Source: Rhizophagus irregularis (taxonomy: Eukaryota; Glomeromycota; Glomeromycetes; Glomerales; Glomeraceae). From it: a DNA stretch of 64,000 bases. The stretch spans positions 5,766,001 to 5,830,000 of the forward strand of contig NC_089430.1 in assembly GCF_026210795.1 (NCBI RefSeq), written 5' to 3'. A program made the position numbers and the translations under genes. Positions 1 to 64,000 of this stretch are shown in pieces. The stretch's first letter is position 1, and each line of letters begins with the position of its first letter. The notes under the pieces are model-generated. The model was given only the letters and a program-made list of their open reading frames with translations. It did no database searches and was not told the origin of the DNA.

Positions 1-637
1 ATACTTTTATGGAAGTTCATTACGATTGTCAACTTTTTAATGATTATAATTTAGGAAATAATTTATCTTATTATCATAATTTTGGAAGGAATTACGTATG
101 TTGATCACAAATTGATGAAATAATCACGTGGAAAGATGACGATATAATCGATATATTATAACATGAAGTTGGACATAATCTTCGACCTTAAATTTTGGAC
201 CTTAAATTATTATATTTTACACATTCCTTAATATTCGATTCTTTTATACTATTTTCTTATGATGTAAAAGTACATTTCTTAATAACTTATGAATTCTATT
301 GGTAATTTAACCTAAGTTACTCTTGTGGTTTCACCGGGGACAACAGGTTATTTTATTGATTTTATTCGTGAATTTCATTTTATTTCATATTTTGGGATGG
401 GAATTTTGGGCATTCGATGAATTTTATAATATTTTATTCATGAAATAATGTTTGAAAATGGGTTTTATTAAGGAAATAATCTTATTTTTGAAAAACGGAA
501 GGGGAATTATAGCAAATTTTTATTTGATGAATTCATGATAATTTATATTTAGGTTGATACTATTATGTATTTCCCCAATAGTGGGAAGATAATCGAGAAA
601 ATTAATATTTTATTATATTTAATAAAGGAATATTCAC

Positions 638-663
638 GTAAGACCATCGACCCCCAGTCTTAC
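638..663. repeat. 7-bp stem hairpin with C-rich loop
   Basis: GTAAGAC at 638-644 and GTCTTAC at 657-663 form a perfect 7-bp stem around a 12-base loop that includes CCCCC. It sits in an unusually G+C-rich patch (about 630-700) within A+T-rich DNA. It could be the end of a decayed mobile element or part of a small structured RNA. The patch does not fold as a tRNA by eye: no GGTTC box B was found on either strand. Confidence 0.35.
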
Positions 664-841
664 AGCGTCGAAGCGGTGCTACGATCCGTTCATCCGTCAC
701 TTGGATAATCTTTAGTGTATTATTTTAATAATCAGGAAATTAGCTCTTTTAAAGAATAAAAATTTATACAAGTTGTACAATGGTATTACTTTGTAAATAA
801 TTTTTATAAACCAGTTGCACGCATTAGCAATATATCTTACA

Positions 842-1055
842 GTTCCTGTTGCTGCGCCACACAAGAAAGCGAAGAAGAAGCAAGTTTTTGGAGCGACTTC
901 TTTTTGCAGTATACTTCACCAGTGTTTTTATTGCCTGAAGTACTGAATAGTCTATGGCCAATAGGCTTCGTAACTTACTTGCCAAAGGAACCTATACTGT
1001 GATAATTGCAGAGAAAAAAATTTCATATCGGGTATTGCATTGGCCACTTTTTTGA
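842..1055 (+). other. coding-like remnant
   Basis: A G+C-richer patch preceded by an acceptor-like pyrimidine tract and CAG. One open frame (842-946, 34 codons then TGA) is Lys-rich (HKKAKKKQ). A second (954-1055) starts at ATG and reads MANRLRNLLAKGTYTVI before a TGA. Neither is long enough to identify. The composition differs sharply from the flanks, which suggests a fragment of an exon or an old element. I do not recognise the family. Confidence 0.25.
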
Positions 1056-3008
1056 TGGGTTTTGTCGTTGTAAAATTTGTGTCATAAAATTTGTAAAGTA
1101 ATTAAAAAATAAAGGAAAGTAAGTTTTTTATATATTATTTTGTTGTACAAGCTTTTCAATAGCAATAAATACATAAAAGTTAAATTGTAATACTTAATGA
1201 AGTCATGATTTACGCGAAAGTATATTTTTTATATGAAAAAATAATTTTTATTTCGCGTTAATGTCACATAGCTTTGACACGGACAAATTTTAAGGAATTT
1301 CACATTTTGTAATTATATAAATATTTATTATAGTTTGGATTAATAGTGAAAATTATTATTATTTATTATTATTATTTTAAAAAAAGTTTCTTAATTAAAC
1401 ACATACAATTTATTTAAAATTTAAATATGCAAATAATTCTTTATATTACGATCGCTTTCGTTAAACAAAGATAATTATAAATACCGAAAACTTCTTCATT
1501 AATAATAAACAAAAATTCTCACGAAATGATTTTTACTTTAGAAAGGCGGTCAAATTATACAAATAAACCATATCGGTACCAAATACATAATCAAACTTTA
1601 CGAAATGTGCTCATCTCCTAGTACGGGGACCCACCCTTCAAATTTCTTACGAAATGATCCAATTAGAATTTGTCAAATTATTCATTATCACGATGTCTTC
1701 AAAGGTATTTATATATGGTATTATACGTAGAAAAACCATCTGTTTTAAACTTAAAAATTTTATTTAGCTTTTCTAAATTCCCATTTAATTAAATTTTTAT
1801 TTTCACTTGGACCATTTTATTTTAGGATAACTTAATACTGGAAACATAGCGGGCTTTCCAATTTTATCTCAATTTTATCACACGATATACTGTAAGTACC
1901 GTTGTGAGATTTTGTTTTTTGAAAAATTCTACATATTAAAATATTCCTCAAATTTTGCTATCTAGTTGGTATTTTTAGCATACCTATTTTTATTAAATCT
2001 ATTTGTTATTAATCAACTTTTATATGTAATAACTTTTTAATTTAGCAATTTTATACATTGCAATTGGCGGATTAAAAATTTAAAATATCACATAATAAAT
2101 ATTACTCAAACTTTCCAAATTAACAAACAAAAATTTGATATATCTGTTTCTAAAATTTTATTAAAATTTAAAGTAAAATGAGGGACTTTAATATGTTCCA
2201 TTTATTTAAAATTAAAATCAAATATAATTCTTATGGAAAATTATTATGATTCTACAATCATTTGAAAGAGGATAATGAAAGCTATCCAGTAATTAAAAAT
2301 TGCATTAGTTGAATCACTGATTAAAGATTAATTTCGTCTAATACATAAATTTTCTATTTTTTAGCATGATCATTAATATCTCCGCATGACATGATCTTTT
2401 AAAATAAAACTAAATTATTTGTGTAATATATATGCATATTAAAAAAAAGAACACTATATCGTCCAATTTATTTTCGATGTATCAGTCATACAGATCGGCA
2501 GAATCCTGGATAATTATAATTCTGGCCAGAATTATGCCGATCATTAATCGATTCATCGGTTTAAAAATTATATTTAATTAATTCGTTTCAAAATTTTGTT
2601 GAAATCGGTTTGTAAAAATTGAACCCTAATTCAAAGCACATGATTTTGTTAACATATGATGACAGTTAACCAACTAACTTTTCAAATCTTTTCCTCAATA
2701 TATCATTTTACCTTTTTTATTATTGACGTTTGAGTGTAGAATGAAATTGAATTGTGAAAAAATAATTACCAATAATAATTGAAACTTTAAGATATCAAGA
2801 TGGATAAGATGGTTGATTGATTTTTTAAAAGCATTTTCGATAAAACTTTAATATTATGAAAATACTACAAATATTTTGGCTTATTATAAATTTTATAATG
2901 TCTTAATAATTTATCGAGTAAAATGAGTATCAAAAGATGAGATTCTAATAATTGTTCAAATAAGTTGGTTATAAGTTTAAGATTGACGTAATATAAAATA
3001 ATATTTAA

Positions 3009-3044
3009 CTAGAGGATTCTAATGTGCGGTGACTTCGTCACCGC
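3009..3044 (-). mobile_element. Helitron-like 3' terminus (hairpin plus CTAG)
   Basis: GCGGTGAC (3026-3033), a 3-base loop and GTCACCGC (3037-3044) form a perfect 8-bp hairpin. Read on the minus strand it is followed 13 bases later by CTAG (3009-3012) and then T. Helitrons end in a short hairpin about 10-12 bases before CTRR and insert between A and T, so spacing, sequence and flanking base all fit a minus-strand 3' end. The nearest minus-strand Helitron helicase begins at 9055, about 6 kb away. The 5' TC end was not located, so this may instead be a separate non-autonomous copy. Confidence 0.4.
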
Positions 3045-3424
3045 TAATTGATCTGCTTAAATTGAAATGTATTATATAATAATGTATAATAGTGCAATAT
3101 TAATTTTATTATTCTTATGAACTTATTTATAAAAGAGATGTCCTTAAAGAAGATACTTCAATTGACATATGAAATCTATTGGATCAAAGATTTTATAAGG
3201 TATTATAATGGATGAAAATGTATTCATTTATTTTATTTTTAAATTATTTATTGTCATTGTAAAAAAAAAAATTTTTTTTTATTAATCATTTTATTAATAC
3301 TAAAAAAATAAATAAATAATCTTTTTGACTATTCTTATTACATTTTATTTTTATTTTATTATTTAATAAAATAAAAAAATGTGAAATAATTTGGGATAAA
3401 AAAATAAAAATCTATAATATACTA

Positions 3425-3830
3425 AAAAAATTACCTAACGTTTAGATTAGCCTGTATAAATAATTTTGAATTGTCTAACACATGATTTGTCCGCGCCTGA
3501 ACTATTGATGCTTTGCATTAATAAATTTTTAAAATCAATATCGCTCTTCTTTTTACGATTAGTAATTTTTTTTATTTTTATTTTTTTTAACCATAATAGA
3601 TTAACTTCAGGATTTTTTTTCATTTTTTTTATTTTTTAAACAATCTTTTTTTTTTAAACAATTTATTTTTTTTTTAATAGATCGTTTAGTTATTTTTTTA
3701 TATTTTTTTTTTAACAACAAAATCGTTTAGTAATTTTTTTTTTAATAATAGACTGTTTAGAAATTTTTATTTATTTTTTAAAATTTTTTTCCAAGTTCCA
3801 ACAATAGATCAGACTTTGCCCTTTCTTTAT
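3425..3830 (+). repeat. dispersed repeat with T-rich body, copy 1
   Basis: Contains the segment TAACGTTTAGATTAGCCTGT followed by ATAAATAATTTTGAATTGT (about 3435-3480), then a long T-rich tract. Related copies occur at about 13885-14090 (plus) and, inverted, at about 52380-52870. The shared core is roughly 50 bases and the T-rich flank is kept in part. It may be a short interspersed element or the end of a larger one. No reading frame is visible. Confidence 0.4.
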
Positions 3831-4776
3831 GTTCGGTAACTGACATTTACTAGTAATATTAATTAGTAATAGTTAGTTCCCGGGTTATATGATTTATTGT
3901 TGTCTTTAAATCAAGATTTGTACTGTTCTTCAAACTAATATTAATAAATATTATGCAATAGTACAATAATTACTTGAATTCTTTAAAGTGAATAGCTACT
4001 AAAATTCCACATTTCCATAACAGATAACTGACATAGTTTGTTAATTAATCAAATATTTATTTACTTGAAAGTTGTTAATTACGTCACTTTTCTGATAGGA
4101 TAAATAGTTTATTCCACAGTTCCTAGCTAGTTATAACATAATTTCAGTACTTTACTTAAGCTTCCTATACCTATTTCTTTAGTTAAAGTAGTTCAGCATA
4201 TATGGAACTACCTAAATACCAATTTTTTATCAAACAGCTTAAATATTCTGCGGAATTACTGTGTCGTACGCGGTTGGTTTTTTTCACTTTACAGTGTAGT
4301 TTGGCACTTTCGTTAGATGAAATAAGCCTTGTTGTTAAGCAAATTCATTCGGTAGGTACAAAATTACTCTCAAATATTCATAAAATAATTTTGTTTATTA
4401 AATTTAATATAAGTGTAAAGAATTTTTTTAATGTTCTTATTATACTGTAAAAGTAATAAAATCATTTTTTTTTTTATTATAATATTTAAGAAAAAATATT
4501 GCCATTTTCTCTTCTCTTATTTTTTTTTTAAGTGATAAATGTTTATCAGTGAGACACGATGAGCTGCAGGCAGACTGCAGCGCATGCGTGCATATTCATG
4601 ACCCCCTTGTTTGTATTATGCGAGTCGGGTCAAATCTGTCACACAGGTCCTGCAATATGCTGTATATATATATTTATTTATTTCGTACAAATTTTATTCC
4701 TCCTTTTATATTTCATTTTTGTTTTATTATTTCATAAAGTATTATTGGTACACTAATTAAGAAATTAAAACTAAAT

Positions 4777-7074
4777 ATGGAATGTATAAAATGTAAATTT
4801 AAATGTAACGTTATATATTTTCAACAAAATTTCAACAATTGGACCAGTGGTAATAAATATATTGATAAATTTATTCAAGATACTCAACTATCAGCTCATT
4901 ATGATATAGAAACAGCATTAGAATGGATACCATATGATAGATTTTGTGATATTAAATATACTGCGGAAGGTAAAGTGTATAGAGCAAATTGGATTGATGG
5001 ATATATTTATGAATGGGATATTGAAATTCAAAATTGGAAAAGAATTGATCAAAATATATTTGTAACATTGAAAAGTTTAAATGATCCAGAAAATATTTCA
5101 CTCGAATTTATGAATATCAGTATGGTATATATATATTTATTTATTATTTAATTAATTTTAAAAAAACTCTTAATTTTTTACTAATACATTATATTTGTAG
5201 ATTAATAGGTTTTATGGAATAACTCAAGATCCAAAAACAAAAAATTATATGATAGTTTTGAGTGGTAAATGTAAAAAATGTAATCAAGTATGTAATGCAA
5301 TATACTTTCAAAAAAAATTTGAGAGTTGGACAAGTGGTAATGATGATATTGATAAATTTATTCAAGATACTCAATTATCAGTACATGATAATCATAATTT
5401 ATTTAATAAAGCAATAGAATGGATACCTTATAATAAATTTTATGATATTAAATATATTAAAAAAATTGGAGTATATAGAGCAAATTGGATTGATGGATAT
5501 ATTTATGAATGGGATAATGAAAATCAAAATTGGAAAAGATTTGCTCAAAATATGTTCGTGATCTTGAAAAGTTTAAATGATCCAAAAAATATTTCATCAG
5601 AATTTATGGATATCATTATGGTATATATATTTATTATTTAGCTAAATTTTAAAAAAAAATTTAATCTTTACTAATATTTTATATTTGTAGATTAATAGGC
5701 TTTATGGAATAACTCAAGACCCACAAACAAAAAATTATATGATGATTTTGAATTATAAGTATGACAAGTGTGAAAAATGTAATGGTATATGTAATGCAAT
5801 ACACTTTCAACAAAATTTTGAGAATTGGACTAGTGGCAATGATGTAGTTGATAATTTTATTCAAGATACTCAGCTATCAGCTCATCACAGTACAAAAGAA
5901 GCATTAGAATGGATATCTTATAATAGTTTTAGTAACATTAAATCTATTGTAATAGGTGGGTTTAGTAAGGTATATAAAGCAAATTGGATTGATGGGTACA
6001 TAAAGCATTGGGATTATAAAAATCAAAATTGGGTAAGAGAAGGTCAAAATATATTTGTATATTTGAGAAGTTTAAGTGATCCAAAAAATATTATATTGGA
6101 ATTTAAGAATAAGGTAAAATATATGTTATTTAATTGGAATTTTAAAAAATCAATTTTTACTAATGTATTATACTTGTAGATTAATAGGCCTTATGGAATA
6201 ACTCAAGATCCAAAGACAAAATATTATATGATGGTTCTTAGTGATGAATGTAAAATATGTAATCAAGCATGTGAAGTAATACACTTTCAACAAAACTTTG
6301 AAAGCTGGACTAGTGGTAATGATGACATTGATAAATTTATTCAAGATACTCAATTATTAGCTCATGATGATGCAAAAAAAGCATTAGAATGGATACCTTA
6401 TAATAGGTTATATAACATTAAACATATTGAAAAAATTAGAATGTATAGAGCAAATTGGATTGATGGATATTTTTATAAATGGGATAATGAAAATCAAGAT
6501 TGGAGCAGATATGGTAAAAATATGATTATAACTCTGAAAGTTTTAAATAATTATGTCACATTAGAATTTATGAATAAGGTAATATTTAATGAAATTTTGA
6601 AATTTTGATTTTACTATTTTACTAATATATTACTATATATTGTATTTGTAGATTAAAACGAATTATGAATTTTACGGAATAACTCAAGATCCACAAACAT
6701 TAAATTATATGATGGTTGTGATTGATAAATGTAAAAAATGCAACCGTATATGTAATTCAATTTACTTTCAACAAAATTTTGGAAATTGGACTAGTGGTAA
6801 TAATGATATTGATCAATTTATTCAAGATATTCAGTTATCAGTTCATTATAAGGTAACAGATGCATTAGAATGGATTCCTTATAATAGATTCTATAATATT
6901 GAGTATGTTGCAAGAGGTGGATTTGGCAAAGTATATAGAGCAAATTGGATTGATGGACGTATTGATAAATGGGATAATATAAATCAAAATTGGAAAAGAC
7001 ATGATGAAAATATGTTTGTAGCTCTGAAAAGTTTATGTTATTCAAAAAATATTACATTGGAATTTATGAATGAG
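4777..7074 (+). repeat. exon-repeat array A, five kinase N-lobe modules
   Basis: Five tandem exons of 348-423 bp separated by introns of 66-77 bp. All internal junctions are phase 0. Introns start with gtatat or gtaat-like donors, contain actaat near the 3' end and finish with ttgtag. Each module after the first opens with a segment like INRFYGITQDPKTKNYM, which is the opening of the C-lobe exon, and then switches to the Cys/WTSGN region. The repeat unit is therefore a chimera of the end of the N-lobe exon and the start of the C-lobe exon. Confidence 0.85.
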
Positions 7075-8170
7075 GTATTGTATGAATAATTTATTAACAA
7101 TATTTTTAATTATATTAATTTTATTATCACTTTTTCTGCCTTTATATATAGATGATATTTCATCATAAATTAGATCCTAATTATAGAATTATTAATTTCT
7201 ATGGAATAACTCAAGATCCAGAAACAAAAAATTATGTAATGGTTTTAGAATATGCAGATGATGGAAGTTTACGAAAATATTTGGATACAAGTTATAATAA
7301 ATTGAATTGGCAAAATAAAATCAATCATTTATTTGATATTATAACTGGGCTTAAATTTATTCACGAAAGTAATTTGATTCATCGAGACTTGCATGTTGGC
7401 AATATATTAAAACTTAAATTTAAAATCGCTATAACTGATATGGGATTGTGTAAGCCTGCAAACTGTAATTTGCAAAAAAACAACGTATATGGTGTTTTGC
7501 CTTATATAGCTCCCGAAATTTTACTAGGACGAGCTTATACAAAAGCTGCAGATATTTATAGTTTTGGTATAATGATGTATGAGGTAATCTCTGGTTTACC
7601 TCCTTTTCATGACGTAAGCCATGACGAAAACTTAGCAATAAAAATTTGTCAAGGACTTAGACCAAGGTTTGACATTAATGTACCTCAATTAATTGTGCAC
7701 TTAATTAAAAGATGCCTAGACGCAAATTCGTCAAAGAGACCAGAAGTAGAAGACATTAGATATATTTTATATATGTGGCGACATGAGCCAGATGAAAAAC
7801 AAACAACGGAATTACAAGCACAAATTAAAAAAGCAGATGCAATAAACGATAATTCATCAAATAATAGTATACCTTCAACATGTTTAGGATTATCATATAA
7901 AACACACTCGGAAGCTGTTTATACAAGTAGACTACTTAATTTTAATAATCTTCCTGAACCAAAGAACTCTGATGATTATTATAGATATAATGATAATATA
8001 ATTAGCATTGAATCTTCAGGTATTGTTTAATGAAAAAAAAAATAATTAAAATAAATACAAAAGAATACTAATTAAAATATTATTTATTAGTATTATTATC
8101 TCAACAAATTGATATTTCTCAATTGGACATTAATAATCTCCTTGAAACAAAAAATTCTGATGATGATTAA
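4777..8170 (+). CDS. kinase-like gene A: five N-lobe modules plus one kinase C-lobe
   Basis: Inferred exons: 4777-5124, 5201-5620, 5691-6113, 6180-6578, 6652-7074, 7152-8019 and 8091-8170, giving 986 residues in one frame. Exons 1-5 are repeats of one module with a Cys motif (CKKCNxxC), WTSGN-x-x-IDKFIQDTQLS, EWIPY, a glycine-loop region, and a VALK-like lysine. Only module 5 has a full loop (ARGGFGKVY); module 3 has IGGFSKVY; the others are degenerate. Exon 6 is the C-lobe: YGITQDPETKNYVMVLEYA hinge, LIHRDLHVGNIL catalytic loop, ITDMGLC (DMG in place of DFG), YIAPEILLG and AADIYSFGI. This is the protein-kinase fold expanded in Glomeromycotina. Substrate is unknown. The first Met lies where gene C has extra N-terminal residues, so the original start may be lost. 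The tail exon ends early at TAA compared with C and D. Confidence 0.8.
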
Positions 8171-9054
8171 TATAAACAAAATAGGAATATCCAGGTATTA
8201 ATCAAATATTTATAAAATATTTTGAGAATTTGAGATTTTTAAATACTAATAAATTTATTTTATTTAAATAGAATCTTTACAAATTGATATTTCTTAATTG
8301 AATTCTAACAAAGATGGTAAAAGTGTAAGTTATAAGATAATGGATAAAATGCATTATTTTCAAGATATTTTTTTGCATTATAATTTAAATTCTATTCAAT
8401 GCCTTGCTTTCTTTTCTGTATTATGATTTTATAATTTGATGTATTTTTTTTTATTCGTTTCAATAATTGAATTGCAACTTTATTTTTTATAAACCGTACA
8501 CTAATTTACTATGATGCAGTCCAACTACACTAATCCCTGTACTTTCACGCTATTAATTAGCGTTCACAGTTAAATTAATTTTATTCCGTGATTGGCAGAA
8601 TTGAACCTGTGACCTCATCATACTTAGGATATATGAGGGAATGCCACCTTAACGACTGCACTAGGGTGATCAGCGAAATTGAATGAGGAAGTATGAGAGT
8701 ACCATTAAATAGAACTAGGGTAATTTGGTATTGTTAGTGAGTTATAATATAATTATTGCATTATTCAGTAATTATTTATATATATTTTAAGTAATATTAT
8801 AGGGTTTATATTAAAAAGTTGATTTGTATTTTGTATTTTTATCAAATAATAAATTTTATGGTTTATTTTGAGTTTATTAGTTTTATTAAAGAAATATTAT
8901 ATTTAATGATCAAAATGAATTGATCCTGTAACATGTTAAGTGGTAATAATATAAAGATAAATATAAATATAATAGTTTGTATTAATTTTAGTAAAATATT
9001 AGATATGATGATAATGTTAAGTATAGTGATTTAAAAAAATTAGATTGGATGCTA
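8171..9054. other. intergenic, decayed kinase tail exon and SINE candidate
   Basis: At about 8271-8320 there is another diverged tail exon with an acceptor (ttaaatag) followed by a frame encoding ESLQIDIS and then TAA. It matches tail exons of genes C and D and appears dead. The rest is A+T-rich apart from the tRNA-like element near 8.6 kb. No gene is visible. Confidence 0.45.
8582..8685 (-). mobile_element. tRNA-like element, SINE candidate
   Basis: On the minus strand a box-A-like TAGTGCAGTCG (8663-8653) is followed by a box-B-like AGGTTCAATTC (8608-8598). The outer ends TGATCACC and GCCAATCA look like a mutated acceptor stem that once paired as TGATTGGC/GCCAATCA. The box spacing is longer than in a standard tRNA and arm pairing is poor, so it is not a functional tRNA by eye. 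The local G+C content is well above the flanks. A tRNA-derived short interspersed element is the likely explanation; an old tRNA pseudogene is the alternative. Confidence 0.4.
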
Positions 9055-10980
9055 TTATGATAAATACATTGTATTGAACTTCTCCTGTAATCTATTTAAT
9101 TCTGACAACATTGCATCATCTACTTTTATTGCATTTGGATCAAAAGATTGGATTTCTAGATTTTCCCAAGATGTGGCACGACTTATTGCTACATAAGATT
9201 GCCTATGAGCAAACATTTGTTCATCCAATGATACAGTTACATGGGGTAATGTAAGGCCTTGTGTCTTGTGTACAGTTAGAGCAAATGCATTTTGAAGTGG
9301 AAATTGTGTTCGTTGTGCTGAAGCTCCATGTAAGTTAAAATAAGTTGTAATTTTTTCTACTATAACTTGATTTATCCCATTATTTATTGGAAATGCCACT
9401 TCTACTTGATTTTCATTTATTAATTTAGTTACCACACCAATTGATCCATTACAAAGTTGTTCATTAAATAATTTGTTAGTTAGAAACATTACTCTTGCTC
9501 CTTCTCTTATTATTAATTCAGATGGTAAATTAGTATAATGTCTAAATTGTTTATCATATTCTTTTGGTATACATTCTTTTTCATTAACATAATCAATAGC
9601 TGTAGAAATTAAAAATCCAGAGGAGATATCTTTAAAAATAGGAAGATAACCACAGATTAAATTATTAATTGAATCTGCATTATGACGAAATCCAAAAATA
9701 TAGGTAGTATCAGTTGACATTTCATTGTTACTTTGATATGATTGCACTTTTTCATCAATTAATCTTCTTGTTTCTGAACTTATATTTCCTATTCGCATTT
9801 CTTCTAATATATTATAAAATGATCTATCTTGTTGGCGATGAGAAGTTGTAAGAAAAAGTGGGAAAAATTCTTGCCATTCTGGAGCATAAAAAACTTGTTT
9901 ACCACTTACAGGTGGAAGTTGAGCAATATCTCCAATTAGTAAAGTTGGAATTCCACCAAAAGGTACTGGTGATTTGTTAATTTTTGCAAATAATGAACTA
10001 ATAAAAGATAAAAGAATTGATGATACCATTGATACTTCTTCAATTATAATAGCTTTAATCTGGCTAAGTTTTTCAAATTGTTGATTATTATAATGAGATA
10101 ATGTTTCAAAATAGGTTTGAGTATTTCTAATATATAGTGCTGAATGTATAGTTTTTCCATTTACATTTTGTGCAGCAACACCAGTAGGAGCCATCAATAA
10201 ATATTCAGTTTTTTTATCAGCTAAAAAATTTTTAATTAGATGTATCATAAAAGATTTACCAGTACCTGCTGAACCAGTTAGAAAAAAATAAGGATGTTTA
10301 GAATGTAATCTTTCTCCCCAACTATTTGTAAGTATATTCATTATTTTGTATTGATCTTCAGAAAGTAGCATAGATGAGAGATTTAAAGAGCGAATAGGTT
10401 GACGTAACAAATTATTTAACTGATTTCCAATAATTTCTTGTAAGTTTACATGCAATGAAGATATCAAATTATTAACTAAATTTTGATAATTATTTGTATA
10501 TCTTTGAATATTAGATTGCATTGAATTTTGTACAAAATTTAAAGTTAATGAATATTCAGTAGGATATTTAGCTTCAAAATGAGCTTTATAAGTTTGATAT
10601 AAGCTTTTTAAATCAGTTTCACTTCTAACAGGTAATCTAAGTAGTAATTGTTGATAATAAAATGATTCTGATTGCTGAATTGTTAAATGTTGAAAACGTA
10701 CAAGAATTTCTTTTTGTCTTTTTCTTACAAAGCGATTTTTTTTATCTATATAATATATTCCATTTTTTGGCTGACTTTTTTGTATAGTATAATTGCGATG
10801 ATAAAAAGGATATGTCATACTATCAAATTCATTATCAGATGGACGATCAAAATATTTATCAATGGCATCATCCCAATAGGGAGATAATTGTTCTTCTTGT
10901 TGTAATAAATAAAGTGGTTTTATAGATTTAGTTCTTATTTCAGGAGGAATAGAAGGAAGAAATTCAACAGCAATTGATGA
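9055..10980 (-). CDS. Helitron PIF1-like helicase portion
   Basis: The frame continues directly from the TGA at 10981-10983; the first Met is at 10818, giving a 587-residue product if translation re-initiated there. Motifs: Walker A GSAGTGKSF, Walker B IIIEEVSM, GDIAQLPPV, then the C-terminal HKTQGLTLPHVTV and YVAISRAT. This is a 5'-to-3' superfamily 1B helicase of the PIF1 type as found fused in Helitrons. All core motifs look intact. Confidence 0.85.
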   Translation of the reverse strand, partial: SSIAVEFLPSIPPEIRTKSIKPLYLLQQEEQLSPYWDDAIDKYFDRPSDNEFDSMTYPFYHRNYTIQKSQPKNGIYYIDKKNRFVRKRQKEILVRFQHLTIQQSESFYYQQLLLRLPVRSETDLKSLYQTYKAHFEAKYPTEYSLTLNFVQNSMQSNIQRYTNNYQNLVNNLISSLHVNLQEIIGNQLNNLLRQPIRSLNLSSMLLSEDQYKIMNILTNSWGERLHSKHPYFFLTGSAGTGKSFMIHLIKNFLADKKTEYLLMAPTGVAAQNVNGKTIHSALYIRNTQTYFETLSHYNNQQFEKLSQIKAIIIEEVSMVSSILLSFISSLFAKINKSPVPFGGIPTLLIGDIAQLPPVSGKQVFYAPEWQEFFPLFLTTSHRQQDRSFYNILEEMRIGNISSETRRLIDEKVQSYQSNNEMSTDTTYIFGFRHNADSINNLICGYLPIFKDISSGFLISTAIDYVNEKECIPKEYDKQFRHYTNLPSELIIREGARVMFLTNKLFNEQLCNGSIGVVTKLINENQVEVAFPINNGINQVIVEKITTYFNLHGASAQRTQFPLQNAFALTVHKTQGLTLPHVTVSLDEQMFAHRQSYVAISRATSWENLEIQSFDPNAIKVDDAMLSELNRLQEKFNTMYLS

Positions 10981-12023
10981 TCAACATATTGAATATCCAA
11001 GTAAAAGAATCATTAATTCCATTGATCCAAGACGTCTTGCTAAAATATGTTTTCGAAATGCATCAGGTTCAGAAATATCAAAATATTCTGATGGTTCAGA
11101 TTTTGTAACATACTTAGTCATATATTTTGCAAATTGATGTGTTGTTACATATTGAAAATTAATATGACCATTCCATAAAAATAATGTTGGTGCATGATAT
11201 GGAATAACATATAAATCTTCTTCTTTAGTACGACGATAAATATATCTTAAGGAATTAGGATCTTCATGTGTAGTATCTGAATATGGTTGAGGAAAACCTT
11301 TTTTGCAACGTGAACCAGATGGAGCTGAACCTCCACAACGTGAATCACAAGTATGAATTTGATGTTTTTTAACCAATTCATATAATTCTGGTTCAGAATT
11401 GGGATCTGGCATATCTGCTCTAATTACATTAGAATCAATTAATTCAGAAATTGATTTAGATAAATAAGCTATACCATGTGTATGAATTGCTCCACGATTT
11501 TGAAATTCATCACGTTCAAAATGATGTAACCAGTTACCCCAATCAGTTAAATTTGGATTTTTCCAAAGATATTGATGCATTGATGCTAAACGATGATGAT
11601 AATGCAAGTAGATATGAAATGGACAATTAGAAGGAAGGGGATCTTTGTTATCAGTTTTTAATAAAATATTTTTTAAATGTGACCAATGATTTTCAGCCAT
11701 AGTCATAGTATAAAAAATTTGTGGTAAACCAAATCCTTGAACCATAGTATTAATATGATGTTCTTTTTGGCGAAAATAAGAATCTCCTGTTCTAATATAA
11801 GAAGGTATAGTTGTTGTATTTTTTTCATTAATTATTGGACGTCCAGTATAAATACTATTGGTAATTAAATCTGCTGTTGTTAATTGATGTGATAGTGAAG
11901 TATTATATTGATTTAAAATTCGATTTCTATTTTGGTGATTTCTTAATTTTTCAATTGTTAAATAAATATAATGAGGCCAATACCAAGATAATCTCCATCT
12001 GGGATCAGGACAAAGTAGTAAGA
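10981..12023 (-). CDS. Helitron Rep/HUH domain portion
   Basis: The frame is open from about 12023 down to a TGA at 10981-10983; the Met at 11745 is internal and not the true start. It contains the HUH motif in RGAIHTHGIAYL and the paired catalytic tyrosines in KYMTKYVTKSE, diagnostic for Helitron Rep. It stops right after LLLGYSIC, where related proteins continue to a segment such as SSIAVEFLP. That same segment follows in frame after the TGA, so the stop is a single nonsense mutation, possibly CGA to TGA. Confidence 0.75.
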
Positions 12024-13157
12024 TTTTGCATAATTACCTAAACTATCTGTAAATCGCCGATTTGTATTTTCATCATTTATATAAAATCCTTTTCCATATG
12101 GAAAAAGGTCAGGAAATAAAAGTGGTTCAATATTTTTATCATAAAAAGATATTGGTAATTTTTTATTATATGGATCAGTTAAAAATCCTGCCATTAATCG
12201 ATTATAATGGTAATCTTCATTATGAATTTCTGCATCAAGTTCATAGGGAGGTAGTATTACAGCAGAAGGACGTGAATTAATGTTAAATAATGGTTGGTCT
12301 TGATTTTGAGAAGTATTACTAAGTGAGGCATTTGGAAAGATAATTGGTGCCCCATCCCATATTCCACGATTAATTAAAGTTTGATATGGTTTAAAATAAG
12401 GATTATGATCTCGTAACCATCTTGCTGCATTATCAAGTGAAGAATGATACCATGAATTTGATTGATTATTATTTAGTATAGCACCAATGGTACCAGAATA
12501 TAATGCAAGTGCATTAATATTTTTTGAGTAGTTAAAGGTTCCAGTTAAGTGACGATAGTTTGTGTAAGCATTGCTATTTGGAACTCGGCCTAATGAACAA
12601 CTAAGATGAATAGGTGAGAGATAAATTCGATGATATAAAGGCACACTTTGAATTTCATCAGGTATAGGATCAGGAATTGGTATTTTAAGATGATTATTAG
12701 AATTATAACAAGAAGAACATGTTGCTATACGTGCAGGTTGAGAATCTTCAGTATGAAAAACTAATGTGATTTGTGGATTATTTGAATAAACTTCTTCTAA
12801 AGGATATTTAAATGTTCTATCATATAGTTCCCACTTTGCCTTTGTTGGATACTGTAAACGAGAACAATAACTACATGGAACACATGGATATTGAGTAAGA
12901 ATAGTTGTATTAAACCGATCTTGTAAGTTACACAATTTTATAGAAGGTTGCCAGGATGGAAAATAAGCTCTAAAGGTGATGTTTGCAGAAGACAAAGATG
13001 GTTGAATTGGAATTCGAGAATGATCTGCATTAGCTTGTTGACGAACTGCATAACTTGAAAATAATGAACTATCAAAATTTTCATGTTCTGAGTTCAAATA
13101 AGATTCAGAATCATTATCTGATACTTCAACTCTCCAATGATTAACAGTAAAACTCAT
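11958..13157 (-). CDS. Helitron protein, N-terminal portion
   Basis: A 399-codon open frame starting at ATG 13157. It holds Cys pairs (CVPCSYC, CSSC) and ends with the conserved Helitron-helicase-like N-terminal segment (PLLFPDLFPYGKGF). After YAK near 12028 the frame diverges. Adding one A to the run at 12024-12027 would continue as ILLLCPDPRWRLSWYWP, joining the Rep domain, so the last 20 or so residues of this frame are a frameshift artefact. Confidence 0.75.
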   Translation of the reverse strand: MSFTVNHWRVEVSDNDSESYLNSEHENFDSSLFSSYAVRQQANADHSRIPIQPSLSSANITFRAYFPSWQPSIKLCNLQDRFNTTILTQYPCVPCSYCSRLQYPTKAKWELYDRTFKYPLEEVYSNNPQITLVFHTEDSQPARIATCSSCYNSNNHLKIPIPDPIPDEIQSVPLYHRIYLSPIHLSCSLGRVPNSNAYTNYRHLTGTFNYSKNINALALYSGTIGAILNNNQSNSWYHSSLDNAARWLRDHNPYFKPYQTLINRGIWDGAPIIFPNASLSNTSQNQDQPLFNINSRPSAVILPPYELDAEIHNEDYHYNRLMAGFLTDPYNKKLPISFYDKNIEPLLFPDLFPYGKGFYINDENTNRRFTDSLGNYAKSYYFVLIPDGDYLGIGLIIFI

Positions 13158-13884
13158 AGTTTTATATTATATGAAAAAATTAAAAATGTATTTATTAATG
13201 TAAGAATTTTAATTACATTTCAGTGTTAATATACCAAAATAAAGGGTCTTTTACTAAAACCCTATTTTTAAATTGTGAAAGGGTTTAACCAATAAAATTC
13301 CAGAAATCCAAAATTTTGGCTGAAATTTGTAATTTTGACTGAAACTTCAAAATTAGGCCGAATCTTAAGATAGGCCGAAACCTGCCAAAATATCCGATTC
13401 CCGAAGATCATGTGTTATGTAATACATGGATTTTATTATCTTATTTTTCTTATTTGTAATTCTGGTAATTAATTACCAGTTTTTTCCTAAAAATAATGTA
13501 AAATACATGATTATTCATTTTATTTATCATGTAATTAATGCAATTATTATTCGCTATATATATGACTTAGCTGTTATATCTAAAATTATTTAATATATTG
13601 ATAAATAATTAATATTATTTATTAACTATATATATATATTAAAAACCACAGTTTTGGTATTGGCCATATAACTTACTGGCTGATCGATAATTGTATAAAC
13701 TGAGTGAATTATTTAATATATTTAATAAATAAATTATAATTATGTGCAATATTTATTTATTATTAATATTAATTTAATATTATTTATTTACTATATATAT
13801 ATGCAGTTTTGGTATCGGTTGTACAACTTACCGGCCGATTGATAGCTTTTTAAAAAATTGTGTAAACCGAGAAATATTCTGTCA

Positions 13885-14090
13885 TACTGTCTGTATAAAT
13901 AATTTGAATTATGTAACATGATCTGTCCATGTTATTTGATTAGCGGTCAGGTCATATGTTCATATGTACACAATTCTTTATTGCTAATATAATTTTTCCA
14001 GTTAATGAAATTTTAATCACTTTTTTTACAAAAAAACTCAGTTGTATTAATAATAATTTTTCTATTCCCATCCTTTTGGAATGAACGGTA
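13885..14090 (+). repeat. dispersed repeat, copy 2
   Basis: Shares GTCTGTATAAATAATTTGAA with the copy at 3.4 kb and, inverted, with that at 52.8 kb. Its end, TCTATTCCCATCCTTTTGGA (about 14060-14080), is shared with TCATTCCCATCCTCTTGGGA near 48310-48335. The flanks otherwise differ, indicating old, independently decayed insertions. Confidence 0.4.
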
Positions 14091-15639
14091 ACAAAAAAAT
14101 TTGCTTATTCATCATATAAAATTTTTTATTAAGTCATATAGAATTTTGCGTATTTAGGGGTAAAATTTCCATAACGTCATATTTGTATTTGCATAGCAAA
14201 TAAATTAGAAATGAATAGTGTAATACCTAAGCCCGTGATAAATCACGTTGCCACCTTAGATATTAACAAAATATCTCTTTATTAACAATATAAATAAGTA
14301 CAATAATATGCTTGGTTTAATACTGTCAAATAATAAATTAATTAGTTATGTCAAAATTTCAAAATGTGATAATTTTCCCATATTAGTAACCTTTAATTTT
14401 ATTAATTTACTTAAAATGGCAATTTTTCATTATAAGAAAAATGCTGAAAGATTCATGTTGATATTATTATTAAGGTGAATTTATAATACTTAACCATTTT
14501 TATTCTTTTTAAGTCTGGGGTTCTCCTCCTTTTTGAAAACCCAAATATCACGACTATTTAAAGGAATTCAGATTTATAATTTACCTCCTGGATTATGATT
14601 CCTAATTTTAATTCCATTACCTTAAAAGTATTTCCATTGTGTCAAAATAATTCCATTATTCTGTTTCTGTATCCATCTGATCGTCATTAACTCCTTAATT
14701 ATGCTTTGTAATACTTTTCTCTTAATGATCTACTCGGATCATCGTTTATCCTTAAATCACCTGTTAGTTTAATGTCATCCCGGACCAATTATCCTTGATT
14801 CTCATGACTAATAGTTTAACGACTTTTCGGTCCAGTTAAATAAAAAAAATGAAACTAAAAATAAATTAGATTTTATATACTAAGATTAAATATAATACTG
14901 CGCCTCACAATTATCAAATTTACTAGGTATGCTACGGCATTACAATAGTCATATATAGATTTGCGTAACAGGAGTAATTTTTTATATATAAAAAATAAAA
15001 TTAAATTTCACACGTTCAAAAATTTTTATAAAATAAATTTTTAAACTGATAATTTGTTTTCAAATACATTATTGAACTTATTACATCTAATTCTCATAAA
15101 ATTAGACATCATACTCATAAAAAAAATTGTATTTTTCACAATAATATTACTTTATTTTTTTATTTTTTTATTTTTTTACTAACGTCGGTACGCTCGGAAT
15201 GCATTTTAGTCAAATGTAATCGCCTTTTCAAGTTTAAGTAATGTTGTTCGGCGATGTCGAATCTACCTGCACGTAAATTTTCATAGTAATCGGAGCAATA
15301 CTTATGGAGTACTAATAATTTTCGCACTTTCAATTATTGCCGTATATTATCAAAATACAATGTTTCATTGATAATATATCCTGATATATCCCGATATTTT
15401 ACTGATTTTTATGTGTATTGTATATTATTATTTATTAATAAACATCATTTATTTATTTTATTTGCTTAAAACTAGATATTTATTATATGTGTTACATTAA
15501 TATTTTATCTTTCTAAACTATAAATGTTGTTAATGGTTTGGAACATTTTTCCAGTTGGTTCAATTCCAACAAACAACTTCTAATACGTCTCAGATGTCTT
15601 TGATATCTCATCGCGTCTAATGTCATTTGCGTTTCCTAT

Positions 15640-16040
15640 CCAAAAAACGCTACAAAAATAAGAAGGCATTATTAGTTTTGTTTAATAGCACCATTATCAC
15701 CCAATTTAATAAAAACCTACGTACCATAATAAAATCCTAGAAAACAAAGTAAATAATGGGGTTAGTACTACCATTAAAACCATCACATAATTATCCAAAA
15801 AATTTATTGACACCATCCAAAAATCTAAAAAAAATAAAAAAAGGCATTAATATTATTAAACAATACACCATTAAACACCATGCAAAGGATCTACCATGAA
15901 GAATGTTGTTTAAAATTATCTGGGAATCTAAAAATAAAAAAAGGGATGTTAATGTAGTTTAATAACGTCACCATTAACACCCACACAAATAAACCTACCA
16001 TGAATAATTGTCCAAGAATCATCCATAAACCTAAAAAAAG
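15640..16040. repeat. degenerate direct repeat, about 125-bp period
   Basis: Three loosely similar units share AAAAATAAAAAAAGG, a CACCATTAACACC-like core and CCTACCATGAA. They lie just downstream of the 3' end of the minus-strand gene at 16072-17019, so they may be part of its 3' untranslated region. The open frame running through them on the minus strand is a by-product of the repeat. Confidence 0.4.
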
Positions 16041-16071
16041 AAGAAATAAAAGCCTTTCCAAAATACAGAAA

Positions 16072-17019
16072 TCAAGTGGCAAATTTTACTTTCTTTTTAG
16101 ATTTACTTTTAGTCAGTTGTGATGGTATAGGAGTAGCGGGAGTAGTAGAATGAGAACGAAGCTGACGAGTTTTAATGGTATAATTCTCTTCTAATAAAAT
16201 TTTTAATTAAAGAAATAATATATAATAACAGTTGAAAGATATAATATTGAAATATACCTTTTAGTTCCATATACTTTTTACCCAACATTCTCTGTTCTTT
16301 TCGCTGCTTCGTTAATTCATCTTCAAGGTCTAATATTTTTGATCGTGCAATAGTCAGATCATCTTCCAGCTGAGACCTTAGTTGAATACTGTCATGAAGG
16401 GAGTCTTGTGCCTCATTAAGTTGTTTCTGAATATGATTAAGATGACGATAACAACTTTCAAGTTCCTCTGAATTAAATTAAAAAAAAATATATGTATATA
16501 TGTGTATATGATAATAATTGGATAGTTAGTTCGAGAACTAAGTGGATAAAGTCGATAGTTTAGAAAAGATCTGCAGAAGGTAAAATCCTTTTAAGAACTG
16601 GACACTGGGAATATGAATACTCCGTCTACAGGTAATGAACCGTCAAGAACCATGCCCTGAGAATACGAATATACTGTCTGCAGGCAACCTCTTTTAAGAT
16701 CATTTAGTAAACCTTGCGTACAATACCCACCTTCAAGAAGTTGAACCTTTGGTTTTCTGGCAGCTTTCAAAGCCTTCAAGCGATTTTTAGATTTTCGGTT
16801 AGAGGTGGCAGAATGTCGACAGCGTTTCTTATTTGATGCAGCAGCAGTAGTAGAAGGACGAGCAGCAGTAGAAGGACGAGCAGCAGTAGAAGGACGAGCA
16901 GCAGTAGAAGGACGAGCAGCAGTAGAAGGACGAGCAGCAGTAGAAGGACGAGCAGCAGTAGTAGAAGGACGAGCAGCAATTAAAGCAGAAGTGGTGGTAA
17001 ATTTCCTAGTGGCAACCAT
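16072..17019 (-). CDS. unknown protein: AARPST repeats, basic segment, coiled coil, basic tail
   Basis: Inferred exons (minus): 17019-16731, 16467-16258 and 16190-16072; both introns are phase 1 with GT..AG ends, giving 205 residues. ATG 17019 (MVATRKF) is chosen because no ATG lies further upstream in this frame. Residues about 14-53 are seven copies of AARPST, some with an extra T. A basic stretch follows (NKKRCRH, NRKSKNRLKALKAARKP). Exon 2 is a clear heptad coiled coil (LNEAQDSLHDSIQLRSQLED). Exon 3 ends in a lysine-rich tail (KSKSKKKVKFAT). Basic ends plus a coiled coil suggest a nuclear or nucleic-acid-associated protein, but this is inference and I do not recognise the family. Exon 1 read through the donor gives a different, shorter C-terminus, which is probably not used. 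Confidence 0.6.
16839..16976 (-). repeat. 18-bp minisatellite encoding AARPST
   Basis: Seven near-perfect 18-bp units (AGCAGTAGAAGGACGAGC on the plus strand), with 3-bp insertions in the outermost units. All three frames on both strands stay open through it, which produces the Leu-rich and Glu-Gly-Arg-rich shadow frames. The unit length is a multiple of three, so copy-number change alters protein length without frameshift. Confidence 0.85.
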
Positions 17020-18480
17020 TTTGAGAAGGAACAAATAGATGTGTAGTAAAGGTGTAGTGAAGGAAAATTTTGAAAAATATTAAGTAAAAACAAGAAAGGA
17101 AGGAAAAATGAAGATACTTATATAATGAAGAGATGTGACGCGTAAACATGTAAAAATTAGCAAAACAAAATATTATGAAAAAGATTGATAATAAAAGGAT
17201 AAATGTTACATGAGGGAAAATTCTGGAAAAGGAAAATCATATCAGAAAAATTATTTTCAGAACAAAGGAAAATAGTCTAAAAATAGTAATACTCGATAAG
17301 TTAATTTAAGGAGTTAAAATAATAAAATTAATAAGTCGCGACCATTAATTTATTTTTAGAAATAATTAGGATTATTTAATTTTAAAAATTAAGATACTGA
17401 TTTCAATAATTTAACCTATAATTGTAAATTATGTAAAATAATGAAAGGAACTTAAAGCCCCAATAATAGAAATCTATCAAATGAATTTATAAGGAGAGAT
17501 TTGTAAGAACACAAAATTTGAGCGCGAGGGATGTCTGTAGTATCACAAATTAGTAGTAGGTAGATCACTTATAATTGGCGAGATAGAATCCAAAATCATT
17601 TGCTTATTGATCATAGTAAAAAATTTTGACCTTTATATGTATTGTTCGGGGTCCTGATGCAGCTATCCAGTTATTTTCAGTTTTTGTAATTACAAATTTT
17701 TTTTAAATGAATATTTTTTTTTCCATCATTGTAATTCTTTTATTTATTTAGTATTTTTAATAATTTTTTTATCACTATAAAAATTTGTTTTTAAATTTTC
17801 TATTAATAAAAGTGTTAATGACGATAATTATGATGATAGTGAGGAATAATAATAATGAGAAATAATTACAATAGTTAATCCAATGAGAATTAATTCTAAT
17901 ATCATGTGATTTAAATAATGATACTATTTAGGAAATAAATGATGTAATTATGCAGGGCAAAATATTCGCGATCAAAGTCCAGTTAACATATAATTATGCA
18001 GGCAATGCAGGCAATTGTAATTTTATATTATATTTTAAAACATTGCAATTTAATTAAGGAATAAGGATAAGCATATTATATTTTAAAAATAGTGCAATTT
18101 AATTAAGGAATAAGGATAAGCATATTATATTAGAATCAATAAGTTTTAAGGACTTCGTTAATTAAATTTATTACATTCGATCAATAAATTTTAAGAACTG
18201 CATTACAAAAAAAATTTAGAACTGCGTTAATTAAATTTATTACATTAGAATCAAAACTGTGTTTATTTTGTTACAAATACTTTAATTATGTAGAATGTTA
18301 TTATGTTCATCAGTTCATGTTTTAAACATTATAACGAATTTTAAAATTATTATAAATATTATGAAATTTGAATTTTTTTTTCGCAATTCAAAACCAAATT
18401 GTATTTTAATTTTCAAATTGTATTTAATTTTCAAATTGTATTTAATTTTCAAGTTACAAAAAAATCATAAAAAATAAAAA
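17020..18480. other. intergenic between divergent genes, short tandem repeats
   Basis: This is the shared upstream region of the minus-strand gene ending at 17019 and the plus-strand gene starting at 18481. About 18025-18135 holds two copies of a roughly 56-bp unit (TGCAATTTAATTAAGGAATA...). About 18397-18455 holds three copies of a 19-bp unit (AATTGTATTTAATTTTCAA) immediately before the start codon at 18481. No other gene is visible. Confidence 0.5.
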
Positions 18481-19167
18481 ATGGCAGCATTAGTACCTTT
18501 TGTTCCACCGCCACCACCAGTATTCCAATGGACGATTAATGCTGCTAGGCAGTTAATTGCGGAGCGAAGAAACTTACATCAGCAATTCGAAAGAATTGCA
18601 AATCGCTACCATGTTAATGCATGGACAATAATAGCAAATAGGGTGTTCGCTGCAACGGGATTTGCAGGGACACCCAGGCAGTGCTATACAAAATGGAATG
18701 CCCTCAAACGAGGTTATGAAAACCTCAGTAGAATAATAAATAATAATGATGACGGCATTCCTATTACAAGCCCAAATAGTTTCGATAGAGCGTGTTTTGC
18801 CGATATGAACGATGAATTCTGGTTACAAACCGGTAATTATTATTAATTATTATTTTAAATTAATTTTATTTAGGCAATTCATTCAATTCATTAATATTTT
18901 TATTGGATTTTAGATCTGTTTAGACGAGAGTATCGACGGCGGCATGCTGCGCATGATCGACGTCGATATGAATATAGATTGCGAAGGGAAAGAAGGAGGT
19001 CGCGATCTAGGTCTCGATCAAGGTCTCAATCAAGAAGTAGATCAAGAAGTAGAGATAGAAGACAAGATAGAGGTAGAGATAGAAGACGGGACAGAAGTAG
19101 AGATAGAAGACGGGACAGAAGTAGAGATAGAAGAAGAGGTAGAAGCAGGTCCCCACATAGAAGATAA
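18481..19167 (+). CDS. Myb/SANT-like domain protein with C-terminal RS domain
   Basis: Two exons, 18481-18832 and 18914-19167, phase 1 intron, 201 residues. An N-terminal proline run (PPPPPVF) is followed by a Myb/SANT- or trihelix-like domain at about residues 16-85 with spaced tryptophans (FQWTINAARQLI, NAWTIIANRVF) and RQCYTKWNALKRGYENL, the usual third-helix pattern. Exon 2 begins DLFRREYRRRHAAHD and then becomes an arginine/serine-dipeptide domain (RSRSRSRS, RDRRRDRSRD repeats) ending SPHRR. RS domains are known from splicing and nuclear-speckle proteins; SANT-like domains bind DNA or histones. The combination suggests a nuclear DNA- or RNA-linked factor. Without splicing the first exon would end at NYY. 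Confidence 0.7.
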
Positions 19168-19439
19168 TTTTAATTTTTATTATATTTTTAATCATATATT
19201 TTATTAGTTTAATATTAAATATTATAAAATAAATATTTACATACAAAAAATCATATTGTCTTTATTCTTATAAATTGTTTAAATGCCGAAACTCTAATTA
19301 AATCATATAGAAAGTATTGCCGAAACCCTTTAGTTTCGGCAAGCAACCTTATTTATTAAGTAATATTAAATAAAAATTTAAATTTTAAAAATACATTAAA
19401 GAATGTAAATTTATTTGCAATTCAGTATAGTATGATCAT

Positions 19440-20640
19440 AAAAAATATAAATTACTCCACTGCATTTTCATGAAAATTGGATTTTGACTGCTAAACAACT
19501 TTTAATTAATAAAAGAAGTCGATTTCCTTTGACCAAAATGTTCAAAATACGTTCTGAAGTGACAAAACAGAAAAAATAAAATTCATGAATGAGTACCGTT
19601 GTGAAAAACGTGAATAACCCTTCAAGTATTAACTGCACCTTCATGAAAATTAATATCCAAGCAGATTATGACCCGCTGAAAAACTTTCAATTAATATAAG
19701 AAGTCAATTTACTTTGACTAAAATGCTTAAAATACGCTCTGAAGTGACAAAACGGAAAAAATAAAATTCGTGAATGAGTATCGTTGTGAAAAACGTGAAT
19801 AACCCTTCAAGTATTAACTGTACCTTCATGAAAATTAATATCCAAGCAGATTATGACCCACTGAAAAACTTTCAATTAATATAAGAAGTCAATTTACTTT
19901 GACTAAAATGCTCAAAATACGCTCTGAAGTGACAAAACGGAAAAAATAAAATTCGTGTTGTGAAAAACGTGAATAATTCTTCAAGTATTAACTGTACCTT
20001 CGTGAAATTTAATATCCAAGTAGATTATCACCTGCTGAACAACATTCAATTAATATAAGAAGTCAATTTACTTTGTCTAAAGTGCTCAAAATACGCTCTG
20101 AAGTGATAAAATGGAAAAAATAAAATTCGTGAATGAGTACCATTGTGAAAAACGTGAATAACTCTTCAAGTATTAACTGTATCTTCATGAAAACCAATAT
20201 TCGAACAGATTATTACTCGCTGAACAACTTTCAATTAATATAAGAAGTCGATTTACTTTGACTAAAGTGCCGAAAATACGCTCTAAAATGATAAAATAGA
20301 AAAAATAAAATTCCATTGTGAAAAACGTGAATAACTCTTCAAGTATTAACTGTACCTTCATGAAAATTAATATCCAAGCAGATTTTGACCCGCCAAAAAA
20401 CTTTCAATTAATATAAGAAGTTGATTTACTTTGACTAAACTGCCCAAAATACGCTCTGAAGGTAAAAAAAATTTTGTAACTTAGTACTATTATGTAAAAA
20501 TGTAAATAACTCCAAAAATATTAACTGTGCTTTCATGTAGATTAATATCTTAACAGCTTCAAACTTGCTGAACTACTTTCAATTAAAGAGCAAGATTTAC
20601 TTTGGCCAAAATGCTCAAACCATAATTTGAAATATGTGTA
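19440..20640. repeat. minisatellite, about six units of 173-185 bp
   Basis: Copies of a unit containing CCTTCATGAAAATTAATATC, AACTTTCAATTAATATAAGA, AAATACGCTCTGAAGTGACA and AAACGTGAATAA. The CTTCATG landmark recurs at about 19638, 19823, 19997, 20182, 20355 and 20530, and a more diverged first copy lies near 19465. Spacings alternate between about 185 and 173-175 because of an 11-base deletion (loss of GAATGAGTA-like bases) in some units. Outer copies are the most diverged, as expected when unequal exchange homogenises the centre. There is no long open frame. Confidence 0.85.
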
Positions 20641-21384
20641 AACAAACTATAATATTTGTTTATATTTAAATTCTGAGTTATTTAATTTAAATGTGTTTGT
20701 TTATATTTAAGGAAAAAAAATAAAATTTTACTTCTATTTTATTAGGTTTTTGTAAACGAAAAGACAAAAAAATAATCAGCTGAAAAAATAAAAAAATTCT
20801 TTGTTAATAACCGTAATACGTGATCACATGTTGCAATATTAAAATCGGAAATCCTATATTTAAATTGGTAATACGTATTACATATATGACCGATAGGCCA
20901 AATTATATCTCCTGCTATTACAATTGTAAAATTGTAAAATAATATTAAAATTATGAATAAATTAAAAGTAAATTGGCAAAAATTCTAACCTGTATTAAGC
21001 AGTATTAAGAAAATTTTTTGATAAATTTAGATTAGATTTATGTGTAGCATAAATAATTATGTTAACGTGTACATTAATTAGTTACGAAATCACTCGTTAT
21101 AAAAAGATTTATTTTTTTTAATAAAATTAAACCATTATATCATAATTTCAGATCATAAATTTTATGTTTTTATTATATATAAGAAAATATATGTATATTC
21201 TTTTTTTAAAAGAAGTGAAACAAATTATTATAGAAAAAAAATATTTTTTTAACAAAAAAATGTGGATCCTTGTGAATAATACTAAATTTTCTGTTACTAA
21301 TTTCTTTAAGATTTAATTTCTATAATTTATGGAAATGATTTTTGACATATTTTCTTATTATTTGTATAATACGCAAAATAATTT

Positions 21385-22573
21385 TTATTTCTTTCCGCGT
21401 CCTCCACGACCTCCTTTTTTATTATAACTTCTTTTCGGTTTAATAGGTTGATCAATTTCACCATCACACAAATCAGATAATTGGCGTTTTTTAGTTTTAT
21501 TAGCATTAATAGGCGTATTATCATCTATCATAACCAGGTCTATAGGAGATTGATTTGTTCCTACTGTATCTTCTTTGTCTGAATCATTATCACTTTCTTC
21601 TTCATATGCATTTTCTATTTCTGTGGTATTTGAATCCGATTTTGGGGTAATATGTGTTTTTACTGGTGAATTAGGAGTTGATTTATTCCTCCTTTGAGCA
21701 AATGCGTTGGTGGTTGATCTTTGTGGTGAGGGTTGGTAATTGTTACTTGAAGTTGAAGTACGAAATCGAACATCATAATCGATCAACTTTGCATCTATCT
21801 GTACATATGTTGTTGATCCGTCTGTATAAATTGCCTCAAGAAATCCAGCGACGAAAAAATTGGCAAATTCACTCCATTTATCAGAAAGATATTCAAGCCA
21901 TTTTGATTCACTTGAATATCCAATCTCAAAATTAATGTAACGTGCAGCAGAATGAAATGGTGAATAGATCAACGATTTGGTTTTAACAAAATTCATATTA
22001 TTTGATGTTGACAATGGTTCACAAGCAGAAGTAGTGATATGAACGAACGGCTTTGTTGATGGAATTTTTCAGGTTCCCATTTCAAACGTTCTCCATTACG
22101 TCCTAATTGAGGTTCTAGCACACATGCCGCTTCAACTAAGAGCTGTTTATATGAAAAAGACAAATGAAAATATTATATTTGTAATTAATATTAAAAAAAT
22201 TATTTAAATTATTATCATTTTTATAAATTTTTATAATTATTATTATTAGATTATTATCATTTTTATAATTATTATTATTAAGTAAATTATAAAATTATTA
22301 TTAAAATTATTATATGTCATTATTCCTTAGATACATACAAAAATTACTTACCATTAATTTATTGTCATCAATAGTGAACTTTCCACCAAAATGGACTAAG
22401 TCCCCTTCTTTAAACGCCTCATTATAATCGTGCAGCGCGTTTGAAAACTGTTTGAATCCAAAAACAGGATTTTCATTGGAAACTTTCTCACGATAGATAG
22501 CGTCCCCAAATGCTGTGTGAGAGGATTCTCTTAAACGTACTACAAGTGCGATAACTGACAGAGTAGCGGTCAT
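21385..22573 (-). CDS. unknown protein with acidic/Ser-rich middle and RGG-type tail
   Basis: Exon 1 22573-22352 ends in a perfect donor (ATG|gtaagt). Exon 2 is 22142-21385; together they encode about 326 residues if one base is added to the T run at 22065-22069 (A run on the coding strand). Without it the frame after WEPEK ends at a TGA near the middle. Residues 1-74 begin MTATLSVIALVVRLRESSH; the region EFANFFVAGFLEAIY looks globular; then come PSPQRSTTN and an acidic run (EEESDNDSDKED), an NLS-like KTKKRQ, and a C-terminus KKGGRGGRGKK. The pattern suggests a nuclear nucleic-acid-binding protein, but I do not recognise the fold. The single missing base fits a sequencing error or a recent inactivation. 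Confidence 0.55.
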
Positions 22574-25500
22574 TTTTTTTAATTTTTTTGATAAAAAAAA
22601 ATTGAAAGATTTTATATTATTTTGAGTGTAGAGAAAAAAACACCTGCAAACTATCTATAAATGTGAATAAAGCATTACAGATTTTTATATAATTGGTAAA
22701 GTACAAGATGAAAAAACTTGATTATCATAATTAATTGTATCACTTCAAGAAAGGGGGCCAGCGTAAAATCTACTCAATTTTGCCAGATTTTCTAAAAGGG
22801 CAGATTGTAGTATTTTTCAGAAGATTTTCGGAATTTTTCTAAAACTTTTTGTACACTGAAGGGAACTCATCCATTAAAATTCCAATGGTGCATTATCCTC
22901 ATAATCAAATTCTATAATCCCAAAAGTGTTAAATATCAAAATTTTATAATCCATAAGACAAATTATTGTCAAAATTTAATTAACACAAGGATCTTATTAG
23001 CAGGATTAACTGGTTAAAACTGTTTTGACCATAAATATATCAGTAATTCTGATCAGATTTACTTAATGCTGCCCAGAGACTTAGTAATTCAGTTATATGT
23101 TTCCAAACTCAAAATTTAATACCGAATTTTTTCCTATTTATTAATAATGGTAGTGATTCAAATAGTCTTTTTTCAACTAAATGTATTAGCGTTAGTAAAG
23201 TTAGTAAAATCGAAAATTGGTACAATTTTAAGTAAAAAAAAATTTTAAATATTTTTCATATTAACTGGTTAAGGTTTTTTTGGATGGTTCTAACCTCTAC
23301 TTATTATTTATTTTATTTATTTTATTTTTTTTATAGAGAGAAATTGTCATAATACATGTATTATTTTGAAATTAACATTTTAAAAATTAAATTGAAAAAC
23401 TATAATTTATTAATTAACGATAAAACGTTTTTTGTTAAAATTATTTAAAAATTTTTTAAATTATAGCGAAAATGCTACAACAGTAAATAATATTATAATA
23501 GCGAAATTGATCAGCAAACAAATGAAAACATGCAAATATTAAATGATGTCTCAATTTAACAGGTATTTTCAGTGGCACAGGAAGAGTTTTTGCGAAAAGT
23601 TGGCATTAGAAGTTTTTTTCATTGTCATTGTCATTGTCATTTACATATAAAGTTATATAAGATTAATTTGAGAGTTTTTTACCAAAAAGGAAATTTTTTT
23701 ATAATAAGAGAAATGATTTTTAATTTCGAGGCAATTCAGCAGGTGTTTTAATAACAAATTGAGAAATGATTTCCATAGAAAATCTCGTGACAAAATTTAT
23801 AATAAATTTAAAAATAAATGATCAACAAATGATCAACAAAATCGTTACTAGTTTTATAAAAAACGCCCAATAATATCTTTTTATTGTTTTAACTTTGAAT
23901 TGTAATGATTTTTTAATTAAATTAAAATATAAAATTTAGAATATAAAATGTAGCACATATCTGTTCAATGTATTATTTATAAAACTTTGTGTTAACTGTT
24001 AAGGCTTCAATGCAAATTTTCAATTACAAATATTTTGCACTCAATTGTTTCTAGGATTATAAAGTCAATTTTTAATAAAAAATATGATACAAAAGTATAA
24101 TATTAAATATCATATGTTTGGATTTGTGTATGATAATTATGAGATAGTTACATGAAATTATGAGGAAGTCATGTAATAATTAAGAAATAATCTCATCCTA
24201 AATAAAGAGCTAATGGGAGAAGGAAAATATATAATTAATAAAAAAATATATGGATATTTCAAAGAAAGAATTTCAGGAGAAAACAAGAGATCAAAATATA
24301 ATAATTTTTGGAAGAAAATTAAAAAGGGAGAAAATTCAGAGAAATTCTGGTATAAGAAAAATTTGGATTCGCTAAAAAAAGTTGCAGTAACTAATTATTA
24401 AAAGATCAACAAAATTGTTGAAAACATTTGAAGTACAATATCAACAAATGAGGCACAGATGACAAGCCAATGGAATAAAGAGATTAAGTGGTTTAATGAT
24501 ATAGAAAAATAATTTGGGGAGAATGTCAGGAAAATCATTTGCCTATAGTGAGGAGAGAGTAATGATCAATTAAATATAATACAAAAAGAAGTTTCTTTTC
24601 TAATAATAAGTAAGGGAAGTAATACAAGGGGATACAAGGTGCAGTAAAATAAGGTGTAAGTGAGGCGTAGTAAGTGAGGCATAGTAAGCAGTAATTGAGG
24701 CGTAGCAATTAAGACGCAGTATTTTAAGTGTTTATGCTGATTACTCCTGTCACAAGAGTATAAACTGGGTATATGGTGTGACTTATTACATCATAGTTCT
24801 TTTCCAAGTGTAATTTGGACAACTAACTATATTTATAATAAATTTACTAACCAGGCGGATCTTTATTTTAACCATTCTAGTGGGTGCAGAGTTTATAAAA
24901 ATATATAAATATATACCTCCAAAACTTTTAAATATATATACATATATATACCTTTAAAACTCTTTTATTTCTCATATTCAAGCATGTCTTCTTTGTATAA
25001 TATTGTAATGCCTCCTTTTTATAAAGTTAGTTATTATTATTATTGTCATGCCACTTATGCTACTTGTTATCTTTAGATTGATATCTTTGAAGTATATTCC
25101 TGTTATAAGGTCTACTGATTCTGAAGGAGAAGAGGGAATGAGCTTTGGCAGCATTAGGGTCCTATGCCATCCCTATTATACAGTCAAGTAGTTCAAAAAT
25201 CTTTAAAGAAATCAAATGAGCTGAAAGAGCCAGAAAAGCTAGAAAAGCGTTAAAAAGAATATGAAAAAGAATATGAAAAAGAACACGAAAAAAAATATGA
25301 AAAAGAACATGAAAAAGAATATGATTCTCCATTATTTATTGCTAAACTTAATGGAAGCATACACAATGGATTTTACGAAAATAGTGAGAGAGATTGAGTA
25401 CGCAATAACAACTTGTTTGTATCTTGTGTATTGACTAATAAATTAATTTGGTTTCAAATTTGGGATCATTCATTTTGGCATGCATAGAATGCAATTGTAT

Positions 25501-27480
25501 TTCTAATAAACATGATGAAAAAAAGACATGCCAATGGATTATGAGAGTGATGGATCACGTTTCAAAACCATAACAATTAAATTCTCTGAATGTATAAATT
25601 TGGTACAAATGAGCCAATACAATATGAACAAGTAAGTTCCTTTGTTGTTGTTTAATATTTATTTCTTCTTTGCTAATACTTATTATTTCTATTTGCTCAT
25701 TTATATAGTATCTGAAGAATAGTCCATTTGGAGCAGTCTTATCTGAACGTATCTTGATGAACCCAAGCAGTCATACCTGAAGAACCTGAGCAGTTATATT
25801 CCAAGAAGCAACTTCATCCAACAGAGCAACTAATTTCCTAAAAACAAAATTCATAGTAGATTAATACAGGGTATTTATTTAATTATATTAAGTTCTTTAT
25901 CTAACTTTTCAATACTGATATGAACTTTTTTATGAAAAGAAACAAAGATATTATTGTCACAAATGTAATGAATTAAAAACGAAAGTCAATACAAGCAGAA
26001 TTATTGGAAGTACAGGAAGAGATCATAAAATTATTAAAAAAGAAATAATTGATCTTTAAAATTATAAGATTTACTGATTTGGTTTTATTTAATTCTAAAT
26101 TTAATCTCATTTGATATCTGAAATACCTCATAATCTCATATATAATTATTCCAATGCTAATTATAATAGACTTTAAATGTTAATTAGAATAAAATCCTTT
26201 AAGGTATATGATCATCATGTTTTAATGCAACTCTCAATTACAATCAGTAATATTAGGAGATAATAACACATCCAAAAAATAAAATGAAACCAATTTTCCA
26301 TATGTTTCTAAATTATTTTTATCATGTCAAGACTTTATTAAGATGAATTTTGCCATTTAATTTGTTAATCCATTAACTCATTTCTTGGAATACATTTGAA
26401 TCAGATTTATTGTACCACACTAAACACATATTTCAAATAAAATATTTGGACATTATTTTCAGGCATGTGACTTTGGTGACAAGATTTAGGGCTTCTTTTA
26501 TGAATATCTCATTGTAACAGTTACTTTTTAACATTTAACCTACATATTGTAAGTGAAACTGTGAAAATTGAAAATGATATGTAGTATACAAATTCTGTGT
26601 TAATAATTTTTTTTTGTCCTTTAAGTTAAGCAGAAAATGTTCATGTAGCCAGAAAAGGTTTATAAATAAAATTGTTTGGTGCAAAAAACGAGAATGGATT
26701 CTATTATACTGCTGGTAATGATTGTTACATATTTTTGTAACAATTGTTATACATTATTGGTATGATCATTATATATTACTGGTAATAATAAGTATACATT
26801 GGTTGGTAACTTTCTTTCACATAAGTTGGTTAAATATTCACTATTTTTGATACTGTATACAGGATTGTTAAAATCGAAAATTCCAATGAATTCATATTGG
26901 CGCTCTTCGGAATTAGTCATCTGTCATTCATCTTTTGTTTAAATAATTTTTAATATTAGCCCAAATAACCTAAATGAATCATATAAAAAAAATTTTTCTC
27001 TTTCTCAAAAGGAAAAATATTACTGATTTTTTTTTTAAAAAAAAGAATTTCAGAAATTGTATCGCAGAATTCCGAAATTTTTTTCAATAAAAATTTTACG
27101 TTTACTTTTGTATGTCGTCATGCAGTATGTCATAATAAAAAATCCACAATAAAATTAAAGTGCAAACGTCACTTGCCAACTAAATATCGATCGTACTTCA
27201 ATAAATCCCAAAAAAGTATACATTATTAAAATTTTTTATATATAATATTTTTATATTATCGGTTAAAAATGTTACTTTATTATATCTCGTGATTTGCCGA
27301 TCAGTAGCACAAAATGATTAGGGCCAATTAAATTTGGAAAATTGCGAAAATTAGCCATTAGCAGTTAGGAAACATAACCTTATATGTGACCTCCTTTTTG
27401 TAAGTACAACACCATAACCACACACTTTATTTGAAGTGGTTTTTTCATAATTTTATATTTTTATTTCAAAATTTTTAGTA
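22574..27480. other. long gene-poor stretch
   Basis: No supported gene. At 24213-24401 there is a 62-codon Lys-rich frame without recognisable motifs. About 24650-24720 holds a run of related units (GAGGCGTAGTAA, GAGGCATAGTAA, GAGGCGTAGCAA). About 25250-25320 encodes a decayed KEYEKEHEK-type repeat with a stop just before it (GCGTTAAAAAG). 25330-25850 contains coding-like but broken sequence. These look like remnants of old elements or genes. Confidence 0.4.
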
Positions 27481-28260
27481 GTGGGCAACGTCAGCTTGTT
27501 GTTTTATTACATAGCCACATCCCATGATCGGCGAAGCAATTTCAAGTCATTTTTGTCAAATACCAAGCCATTTTGTTAACTGTAAATATCAATACAATTA
27601 AAATACTGATTTTAGGCTGATTCGGCTAATAGCTTTTTTTGACTAATGCTTTTTTGTTAATATTTAAATTAATGGGGCTTTTTGTTATTAAATATTTAAA
27701 TTATGGCTTTTTTGATTTGTGGCTTTTTTAAGTGCTAAGCCCATTAAGAATTAATATAATTTTAATGTCTTTTTGCATTATTTTTTTTGCATATTTAATT
27801 AATAACAAATAAATATTATCTAGTATTAAATTATTTATTGGTCAAAAATGTTATAGCTTTAAGTTTCAATTATTATCCATTTATATGTTAAGCTTTTTTT
27901 GTCAAATACAAGCCATTTAATCAAATACTAAGACATTTTGATTTGACTAATTGCTTTTTTGCCTAATGTTTTTATGGCTTTTTAATATTTTGATTGATGG
28001 CTTTTTTAAGTGTTAAGAATTAATAAAGACTCAGGCATGTGATCATTTCTTTGAAAATTTTTTATAGGGATGTATATATTAATATATAATAATAGTCTTT
28101 TGCTAAGCTTTTTTTTGTTAATGCTGGCTAAGCTTTTATTGTCAAATACAAGTCATTTTTGCCATATGCAAAGCCATTTTTTTGTTAACCAATAAATTGA
28201 AATTCTGATTTCAGGCTTATTTGCTAATACACGATCTTTAATATATAACAATTATGAATT
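27480..28260. repeat. degenerate repeats with GTCAAATAC..AAGCCATTTT core
   Basis: Related segments at about 27535-27610, 27890-27960 and 28110-28210 share TTTGTCAAATACAAGCCATT followed by variants of a CTGATTTTAGGCT(G/T)ATT motif (27610, 28210), separated by tracts rich in GGCTTTTTT. Units differ in length and are strongly mutated. No reading frame is supported. Confidence 0.45.
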
Positions 28261-29412
28261 GAGTTTCAAATTTATATTTATTACAAGTGAAGTTGATGAA
28301 TAAATTACTTTCCATCCTTTATACTTCCCTGTATAAATTTTTCATTAATAATTTGTACAGATTATATTTTAACTTTATGTTTTCATATTTTCGTTTGCCG
28401 GAAATTTTTATAATAATTTGTAATTCTTTTATAAAGCTAACCAGCTACATAAAATTTGATCTGTTTCACATAAAACAGGCAATTTGTTTTATTGATATCC
28501 GTTATTTTAGATAATTTATTATTCATTATTTGAATATTAAAGGAAATATAAATTAATTATAAAAATTAATATATATGTATGTACAGTATGAATATACTGT
28601 ATATAAAAAAAAAATGATTATCATGATAATAGATTAATGATAAAGAATTTTATTGGTGCTAAGTTTTGGCTGTGAATTGTGGCTTTTTGTACTGCAATTC
28701 TGGCTTTGATTAAATTATATTTGGCTAAATTTCTGGATGTTTCTTTTAATTGGAATTAATAACTGTATTACATAATGGGGCTTTTATGTTTATTTTTTAT
28801 AAATATAAATGGTTTGGAATTTAATGAAACTATTAAACCTCTTTTCTTTTCTTCCCTATTTTTCATCCAAATTCAAATGATAATTTATAAAGTTAATTAA
28901 ACTTAATATTTTTTACCTTTTAAATCTATTTACTACAATAACACAAGCGTAGCAAGGCAACAAAAGCTGCAAAGACTACAAAAACTATTCGTACATACTC
29001 TCAAATGACTACTACAAGTTCTAAAACAAATGTTGCCAACTCTTCACGTATAAAAAAAATGTTTAATAATAATAGTAAAACTGTAAAACAATCCAATTTT
29101 GGATGCTCATCGAATTTCTATATGAGAATTCAGAGAAGTATTCATAGAACAACTATCAATAATAAATTTGGCTATAATTTACAGAAGGCATATATAGTAT
29201 TTAAACTATTTAACCATACGTTCTCTACCTTAAAAGTTTGATAATAGAAAGGGTTTTAAGGAAATAATTTATGGATGGCCATTAAAAGTTATAGAAAATA
29301 AATTTATTTTTATGGAACATTTCAAAACCATAAATAAAAGTATTGAAGATAATATAGTTCTAAAAAAATGTGAGGGATGGATGTAATTATCAAGATTTAG
29401 TATGTATATAAT
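28261..29412. other. gene-poor stretch with low-complexity frames
   Basis: Open frames at 28287-28514 and 29005-29241 are short. The latter is Thr/Ser/Lys/Asn-rich (MTTTSSKTNVANSS) and continues upstream as KATKAAKTTKTIRTYSQ from about 28958. It could be the remnant of a Thr/Lys-rich protein. Its 3' part (29120-29190) shares wording with the scrap at 30270-30350. Confidence 0.3.
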
Positions 29413-29466
29413 ATCATAGTGATACAACTCTACAGGTGATTGCTCTGGTGGATCATGAAGTTAACC
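29413..29466 (+). repeat. direct repeat shared with 30352-30409
   Basis: The two segments share the frame GTGA(T/C)ACAAC(T/C)CTACAGG, then GATTGCTCTG(G/A)TGGATCATG and AAGTTAA, with about 90 percent identity by eye. Preceding sequence at 29140-29190 and 30280-30330 is also similar (TAGAACAACT...CAAT(A/G)ATAAA(T/C)T). This indicates a duplicated segment about 0.94 kb apart. Confidence 0.6.
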
Positions 29467-29950
29467 AGTCTTTCGTATATATACTTTCAAATCATAAATA
29501 CTTTAAATAATAGACAATTAATTTAAAAACATCAAATGTTTTTGTTTGTAAAAAAAAATACATTGAATTCAGTACCACATAGTTCTTGATACAGTATTGT
29601 CAAAAGAACCAGTAAATCTTTCATTACCTCCAATCCACCTTCTTTCCACTTCTGATTAATGGAATTGATCTCTTTTTCATCGGATTTATACCTGAAAATA
29701 AGGTAAAAAAGGTGTTTAATATTAATAGTTAATAATAATAATAAAAAAATACAATCAAATTTTGAAATTTTGATGTTTATTTAATTTCTGTATGGGAATT
29801 CAGAGAAGGGATTAGTATAATTGCATAAACAATATCATCACTAATATGGAGAATATATAATAGATCGATGATTTGAATGCATTAGAAGTTTAGAAAAGAA
29901 TTTCACGAATTCATATGAAATGAGAGAGGAAATCTACATTAGGATACAAA

Positions 29951-30358
29951 ATGTTGACACCATGGAACGAAAGGCCAAGAAAAAACAGAATGTTGTCATG
30001 CACAGCTTATGCGGATGATATGGATTGGACCAAATTCGTCCATATTACGAAAGAGAACTTAACCGCTCTTTACCACAGGATAATAGTGGACCTGATAATA
30101 TTGAAAGGAGTGATGTTCCCACAACAGAAAATTACTCTCAGTATGGAATCATTTTCTGACAGCATAAAAATTCGATTAAAAATGTTTTTGCAATTTTGGT
30201 TGCAGGAAAGAGGAGAATTTCAAGAACTTCAAATTACGCCCACACATATAGTGCTCGAAGCCAATAATCACAGTAATATTTATAGAACAACTGTCAATGA
30301 TAAACTTGGCCATAATTCATATAGATGCAAAAACCAACACTATATTGATTCACCATAG
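29951..30358 (+). pseudogene. fragment resembling non-LTR reverse transcriptase (YADD box)
   Basis: A 135-codon frame starting MLTPWNERPRKNR that contains SCTAYADDMDW, matching the catalytic A(Y)xDD box of reverse transcriptases of the kind common in this fungus (AYADDTTW type), followed by a helix-like stretch (KENLTALYHRI). Beyond that it loses similarity. Neither upstream fingers nor an endonuclease were found, so it is at best a relic. The YADD match could be coincidental. Confidence 0.35.
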
Positions 30359-30454
30359 TGACACAACCCTACAGGATGATTGCTCTGATGGATCATGAAG
30401 TTAATAAACACTCTCAGAATTGTAGTATAACTTAAAGAAATGGATGTTCTATGG

Positions 30455-30931
30455 AGGGGTCGCGTTTAACTCACTGACAATTATTTCACTAACAATCATT
30501 TCACTGACAAACGTTTCACCGATATACCAAGTATATATAAAATTAAATATAAATATTTTATAAATATTTTTACATATTTCTTTATATGAAATGGGGAATT
30601 TTTTTTGTTAGTAACACACGTATTTCTTTGTTAGATTTGATAAAATACAAAAAAAAAACTAGATTTCCTTAGGGAAATAGCACATACTTTTCAACAATAG
30701 TTTACTAAAAAGTTTGTATATATATATATATATTTGTTAGTTTTAATTATTTCAATTTATAATAACATATATAAAAAAATAAAAATAATACAATAGATAT
30801 AACTATATGTTATTCTATCATTAGATCTAAACTAAATATTTAAATAAAAAGTTTTTATAATAAAATATCTCATATTCAATATTAATTTTCATGTCAGTGA
30901 AATGATTGTTGGTGAAATGAACCAGGCCCCT
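30455..30931. mobile_element. MITE-like element with terminal inverted repeats
   Basis: The left end AGGGGTCGCGTTTAACTCAC.. and the inverted right end AGGGGCCTGGTTCA.. share AGGGG and then an almost perfect 24-base inverted segment, TTTCAC(T/C)AACAATCATTTC followed by ACTGAC (about 30491-30515 against 30893-30918). The interior (about 370 bp) is A+T-rich without a gene. Target duplication is unclear. Length and lack of coding content fit a miniature inverted-repeat element. Confidence 0.55.
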
Positions 30932-32229
30932 AGTGGAGGTATGTTATTACTGATCATGATTTTACTAAATGTAACCTTATTCCATGTGTTATAATTTGCA
31001 ATAAATGAATTATTTCACAGTAGTACAAAATCAATATCATTTACTTTCATTGCATTATGGAGAAATAAATGTTCTACACTGTACAATAACTTCTAAAAAA
31101 GAATACAATATCTCTTAGAATGTTACAAATGAATTGTAATTGTGGTGTGATAAATGAAATGATGTTTGCATATATATAATATATTGTTCCTCAGAAAAGA
31201 TTCTATAATTATGATCAATTTATATTAGAAAGCATTAATTTTTTTGTTATGAAGAAATTCACAAGTTATGGATAGCACATATATTGAGAATTGAGAAATA
31301 TGTAAGAAAATGCAAAACATATACGAAGGTTATTTATGAACAATAATATAAGCGAAATTATAGTGTTGATTGATCTCTGATTATTCTTCCTTTGTACCAC
31401 CACCAACTCATAATTAAAGAGATAAAAATTTGATTATATCACAGTTAACACAAATAGAACTAGAGGTTTTGTTAGTAATACGCATTTTTTATTATATGTA
31501 CGTTTTAAAAATTATTCTTTGTTATTAAAGAAAACATTTATAAGTACATAGTAATTAGAATTTAGAAGAAAAGGACATTTATAATATGCTTTATTTATTA
31601 AAGAACTACTATAAAAAAATCGATGTTTATTGTTTCGTGTAATAAGTATTACCGTATTGTGAACATTTTTTTTACAATAACTTAATTAGGAAAAAAAGAC
31701 TATTTATAATATTAGTTTATAAAAAATAAAGTATTACTTTGTTTTTTTAAGAGTTTAATCTAATATTTGTATTTTCATTATAGAATTATAATGACTTCAG
31801 AACCACTTGTAATAAATGATAATAATAAGCAAACAATATTGCAAAGGAAAATCTTTTCTTACTTGCAATATGCGCCGAATTCAAAATAAGGCAGATGCCG
31901 ATCAATTCAATTGATTTTTCCTGATTTTAGTTATGGCTGATTTATTTGAAAATATGAATTATAATAACTAACGAAACAAAGAAAATCCGGAACTTAAAAT
32001 TTCATATACCGTGAAAATTACTGGTTACATAAATATATTTCAGGGTTCAAAGAAAAAATAACTAGATGTAGAGTAAGGTCATTTACTGGAGATAAACAAA
32101 ATTACTCCGACGCCTTGCTCCAGACGGTTCATTTTCTTTGGTATTATAGAGGAGCGATGAATGAAAGAAATAATTTTAATTTTCGGATATATTTTAAAAA
32201 ATTTATTTTTGATTGAAAGGTTAAAATTA

Positions 32230-32870
32230 ACGCTACCAAAAAAAGATCTCAATAATTTTTTCCTCAATTTTTTAATTTTATTTTTAGTGATATGATTTTT
32301 TTTTCATCAAAATAAATTAAGAAATTTTTTTTTTAAAAAAAAAAGAATTAAATTTTCTTCACGTAAACCAAAATATATTTAAGATTTGGATTTTGGATTT
32401 TGAATCCTACAATTATTAAGTTAATCGCTTTGTAATTTTGATACTGTTTTGAATATTTGTTGCGTTATTTCAATATTGATAAAATAAGATCAATGAATGA
32501 ATAAAGCAAAAAAAAAAAAGAAAAAAATAATTTTTACTAATAAGAAAAAAAAGAATATAATAAGATAGGTAAAAAAAAAAATCATGTAACACATAATCAT
32601 GCGATGTTGTAAAAAATCTAACATTACCTAATCACTAAACAATAACCTTTATATTTGCCGACGAGCCTTTTTATAATATGCTTCACAATTATCTTTTAGT
32701 TATATTTACGGTAAAAACGGTTATAAAAATATTTTTGAAGTTCTTTTTTTATGAAAAAGATCCAATTTCATTTCATTAAAATAAAGAATGTGGAAAGATA
32801 TATCGCGAAGATTGCAAACTTTCTTCAGATTTTAACATTTTTTCAAAAATGAAATGAAAAAAAGAGTAAA
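32230..32870. repeat. duplicated segment, partner at 42890-43490
   Basis: Both segments contain, in order, TTTTTAGTGATAT..GA, TCATCAAAATAAATT, ATTATTAAGTTAATCGCTTT, ATCATGTAACACATAATCAT, GCGATG(T/C)(T/C)GTAAAA, CTAACATTACCTA, CGA(G/A)CCTTTTTATAATATGC and CTTCAGATTTTAACA. They are co-linear over about 600 bp with indels in homopolymers. The copy at 42.9 kb lies between the double AIG1 gene and kinase C; this one has no such neighbours. Confidence 0.75.
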
Positions 32871-34425
32871 AAATAAAATTTTTTTGATTTTTTTTCAGAA
32901 TTTCATGTTGCAGATAAGCAATTTTTGATACAAATATTTGTTCCTTCTATTAAAAAATTGAAAAATTAAAATTACTTCCTTTTTGTTATTACAGAATATC
33001 AGACATTATGCAACACGAAGACATACGTGATATATTCCATAGCTTCCGTCATTAAATTCATTTTATAGGCGCAAGCTAATCTTACCTGATACTCAAACAT
33101 TCTAATTGTTTTTACTTCATAGGCCATAATGCGACATACGACATTAGCGCACAATTTAGTTCATGTGACACACGTAGTAACTTTTAAAAGCATGCTTTGT
33201 ATGTCGATGAGACGAATAGTTGTGGAGTCCGGTGACATTTGGCGTTATCCGGCTATTTAAGTATTTGATATATTTTATTAACATGAATATAAAGTTTGAA
33301 ATTCGAATAACATTAAATGGGACAAAATAACATATAATATTCACTTCCAATATTCATACTGTCTGAAATTTATAAAGCATATTACTTTACCTTGGAATAA
33401 ATTTTCTTTGATAATGTACAGATGTTCCATATTTTGTTTAGTATACTAGTATATAAAAAAAATGATGTTCTAACAAAATCTTACAATTGCAAGAAATAAT
33501 GTTCAAAGAAAATTATTATAGTCATAATCAAATTAACGCTTTGTTAACGTGCAACAAATTAGTATTTTTTGACATTTACTTGTAATTATAAAGATTGTGA
33601 CATAATAATTTCATATGGTTACTTAAAACATTTTTTAACTATTAAACATGACTTTCAAATTTGTAAGTACGTCGTATTTTTTTTGGCAAATATTTTCAGC
33701 TAAATTAAAAACGATTTTGGTTTATGATTTTTTTCGAGAGGTTATCTTTTTTTTTATTGACTTATTTTTGAAGATGAAAGAAATGGCGCTATTGCTTAAG
33801 ATAACATACTGTACATGGACTTACATCACTAGACGAATAATACTGATATTTTCTTAAATTTTTGATTTGAGAATAGGAAATCTTTTCATTGTTCTTTTTA
33901 AACAATTATTTTGAGTTCATTGCAACGTTCATTCGAAGTCAATGATTTTGTGTAACAATTGTTTTGGCATATTTCTAAAACACAAATTATAGTTCAGGAT
34001 ACATGTGACTGCGATTATCTGAAATGGAAAAATTAACAAAGCAAAAGTGTTACGTAATTCGAGAATCATTCAAAAAGGAAATGGTTGAAAGTGATGCTTA
34101 TCAGTTATCAACGCTATTCTACGAAAAAAAAAAAATTTATTATTATTATTATTATTATTTGTTGTCTTTTACTAAAAAGGTCTGAAAATTCGGTTTATTT
34201 ACTGCTACACTAGTGACTGTATGCAACATTATTATTCTATGAAGAATTCAGCTCAGAAATTTATTCCATACAGAAATTCTTGCCATGAAATGAATAAAAT
34301 ATAAATAATTAAAAGAAAAAACCTCTTATTTACAAAACTTTTTGTAATTTCTTTTTCAAAAAAAGCATCTCTTGTCAATTTTATTTTTCTTTAAACACAA
34401 ACCTTTTGTAATTTCTTCTTAAAAT

Positions 34426-34722
34426 TTGACCTCGCGAATAATACAAGTAATGCCTTTTGCCATCCCCATTAAACCGTGGCCATGTGATACCTCGGCGCGG
34501 AAAATTCCAAATAAAGCAATTAATCGTAGCGATTTGAACCCAAATAATGAAGCAAGTAGCAGTTCGAACGATCAAATTCCAAATAAAACAAATAATAGTA
34601 ACAGTTTGAACGATCCAAATAAAGCTAATGATTATGTAACAAGTTTGAACGATCAAATCAAAATTTACGGAGTAGCGATAAAGTCGTTATACCGCAAACG
34701 ATTTGACTTAGAATTGTTTTAG
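34426..34722 (+). CDS. possible small Asn/Ser-rich protein
   Basis: A 98-codon frame: VMPFAIPIKPWPCDTSARKI, then repeats of the type NDQIPNKTNNSNSLND with NDQI occurring twice, and a basic end (KSLYRKRFDLELF). Base composition is more balanced than the flanks, which supports a coding past. The opposite strand is also open (34656-34381). The first residues may be intronic. No family recognised. Confidence 0.3.
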   Translation: MTSRIIQVMPFAIPIKPWPCDTSARKIPNKAINRSDLNPNNEASSSSNDQIPNKTNNSNSLNDPNKANDYVTSLNDQIKIYGVAIKSLYRKRFDLELF

Positions 34723-35861
34723 TGGACGATATCATAATCGTTATACCTTACATTCATTAATTTATCGTTAAATGATTGCATTAAAATTTCGATATACTCG
34801 ATTAAATATATATATTTAATTTTTCGAAGTGAAATACAGCATTTTTTTTATATAACTTATGGTTTCGTAATTGCTAAAATTTATTATTCTACTTTATTTA
34901 TTCTATTGTATTTATTTTATTCTATTTTATTTATTTTATTATGTAATTTTTTTTTTTACACGTATTACATGTAATAATTAATAAATTACACTACCTTATT
35001 TTTTAATAATAAATTGTATAAAAAATTTTCTGAAGTATGTTGCTATACCACAGCGGCACAGCTTTGAATAATCAAAATTATTTTCGTAGGTTGACAAAAG
35101 CCCAAATAAAAAAAAAGTCTTGAAGACCGTTAGTTTAATCAAGATCTAAATGAGTGAATACAAAAATTTCTCAAAATCTGTTACAAAAATGACGTGTAAT
35201 ATTTGTAATGATCTTCTATCATTGCTTGCTTCCAATAGTTTTTACGATCGTTTAAGCTGACATAAATCTTGTAGAAAAGGAATATTAATAATCTTATGAT
35301 GCGATATAATGAAGGGTTTAATTGATGTAATCCCTAATTACGCATTAATAAAAAAATTATGTTACTGGTATATATAATTTTTGTATATTTGATAAAAAAA
35401 AAGATTACCGGGACAGAATTCTGAAACACTATTCATTATTGTCGTTGATACTTAAGCATCATACTATGTATAGAATTATTAAAAGACTATCATGAAGTCT
35501 AATGATATGAATTTGGGAAAATAAATTTTAGAATTAAAGTCAAAGATGTTTATACATATATTTTATTTGTTTTTCATATTAATTGTCTCATTGTTTTGAA
35601 ATTTGTAATTGAATATGTGATTATATTAACCGGTGGTTTACAATTGAGTGAACTTTATTTTAATAAGAAATTTATCATTACAATATTTTTCTTTAGTGCT
35701 TTGTTATATACTGTAAATGTGAGTATTGCGTAACTGATGAGCAACTTTAGCAACTATGCTGTAAAATTTTACGTATATAAGCTAAAAAGAAACCAAATTT
35801 ACAATTAATTATAAATCAAGGCATAAGAGAGTGAACAGGCAAATGTTCATTAATACCTTAT

Positions 35862-36338
35862 TCAATATTCATCGCTATCTTCATCTGTACTTGAAGGTAC
35901 TTCATCTCCACTTTCTTTGTCTTCCAATTTTGCAGATTTAATTTCACAATAACAAAACTCTCTATTATAATCAGGTCCATCTTCGCTTTCGCCAAAGTGT
36001 ATTTCCGTTTCGTGCTCCCTATAGTATTTGTCTCTAGCATATTGAATACAACCTGAATTTTTGTATAACCGTCGTGCTTCTCTTCTCATTGCTTCTTGAG
36101 CTAGTTTCTTGGAGACAAAGCAGCGACATTCAATTGAATATTCAACAGCTTTATATGGAGAAAAAAACATCGATAAGACCCAGACTTCAGCTGGAGTTTT
36201 GGCTGGTATTTTGGCTGGAGTTTTAGCTGAAGTCTTAGCTGGAGTCTTAGCTGGAAGTAGTTAAGAAATGATAAGATAAATTATTAAAATACAAAAAACA
36301 CTTCTAATACCTTTAACTTGCGAGTTCCCTGTTGACAT
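35862..36338 (-). CDS. small two-exon protein with AKTP repeats and acidic tail
   Basis: Exons (minus) 36338-36311 and 36250-35862, phase 1 intron, 138 residues starting MSTGNSQVK. Residues 10-29 are five AK(T/I)(P/S) repeats, followed by the globular part with CRCFVSKKLAQEAMRREAR, YARDKYYREHETEIHF and a Cys pair (CYCEIK), and an acidic C-terminus (PSSTDEDSDEY). A Met inside exon 2 (36170) would give a 102-residue form, but the exon 1 ATG plus clean splice sites and repeat-coding sequence favour the longer one. Family not recognised. The Lys/Pro/Ala repeats resemble linker-histone-like tails only loosely. Confidence 0.55.
36180..36250 (-). repeat. 12-bp repeat encoding AKTP
   Basis: Five units of the form AGCTGGAGTCTT on the plus strand (GCTAAGACTCCA coding), with small differences. 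In frame with the gene at 35862-36338. The acceptor site of its intron falls at the edge of the first unit. Confidence 0.7.
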
Positions 36339-38520
36339 TTTCTTTATTTTTTTTTGTTATTATTTATTGATGAACAATTTTTTCAACGGTGATAAGAGAT
36401 AAATTCAATATATAAAAACAAATCAAGCAAAAAAAAATATCTTTCGATCTTTTATAGATTCTGATAACTACGTTGTGAAACCTGAATATGCGTGTGTTTT
36501 TTCCTATAGAAGTTGATGAAGCAATAATGACGTAATTAAATATCCCTTAACGTTAAGATTTTAGGAATTTTACCATTTTGCAGATCATATATATATTAAA
36601 TTATAATCCGTAGCATATAAATTCCTTAGCTTCTTAGTATGCATCAGTTACGTTATATATACGACATCATACCTCACTAATTCACGAGTTTTTCTGAAAT
36701 TTTAGTGTCTCGAGCGCCAGATTCAGTTATCTCATCCAGTTGATACAGCTAATTACGAAAAATAAATGAAGAGGCTTAATAAGAGACCTTTTTAACAAGA
36801 TAATGAAAATATTTTTTATGGTAAGTTTATTACCTTAAAACAGAAAAGTTAAACCCTTAAAATATAAATTTCATTGTTTAAATGACTACATAGAACTTAT
36901 AAGTCATTATTTAATTATTTATTTATTATAGGTTTTATAAGCCAAACTGAATATTTATGTTATTTATGTAATAATAAGTTGGAGTAAAAGAATCAATTAT
37001 TGGCTCGGCAATATCAAACAGGGATTCTTTGAATTTTGTCTGAAGAAACTTGTCAAAATTTGATTATTTGAAGTACTGCTAAGCAGATTTATAAATACTC
37101 TTGTTCTTGATTAAAGATAAAATCGAGAAAATTATCGAATTAGTGAGAATGAGAGATTGGGTGATTTGTCGATTAGTACGACATAAAAGTTTTCACGACG
37201 TCATTATTTGAAGACTATTTTTTTAGAGAGTATTTCATATGAAAGATTTCTTTAGGTTCCTATTTCGATTTCAACCGATTTTAACGTTTCTACCGTAAGT
37301 TTTGTTATAGAAGTTTATTTTTGATACTTTTGGTTTATTATGAAGAGAGGATTTATCTTTTTATTTAAACTTTTTGGTAAATTTGCAATTTTTTATAACA
37401 ATTAATTCTAATTTAACTTCACTAATTGCTCATACATTCTTGTTTCTAAATATTTTAGTGTTTAATATAAAGGAAAGTTTTTTTTTTAAAGGAATAATTT
37501 ACCTTTTATTATAATCTAATAATTTTTTATATAATTTGTTGTTCTTCCCTAATAAATTTATTTTTTAATTAATGTGTGAGATAAATTTATATTATACTTA
37601 ATTTGATTTTAGTTGCTTTCTGGTATTTTTTATATAATTGATCGAAAAGTCACCTGATACACTAATTTGATACAGGAATTGCTTGTAACTTTTAAATTTG
37701 AAGAAAAGAATGAAAAGTAATTAAATTTAGTTATAATTACCAATCACACAAATTTGATTCTTTAAAATTAATAGAGCCAATCGAGCCATATGAAAAATTT
37801 AACACTTCGGAAGATAAAAAAAGTCTAGTGTTATTGCAAAGGCTCAGTTTTAATAAATATGCTATAACTATGGAGGGTTTGATCACTTCGATGTATTAAA
37901 ACAACAGTTAAAAAGTTACAAAATGAAAATTTTTTATTAAATTTTTACTAAAAGTTGCTATTAACAACTATGTAATTCACATTGACGTATCTTGTTTTAC
38001 GTGAACAATTGCTGAGGATGTTAATTTTATTCATGGTTTTTTTTTATAATCCATGTGAACAAGATTACAGAAAGAGTTAATTTTATTCATGGTTAAACTG
38101 TTGAATTAGCTCAGGTTCTTTTTAAATAAAACGTGCGTAAATTAAATTCTAAAGTAGAATTTATTTTATTATACAGAATAAGAAGCAGAATTTATACTAA
38201 TGCAGCTTGAATAAAAGCTGGTTTAACTAAATAACATTAACAAATCCATGTTTAGTTCATATATCAAAAAAGAAGTTTGTATTCACATTGTAGAATTAAT
38301 TTATTATTTAGAATCTCTAAAATCAGAAATACTAAATTATCAAATAAAAAACTTTTTGAACATTTGACGTAGTATTATTTTGTCGATCTATGTTACACTT
38401 ATGTCGTGCATGCGTAAATCGGAAAACGAAAAATTTTTTTGTGACATTCAGCTTTTTCTGCTGCTGTTGAGTTGCACATTTTTGTTAACTATAAAGTTTC
38501 TTAAATTTATCTATTGAACT
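36339..38520. other. intergenic, no gene seen
   Basis: A+T-rich with poly-T and poly-A tracts and no recognisable coding, RNA or repeat feature. About 37980-38110 contains two similar phrases (GTTAATTTTATTCATGGTTT and GTTAATTTTATTCATGGTTA). It includes whatever promoter the kinase pseudogene at 38521 once had. Confidence 0.4.
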
Positions 38521-39977
38521 ATGGATTATGGGGAATGCAAATATTGTAAACGAAAATATACCGGAAATGAATACTGTAAAGCATGTAATGTAAAACATTT
38601 CCAACAAAATTTTAAAAATTGGACTAGTGGTAATAACGACATTGACAAAATTTTTCAAGACAAACAACTATCAGCGAATTTTTATGATCAAGTATTAGAG
38701 TGGATACCTTACAATAAATTATATGATATTGAATATATTGCAAAAGGTGGTTTTGGAAAAGTTATAGAGCAAAATGGATTGATGGACATATATAGTATTG
38801 GGATAATAAAAATGAAAATTGGAAACGATATGCTTCCAATAAGTTTGTAGCTCTGAAAAGTTTAAAATTCTGAAAATATTACATTAGAATTTATCAATGA
38901 GGTATTACCTAATTTCTTAATTTAATGAAATTTTTAAATACGATTTTTACTAACTGATTTTTTAAATGTATATAGATAACAATGCACTGTAAGACTATTA
39001 TGGATGGCTCAATTTCCGTTTTTAGAGTTTATGGAATTACACAAGACCCAGAAACAAAAAATTACATGATGGTTCTGAATTATGCAGAGAATGGAAGTTT
39101 AAGAACTTATTTGGATAAAAATCATTATGAATTAACTTGGTATATTAAGATATCATATTTATGGCATATTACACTAGGACTTAAGAGTATTCATGAAAAA
39201 GAACTAATTCATCGAGATTTACATATTGGAAATCTACTTCATTTTTCAAGTGATAGTTCTATAAATGGTTTTACTTCTATAACCGGTATGGGATTATGTG
39301 AACCTGCAGATTATAATACATCGAAAAACACAAAAAACAGTATATACGGTGTTTTACCTTATATTGCTCCTGAAGTTTTAAGAGAACAAAATTATCCTAA
39401 AGTTGCTGATATTTATAGTTCGGTATAATTATGTATGAAGTAATTTCTGGACTACCTCCATACCATGATGTAAGCCATGATAAAAATTTAGTAATAAAAA
39501 TTTGTCAAGGACTTAGGCAAGATTCAGTAACTGGTAATATTAAAATACCTCAATTAATTGTGAGTTTAATTAAAAGATGCTTGGATGCAAATCCATTAAA
39601 TCGACCTACGGCAAAAGAAGTTCAAGTTGTTTTATATCGATGGGTTCTTTTGGTACCAGAAATACTAAAACAAATTGAAGAAGCAGAAGAAATCTACCAA
39701 CTAACAGTGTTCCATCAACTAGTTTATCATACTAAACACATTCCGAAGCTGTTTATACAAGTAGATTACTTAATTTTAATAATCTTCCAGAGCCAAAAAA
39801 TTCAGATGATTATTATGACGAACAAAATGATAATATGATTCAGGTAAATACTATAATAATTTTGTATGAATCAAATGTAAAAAATACTAATATATCTTAT
39901 TACATTAAATAGAATCTTTACAAATCGATATTTCTCAATTGGCAATTAAAGATAATGTTGTTACGTATATATTTTAA
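38521..39977 (+). pseudogene. kinase pseudogene B, single N-lobe module
   Basis: The layout of the family without the array: one N-lobe exon (38521-38901), a C-lobe exon (38976 to about 39842) and a tail exon (39913-39977, ESLQIDISQL). The start MDYGECKYCKRKY gives the fuller Cys motif of the family. The glycine loop (IAKGGFGKV) is intact, but one base is missing at about 38763, a TAG follows, and a second shift lies near 38866. In the C-lobe LIHRDLHIGNLL is present; the metal-binding motif is TGMG, lacking the Asp; a one-base loss at about 39420 breaks IYSFG; and a TAA lies near 39741. With at least three shifts and two stops this is a true pseudogene. Confidence 0.8.
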
Positions 39978-40588
39978 TTTATTTTAAAAAATAATTTTAA
40001 TAGTTAATTCATATTATCTCATATTACAGGCAAATCAAAGATTATTCAACTTATTAAATTAGTAGTTTTCTATCTTTTTGTTTTATTTATTTAAACTATG
40101 TTAAAGTTTTTCTCAACATTTATATATTTCTTCTCTTTGTTTTTACTATAATTTTATATTGAGTGATAGGATAATTCGATTAAGTTTAGCATTATATGAT
40201 TGCATTAAAATAAGTTTTACAATCACTTTAATCTCCCGATAAAATTTTTAATTTAAAAGTGTTTTACTATAACAGATAATGAATTATTAATATTAAATCA
40301 GACTTATTATGTTGAAAAGATTTTAATGATTTTATTATTTTATTTAAGTGGATAGTTAATTGGATAATGTGTCAGTCATTTCCAAATATTAAGATCAGAC
40401 AAAATAATAGGTAATATTCACGATCCTAAGTCCTGACAAGAGTCTTAGACATTTAAAATCATTGTTTGAATCATACTTTCAGATTTCTCAAATTCTTAAT
40501 CCTAATACGTTAAATATTTTGGCGAAATGTCACTAGTTGAAGATCTTTCTCATGAAATTCGCTTTAATACTCGTAATTTCCTTTTTTT
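39978..40588. other. intergenic between tail-to-tail genes
   Basis: A+T-rich; holds the 3' ends of kinase B (+) and the double AIG1 gene (-). No further gene is visible. Confidence 0.4.
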
Positions 40589-42563
40589 TTACTCAAGAAT
40601 TCTTTTTTCATATTCTTTCTTCTGCTTCTCGTAGCGCTCTTTTGCGATGATTTCAGCTTTACTTATTAATTCTTCTTCATATTCTCTTTGTAATCTCTCT
40701 TCGTCTTCTTTCGCCTTTCTTGCAGTTTCTTCTTGCATTTTCCGAGCCTTCTTGAAAAGATAATTTGTAAATACTCCATCTATATTGGTGATATGTTTTT
40801 CCAATTCTTTGAGGCATTTTTCATGCACGAGATTACCAGGTGGAAAGTCTTCCGTATTCGGAGAAATGGCCCACCGATTATCAAGGGAATTGATGAAAGC
40901 CTTTATTGGTTCATTCCAGCAAGAATTTTTGAAATATTCTGGATCCTTAGTCTGCTTCCTGTTACAATTTGAAAAGACAGAAATCATGTATTGAAGAGAC
41001 TCTTCTCCGAGAAATGTTGTTATTCCGTTGAGCGTATTATTTATTTGTTCATTCGTGAACAATCTGGCTTCTGTAAAAGCATTTTAACAATATGTTTCTA
41101 ATTTAGTCTCATCACAAACTTTAATGATCAGTATTCTTACTCACCAAATACTAATAATATGGCCCTGATTCCATAAACGTACTTTTGGATGGTGCGAGCG
41201 ATTTCTTCTAAGATATCTTTGTTGGGATCATCAGTGTTAAAAATCCCTGGCGTATCAATGATATTGTAAATTTCGTCCCCAATTTTGTAACTTGCAGAAG
41301 CAGATTTTTGAGTAGCGAATGACTAATCACTTTTGAGAGTTAAAAACAAATATAATTGAAAATACCATATTCATATACATATATTTTTACTTACAAAACT
41401 TTCAGAAACAGGAAAAGTTGGTTTTTCATCTTCAGAGGTTTTCAACAATAAATTTCCCAAAGTGCTTTTACCAGCGCCTTACAAACAAATATACAATAAA
41501 AAAAGAGATAACTGAAAATAAAAATACGATATCAAGGCGTACCTGTTTTTCCAACTAAGAGTATGACTTTTCTTCGTTTCTCTTCTGCTTCTCTCTCTTT
41601 TCTTTCATTTTCTTTTTGCTTTTTCCAAGCCTTTTCGAAAAGGTCATTTGTATACACTCCATTTATATGATAGCTGATATGTTTTTTCAATTCTTTGAGG
41701 CGTTGTTTATACACGAGATTATCGGGTTGAAAGTATCTCGCATCTGGAGAAATGGCCCACCGATTATCAAGGGAATTGATGAAAGCCTTAATTGGTTCAT
41801 TCCAGCAAGAATTTTTAAAATATTCTGGATCCTCAGTCTGCTTCTTGTTACAATGTGAAAAGACAAAAATCATGTATTGAAGAGACTCCTCTCCGAGAAA
41901 CGTTTTTATTATGTTGAGCGTATTCTTTTGTTCATCCGTGAACCATCGGCTGGCTTCTGTAAACAGAATTTTAACAATATATTTCTAATTTAAACTTTAA
42001 TCATCAGTATTCTCACTCACCAAATACGAATAATATGGCTCTGATTCCATAAGTGCACTTTTGGATGGTGCGAGCGATTTCTTCTAAGATATCTTCAGTG
42101 GGATCGTTAGTGTTAAAAATCCCTGGCGTGTCGATAATATTATAAATTTTGTCCCCAATTTGTAACTCGCAAAACTAGATTTTTTAGTAACGGATAACTA
42201 GTAATCACTATTGAAAGTTAAAAACAAGTATAGTTGAAAATACCCTACTTATATACTTATATTTTTTGCTTACAAGGCTATCGGAAGCATGGAAAGTTGG
42301 TTTTTCATCTTCAGAAGTTTTCAACAATAAATTTCCCAAAGTGCTTTTGCCAGCGCCTTTCAAACAAATGTACAATGAAAAAAAGAGATGACCGAAAATA
42401 AAAATATGATATCAAGGCATACCCGTTTTTCCAACTAAGAGTATGGCTGGTGCATTGATTTGCAACAGTGGCGGTTTAGATCTAAAGAGAGGAAGTTGAA
42501 AAGTATTAAAAAATGGAATTTCCAGTAACAGATTTTATATGTTCTTTACTTAGCGTCTGCCAT
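40589..42563 (-). CDS. double AIG1-type GTPase (two fused P-loop GTPase domains)
   Basis: Inferred exons (minus): 42563-42550, 42481-42423, 42356-42274, 42197-42021, 41956-41543, 41477-41395, 41322-41145 and 41070-40589, about 496 residues. Start MADAKSKPPLLQ. Domain 1 has P-loop VGKTG|AGKST (split by a phase 1 intron), DTPGIF, IRAILFVF, and a charged helix. That helix runs without a break (EAEEKRRKVILLVGKTG) into the P-loop of domain 2, which repeats the same exon pattern and ends in a coiled, charged C-terminus (KERYEKQKKEYEKRILE). AIG1/GIMAP GTPases bind GTP and often form membrane-associated oligomers. Domain 1 lacks one base in an A run (plus strand 42159-42161), which breaks the frame unless it is an error; domain 2 is intact. 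The two halves are so similar, introns included, that a recent tandem duplication is likely. Confidence 0.75.
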
Positions 42564-44364
42564 AGTAGTTATTCGAATGTAGAAAAAATTGGTTCACTAG
42601 AAAGAAGTGAAAATCGGAGTAGGTTAAATAGAAGTCGTTATTGGCGCAAACAACACTTGTACACACAGATGCATCAATCAAATCATTTTTGGGGGTGATA
42701 GTAGGTGCGACAAGCCGACAACTGCAACATACTGTATATTTTAGCTAGTGATCTACATATCTCTTTATACCAAAAAGGGAAATGTATGGTGACTGTCACC
42801 TATAGTCCAAAATTTGAAATTTTATTTATTTATATTGTGTAACTCATTTTTATTGCTGCGTGAACAGCAAAATTTTTTTTTGCCATATTACATGGAATTC
42901 TTAATAATTTTTTCTCAATTTTTTTAATTTTATTTAATATCTTTTTTTAGTGATATCAGATATGAATTTTTTTTTTTCATCAAAATAAATTTTATTCAAG
43001 ATTTTTACAATTATTAAAATTATTAAGTTAATCGCTTTGTAACTTTGCTACTGTTTTGAATATTAATGTCTTTTAATTTTACTAATAAGGAAAAAAAAAA
43101 GAGTGTAATAAGTACTTGTAAAATTTTTAGGTAAAAAAAAATCATGTAACACATAATCATGCGATGCCGTAAAAATCTAACATTACCTATTCACTAAACC
43201 GCTAGTAATAAACCTTTATAGTATTTGCCAACGAACCTTTTTATAATATGCCTCACAATTATCTTTCAGTCATATTTACGGAAATTTTTATTATCATAAT
43301 TCTTTATTATTTTATTAGTGTATGGCTAAAACGGTTATTAACAAGGTTCAGATTTTTAAAAAATATATTTTTTAAAAAGGTCAAAAGATCAAATTTCATT
43401 TCACAAAATAAAAATGTGGAAATATATATCCCGAAGTTAGCAAGTTTTCTTCAGATTTTAACAATTTTTCAAAATTGAAATGAAAAAAAAGTAGAACATG
43501 AAGCATTATATCTTTCGATCATGGAATTAAAAGTGTACATTTTTTTTAAAATTTAATCATTGGAAGTTTGCAAGAGAAAAAGTCTCGTTAGTAAGTTTTA
43601 ATGTTGCCTTATCAAATTATTTATTTGTATAAAATATTAAACTAGTTTATTGCGATTTAAAATAATTGACTTTGGATGTTCACCAATATTAATTTTTTAA
43701 AGTACAACGAATAGTACAGTATATTCTTTTTCTTTTTTTTATAATTATTATTCAAATCCGCAAGAATAAAATCACAGAATTCATAATACAAGTTTAAATC
43801 ATTTCATTTTCTAAGTATCAAATATAATGAAAAGTTTTTGCAATTATTTATTTATTTTTTTTTTTGAAAATCTATTACTATTTGATTTTTTAATACATTG
43901 TATCGAAGATTCTTTATACTAACGTTTAATTACTCTTTTCAGCTTAGGTCGTCTTTATAATGGGTGTCACGTGATATATAGTATAATGCTTGAAACATGT
44001 GATTCATGTGATTAGCGTGTGATTTTGTTACACGTAGTAATAATTTACTGAATGCATTAATTGTTTACACGGTTATTTTGGCGATTAATGGTTTGATGAT
44101 TCTTTCTTTATATTCTTATATTCCGTCATTATATCAAAAATAAAAATAAAAATTATATTGTGGTAACAAATAGACTAGTACCAATATAAATTTATAATAA
44201 TATCCAATTAAAAAAAAATTCAATACAGCTCAGAAATAAAGCCATTATTACTCAATTCTTAGAGCCGGATATAATTTTGGCCGAAATATTTTTTTTCTGC
44301 AAGTTATTTGTTTAATTAACCAACTTTATTTCAGCTTTAGCATCTTAAGTCTGTATCATTTTCT
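42564..44364. other. intergenic between AIG1 gene and kinase C
   Basis: Divergent upstream region of the double AIG1 gene (-) and kinase C (+). It contains the duplicated segment at 42890-43490. CTGTCACCTATAG near 42794 and an ACATGTGATTCATGTGATTAGCGTGTGA cluster near 43995-44025 are the only locally complex sequences. No additional gene is supported. Confidence 0.4.
42890..43490. repeat. duplicated segment, partner at 32230-32870
   Basis: Co-linear with 32230-32870 (landmarks given there). This copy carries a short open frame (43248-43478) that is not preserved in the partner, arguing that the duplicated unit is non-coding. Confidence 0.75.
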
Positions 44365-46578
44365 ATGAAAAGTCTCATGGATACGCTAATTAAGAAATTA
44401 AAACTAAATAAGAATTGCAAAAAATGTAAATTTAAGTGTAACACAATATATTTTCAACAAAATTTCAAAAATTGGACCAGTGGTAATGAATATATTGATA
44501 AATATATTCAAGATACTCAACTATCAGCCCATGAAGATCCAGAAAAAGCATTAGAGTGGATACCTTATAATAGATTTTATGACATTAAATATGGCAAAAA
44601 AACTGGAGTATATAGAGCAAATTGGACTGATGGATGTATTGACAGTTGGGATAATGAAAATCAAAATTGGAAAAGATTTAATAAAAATATGATTATCGCT
44701 CTCAAAAGTTTGAGTAATCCAAAAAGTTTTATATTAGAGGTTATAAATGAGGTATTATTTAATAAAATTTTGAAATTTTAATTTTTACTAAATTTACTAA
44801 TTTGTTGTATTTTTAGATTAAAACAGATTACGAATTATATGGAATCACTCAAAATCCACAAACAAAAAATTATATGATGGTATTGAATGATAAATGTAAA
44901 AAATGTAATCTCATGTGTAGTGTAATACACTTTAAACAAAATTTTGAAAGTTGGACTAGTGGTAATGATTATATTGATAAATTTATTCAAAATATTCAAT
45001 TATCAACACACAAATATGATGCATATAAAAAACCACTTATAGAATGGATACCTTATAATAAATTTTATGATATTGAATATATTGATATTGGAAAAGTATA
45101 TGCAAATTGGATTGATGGTCCTCTACGCGAGTGGAACAATAAAAATTTTAATTGGGAAAGAAATCAAAATGTGCTTGTGATGCTGAAACATTTAAGCGAT
45201 TTGAAAAATATTGCATCAGAAGTTGAGAATGAGGTATAATAAATTTACTATTTTGAAGTTTCAAAAGATTAATTTCTACTAATGTATTATATTTGTAGTT
45301 TATGTTACATAAAATTTATGGAATAACTCAAGAGCCACAAACCAAAAATTATATGATGGTGTTGAGTAATAAATGTAAAAAATGTAATTACATATGTAAT
45401 GCAATACATTTCCAACAAAATTTTGGAAGTTGGACTAGTGGTAATGATTATATTGATAAATTTATTCAAAATACACAAATATCAGCCCATGATGATGCAA
45501 AAGAAGCGTTAAAATGGATACCTTATGATAGCTTTTATAATATTAAATATATTTAAGAAATTGGAATATATAATGCATTTTGGATTGATGGAGGGGATAG
45601 TACAAATCGAAATGGGATAAGAAAGTTGGTAGATTTAAAAGGCTTAAGTGATCCAAAAAATATTACATCAGAATTGATGAATAAGGTATTTTAAATTATT
45701 AATTTAGGAAAATTTGAATCCTCAATTTTGCTAATATATTTGTATTTGTAGAACAATAGACTTTAGTGTATAACTCAATACCCAAAGACAGAATATTATA
45801 TGATGGTACTGAGTGGTGAGTGTAAAATATGTAACAAAACATGTGAAGCAATATACTTTCAACAAAATTTTGAATGCTGGACTAGTGGTAATGATTATAT
45901 TGATAAATTTATTCAAAGTACTCAAATATCAGCCCATTATAATGCAAAGAAAGCATTAGAATGGATACCTTATGATAAATTTTATGGTATTGAATATGTT
46001 GAGATTAGCAAAGTATATGTTGCAAATTGGATTGATGGTCCTCTACACAAGTGGAACAATAAAAATTTTAATTGGGAAAGAAATCAAAATGTGCTTGTGA
46101 TGCTGAAACATTTAAGCAATTTGAAAGATATTGCATCAGGAGTTGAAAATAAGGTATAATAAATTTACTATTTTGAAGTTTCAAAAGATTAATTTTTACT
46201 AATGCATTATATTTATAGTCTATATTACTTTATGGAATAACTCAAGAACCGGAAACAAAAAATTATATGATGGTTTTGAATTATATATGTAAAAAATGTA
46301 ATTATAAATGTAAAACAATACATTTTCAACAAATTTTTAAAAATTGGACTAGTGGTAATAATAATATTGACAAATTTATTCGAGATACTCAGCTATCAGC
46401 GCACGATATATCAGATGCATTAGAATGGATACCTTATGATAGATTGGATAATATTGAATATATTGCAAAAGGTGGATTTGCCAAGGTGTATAAAGCATAT
46501 TGGTCTAGTAAAAGTAGATTTATAGCTCTAAAAATTTTAAATAATTCAAAAAATATTACATTAGAATTTATGAATGAG
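44365..46578 (+). repeat. exon-repeat array C, five kinase N-lobe modules
   Basis: Exons of 360-417 bp. Modules 2 and 4 share the insert GPL(R/H)(E/K)WNNKNFNWERNQN, absent from the others, so they are sister copies separated by module 3: the duplication unit there was two modules. Introns after modules 2 and 4 are also nearly identical (GTATAATAAATTTACTATTT). Modules 3 and 4 carry nonsense codons. Confidence 0.8.
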
Positions 46579-47884
46579 GTAAATTAGTATATCATTTAAT
46601 AAAAATGTGAATATTTTAAATCTTACTAAATATGTTAAATTTTGATTTTTATAGATTATGTTGCACTATAAAGTAGATGTGAGTGATAAAATTATTAAAT
46701 TTTATGGAATAACTCAAGAACCAGAAACAAAAAATTATGGGATGGTTTTGGATTATGCAGAAAATGGAAGTTTGAGAAATTTTTTAAATATGAATCAATG
46801 TAAATTAGATTGGTATGATAAATTTAAATATTTATGGATTATTGCATATGGACTTAGTTTTATTCATCGAAATGAATTAATTCATCGAGATTTACATATT
46901 GGAAATATACTTCATACGGGTAATGATGTTAAAATAACTGACGTAGGATTATGTAAACCTGCGGATTATTTCGTATCAGAAAATACAAGAGACAAAATAT
47001 ATGGTAATTTACCCTATGTAGCTCCTGAAATTTTACGAGGAAAAAATTATACCAAAGCTGCAGATATTTATAGTTTTGGAATAGTTATGTATGAAGTAAT
47101 TTCCGAATTATCTCCATATCATGATTTAAGTCATGAAGGAAATTTAGCTATAAAAATTTGTCAAGGACTTAGACCAAGATTTAATATTAAAGTACCCGAA
47201 TTAATTATACATTTAATTAAAAGATGCTTAGATGCAAATCCATCAGAACGACCAACAGCATATGAAATTTACAAAATTTTACGCAGTTGGTGTGATAATC
47301 GTGTAACAGAAATACAAAAACAGATTAAAGAATCAGAAGAAATAAATAAGTTAGCAACTGACGGGATGTCTTCAACCAGCTTAGGATTTTTACATGAAAC
47401 AAATTCTGAAGCAATCTATACAAGTAGATTACTTAGTTTTGATAATCTTCCTAAGGCGAAAAATTCCGAAGCAATTTATACAAGTAGATTGCTTAGTTTT
47501 GATAATCTTCCCAAGGCCAAAAATTCTGATGATTATTATAAATACAAGGATAACATAATTAGCGTCGAATTTTCAGGTATTGTTAAATAAAAAAGTATAT
47601 AATCATAAAAAAAAATACTACTAAAAGATTATTTATTAAATAGCATCGTTATCTCAACAAATTGATGTTTCTCGATTGGACATTAATGATAGTAATCTTC
47701 CTGAACCAAAACATTCTGATTACGAACAAAATAATGACATTATAAGCATGGAATATTCAGGTATTAATTTAATACTCATAAAGGATTAAGATTTATAAGT
47801 ATTAACGAAATTTTATTTTGTTAAATAGAAACCTTACAAATTGATATTTCTCAATTGAATATCAATGAAGATGGTGAATTATAA
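44365..47884 (+). CDS. kinase-like gene C: five N-lobe modules plus one C-lobe, two modules with stops
   Basis: Inferred exons: 44365-44751, 44817-45233, 45299-45685, 45752-46153, 46219-46578, 46655-47576, 47644-47760 and 47829-47884. Start MKSLMDTLIKKLKLN leads into the Cys motif. Modules 1, 2 and 5 are open. Module 3 has TAA at 45554 in the glycine-loop region and module 4 has TAG at 45764 replacing the Tyr of YGITQ. All module junctions are phase 0, so skipping both gives 752 residues in frame. Module 5 has IAKGGFAKVY, with Ala for the third loop Gly, and FIALKIL. The C-lobe has LIHRDLHIGNIL, ITDVGLC (DVG for DFG), YVAPEILRG and AADIYSFGI. The tail carries a 20-residue duplication and two extra tail exons ending NEDGEL. 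Likely expressed only with exon skipping, or decaying. Confidence 0.7.
47402..47521 (+). repeat. 60-bp tandem duplication in the kinase C tail
   Basis: Two adjacent 60-bp copies encode NSEAIYTSRLLSFDNLPKAK twice, differing mainly at third codon positions. The corresponding part of genes A and D has a single copy (SEAIYTSRLLNF..LPEP). In frame, so the tail simply gains 20 residues. Confidence 0.85.
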
Positions 47885-49615
47885 ATTATAAAATTATATG
47901 ATCACAATCTACTGCTGTGGTACAAGATATTTATTTATCATTTAGTTTGCTACATATAACTAATTCCTATTTTTTTTAATGTATTATTTTTAATTTAGAT
48001 TCTATTTAATGTTTAGTATTTCGGACGAAAATGAATTTGTTTTTCTTTTGCTTTCAATAATTAATTGAATTACGATTTTTTTTATAAAGAGACTAAGTTA
48101 AAGTGATGGAAAAAGATATGGGAGTAGCATTAAATAGAATTTAAATTGTAATGATTTCTTAATTCAATAAAAATATAGACTATAAAATTTATCAAAGAGA
48201 TGGATTCCGTTATGTAAATCACCGTTTACATCAATAAAAGCGATTTTCAACTTATTAACTCTTGTATTACGCTCGGATAACGAAGATTAGTTTATTACAG
48301 TAATCATATTTTTTCATTCCCATCCTCTTGGGACAGTGCGATCGCGCTTTTTTTCATTATTATTTTTTTTTTTTAAACCGAAATTTTTTTTCAAATTTTG
48401 TTTCATTAACCCATTTTCATTTTTTCCTTAACCCATTTGTTTCTTTGAACAGATATTTTCATTAAACCGATTTTTTTTTAATAATTTTTTTTTTATTAAC
48501 TTTTTTTCTATTTAACTTTTTTTCTAATTAAAATTTATGTATTTCACCACGATAAGGCGGTAAGCACCTTTTTCCAATTTTTTTTTAATAATTTTTTTTC
48601 TTGGTTTTTTTTACTAATATTTTCTTTTCTATTTTTTTTTTTTTGTTCTTCTGCCTTATATATATTATATAATTTTTGGAAAATACCCAGCCAAAAAAAA
48701 AAAACAATTTTAATCCCAATTTATTGATTTTGGACTACATATGTCCATGTGGCGCAATAAATTTAATAACAAATAAAAAACTTCATGAACTTTATGTTAT
48801 TCATTTCAAATATTAATAGAACTCCTCCTTATGACAAATAAATTTAAAGAAGCAGAATATTTTATCTTAATCTGGCTATAGTAAATTTATGAACTAAAGT
48901 TATAAGAAAGAATCATGTTATTAATGATTTGGTTTAGAACCTATTTTTATTCTTGACAAATGTTTTTTTTCAAGAGAAATTTTTTTTTCAGATTTGTATA
49001 TTTTATTTATTCAACTCAAAAACTCTAACTTAAAGAAGAAACTTATATTAATTAAAATATTCTTTTTTTTAAAAAAAAAAAGATTTTGGTGAATGTGGAT
49101 TATTCGTTTTTACGCTACGCACTTTAGGATAAAAGTTTCATCATTTTCATTTTTTAAAAAAAAAATGATTTTTTGTTTGAAAATAAAAGGTCAATATAAT
49201 AGCGGATTTAGCGTGAAGAAAAAAAATTCTATTTTGAGAAATTATTTTAAAAACCACAAAATATTTGTAATAAATAAATAAAAATCACAGTTTATATTTG
49301 TTTTTTTTTTTTTTTTTTTTGGTAAATGACACTTTATTTTTTATATGATAGAGAACATACAAAATCTATAAAGCATACCTTGAGTTTGACAAAACCTTTG
49401 TCTCCCTCCATACCAAAACCGTTACCTCATATAGTAACGTTGTAGTACCATTTCCTACTACATAACGAACCCTACTAAATAGATGATGTATGATTAAAAT
49501 TACAAAAAATTATAGATAAAAAAAATAACACTACATTCAAATAAAAAGATAATAATAATCCTATGTTGGAAAAATTTTCTACGTGAAATCACGTCACTAA
49601 CGCACTTTACTCAAC
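47885..49615. other. intergenic, T-rich repeats
   Basis: 48240-48340 contains ATTCCCATCCTCTTGGGAC, shared with the repeat near 14.07 kb. 48340-48660 is T-rich with repeated ATTAACCCATTT-like phrases. About 49300-49330 is a poly-T run, and 49330-49365 (CACTTTATTTTTTATATGAT, AGAGAACATA) resembles 50808-50840. No gene is supported; a 62-codon frame at 49093 is in low-complexity sequence. Confidence 0.4.
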
Positions 49616-50222
49616 CTATTCCTTGTCCTCGATTCTCCATCTCTTTTTATATTCTTTTTCCATTACATTCTTAGCGGCTCTTTTATTGTTAATGTTCTTT
49701 TCGTCCGTTTCCCTATTTTCCTCTTTTACTCTTTTTGTGAAGATTATAAAGACTTCAAAAAGCCCACTAACTAACACCACAAAGAGCCAGAAATATAAAT
49801 AGGGAATAATAGGAGAGCCACCGGTGTTCTGTAGTGACTCCGTGGTAGGGTTGTAGTTATATTCGACGTCTCAAGAGAAGTTGTCGAAGCAAGTGTCGTA
49901 TAGTGATGAGATCTTCATTGTATTTCTTGTGTTTTTTATCACGTGGGTGTTTGCAGAAAAGTTCTGGAAGCTTCCGTTCTTTGTATAAATTTTTTTCCTC
50001 TTAGATGATGTCAGTGTGCTCAGTGTGCAATTCAATTGGTGCTGTGTCGATTTGTGGTAGATCAATAAAATTGGCGTAATGCGCAGCAGGAAGAAGCGAA
50101 GCTATGGTCTGTCTGTCAAAGAGATGAGTAAGTTTGTTCGTCCAAGCTATCCAGTTTTCGAGAGCCTGTGGTCGTGCCACAAAATGTGAGCGTTTTCGTT
50201 TGACGTCGTCGGGATTAATACG
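49616..50222 (-). pseudogene. remnant of an unknown gene with a membrane segment
   Basis: Two coding-like blocks on the minus strand stand out by higher G+C. Block 1 (50222-50001): INPDDVKRKRSHFVARPQAL, ENWIAWTNKLTHLFDRQTIA, then stop. Block 2 (about 49920-49616): SSLYDTCFDNFS, TGA (49873-49871), then DVEYNYNPTTESLQNTGGS, a hydrophobic helix (PYLYFWLFVVLVSGLFEVF), and a charged tail (KRVKEENRETDEKN). One transmembrane helix near the C-terminus is plausible. No start ATG is found in frame with block 1, and the linking intron is unclear. Either a spliced gene with one nonsense codon or a pseudogene; family not recognised. Confidence 0.4.
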
Positions 50223-51582
50223 TTATTGTTGAAAAGTATGTGTTACACATTATAAATCGTTAATTATTAAATTATACTATAGGTTGACGTTAATTAATTA
50301 TCGTTAGAAAGCTCATGTCGTAAATGTAACGTAATTAAATTTTTTTAAAAAAAAGAGAAAAGAAATATTAGAAAAAGCTATTTTATTTTAACAATTTTTT
50401 TTTAAAAAAAACAAATAAGTTTCAAAATGAAACTTACTGATCCAAAGGAAGCCAATACCTAAAAATGAAAGTGATTTTTTAAAAAGGAAAAAAAAATTTC
50501 AACTTGTTGTTATTACACAAGTACTCCCTTATTTCTATTGCATAAAAAAAACTCTTATAAATATCCATTTCATAATACATCACAATTTCAGTTCATTATG
50601 TAATCTAAAAAGCAAATTATAAAATAAATAATTAGTAAAATTGAGAATTATAAAAGACAGTAGATAGAGTTGAATACAACGTTCACTTTACTTGAATTAG
50701 TGTGTAACCTGAGAAGTATTTTATAGGATTTGAGTGTGATGAAAAACTGTTTCACGAAAAAGAAAAATGATTTTGTACCTTTTTTATTTTTTTTGTGGTA
50801 AAACGTAATACTTTATTAATTATATTATAGAGAACATATCTGAAGTTTGAAAATAAACAAAAGTCTTAATACCACATCTTCACCATAACCAATGAAGTAA
50901 CCCTAATATACACTTGTTTTAAGAAACAGGATTTGAAAATAATTTACTATGCCATCAATTTATTATTCATTCATTATTTAAATTATCGAATTTTAAGTTT
51001 TGCATTAATTACTTTTAAAATTAAAAAAATTATTTTGACCAAGATTATACATGGGTAGTATCATTAACTAGATTATTAGGTCACGAGATTACCAATCCCA
51101 TAACTCAAAAATTGAAATAAATTTCTGAAAACCTGTTTTAAGTTTTAACTTGATTTTCTGAATCCATCTCGATCCTAAAACTGTATCAAATAATGTGATG
51201 GAAAATCAATGAATTTTTTTGCAATTGAAAAATCAATTATTCTTTTTTTTAGGATAATAAAAGAGAAGAATTTACACAATTAATCTCAACAGGTATTTTT
51301 GTAATTATGTTCATTATGATTTTATGATGAAATCAAATTTAATTTTTTGTAATTTTTTTGCGAATCAAATTACAAATATATAGAAGGTTTATTTTTATTT
51401 TTAAATATAATGATCAATGATTAATCGAACAATTTGTTCTATTTCTACCAAAATAACCTACTAAAAGCACCTTTGCCGCCAATTCTGACTGACTATTTAA
51501 AAAAGAAATTTACAAAAAATTTAGATAACATATAACTTTAATTTTTTAATTGATCTTTTTTAATTGACCTATTTTATTTATT
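50223..51582. other. intergenic, no gene seen
   Basis: A+T-rich. 50808-50900 resembles 49330-49450 (ACTTTATT..ATAGAGAACATA, then AC..CA(C/T)CATAACC), an old duplicated segment about 1.5 kb apart. Nothing else is visible. Confidence 0.4.
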
Positions 51583-52102
51583 TTATTTTCTAAATTTATT
51601 ATTAAAATCTGATAAATATTCGGATATTCCATAACTATAAATTTTAACGTGATATAATTTTACTATATTAGTGACTATGATTTGTTTAACGTTTGTATTT
51701 TGGGTAGTTCGGCCACTGATTGACGAGATGGGCGGTATGGATTTGCTAGCATGGATTTGTAATCGAGCTAGTCCACCTTGGAAATTATCAGAAGATAAAG
51801 CAGCCGATGTTTCTTTTATTATCATTATTGACAAAGCGAAAGATATTTATAATGTTAATAACATACCATCAACTCAATATCTCAATGCGTGCTCAAAGTC
51901 CTATTTTATGAAGAGAATCGGTCAACATTCTTGCTATTGTTATCCAGATATCACGAATCATCTATTTATTGAGAGGTTAAGGAGGTTACATAATACTAGT
52001 AGTTATTATAGTTATATTGCAACATCTATTACTATAAAAAATTATCGCATACCCTTAAATATAAAATTTAATAATTTAATAAAAATATACATACACATTT
52101 AA
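51583..52102. other. G+C-richer island open on both strands
   Basis: Plus-strand frame 51671-52102 reads FVFWVVRPLIDEMGGMDLLA then WICNRASPPWKLSEDKAAD. The minus strand (51834-51583) reads SAALSSDNFQGGLARLQIHA then SKSIPPISSISGRTTQNTN. The core 51700-51800 has clearly higher G+C than its surroundings and codon-like structure in both directions; the far 3' part of the plus frame is low-complexity. I cannot tell which strand, if either, is coding. It may be an exon of a decayed gene or a fragment of a mobile element. Confidence 0.3.
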
Positions 52103-52379
52103 CAAGAACCAGCCAGCAATTTTTCTGTAAAGTTTTTTTTGGTTTAATATTTATTAGTCTTTAGGAAAACTTTTCATTTACTACCTTTAAAGAGGTTGGC
52201 TTTATTAATTGATAAAATTCACAACACTTTATACCTTCTATAAATTACAATATTTACTTTTAAAGGTAGTTTATTACTATATTACTATTCATAAAATCGA
52301 AGAAATTAATAAAAAGTTGTCATAGAATTGTTAGGAACAAAATTGTCTTATTTTATTACTTTATTTAATAAATTTAAAA

Positions 52380-52870
52380 ATTAAAAAAAAATTGGGGAAT
52401 GAAAAAGGATAAAAAAAGAAATCAGTTTAAAAAAAAGGGAAATTTCCGAAAAAAAAAGGAATCCGAAAAAAAAATAAGTATCGAAAAAAATTCTGAAAAA
52501 AAGGACGATAATTCGGTCCAAAAAGAGTGAAAAAAAATTTTTTTTAAAAAAAATAATACGGTCTAAAAAAAAAGATCGAAAAAAAATTAATATAAAAAAA
52601 ATCGGTCTTAAAAGACCAAAACAATAGGATTATTTAAAAATAATTTTTCAGTTTGAATAAAAATTAAACTTAAATGGGAAAAGAACGAGAAAAAAGATGA
52701 AAAATTTAAAAAAAAATAAAATTAATAATCAAAAAAAAATTCTGATTAAGATCAGCGGAGCAGGTCACGGGTTTTAATTATATGGCATGGGATTTCAAGT
52801 TACACAATTCACACTATTTATACATGCTAGTCTAAACGTTACGGTTACACATTGTATTTTTTTGTTATAT
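52380..52870 (-). repeat. dispersed repeat, copy 3 (inverted) with A-rich tract
   Basis: The minus strand shows TAACGTTTAGACTAGCATGT then ATAAATAGTGTGAATTGTGT (about 52850-52805), matching the copy at 3.43 kb, followed by a long T-rich tract (A-rich on the plus strand, 52380-52740) as in copy 1. The A-rich part includes repeated CCGAAAAAAA and GGTC(C/T)(A/T)AAAA phrases. Confidence 0.45.
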
Positions 52871-53774
52871 AGATAGATACGTAAACTCAAACCTGACCCT
52901 TTTATATATATTTCTGGGACCTATTCGTGTATTAGGCAAAAAATCATATACTAGGCAATTAAAACCGTGTATCTGGTATTATATAAACCACTTATTTGGC
53001 CACTTCAAACAAAATAACTAACGCCACCTAACGGTACTAGCTTGTATAAATATTGGAAATCAAATTTAATTGAGCTCCTGAAGCGCTGAATAATGAATAT
53101 TATATGCTATTAATAATATTAAATTTATAATGTATTTACAGCAAATATACATTCTATTAACTTCATGGATTTAATCTCGTTTCTTTATTTATAGTCTAAA
53201 ATCAAATAATAAAATTGAAAAATAGAGAGAACAAGCGGGCGAAATGTATTTTTAAATAACAAGGTTCTTTGACCCTATTCTTTTCATCGCTTCCAATTAA
53301 TACACCAATGAATAAAAAATTTTCAACTTTCAATATAGCGTGATTATAAAAAAAAGTCAATTTTATAAAAATTTATTATATAAAAAAATTTTATGTTCTG
53401 TATACATTATATTCATTTAATGTAATTTTTGACATCATGATCTCAACTTTTGGATAAAAGTCATAATATACTGTATTTCAATATTTACACACTACAAAGT
53501 AACAAGGTTACAATAATTTTACATATTATAAAGTTAACAGATAAATTGGACATAAAACGGATAAACCACATGATGAATACTCCAATTAAAACTAAGGGTT
53601 TGAAAAAGTATACTAATGTTTGAGGTGTGAAATGATTCATTTAAACATTATTTCTATCATACAATTCAAAATCAACCAACAAGGGTAATATATATAATTC
53701 TGTTTAGCAGTACTTCAAATTTTGATGTGTTTCTTCTGACAAAATTCAAACACTTTTTATCTATTATATCAAAG

Positions 53775-54063
53775 TAGAGCTTGGACTCGCACTCATGTAA
53801 CTCGAGTTGACTCGAGCTGAACTTGCACTCGAGTCAGAAATTTCTTGACTCGAGTCAACCAGGATCACGTGGTTGATAGTGCCGGCTGAACCCTATTTGT
53901 AATTCCTGCCGGCACTATGACTATAACGGTCTGGGTAAAATTATGGATAAGTTTTTTGGCCCGCACTTTAACTTTGACTCAAATTAGCTCAACTCGAGTC
54001 CTGACTCGAGTCTTGGACTCGTTCTTGACTCGTTTTACTCGAGTTGACTCAGTCCAAGCTCTA
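53775..54063. mobile_element. 289-bp MITE with TIRs, CTCGAG repeats and internal palindrome
   Basis: Perfect 13-bp terminal inverted repeats: TAGAGCTTGGACT (53775-53787) and AGTCCAAGCTCTA (54051-54063). The outer TA on both sides could be the target duplication of a Tc1/mariner-type element. Both arms contain many copies of CTCGAGT(C/T) and GACTCG, so the element can fold on itself. In the centre a perfect 11-bp inverted repeat, ATAGTGCCGGC (53876-53886) and GCCGGCACTAT (53908-53918), encloses 21 bases and may be a second element nested in the first. No coding capacity. Confidence 0.75.
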
Positions 54064-54779
54064 TATTAAAGTATTGCCAAGCCAATAATAGGATTAGCTG
54101 CTTTTTTATTCACAATATAAGAGGACAATGGCTACTTACTTTTTTGATTAGACTAATCAGTATTTGGTTGACATCCCTTGGCTGCATGAAGAACTAGGTG
54201 AATAAGAACAACACCAAATTTTCATTGTCAAGCCAAAGAAAAGAATTATATAATAGGCTAGGATTCCTGTTGTAATTGTAATAATTTTTATGACCTTTGG
54301 TTAGGTAGGATTCTGCTTCATTTCAATTCAATTTTTTTCTCTCAAGTTTAGAAGCAAAAGTTATTTCCACATGATGATTTTCTTTCATGGTTAAATAAAT
54401 CATTGACTGATATTTATTATAGTATTAAATTTTAGATAACGAATAATTAGGATGACTTTATAAACATATAATATATGGCACAAATAACCTAGAAATGCTT
54501 CACCTATGTATCTAAATTATGGTTTTAAATGAATAAATCAAAAATTTTCCCAAATTATTTAATTATCAAGAATTCACGTGCGTTAAAATTAAAAATGATC
54601 GGCAAATAATCGTTGTAAAAAATTCAGCCCACATTGCGTAATACATAATTATGCATAAGTATTGTTCTTCCATTTATTAAAGCATCGGGCGAAATTGTTT
54701 TTTTCTTACTATTACTACTGAAAATTTTTTTTTAATTTCTGCCTTTTATATGTATTGATTTTAGTTGAAAACACTCTCA
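54064..54779. other. upstream region of kinase D
   Basis: A+T-rich; short palindromic phrase ATAATTATGCATAAG near 54645. No gene or clear promoter motif recognised. A TTTTAG just before 54765 could serve as a splice acceptor if an upstream leader exon exists. Confidence 0.35.
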
Positions 54780-57700
54780 ATGAATCCCTTTGTCAAAAGT
54801 ATCAAAAAGCTGACTACGTCATGTGATTGTGATCGTGAATGTAATGCAAAACGGTTTAACCAAAATTTTAAAAATTGGACTAGCGGTAATAATGATATTG
54901 ATAAATTTATTCAAAATACTCAGCTATCAGTTCATAAGTATAATGTGTGTCAAGCATTAGAATGGATACCTTATGGTAGACTTTATGATGTTAAATATAT
55001 TGCAGAAGATGATAAGTTTGGCAACGTGTACAGAGCAAATTGGTTTGATGGACGCCTAAATGGATGGAATGATGAAAGTCAAAATTGGGAAAGAAAAGGT
55101 CAAAATATGTTTGTAATTTTGAAAATTTTAAATGATCAAGCAAGTATTAATAAATTATATTTATTACATCATCACGCCATGGTAAATATTCATATTGTAC
55201 TGCGCCATTTGTGGAAAAACTGCCAGTTGAAATAGTTGATTTTTACTAATATTTCTAACTTTAATATATTGTAGATTGCAGTGCCTCATGAAGTTTATGG
55301 AATAACTCAAGATCCAGAAACCAAGAACTATATGGTAGTTTTGAATGATATATGTGAAAAATGTAATAATGTGTGTAATTCAATACATTTTCAACAAAAT
55401 TTTAAAAATTGGACTAGCGGTAATAATGATATTGATAAATTCATTCAAGATACTCAGCTGTCAGCACATACTTATTATGAGGTAAAAAATGCATTAGAAT
55501 GGATACCTTATGATAGACTTTATAATGTTACGGAAGATAATGAGTTTGGAAAAGTGTACAGAGCAAATTGGACTGATGGACGCCTAAATGAATGGAATTA
55601 TGGTAATCAAAATTGGAAAAGAAAAGATCAAAATATGTTTGTAATTCTGAAAATTTTAAATCTAGAAAGCATTAAATTTAAATTTAGATATAAGGTATAA
55701 TAAATTTATCGAAAGTTTCATTTTCTTTGTGAATTATAATATAAATTAATCACATTTACGATGCCATTTTGTGAAAAAAAAAGGTGTTTTAAGAAACAGA
55801 TGGTTGAATATTTTATTTTTACTAATACTTCTAACTTTAATATATTGTAGATTGCAGTATCTCATATAGTTTATGGAATAACTCAAGATCCAGAAACCAA
55901 GAACTATATGGTAGTTTTGAATGATATATGTGAAAAATGTAATAAAGTGTGTAATTCAATACATTTTCAACAAAATTTTAAAAATTGGACTAGTGGTAAT
56001 AATGATATTGATAAATTCATTCAAGATACTCAGCTATCTGCTCATGGTGGTGCAAGAAAGGTGTTAGAATGGATACCTTATGATAGACTTTATGATGTTA
56101 AATATATTACAAAAAATGAGTTTGGTAAAGTGTACAGAGCAAATTGGATTGACGGACGCCTAAATGGATGGAATGTTCTTTATCAAAAATGGGAAAGAAA
56201 AGATCAAAATATGTTTGTAATTCTGAAAATTTTAAATAATCAAGCAAGTATTAATAAAGTATATTTATTACATCATCATGCCATGGCAAATATTCATATT
56301 GTACTGCGCCATTTGTGGAAAAAATTGCTAGTTTGAAAAACAAATAATTGAAAATTCATTTTTACTAATATTTCTAATTTTAATATATTGTAGATTGTAG
56401 TGCCTCATGAAGTTTATGGAATAACTCAAGATCCAGAAACCAAGATCTATATGGAAGTTTTGAATGATATATGTGAAAAATGTAATAATATGTGTAATTC
56501 AATACATTTTCAACAAAATTTTAAAAATTGGACTAGCAGTAATAATGATATTGATAAAATCATTCAAGATACTCAGCTATTAGCACATACTTATTATGAG
56601 GTAAAAAATGCATTAGAATGGATACCTTATGATAGACTTTATAATGTTACGGAAGATAATGAGTTTGGCAAAGTGTACAGAGCAAATTGGACTGGTGGAC
56701 GCCTAAATAAATGGAATTATGATTGGAAAAGAAAAGATCAAAATATGTTTGTAATTCTGAAAATTTTAAATAATCCATCAAGTGTTACATTTGAACTTAT
56801 ATATAAGGTATAATAAATTTATTAAAAGTTTCATTTTTTTGTGAATTATTAATAATATTGTACTGGTTATTTTGTGAAAAAAATTTGCCAGTTGATTTAA
56901 AAGCAAATAAATAAAATTTTACTTTTACTGATATTTCTATTGTAGATTGCAGTACCTTATAAAGTTCATGGGATAACTCAAGATTCAGAAACTAGGAACT
57001 ATATGGTGGTTTTAGATTTCAATAAATGTGGAAAATGTAATAATGTGTGTAATTCAGTGCATTTTCAACGAAATTTTAAAAATTGGACTAGTGGTAATAA
57101 TGATATTGATAAATTCATTCAAGATACTCAGCTATCAGTACATACTTATTATGAGGTAAAAAATGCGTTAGAATGGATACCTTATGAAAGACTTTATGAT
57201 GTTAAATATATTGCAAAAGATGATGAGTTTGGCAAAATGTACAGAGCAAATTGGATTGATGGACGCCTAAATGAATGGAATGATGAAAATCAAAATTGGA
57301 AAAGAAAAGGTCAAAATATGTTTGTAATTCTGAAAATTTTAAATAACCCAGCAAGTATTTCATCAAAATATATAGATAAGGTATAATAAAATTATTAAAA
57401 GTTTATAATATAAATTAATCACATTGTACTATGCCATTTTGTGAAAAAAAAGTTGGTTTAATGAAACAGATGGTTGAATATTTCATTTTTACTAATACTT
57501 CTAACTTTAATATATTGTAGATTGTGGTAACTCATAAAGTTTATGGAATAACTCAGGATCCAGAAACCAAGAACTATATGGTAGTTTTGAATTATATATG
57601 CGAAAAATGTGATAAAGTATGTAACTCAATGCATTTTCAACAAAATTTTAAAGATTGGACTAGTGGTAATAATGATATTGATAAAATTATACAAGATACT

Positions 57701-59086
57701 CAGCTATCAGCACATACTTATTATAAGGTAAAAAATGTATTAGAATGGATACCTTATAATAGACTTTATAATATTAAATCAGAAGATGATGAGTTTGGCA
57801 AAGTGCACAGAGCAAATTGGATTGATGGAAATATTACATATAAAGATAATTGGTATTTTGACAGTAGTTGGAATGATAAAAATCAAGATTGGGATAGAAA
57901 AAATCAAAAAATGATAGTAATTCTGAAAATTTTAAATAATCCATCAAGCATTACATTAGAATTTATAAATAAGGTATAATAAATTTTCATTTTGTAAATC
58001 AATATTGTACTGCGCCATTTTGTAGTTAAAAAATTCATTTTTACTAATATTTCTAACTTTAATATATTGTAGATTGCAGTGCCTCATGAAGTTTATGGAA
58101 TAACTCAAGATCCAGAAACCAAGAACTATATGATAGTTTTGAATGATATATGTGAAAAATGTAATAAAGTGTGTAATTCAATACATTTTCAACAAAATTT
58201 TAGAAATTGGACTAGTGGTAATTATGATGTTGATAAGTTTATTCGAGATACTCAGCTATCAGATCATAACTATTATAAGGTAAAAAATGCATTAGAATGG
58301 ATACCTTATTATAGACTTTATGATGTTAAATATATTGCAGAAGAACATGAGTTTGGCAAAGTGTACAGAGCAAATTGGATTGATGGATATCTAAATGAAT
58401 GGAATGTTGAAAATCAAAATTGGGAAAGAAAAGATCAAAATATGTTTGTAATTCTGAAAATTTTAAATAATCCATCAAGTGTTACATTAGATTTTATAAA
58501 TAAGGTATAATAAATTTATCAATGTTTGTAAATTATAATATAAATTAATCACATTGTACTATGCCATTTTGTGAAAAGAAAAATTGCCAGTTGATTTAAA
58601 AACAAATTGATAAAATTTTACTTTTACTGATATTTCTACTTTAATACTATATTGTAGATTGCAGTATCTTATAAAGTTCGTGGGATAACTCAAGATCCAG
58701 AAACCAGAAACTATATGGTGGTTTTAGATTTCAATAAATGTGGAAAATGTGATGTTACATGCAATTCAATACATTTTCAACAAAATTTTAAAAATTGGGC
58801 CAGTGGTAATAATGATATCAATAAATTTATTCAAAATACTCAGCTATCAGTTCATGAGAATGATTGTGAAATATTGCATATATTAGAATGGATACCTTAT
58901 GATAGACTTTATGATATTAAATATATTGCAAAAGGTGGGTTTGGAAAAGTATATAGGGCAAGATGGATTGATGGTCATATAGATAAATGGAATAACTATA
59001 ATTGGAAAAGGAATGATCAAAACATGGTTGTAGCTCTGAAAAGTTTAAATAATTCAAGAAATATTACATTAGAATTTATGAATGAG
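54780..59086 (+). repeat. exon-repeat array D, eight kinase N-lobe modules
   Basis: Eight exons of 402-453 bp. Modules 2 to 7 are the most alike, including identical boundary text (VYGITQDPETKNYMVVLN, HFQQNFKNWTSGNNDIDK) and introns ending CTAACTTTAATATATTGTAG. This points to recent expansion or gene conversion in the array centre. Modules 5 and 8 share the variant VLDFNKCGKC, indicating a multi-module duplication unit of three. Module 6 carries an insert (NITYKDNWYFDSSWN). Confidence 0.85.
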
Positions 59087-60606
59087 GTAAGTTATTTTTA
59101 TTTTTATAATTATTTATTTAGGTATTAATACTTATTTATAATATCCATAGATTACATTACATCATAAAGTAAATTTGCATAAACGCTTTATTAAATTCTA
59201 TGGAATAACTCAAGAACCAAAGACAGAAAATTATGTTATGGTTTTAGATTATGCAGAAAATGGAAGTTTGCGAAATTATTTAGACATAAGTTATAACGAA
59301 TTAAGTTGGAGCGATAAGATTAATTATTTACATAGCATTGCACATGGTCTTAAAGATATTCATGAAAAAGAACTAATTCATCGAGATTTGCATATTGGTA
59401 ATATATTAAGGCTTAAAAATCTCACTTGTATAACTGATATGGGATTATGTAAACCTGCAGATTATAATGCATCGGATAATGCAAAAAACAAAATATATGG
59501 TATTTTACCTTATATTGCTCCCGAAATTTTACGTGGCCAAAATTATACTAAAGCTGCAGATATTTATAGTTTTGGTATAATAATGTATGAAGTTATTTCT
59601 GGATTACCTCCTTATTATAATATCAGTCACAATAATAATTTAGCAATAAGAATTTGTAAGGGACTTCGACCAAGGTTTAATACTAAAGTACCCCAATTGA
59701 TTGTGCATTTAATTAAAAGATGCTTGGATGCAAATCCATTAAAGCGACCAAATGCAATAGAAATTAAAAAAACTTTAAGTCAATGGTTTAGAGAATCATT
59801 TGAATCACAAGATAATAGTGAATATTATATTGATTCTCATTCAGAAATAAGAAAACAAATTAATGAAGCAAAAATAATTAATAATATGTTACAAACTAGC
59901 AGTGCATTATCAATCAATTTAGGAATATCATATGAAACCCATTCGGAAGCTATTTATACCAGTAGATTGCTTAATTTTTGTAGTCTTCCTGAGCCAGTAA
60001 ATTCTAATGATTATTACAAAGTCGAGGATAATATAATTAGCATGGAATCTTTAGGTATTGGTTAACAAAAAAAAATTCAAATTAATTAATTAATTGTAAA
60101 AAATACTAATATTGTTTTAATTCATTAAATAGAATCCTTACAAATTGATATTTCTCAATTGGAAAATAATAATTTTAATGAAGAAAATTCTAATGATAAT
60201 ATTAAAATGAAATCTTCAGGTATATTTTTTAAAAAAAAATAATTAAATCAATCATAAATATTTTAATAAATTTTTAATTCATTAAATAGAATCTTTACAA
60301 ATTGATAATAATAATTTTCCTGAACCAAATAATTCCTATGTTTCTTACAAAAAAATTGATGATTTGATTAGTATGAATTCTTCAGGTATCCATTAATAAT
60401 AAAATATTCAAATTATCATCTAAAAATGGTATTAATTTTTTATTTATTAAATAGAATCTCTACAAATTGATATTTCTCAACTGAACATTAGTAATGATGG
60501 TAACTATTTTTAAATATAAATAGAAAATAAGGCTACTATAAGTATAATGTACTTATTTTATTTGTTAGATCAGGATAGCAAATCTAAAGGCAAAGAAAAA
60601 ATTTAG
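54780..60606 (+). CDS. kinase-like gene D: eight N-lobe modules plus one kinase C-lobe
   Basis: Inferred exons: 54780-55181, 55275-55694, 55851-56258, 56394-56807, 56946-57380, 57521-57973, 58073-58504, 58658-59086, 59151-60054, 60133-60219, 60290-60385, 60455-60499 and 60569-60606; about 1520 residues, all in frame with no stop. ATG 54780 (MNPFVKSIKK) is the first Met. Modules 1-7 have an altered glycine loop (types AEDDKFGNVY, TEDNEFGKVY) and FVILKIL; module 8 has IAKGGFGKVYRARW and VVALKSL. The C-lobe has LIHRDLHIGNIL, ITDMGLC, YIAPEILRG, AADIYSFGI, and a C-terminal RPNAIEI helix. Three short tail exons with ESLQIDISQL-type starts follow, and the last encodes DQDSKSKGKEKI. The intact catalytic Lys, HRD Asp and DMG Asp suggest the terminal kinase can be active. 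The seven upstream modules cannot be kinases alone and may bind partners or ligands. Confidence 0.8.
60133..60606 (+). repeat. repeated tail exons of kinase D
   Basis: Exons 60133-60219, 60290-60385 and 60455-60499 each begin with ESLQID (the first G of the codon comes from the previous exon), and two of them end with SS before a phase 1 donor. All are symmetric (1,1), so copies can be added without frame change. The final exon 60569-60606 encodes a Lys-rich end (SKSKGKEKI). Related tail exons are in genes A (8091), B (39913) and C (47644, 47829). Confidence 0.75.
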
Positions 60607-62030
60607 ACTAATTATAGCCATTTGTTATATTGGTTATTGTTAAATTTTATATTTTATATTTTTTGAATATTTTTTTTTTTCGCCATTATAGTTTAAAATT
60701 TTAATTATCATTAATATTCAGTAGAAAGGTAAAAAATTTAAATTTTATTATAGTTTAAAAGCGGTTATTTTTCTTTTTTTGCTTTTCAACAATTAGTGAA
60801 TTGCAACTTTTGATTAGTTTGATAAAGCTATAAAATATAACAATAAAATGGAGAATAGAAATAATGTTAGATAAAATTTTAAATTATATTAGCCTTATTG
60901 ATTAACTTGTATGTATTTATTCATTTATTTTATTTACTCGATTCATTAATCAAAATAAAAATTTTTTAGTCTGAAATGTAGAGTAATAAATCAATAATCT
61001 GTTTTCTAATTTAAAATTATTAAAATTATATTGCAATAATGCAATATGGAATAAATGTCCATAATTATATTATTGCCTGATGATATTTTTAATTTATCCG
61101 TTAAGGTCGAATTCATATAAAAGAACCAGTAACTCATAAATTTATCCTATAGGGTTGTGCGATACTAATGTTACTTATTTATATATTACTCAGTCCTTAT
61201 GTAATATTACAAATCATTATGTAAATTTTAATTACTTTCCTCATAAAATAGCGTACATGACTGTTTTGTTTAAAATACCTTGTATAGATTCAAGCCCCTC
61301 TTTATCCTTACTCCCCTATAAACTTTTAGATTAGATACCTTTTATTTATGGTCTAAACTATGCGTTTTTATCATACAATATAATGATATTGTAAATTTAC
61401 AAATATTACGATCCTTTACTTATTATAAACTTTATTGCAAATTTCTTAATACAAATTATTTTATTTTATTTTATTTATAATATTTTAAAACATTCAATCA
61501 TTTATTTCTGATTTTAAATACTACTTTAATTTATTACTTACTATTACTATGTATACTTATATAAGGATCAATGAGTATACAGTATAGCAATCATGTACGG
61601 TATGATTTTATACGTATGCACTGTATGGTTTGAACGTCATATTAACTTTATAATAAAAACTGGCAATATAAATAACGGAATACGTATATTGGCTTCTTTT
61701 TTATGTTTCCGAAATGGAGACCAATATCTGGAATGAAAATATTTCACCAAGTACTTGATAATAATACCAAAAAGTTATTTATGTGATATTGTGATTCCTT
61801 GGACGAGCGATTGTAACATCTTTTAGAATGAGAATCATCTATTAATGCACTGTAGTACATCTAGATAAATCTAAATCATCGCTGAAAGTGTAATTAAATA
61901 TGAAACTCAGTTGAAGAATACAAGAAAGCAGTTTATTTCATTTATTTTCATTTTATTGAGTACGGTATATAAAATCCGGAATATTTAGGGGAGTCATATG
62001 ATAATTATAGATTTTTAGATAATAATAACT
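60607..62030. other. intergenic between tail-to-tail genes
   Basis: Holds the 3' ends of kinase D (+) and the AIG1 gene (-). A+T-rich; no gene, tRNA or repeat was recognised. Confidence 0.4.
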
Positions 62031-63361
62031 TCATAATTGCACCATCATGTCATCTAATTCATCCGAAATGCCTTTTGAAAGACCAAATAAGGCACCTGTT
62101 ATACCTGTTATTGAAGCTAATACTTTATTGTCTGGTTCAAGAGCGCGTCCGGCTTTTGCTCCAAAAATAGCTTTTTCTTCAATACTAAGTTTTCTAAATC
62201 CTCTTGAATTTAAATCTTTATTAGTATGGTAAAGATTTCTCTTTCGCTCATACTCTAGTTCTTCTAGAAGTTTTGAATCTTTATAAAGATTTCTCTTTCG
62301 CTCATACTCTAGTTCTTCTAGAAGTTCTTGATGCTTCGCTAGAAGTTCTTCATGCTTCGTTAGAAGTTCTTCTTGTTTCGTTAGAAGTTCTTCTTGCCTC
62401 GCTAGAGGTTTATCTTGTTCCGCTTGTTGCTCCGCTTTGTAGACTCTTATTGCATCTTCTCTTATTTTATTCTCATCATCTTCCTTTTTTCTTCTTTCTG
62501 CTTTTTCCGCTTCTTCTTTTAGACGTTTCTTTTCTTTCTGGTTCTCTTCAAATCGTGTAGTGGTATATAGAACTTGTATATGGCTAATACATTCCTTGAT
62601 TTCCATTAATCGTTTTTCGTTGGCTTTTCTTTCATCTTCATTATAATATCGACGCATTGGAGAAACATGCCAACGGTACCCAATTTGTGTAATAAAAGAA
62701 CGAAGAATTTCAATTTCATTCCAATCTATTTGTTTATCCATAACTCGTTCTGGGTCTGCTTTGGAAAATACAACGATGAAATTATTTGTCGCATCTTTTC
62801 CAAGAAAATTTCTTATGGTATTCAAAACATTCTTTTCCTCATCAGTAATCCTTCCCGCTTCTACAAAGACCATTAAAGTCAAATACAAATAAAATGTACA
62901 ATCAAATAAACAACAGTTATTTACATACCTAAAACCAAAAGAATTGCCCTGACCCACCGTCGCATTGATTAACGAATTCGGTTATTTCTTTAAGTGGATC
63001 TACATTTCCACGACTGTCAAATAATCCGGGTGTGTCAACAAGGTCATAATTTTTGTTGTTAATTTTCAATGTTGCTACTTCACATTTACTCGTTTTCGAT
63101 TTCTATATTTTCATTACTTTCTTCATGAATACAATAAAATAAAATGAATCAAAAATATGAAACATAGATATTACAAAACTGCTTGAAGCTGTAAAAGGCT
63201 TATTATCACGATTCCCAAGAAGCTGGTTACCAAGTGTACTTTTCCCGGCACCTACAGTAAATAATTTTGCCTTTAGTTAATATTTACAGTAACGAACGAT
63301 AAGAAATAAATGCCTTGCCGGTTTTTCCTAGCAAGAGGACAACTTCGTTTTGAACATTCAT
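62031..63361 (-). CDS. AIG1-type GTPase with coiled-coil C-terminus
   Basis: Inferred exons (minus): 63361-63319, 63251-63175, 63102-62929 and 62860-62031, about 374 residues; start MNVQNEVVLLLGKTG. P-loop GKTG|AGKST is split by a phase 1 intron with a GC..AG border. DTPGLFDS (G3), then the conserved RAILLVLE box, then VVFSKAD (G4-like). The C-terminal third is a strong coiled coil: LKEEAEKAERRKKEDDENK, five EELL(T/A)K(Q/H) heptads and two LEELEYERKRNLY repeats. It ends with a mildly hydrophobic glycine-containing segment (SITGITGALFGLSKG) that could touch a membrane. Exon 3 is one base short (C run at 62953-62955 on the plus strand) between NQCDGG and VRAIL, breaking the frame. Error or recent loss cannot be told apart from sequence alone. 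Confidence 0.75.
62220..62410 (-). repeat. 21-bp and about 50-bp tandem repeats in AIG1 coiled coil
   Basis: Five 21-bp units (AGAAGTTCTT.. TTCG.. on the plus strand) encode the heptads EELLTKQ, EELLTKH, EELLAKH and relatives; a longer unit encoding LLEELEYERKRNLY occurs twice (about 62227-62275 and 62280-62330). Both units are multiples of three and seven codons, so length variation preserves the heptad register. Confidence 0.75.
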
Positions 63362-63723
63362 TTTAGAACAAGTTAACAAAAATTGTTTTAAATGAAACCT
63401 CTTTTATATGCCGTTCTAATCGTGTGAAATGATGTACATATAATAATTGGTTTTAGTCTATTTGAGTTAGACCGGTGTATATAAATAGATGAGTTGTGTT
63501 TATAATGACGTAATATTATCACACTTGAAATAAACAAATGTTTTAACTTGTTACAGATTAGGTTAAACATTTGGCTGATTTGTAGTAATGTTCCACAAAC
63601 TGTATTCGTCTTTTGTTGTACAACGTACACAATATTTTATTTTACTTTATTTTAAACATTTAGACAGAAGCAGAGGTATTACAAGTATGGAGCGGAGCTA
63701 CAAGAGGCTCGAACTACACCTAT

Positions 63724-64000
63724 CTAGGTAACCACCCAACCCTCGAAAGAATCGTCCTGCCTTATATTAAAAAATAACCTAGGCATAATCAGTTTCATAT
63801 AAGAAGGAAAAGAAATAAAATAAAAATCTGATAATCTATAAAATGAAGAGAAGAAAGAAAAGAAATCTAAAAATTGTTCATCATCATTATAAAAATCTAT
63901 ACTATAATTAAAATTGTTCAAAAAAGAGCTCCAAGTCTCCAACCACTCGAATATAAATAATTTGACGTTATAAGGACCATCCACTACGGGATCAGAGACG
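63724..64000 (-). CDS. partial open frame at window edge
   Basis: Minus-strand frame open to the right edge (upstream of the Met at 63984 it continues as SDPVVD). It reads GPYNVKLFIFEWLETWSSFL, a Phe/Asp-rich stretch, then PRLFFNIRQDDSFEGWVVT and stop. The last part and the downstream G+C-rich patch (63670-63750) look more conserved than the middle. It may be the end of a mobile-element gene. No family recognised. Confidence 0.25.
   Translation of the reverse strand, partial: VSDPVVDGPYNVKLFIFEWLETWSSFLNNFNYSIDFYNDDEQFLDFFSFFSSFYRLSDFYFISFPSYMKLIMPRLFFNIRQDDSFEGWVVT

Follow-up and report, generated by a model that had tools for sequence, protein, structure and literature searches.

Kinase genes of Rhizophagus irregularis, in the window analysed here (64,000 nucleotides of contig NC_089430.1) and elsewhere in the genome, are laid out as arrays in which the N-lobe is repeated and the C-lobe is supplied only once. 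This architecture, the open frame that runs through it, the loss of ATP-site elements in the upstream modules and the selection acting on their scaffold are directly observed. The upstream modules are probably constrained, non-catalytic pseudo-N-lobes that splicing places in series ahead of one active kinase. We consider it reasonably likely, from sequence comparison, that each array is one spliced gene whose pseudo-N-lobes act as binding or assembly repeats ahead of a single kinase domain.

In gene D (54780–60606, plus strand), the joined exons form a frame of 1520 residues with a terminal stop only, as the initial annotation had read it; an alternative tail end at 60513 would give 1512 residues. 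Eight N-lobe modules precede one C-lobe and a set of tail exons, and the module joins are in phase 0. Exon 1 (54780–55181) holds the start codon, a short N terminus and pseudo-N-lobe module 1, with Cys motif, WTSGN, EWIPY, a degenerate glycine loop and VILK; its donor (ATG/GTAAAT) is weak, scoring −2 in the trained splice score. Exons 2 (55275–55694), 3 (55851–56258), 4 (56394–56807), 5 (56946–57380), 6 (57521–57973), 7 (58073–58504) and 8 (58658–59086) each carry beta4–beta5 of the preceding module (modules 1 to 7, respectively) followed by the module bearing the number of the exon. Exons 2 and 4 share 97% DNA identity over 300 nt, a stretch covering the intron end and the first exon half. 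VALK and a glycine-loop region had initially been attributed to every module; modules 1 to 7 in fact read VILK and have no intact glycine loop, and module 8 alone displays AKGGFGKVY...VVALK. It is the sole catalytic-type N-lobe of the gene, with its alphaC Glu at the splice site (FMNE). The C-lobe exon (59151–60054) supplies a full alphaC–beta4 segment, beta4–beta5, HRDLHIGN, DMG, APE and DIYSFG, and is followed by four small tail exons within 60133–60606 (60133–60219, 60290–60385, 60455–60499 and 60569–60606), the first three of which repeat an ESLQID segment.

The repeat exon is larger in content than the stretch from Cys motif to beta3 Lys first described, as it also holds beta4–beta5 of the previous lobe, fused to the front of the next one (YGITQDPETKNYMVVL). 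This front part comprises, in each repeat exon, the Cys motif, the WTSGN helix, the EWIPY box and beta1–beta3. Since the exon spans beta4–beta5 of one lobe and beta1–beta3 of the next, every module is a whole N-lobe. The alphaC–beta4 segment is shorter in the upstream lobes; where the join was a clean phase-0 one and GITQ could be recognised, the splice site lies 2–11 residues from GITQ in 188 upstream exons and 15–17 residues from it in 26 array C-lobe exons, the range in single-lobe kinases (9–26 residues, with 2 of 13 at 9) overlapping with that of the upstream exons. Three cysteines (CxxCxxxC) are nearly invariant in upstream type-1 modules (186/186, 184/187 and 187/188, partial and stop-bearing modules and loci L027 and L033 being set aside), and a CxxC..CxxC-like pattern occurs in 41 of 41 type-2 upstream modules, with an expression that permitted Tyr as the third Cys. 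Such cysteines would be candidate zinc ligands.

The joining of modules in front of a single C-lobe had been put forward for genes A, C and D, and holds for A and D only. Gene A (4777–8027, plus strand) consists of five modules (exons 4777–5124, 5201–5620, 5691–6113, 6180–6578 and 6652–7074, with ends read from the sequence) and one C-lobe (exon from 7152), all frames being open, with zero in-frame stops and zero failed joins. Gene C (44341–47587, plus strand) also has five modules and one C-lobe; its codons at positions 45554 (module 3) and 45764 (start of module 4) are in-frame stops, so that the gene is broken or has skipped exons, and its five modules are not one frame.

Far from being confined to these three genes, as first presented, the layout extends to at least three subfamilies of kinases, and the genome contains at least 124 clusters with two or more N-lobe-repeat junctions. 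Sampled type-1 arrays show 4 to 16 module matches, these counts being lower bounds for seven arrays that start less than 100 nt from the edge of the fetched stretch, and the 16 matches of L004 representing 15 modules, one of them frameshifted. One C-lobe, located at the 3' end, was counted in each of 27 arrays and in 6 further ones, a figure that is partly script-dependent since the script starts a new gene after every C-lobe; no C-lobe was found between modules at any locus. Best donors and best acceptors, picked independently, were in frame (phase 0-0) at 232 of 245 junctions, a set that also counts single-lobe kinases, in a test made partly circular by trained splice matrices that were built from phase-0 sites. 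With an untrained generic consensus, applied to junctions with near-complete modules only, the in-frame proportion was 0.87 for 217 array junctions versus 0.52 for all GT/AG pairs. Clean array introns measure 60–95 nt in 183 of 216 cases, which leaves little room for separate genes.

Neither a stop nor a failed join was detected in 17 of the 25 type-1 arrays. Counted as clean were L003, with a 518-nt gap separating two modules, L014, with a 247-nt intron and a poor donor, and L020, with a C-lobe matched in two pieces. Lesions affect 8 of the 25 sampled type-1 arrays, each showing a stop, a failed join by itself, or a failed join that accompanies a broken or partial module; frames are disrupted in gene C, in the clearly degenerate L039 and, in part, in six other arrays. 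In a quick tree built from 128 modules, a thinned sample without stop-bearing rows (eight type-1 locus sets, single-lobe kinases, and loci of types 2 and 3), types 2 and 3 fall on branches that are starred (99), and type 1 forms a starred set (95) that also includes three single-lobe kinases. With few columns, a weak deep root (58) and a program warning of long branches meeting, this tree is compatible with one origin of the arrays or with several.

Catalytic elements distinguish the last module of an array from the others. Among the 27 sampled arrays scored for ATP-site elements (partial HMM matches excluded), the glycine loop is present in 27/27 last modules versus 3/197 upstream modules, a count from which a stray L017 match was removed and in which one of the three upstream modules contains a stop; the alphaC Glu is present in 26/26 versus 73/185. 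By alignment column, GG is found in 24/24 versus 2/189 modules. The rule that emerges is that catalytic features are kept in the copy adjoining the C-lobe and hardly ever in the others. In gene D, the C-lobe exon matches PF07714 in Pfam (E 7.7e-39), with the catalytic HRD, DxG and APE present, and exon 8 alone falls below the cut-off of the Pfam kinase profile (E 0.037); module 8 and the C-lobe together have the sequence features of a eukaryotic protein kinase of the PF07714 family. The upstream modules, almost all of which lack the glycine loop and which have no C-lobe of their own, do not qualify as such.

The upstream modules stay open beyond chance. Of 208 upstream matches, 6 contain a stop and 11 are partial; 202 are stop-free, versus 4% of upstream modules in a neutral-drift simulation run at half the observed divergence. 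Taken over the whole upstream modules, dN/dS falls just slightly short of 1 (the median being 0.64 by counting, 0.79 corrected and 0.80 with stops excluded), and selection is thus claimed region by region only. Partial and stop-bearing modules were excluded from the dN/dS, region-omega and linker analyses, and loci L027 and L033 from the corrected dN/dS and the latter two. On this basis, upstream omega is 0.27 for EWIPY, 0.44 for beta4–beta5, 0.48 for the helix and 0.49 for WTSGN, versus 0.89 for the glycine loop, 1.01 for beta3 and 0.96 for alphaC, the bootstrap intervals of EWIPY, WTSGN and beta4–beta5 lying below those of the ATP-site elements. In last modules, alphaC and beta3 both stand at 0.39. 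These rates indicate purifying selection on the EWIPY, WTSGN, helix and beta4–beta5 regions of upstream modules and a near-neutral drift of their glycine loop, beta3 and alphaC. The initial annotation had taken the upstream modules for binding or scaffold units; that they are non-catalytic is supported by both the lost ATP-site elements and this region-specific selection. The beta3 Lys is retained in 174 of 197 upstream modules, which a neutral drift of upstream beta3 predicts poorly.

The linker shows omega above 1, reaching 1.87 (1.29–2.30) in 332 equal-length pairs and 1.87 (1.21–2.53) in 51 closer ones, versus 0.54 (0.00–1.47) in the 11 pairs at no more than 10% difference, which are too few; the yardstick, fourfold sites taken as neutral, may carry codon bias. 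An alignment artefact was considered and discarded, as the rerun limited to equal-length pairs still gave 1.87. Such a fast-evolving linker hints at a recognition role.

We propose that an N-lobe-repeat kinase is a single gene, spliced through symmetric phase-0 exons from a single transcript carrying all modules, and that its product would be one long soluble protein in which several pseudo-N-lobes lead up to a single complete kinase domain. Each repeat exon joins beta4–beta5 of one lobe directly to the Cys motif and beta1–beta3 of the next, the C-lobe having been removed; with this removal and a shortened alphaC–beta4 segment, a unit could adopt the N-lobe fold free of a C-lobe. Arrays would grow and shrink by tandem duplication of exon-plus-intron units, phase 0-0 preserving the frame, and exon skipping or internal starts are possible. 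The upstream modules may be multivalent repeats, themselves non-catalytic, that serve in binding or assembly through the Cys motif, the WTSGN helix and the fast-evolving linker, and that position or gate the one kinase output.

The open frames could also be those of functionless passengers, kept readable only because an upstream stop or frameshift would kill the terminal kinase. Passenger modules would account for the overall omega of 0.80 and for the near-neutral glycine loop, beta3 and alphaC as well; they should, however, evolve at a uniform near-neutral rate, stops apart, whereas EWIPY, beta4–beta5 and WTSGN are slower, and WTSGN, the helix and beta4–beta5 change at about the same rate upstream as in the catalytic last modules. 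We thus regard passengers as unlikely, although a weaker form, in which selection merely opposes misfolding, remains. Decay is a most improbable explanation. Relics of tandem-duplicated kinases, stripped of their C-lobes and becoming pseudogenes, would fit the two stops of gene C, the degenerate L039 and the 8 lesion-bearing type-1 arrays, but not the 17 intact ones, nor the excess of stop-free upstream modules over simulated drift, nor the recurrence of the same junction and last-module rule in other subfamilies. Indeed, disruption combined with neutral evolution throughout, as expected of pseudogenes, is seen neither in the arrays overall nor in genes A and D.

Mutually exclusive exon choice, for which Dscam-like logic provides a parallel, would make each module exon an alternative N-lobe spliced to the single C-lobe exon, thereby offering a choice of kinases. 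Most modules could indeed meet the C-lobe exon in frame, given the 232 of 245 phase 0-0 joins; this exon supplies the full alphaC–beta4 segment, and the beta3 Lys is mostly kept. Yet the kinases so assembled would mostly be dead, as the glycine loop is nearly absent upstream and the alphaC Glu often lost; upstream alphaC and beta3 drift near-neutrally; and beta4–beta5 of the repeat exon would be redundant, even though it is under purifying selection. Such a cassette seems quite improbable to us.

Pseudo-N-lobes read in line, the explanation that we favour, have partial parallels. Tandem kinase-pseudokinase proteins (plant TKPs and the JAK family) combine, in one chain, an active kinase with inactive domains derived from kinases, and repeat whole two-lobed domains, usually two. 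The arrays, in contrast, repeat the N-lobe alone, in up to 16 matches, and have a single C-lobe, which sets them outside a definition based on two or more two-lobed domains per chain. Fungal repeat-domain receptors such as NACHT-WD40 proteins, with many near-identical repeats and variable positions in line with one signalling domain, resemble them in these respects, but the array repeat is half a kinase and not WD40, ANK or TPR. Kinase domains are taken to be units of two lobes, the N-lobe having no life apart from the C-lobe; this fungus seems to have made the N-lobe a repeat domain, across more than 100 clusters and at least three subfamilies. More tentatively, the N-lobe may be a free-standing repeat domain replacing WD40, LRR or ankyrin, the hypervariable linkers of more than 100 clusters recognising partners or cues ahead of one kinase output, in a repertoire-type sensing that would expand by unequal crossing-over of phase-0 exons.

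A repertoire-type receptor or regulator had been suggested initially. The linker lends a hint to the repertoire; a membrane receptor is not supported, as the joined frame of gene D (from 54780) has no strongly hydrophobic stretch, with a maximum mean 19-residue hydropathy of 1.29, and this reading was rejected for gene D.

The first reading of the layout as undescribed agrees with searches of the open-access literature, in which none of the entries listed described N-lobe-repeat arrays. An expansion of PF07714 (tyrosine-kinase-like) kinases in R. irregularis has already been published (PMC6123716, PMC4219462). The available excerpts of these papers give the expansion and do not mention repeated N-lobes (PMC6123716, PMC4219462); the last module and C-lobe of each array make up such a kinase. 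With the N-lobe-repeat layout, the expansion of kinases in arbuscular mycorrhizal fungi gains a concrete, testable architecture. This layout is hidden from domain annotation because Pfam named the C-lobe exon alone among the gene D exons scanned. The upstream module 7 of gene D was assigned to no Pfam family, module 2 of gene A had just two Pfam matches, both unrelated and sub-threshold, NCBIfam had no match for exons 7 and 8 of gene D, and no WD40, ANK, TPR or switch domain appeared in a scan of three gene D exons and one gene A exon.

The AlphaFold2 model of gene D exon 7 is of low confidence (pLDDT 62, pTM 0.58), and Foldseek returned no match to it at E 0.001. With this low-confidence query, the 50 VIA-align matches listed were all kinases, with a best Z of 3.4, which is weak and was not taken to prove the fold. 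This best match is a RIPK2-like kinase (55 residues at rmsd 3.1, with 29% identity over the N-lobe), from which the upstream module differs in having no C-lobe attached.

An exon-by-exon rebuild of gene D (54780-60606) yielded eight module exons, one C-lobe exon and four tail exons, which join into 1520 residues with a stop only at the end, the same length as the open frame of the initial annotation. That annotation took the repeat exon to consist of the Cys motif and the boxes behind it, whereas directly after the acceptor the exon actually encodes the last part of alphaC, then beta4-beta5, belonging to the preceding lobe (IAVPHEVYGITQDPETKNYMVVL). A few residues on follow CxxCxxxC, FQQNFKNWTSGN, the helix IDKFIQDTQL, EWIPY, beta1-beta3 and the first half of alphaC (strands and helices being named after the established kinase fold and their order in an AlphaFold2 model of the exon). 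The intron lies within alphaC, in phase 0, directly after the alphaC Glu codon, and no C-lobe separates beta5 from the Cys motif that follows. Since the repeat exon opens with beta4-beta5 of the preceding lobe and the intron falls in alphaC, every module is a complete N-lobe, beta1-beta5, split across two exons.

The AlphaFold2 model of D7, the seventh module exon (58073-58504), built with 17 window rows (pLDDT 62, pTM 0.58), shows the expected order: beta4, beta5, WTSGN helix, beta1, beta2, hairpin insert, beta3. Foldseek found no significant match to this model; with VIA-align, the best 50 matches were all kinases, led by RIPK2 (Z 3.4), and the aligned ranges, so far as they tell, cover the N-lobe. 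A kinase N-lobe fold is suggested, but only suggested, for the repeat exon.

From the genome (146.7 Mb, 32 contigs), we took 22 type-1 arrays with extensions (L001-L020, L039, L040), 16 controls and six type-2 loci. The 22 arrays, two arrays among the controls and the window genes A (4777-8027), C (44341-47587) and D formed a first set of 27, in each of which, as in each of six later arrays, a single C-lobe was found at the 3' end; the script starts a new gene after a C-lobe, still at no locus did one lie between modules. By search expression, the glycine loop was present in 27/27 last modules of the first set, versus four matches among 197 upstream modules, or three once a stray outside the loop (L017) is removed: two in L007, one of them with a stop, and module 3 of gene A. 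By alignment column, GG was found in 24/24 last and 2/189 upstream modules. The codon at the alphaC Glu position encodes Glu in 26/26 last and 73/185 upstream modules. Single-lobe kinases displayed the loop in 11 of 12 cases and the Glu in 11 of 11. The beta3 Lys is commoner upstream than loop or Glu (174/197, search expression). In types 2 and 3, the loop occurred in 8/8 last versus 1/45 upstream modules (L027 and L033 included again). Upstream modules retaining a GG loop were seen in L048 (module 4) and L007 (modules 4 and 8), and in the tree module 4 of L048 pairs with the last module of that array, as if copied from or into it.

Between splice site and GITQ lie 2-11 residues in each of 188 upstream exons and 15-17 in each of 26 array C-lobe exons, so upstream lobes are about nine residues short in the alphaC-beta4 segment; in 13 single-lobe kinases the distance is 9-26, two at 9, a slight overlap with the upstream range. 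In established kinase structures, this segment holds the N-lobe to the C-lobe.

Conservation of the splice sites is strong (donor T(G/A)AG|GTATAATA, acceptor TTTGTAG|ATT). With best donor and best acceptor chosen blind to frame, 232 of the 245 junctions in arrays and single-lobe kinases together came out in frame, all 232 in phase 0; the matrix had itself been trained on phase-0 sites. A generic consensus placed 0.87 of 217 array junctions in frame versus 0.52 for all GT/AG pairs, and 0.76 versus 0.50 for 12 junctions of single kinases. Among 216 clean array introns, 183 measure 60-95 nt and 33 are longer, chiefly in L004, L014 and gene D, where the introns that link module to module and the last module to the C-lobe span 64 to 156 nt; introns mostly so short leave little room for separate genes. 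Seventeen of 25 type-1 arrays are free of both stops and failed joins, at least one lesion being present in L004, L007, L011, L012, L013, L017, L039 and gene C. Three of the 17 are odd: L003 has a 518-nt gap, L014 a 247-nt intron whose donor is poor, and the C-lobe of L020 was matched in two pieces.

Open upstream frames could belong to passengers, explained by protection of the downstream kinase alone. Under simulated neutral drift a module would carry 3.1 stops and only 4% of modules would stay free of them, whereas only 6 of 208 upstream matches contained a stop and 11 were partial; such scarcity is, however, also expected if only the downstream kinase is protected. Region-wise omega (dN/dS within 24 arrays, stops left out; ranges in brackets) speaks against passengers, as scaffold boxes are held upstream (EWIPY 0.27 (0.21-0.32), beta4-5 0.44 (0.37-0.53), helix 0.48 (0.40-0.60), WTSGN 0.49 (0.43-0.55)) while ATP-site parts are near neutral (glycine loop 0.89 (0.72-1.07), beta3 1.01 (0.84-1.18), alphaC 0.96 (0.83-1.12)). 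In catalytic last modules, omega is 0.39 for alphaC and beta3 and 0.27 for the glycine-loop/beta2 stretch. This contrast argues that upstream modules are kept to their scaffold and largely freed from catalytic constraint. The linker between helix and EWIPY reaches 1.86 (1.65-2.14) upstream, or 1.87 with equal-length linkers only; because it also exceeds 1 in last modules (1.26), its speed is a family-wide trait, not confined to upstream modules.

Taken as a whole, the best explanation, which we hold to be moderately probable, is one soluble protein in which an array of inactive N-lobe repeats precedes a single terminal kinase; our confidence is reduced by the overlap of single-lobe kinases in splice-to-GITQ distance and by the three odd clean arrays, and the passenger and alternative-cassette rivals stand marginally higher. 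The repeats would most likely bind partners or each other; candidates for the surfaces involved are the Cys motif, the WTSGN helix and the variable linker. Kinase expansion in Rhizophagus irregularis is already published (PMC6123716, PMC4219462). The initial annotation knew of no kinase with such a layout, and, among the matches listed from the open-access literature, which takes in few subscription papers, there was likewise no account of repeated N-lobes before a single C-lobe.

The architecture is widespread. Searched as a DNA pattern, the beta5-to-Cys junction gave 94 matches (reversed control, 0), and junction-spanning protein queries gave at least 150 for each of the three subfamilies. 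Merged match positions define at least 323 places in at least 78 clusters for type 1 (at least 60 with two or more) and at least 268 places in at least 114 clusters for types 2 and 3 (at least 64 with two or more), together on at least 26 of the 32 contigs among the matches listed. These counts are lower bounds from positions transcribed by hand; grouping by the 2.5 kb rule can divide or fuse genes, and among the listed matches at least one (C25:1689596) stops short of spanning the junction. The window, G000:C2:5766001-5830000, lies inside a megabase-scale cluster (contig C2, 4.5-5.9 Mb) with 40 type-1 clusters and 154 junction places among the matches listed. Of 16 kinases chosen from C-lobe matches (L021-L036), 14 have a single N-lobe and two are arrays of other subfamilies. 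One locus, L033 (G000:C5:3321000-3323600), has two junction matches inside one 330 aa open frame and may carry two modules in one exon, without an intron.

In a tree of 128 chosen modules, the three subfamilies come apart, and upstream modules mostly cluster within one array or within a pair of related arrays. DNA repeats in gene D extend across introns and exons alike, suggesting that the unit duplicated was an exon together with its intron. The arrays probably arose, whether once or several times, through one in-frame deletion that reached from beta5 to the following Cys motif, and then tandem amplification. L004 (G000:C2:5131500-5144500), a 15-module array with one frameshifted module, has near-identical modules seemingly in alternating blocks, a possible sign of recent multi-module duplication. 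A tail exon of ESLQID type is also repeated in tandem 3' of the gene D C-lobe (60133-60513), and small exons resembling it lie behind gene A (~8110-8310) and gene C (~47645-47880). Finally, a kinase of the same family with a single N-lobe, frameshifts and stops (38518-39855) is apparently a pseudogene.
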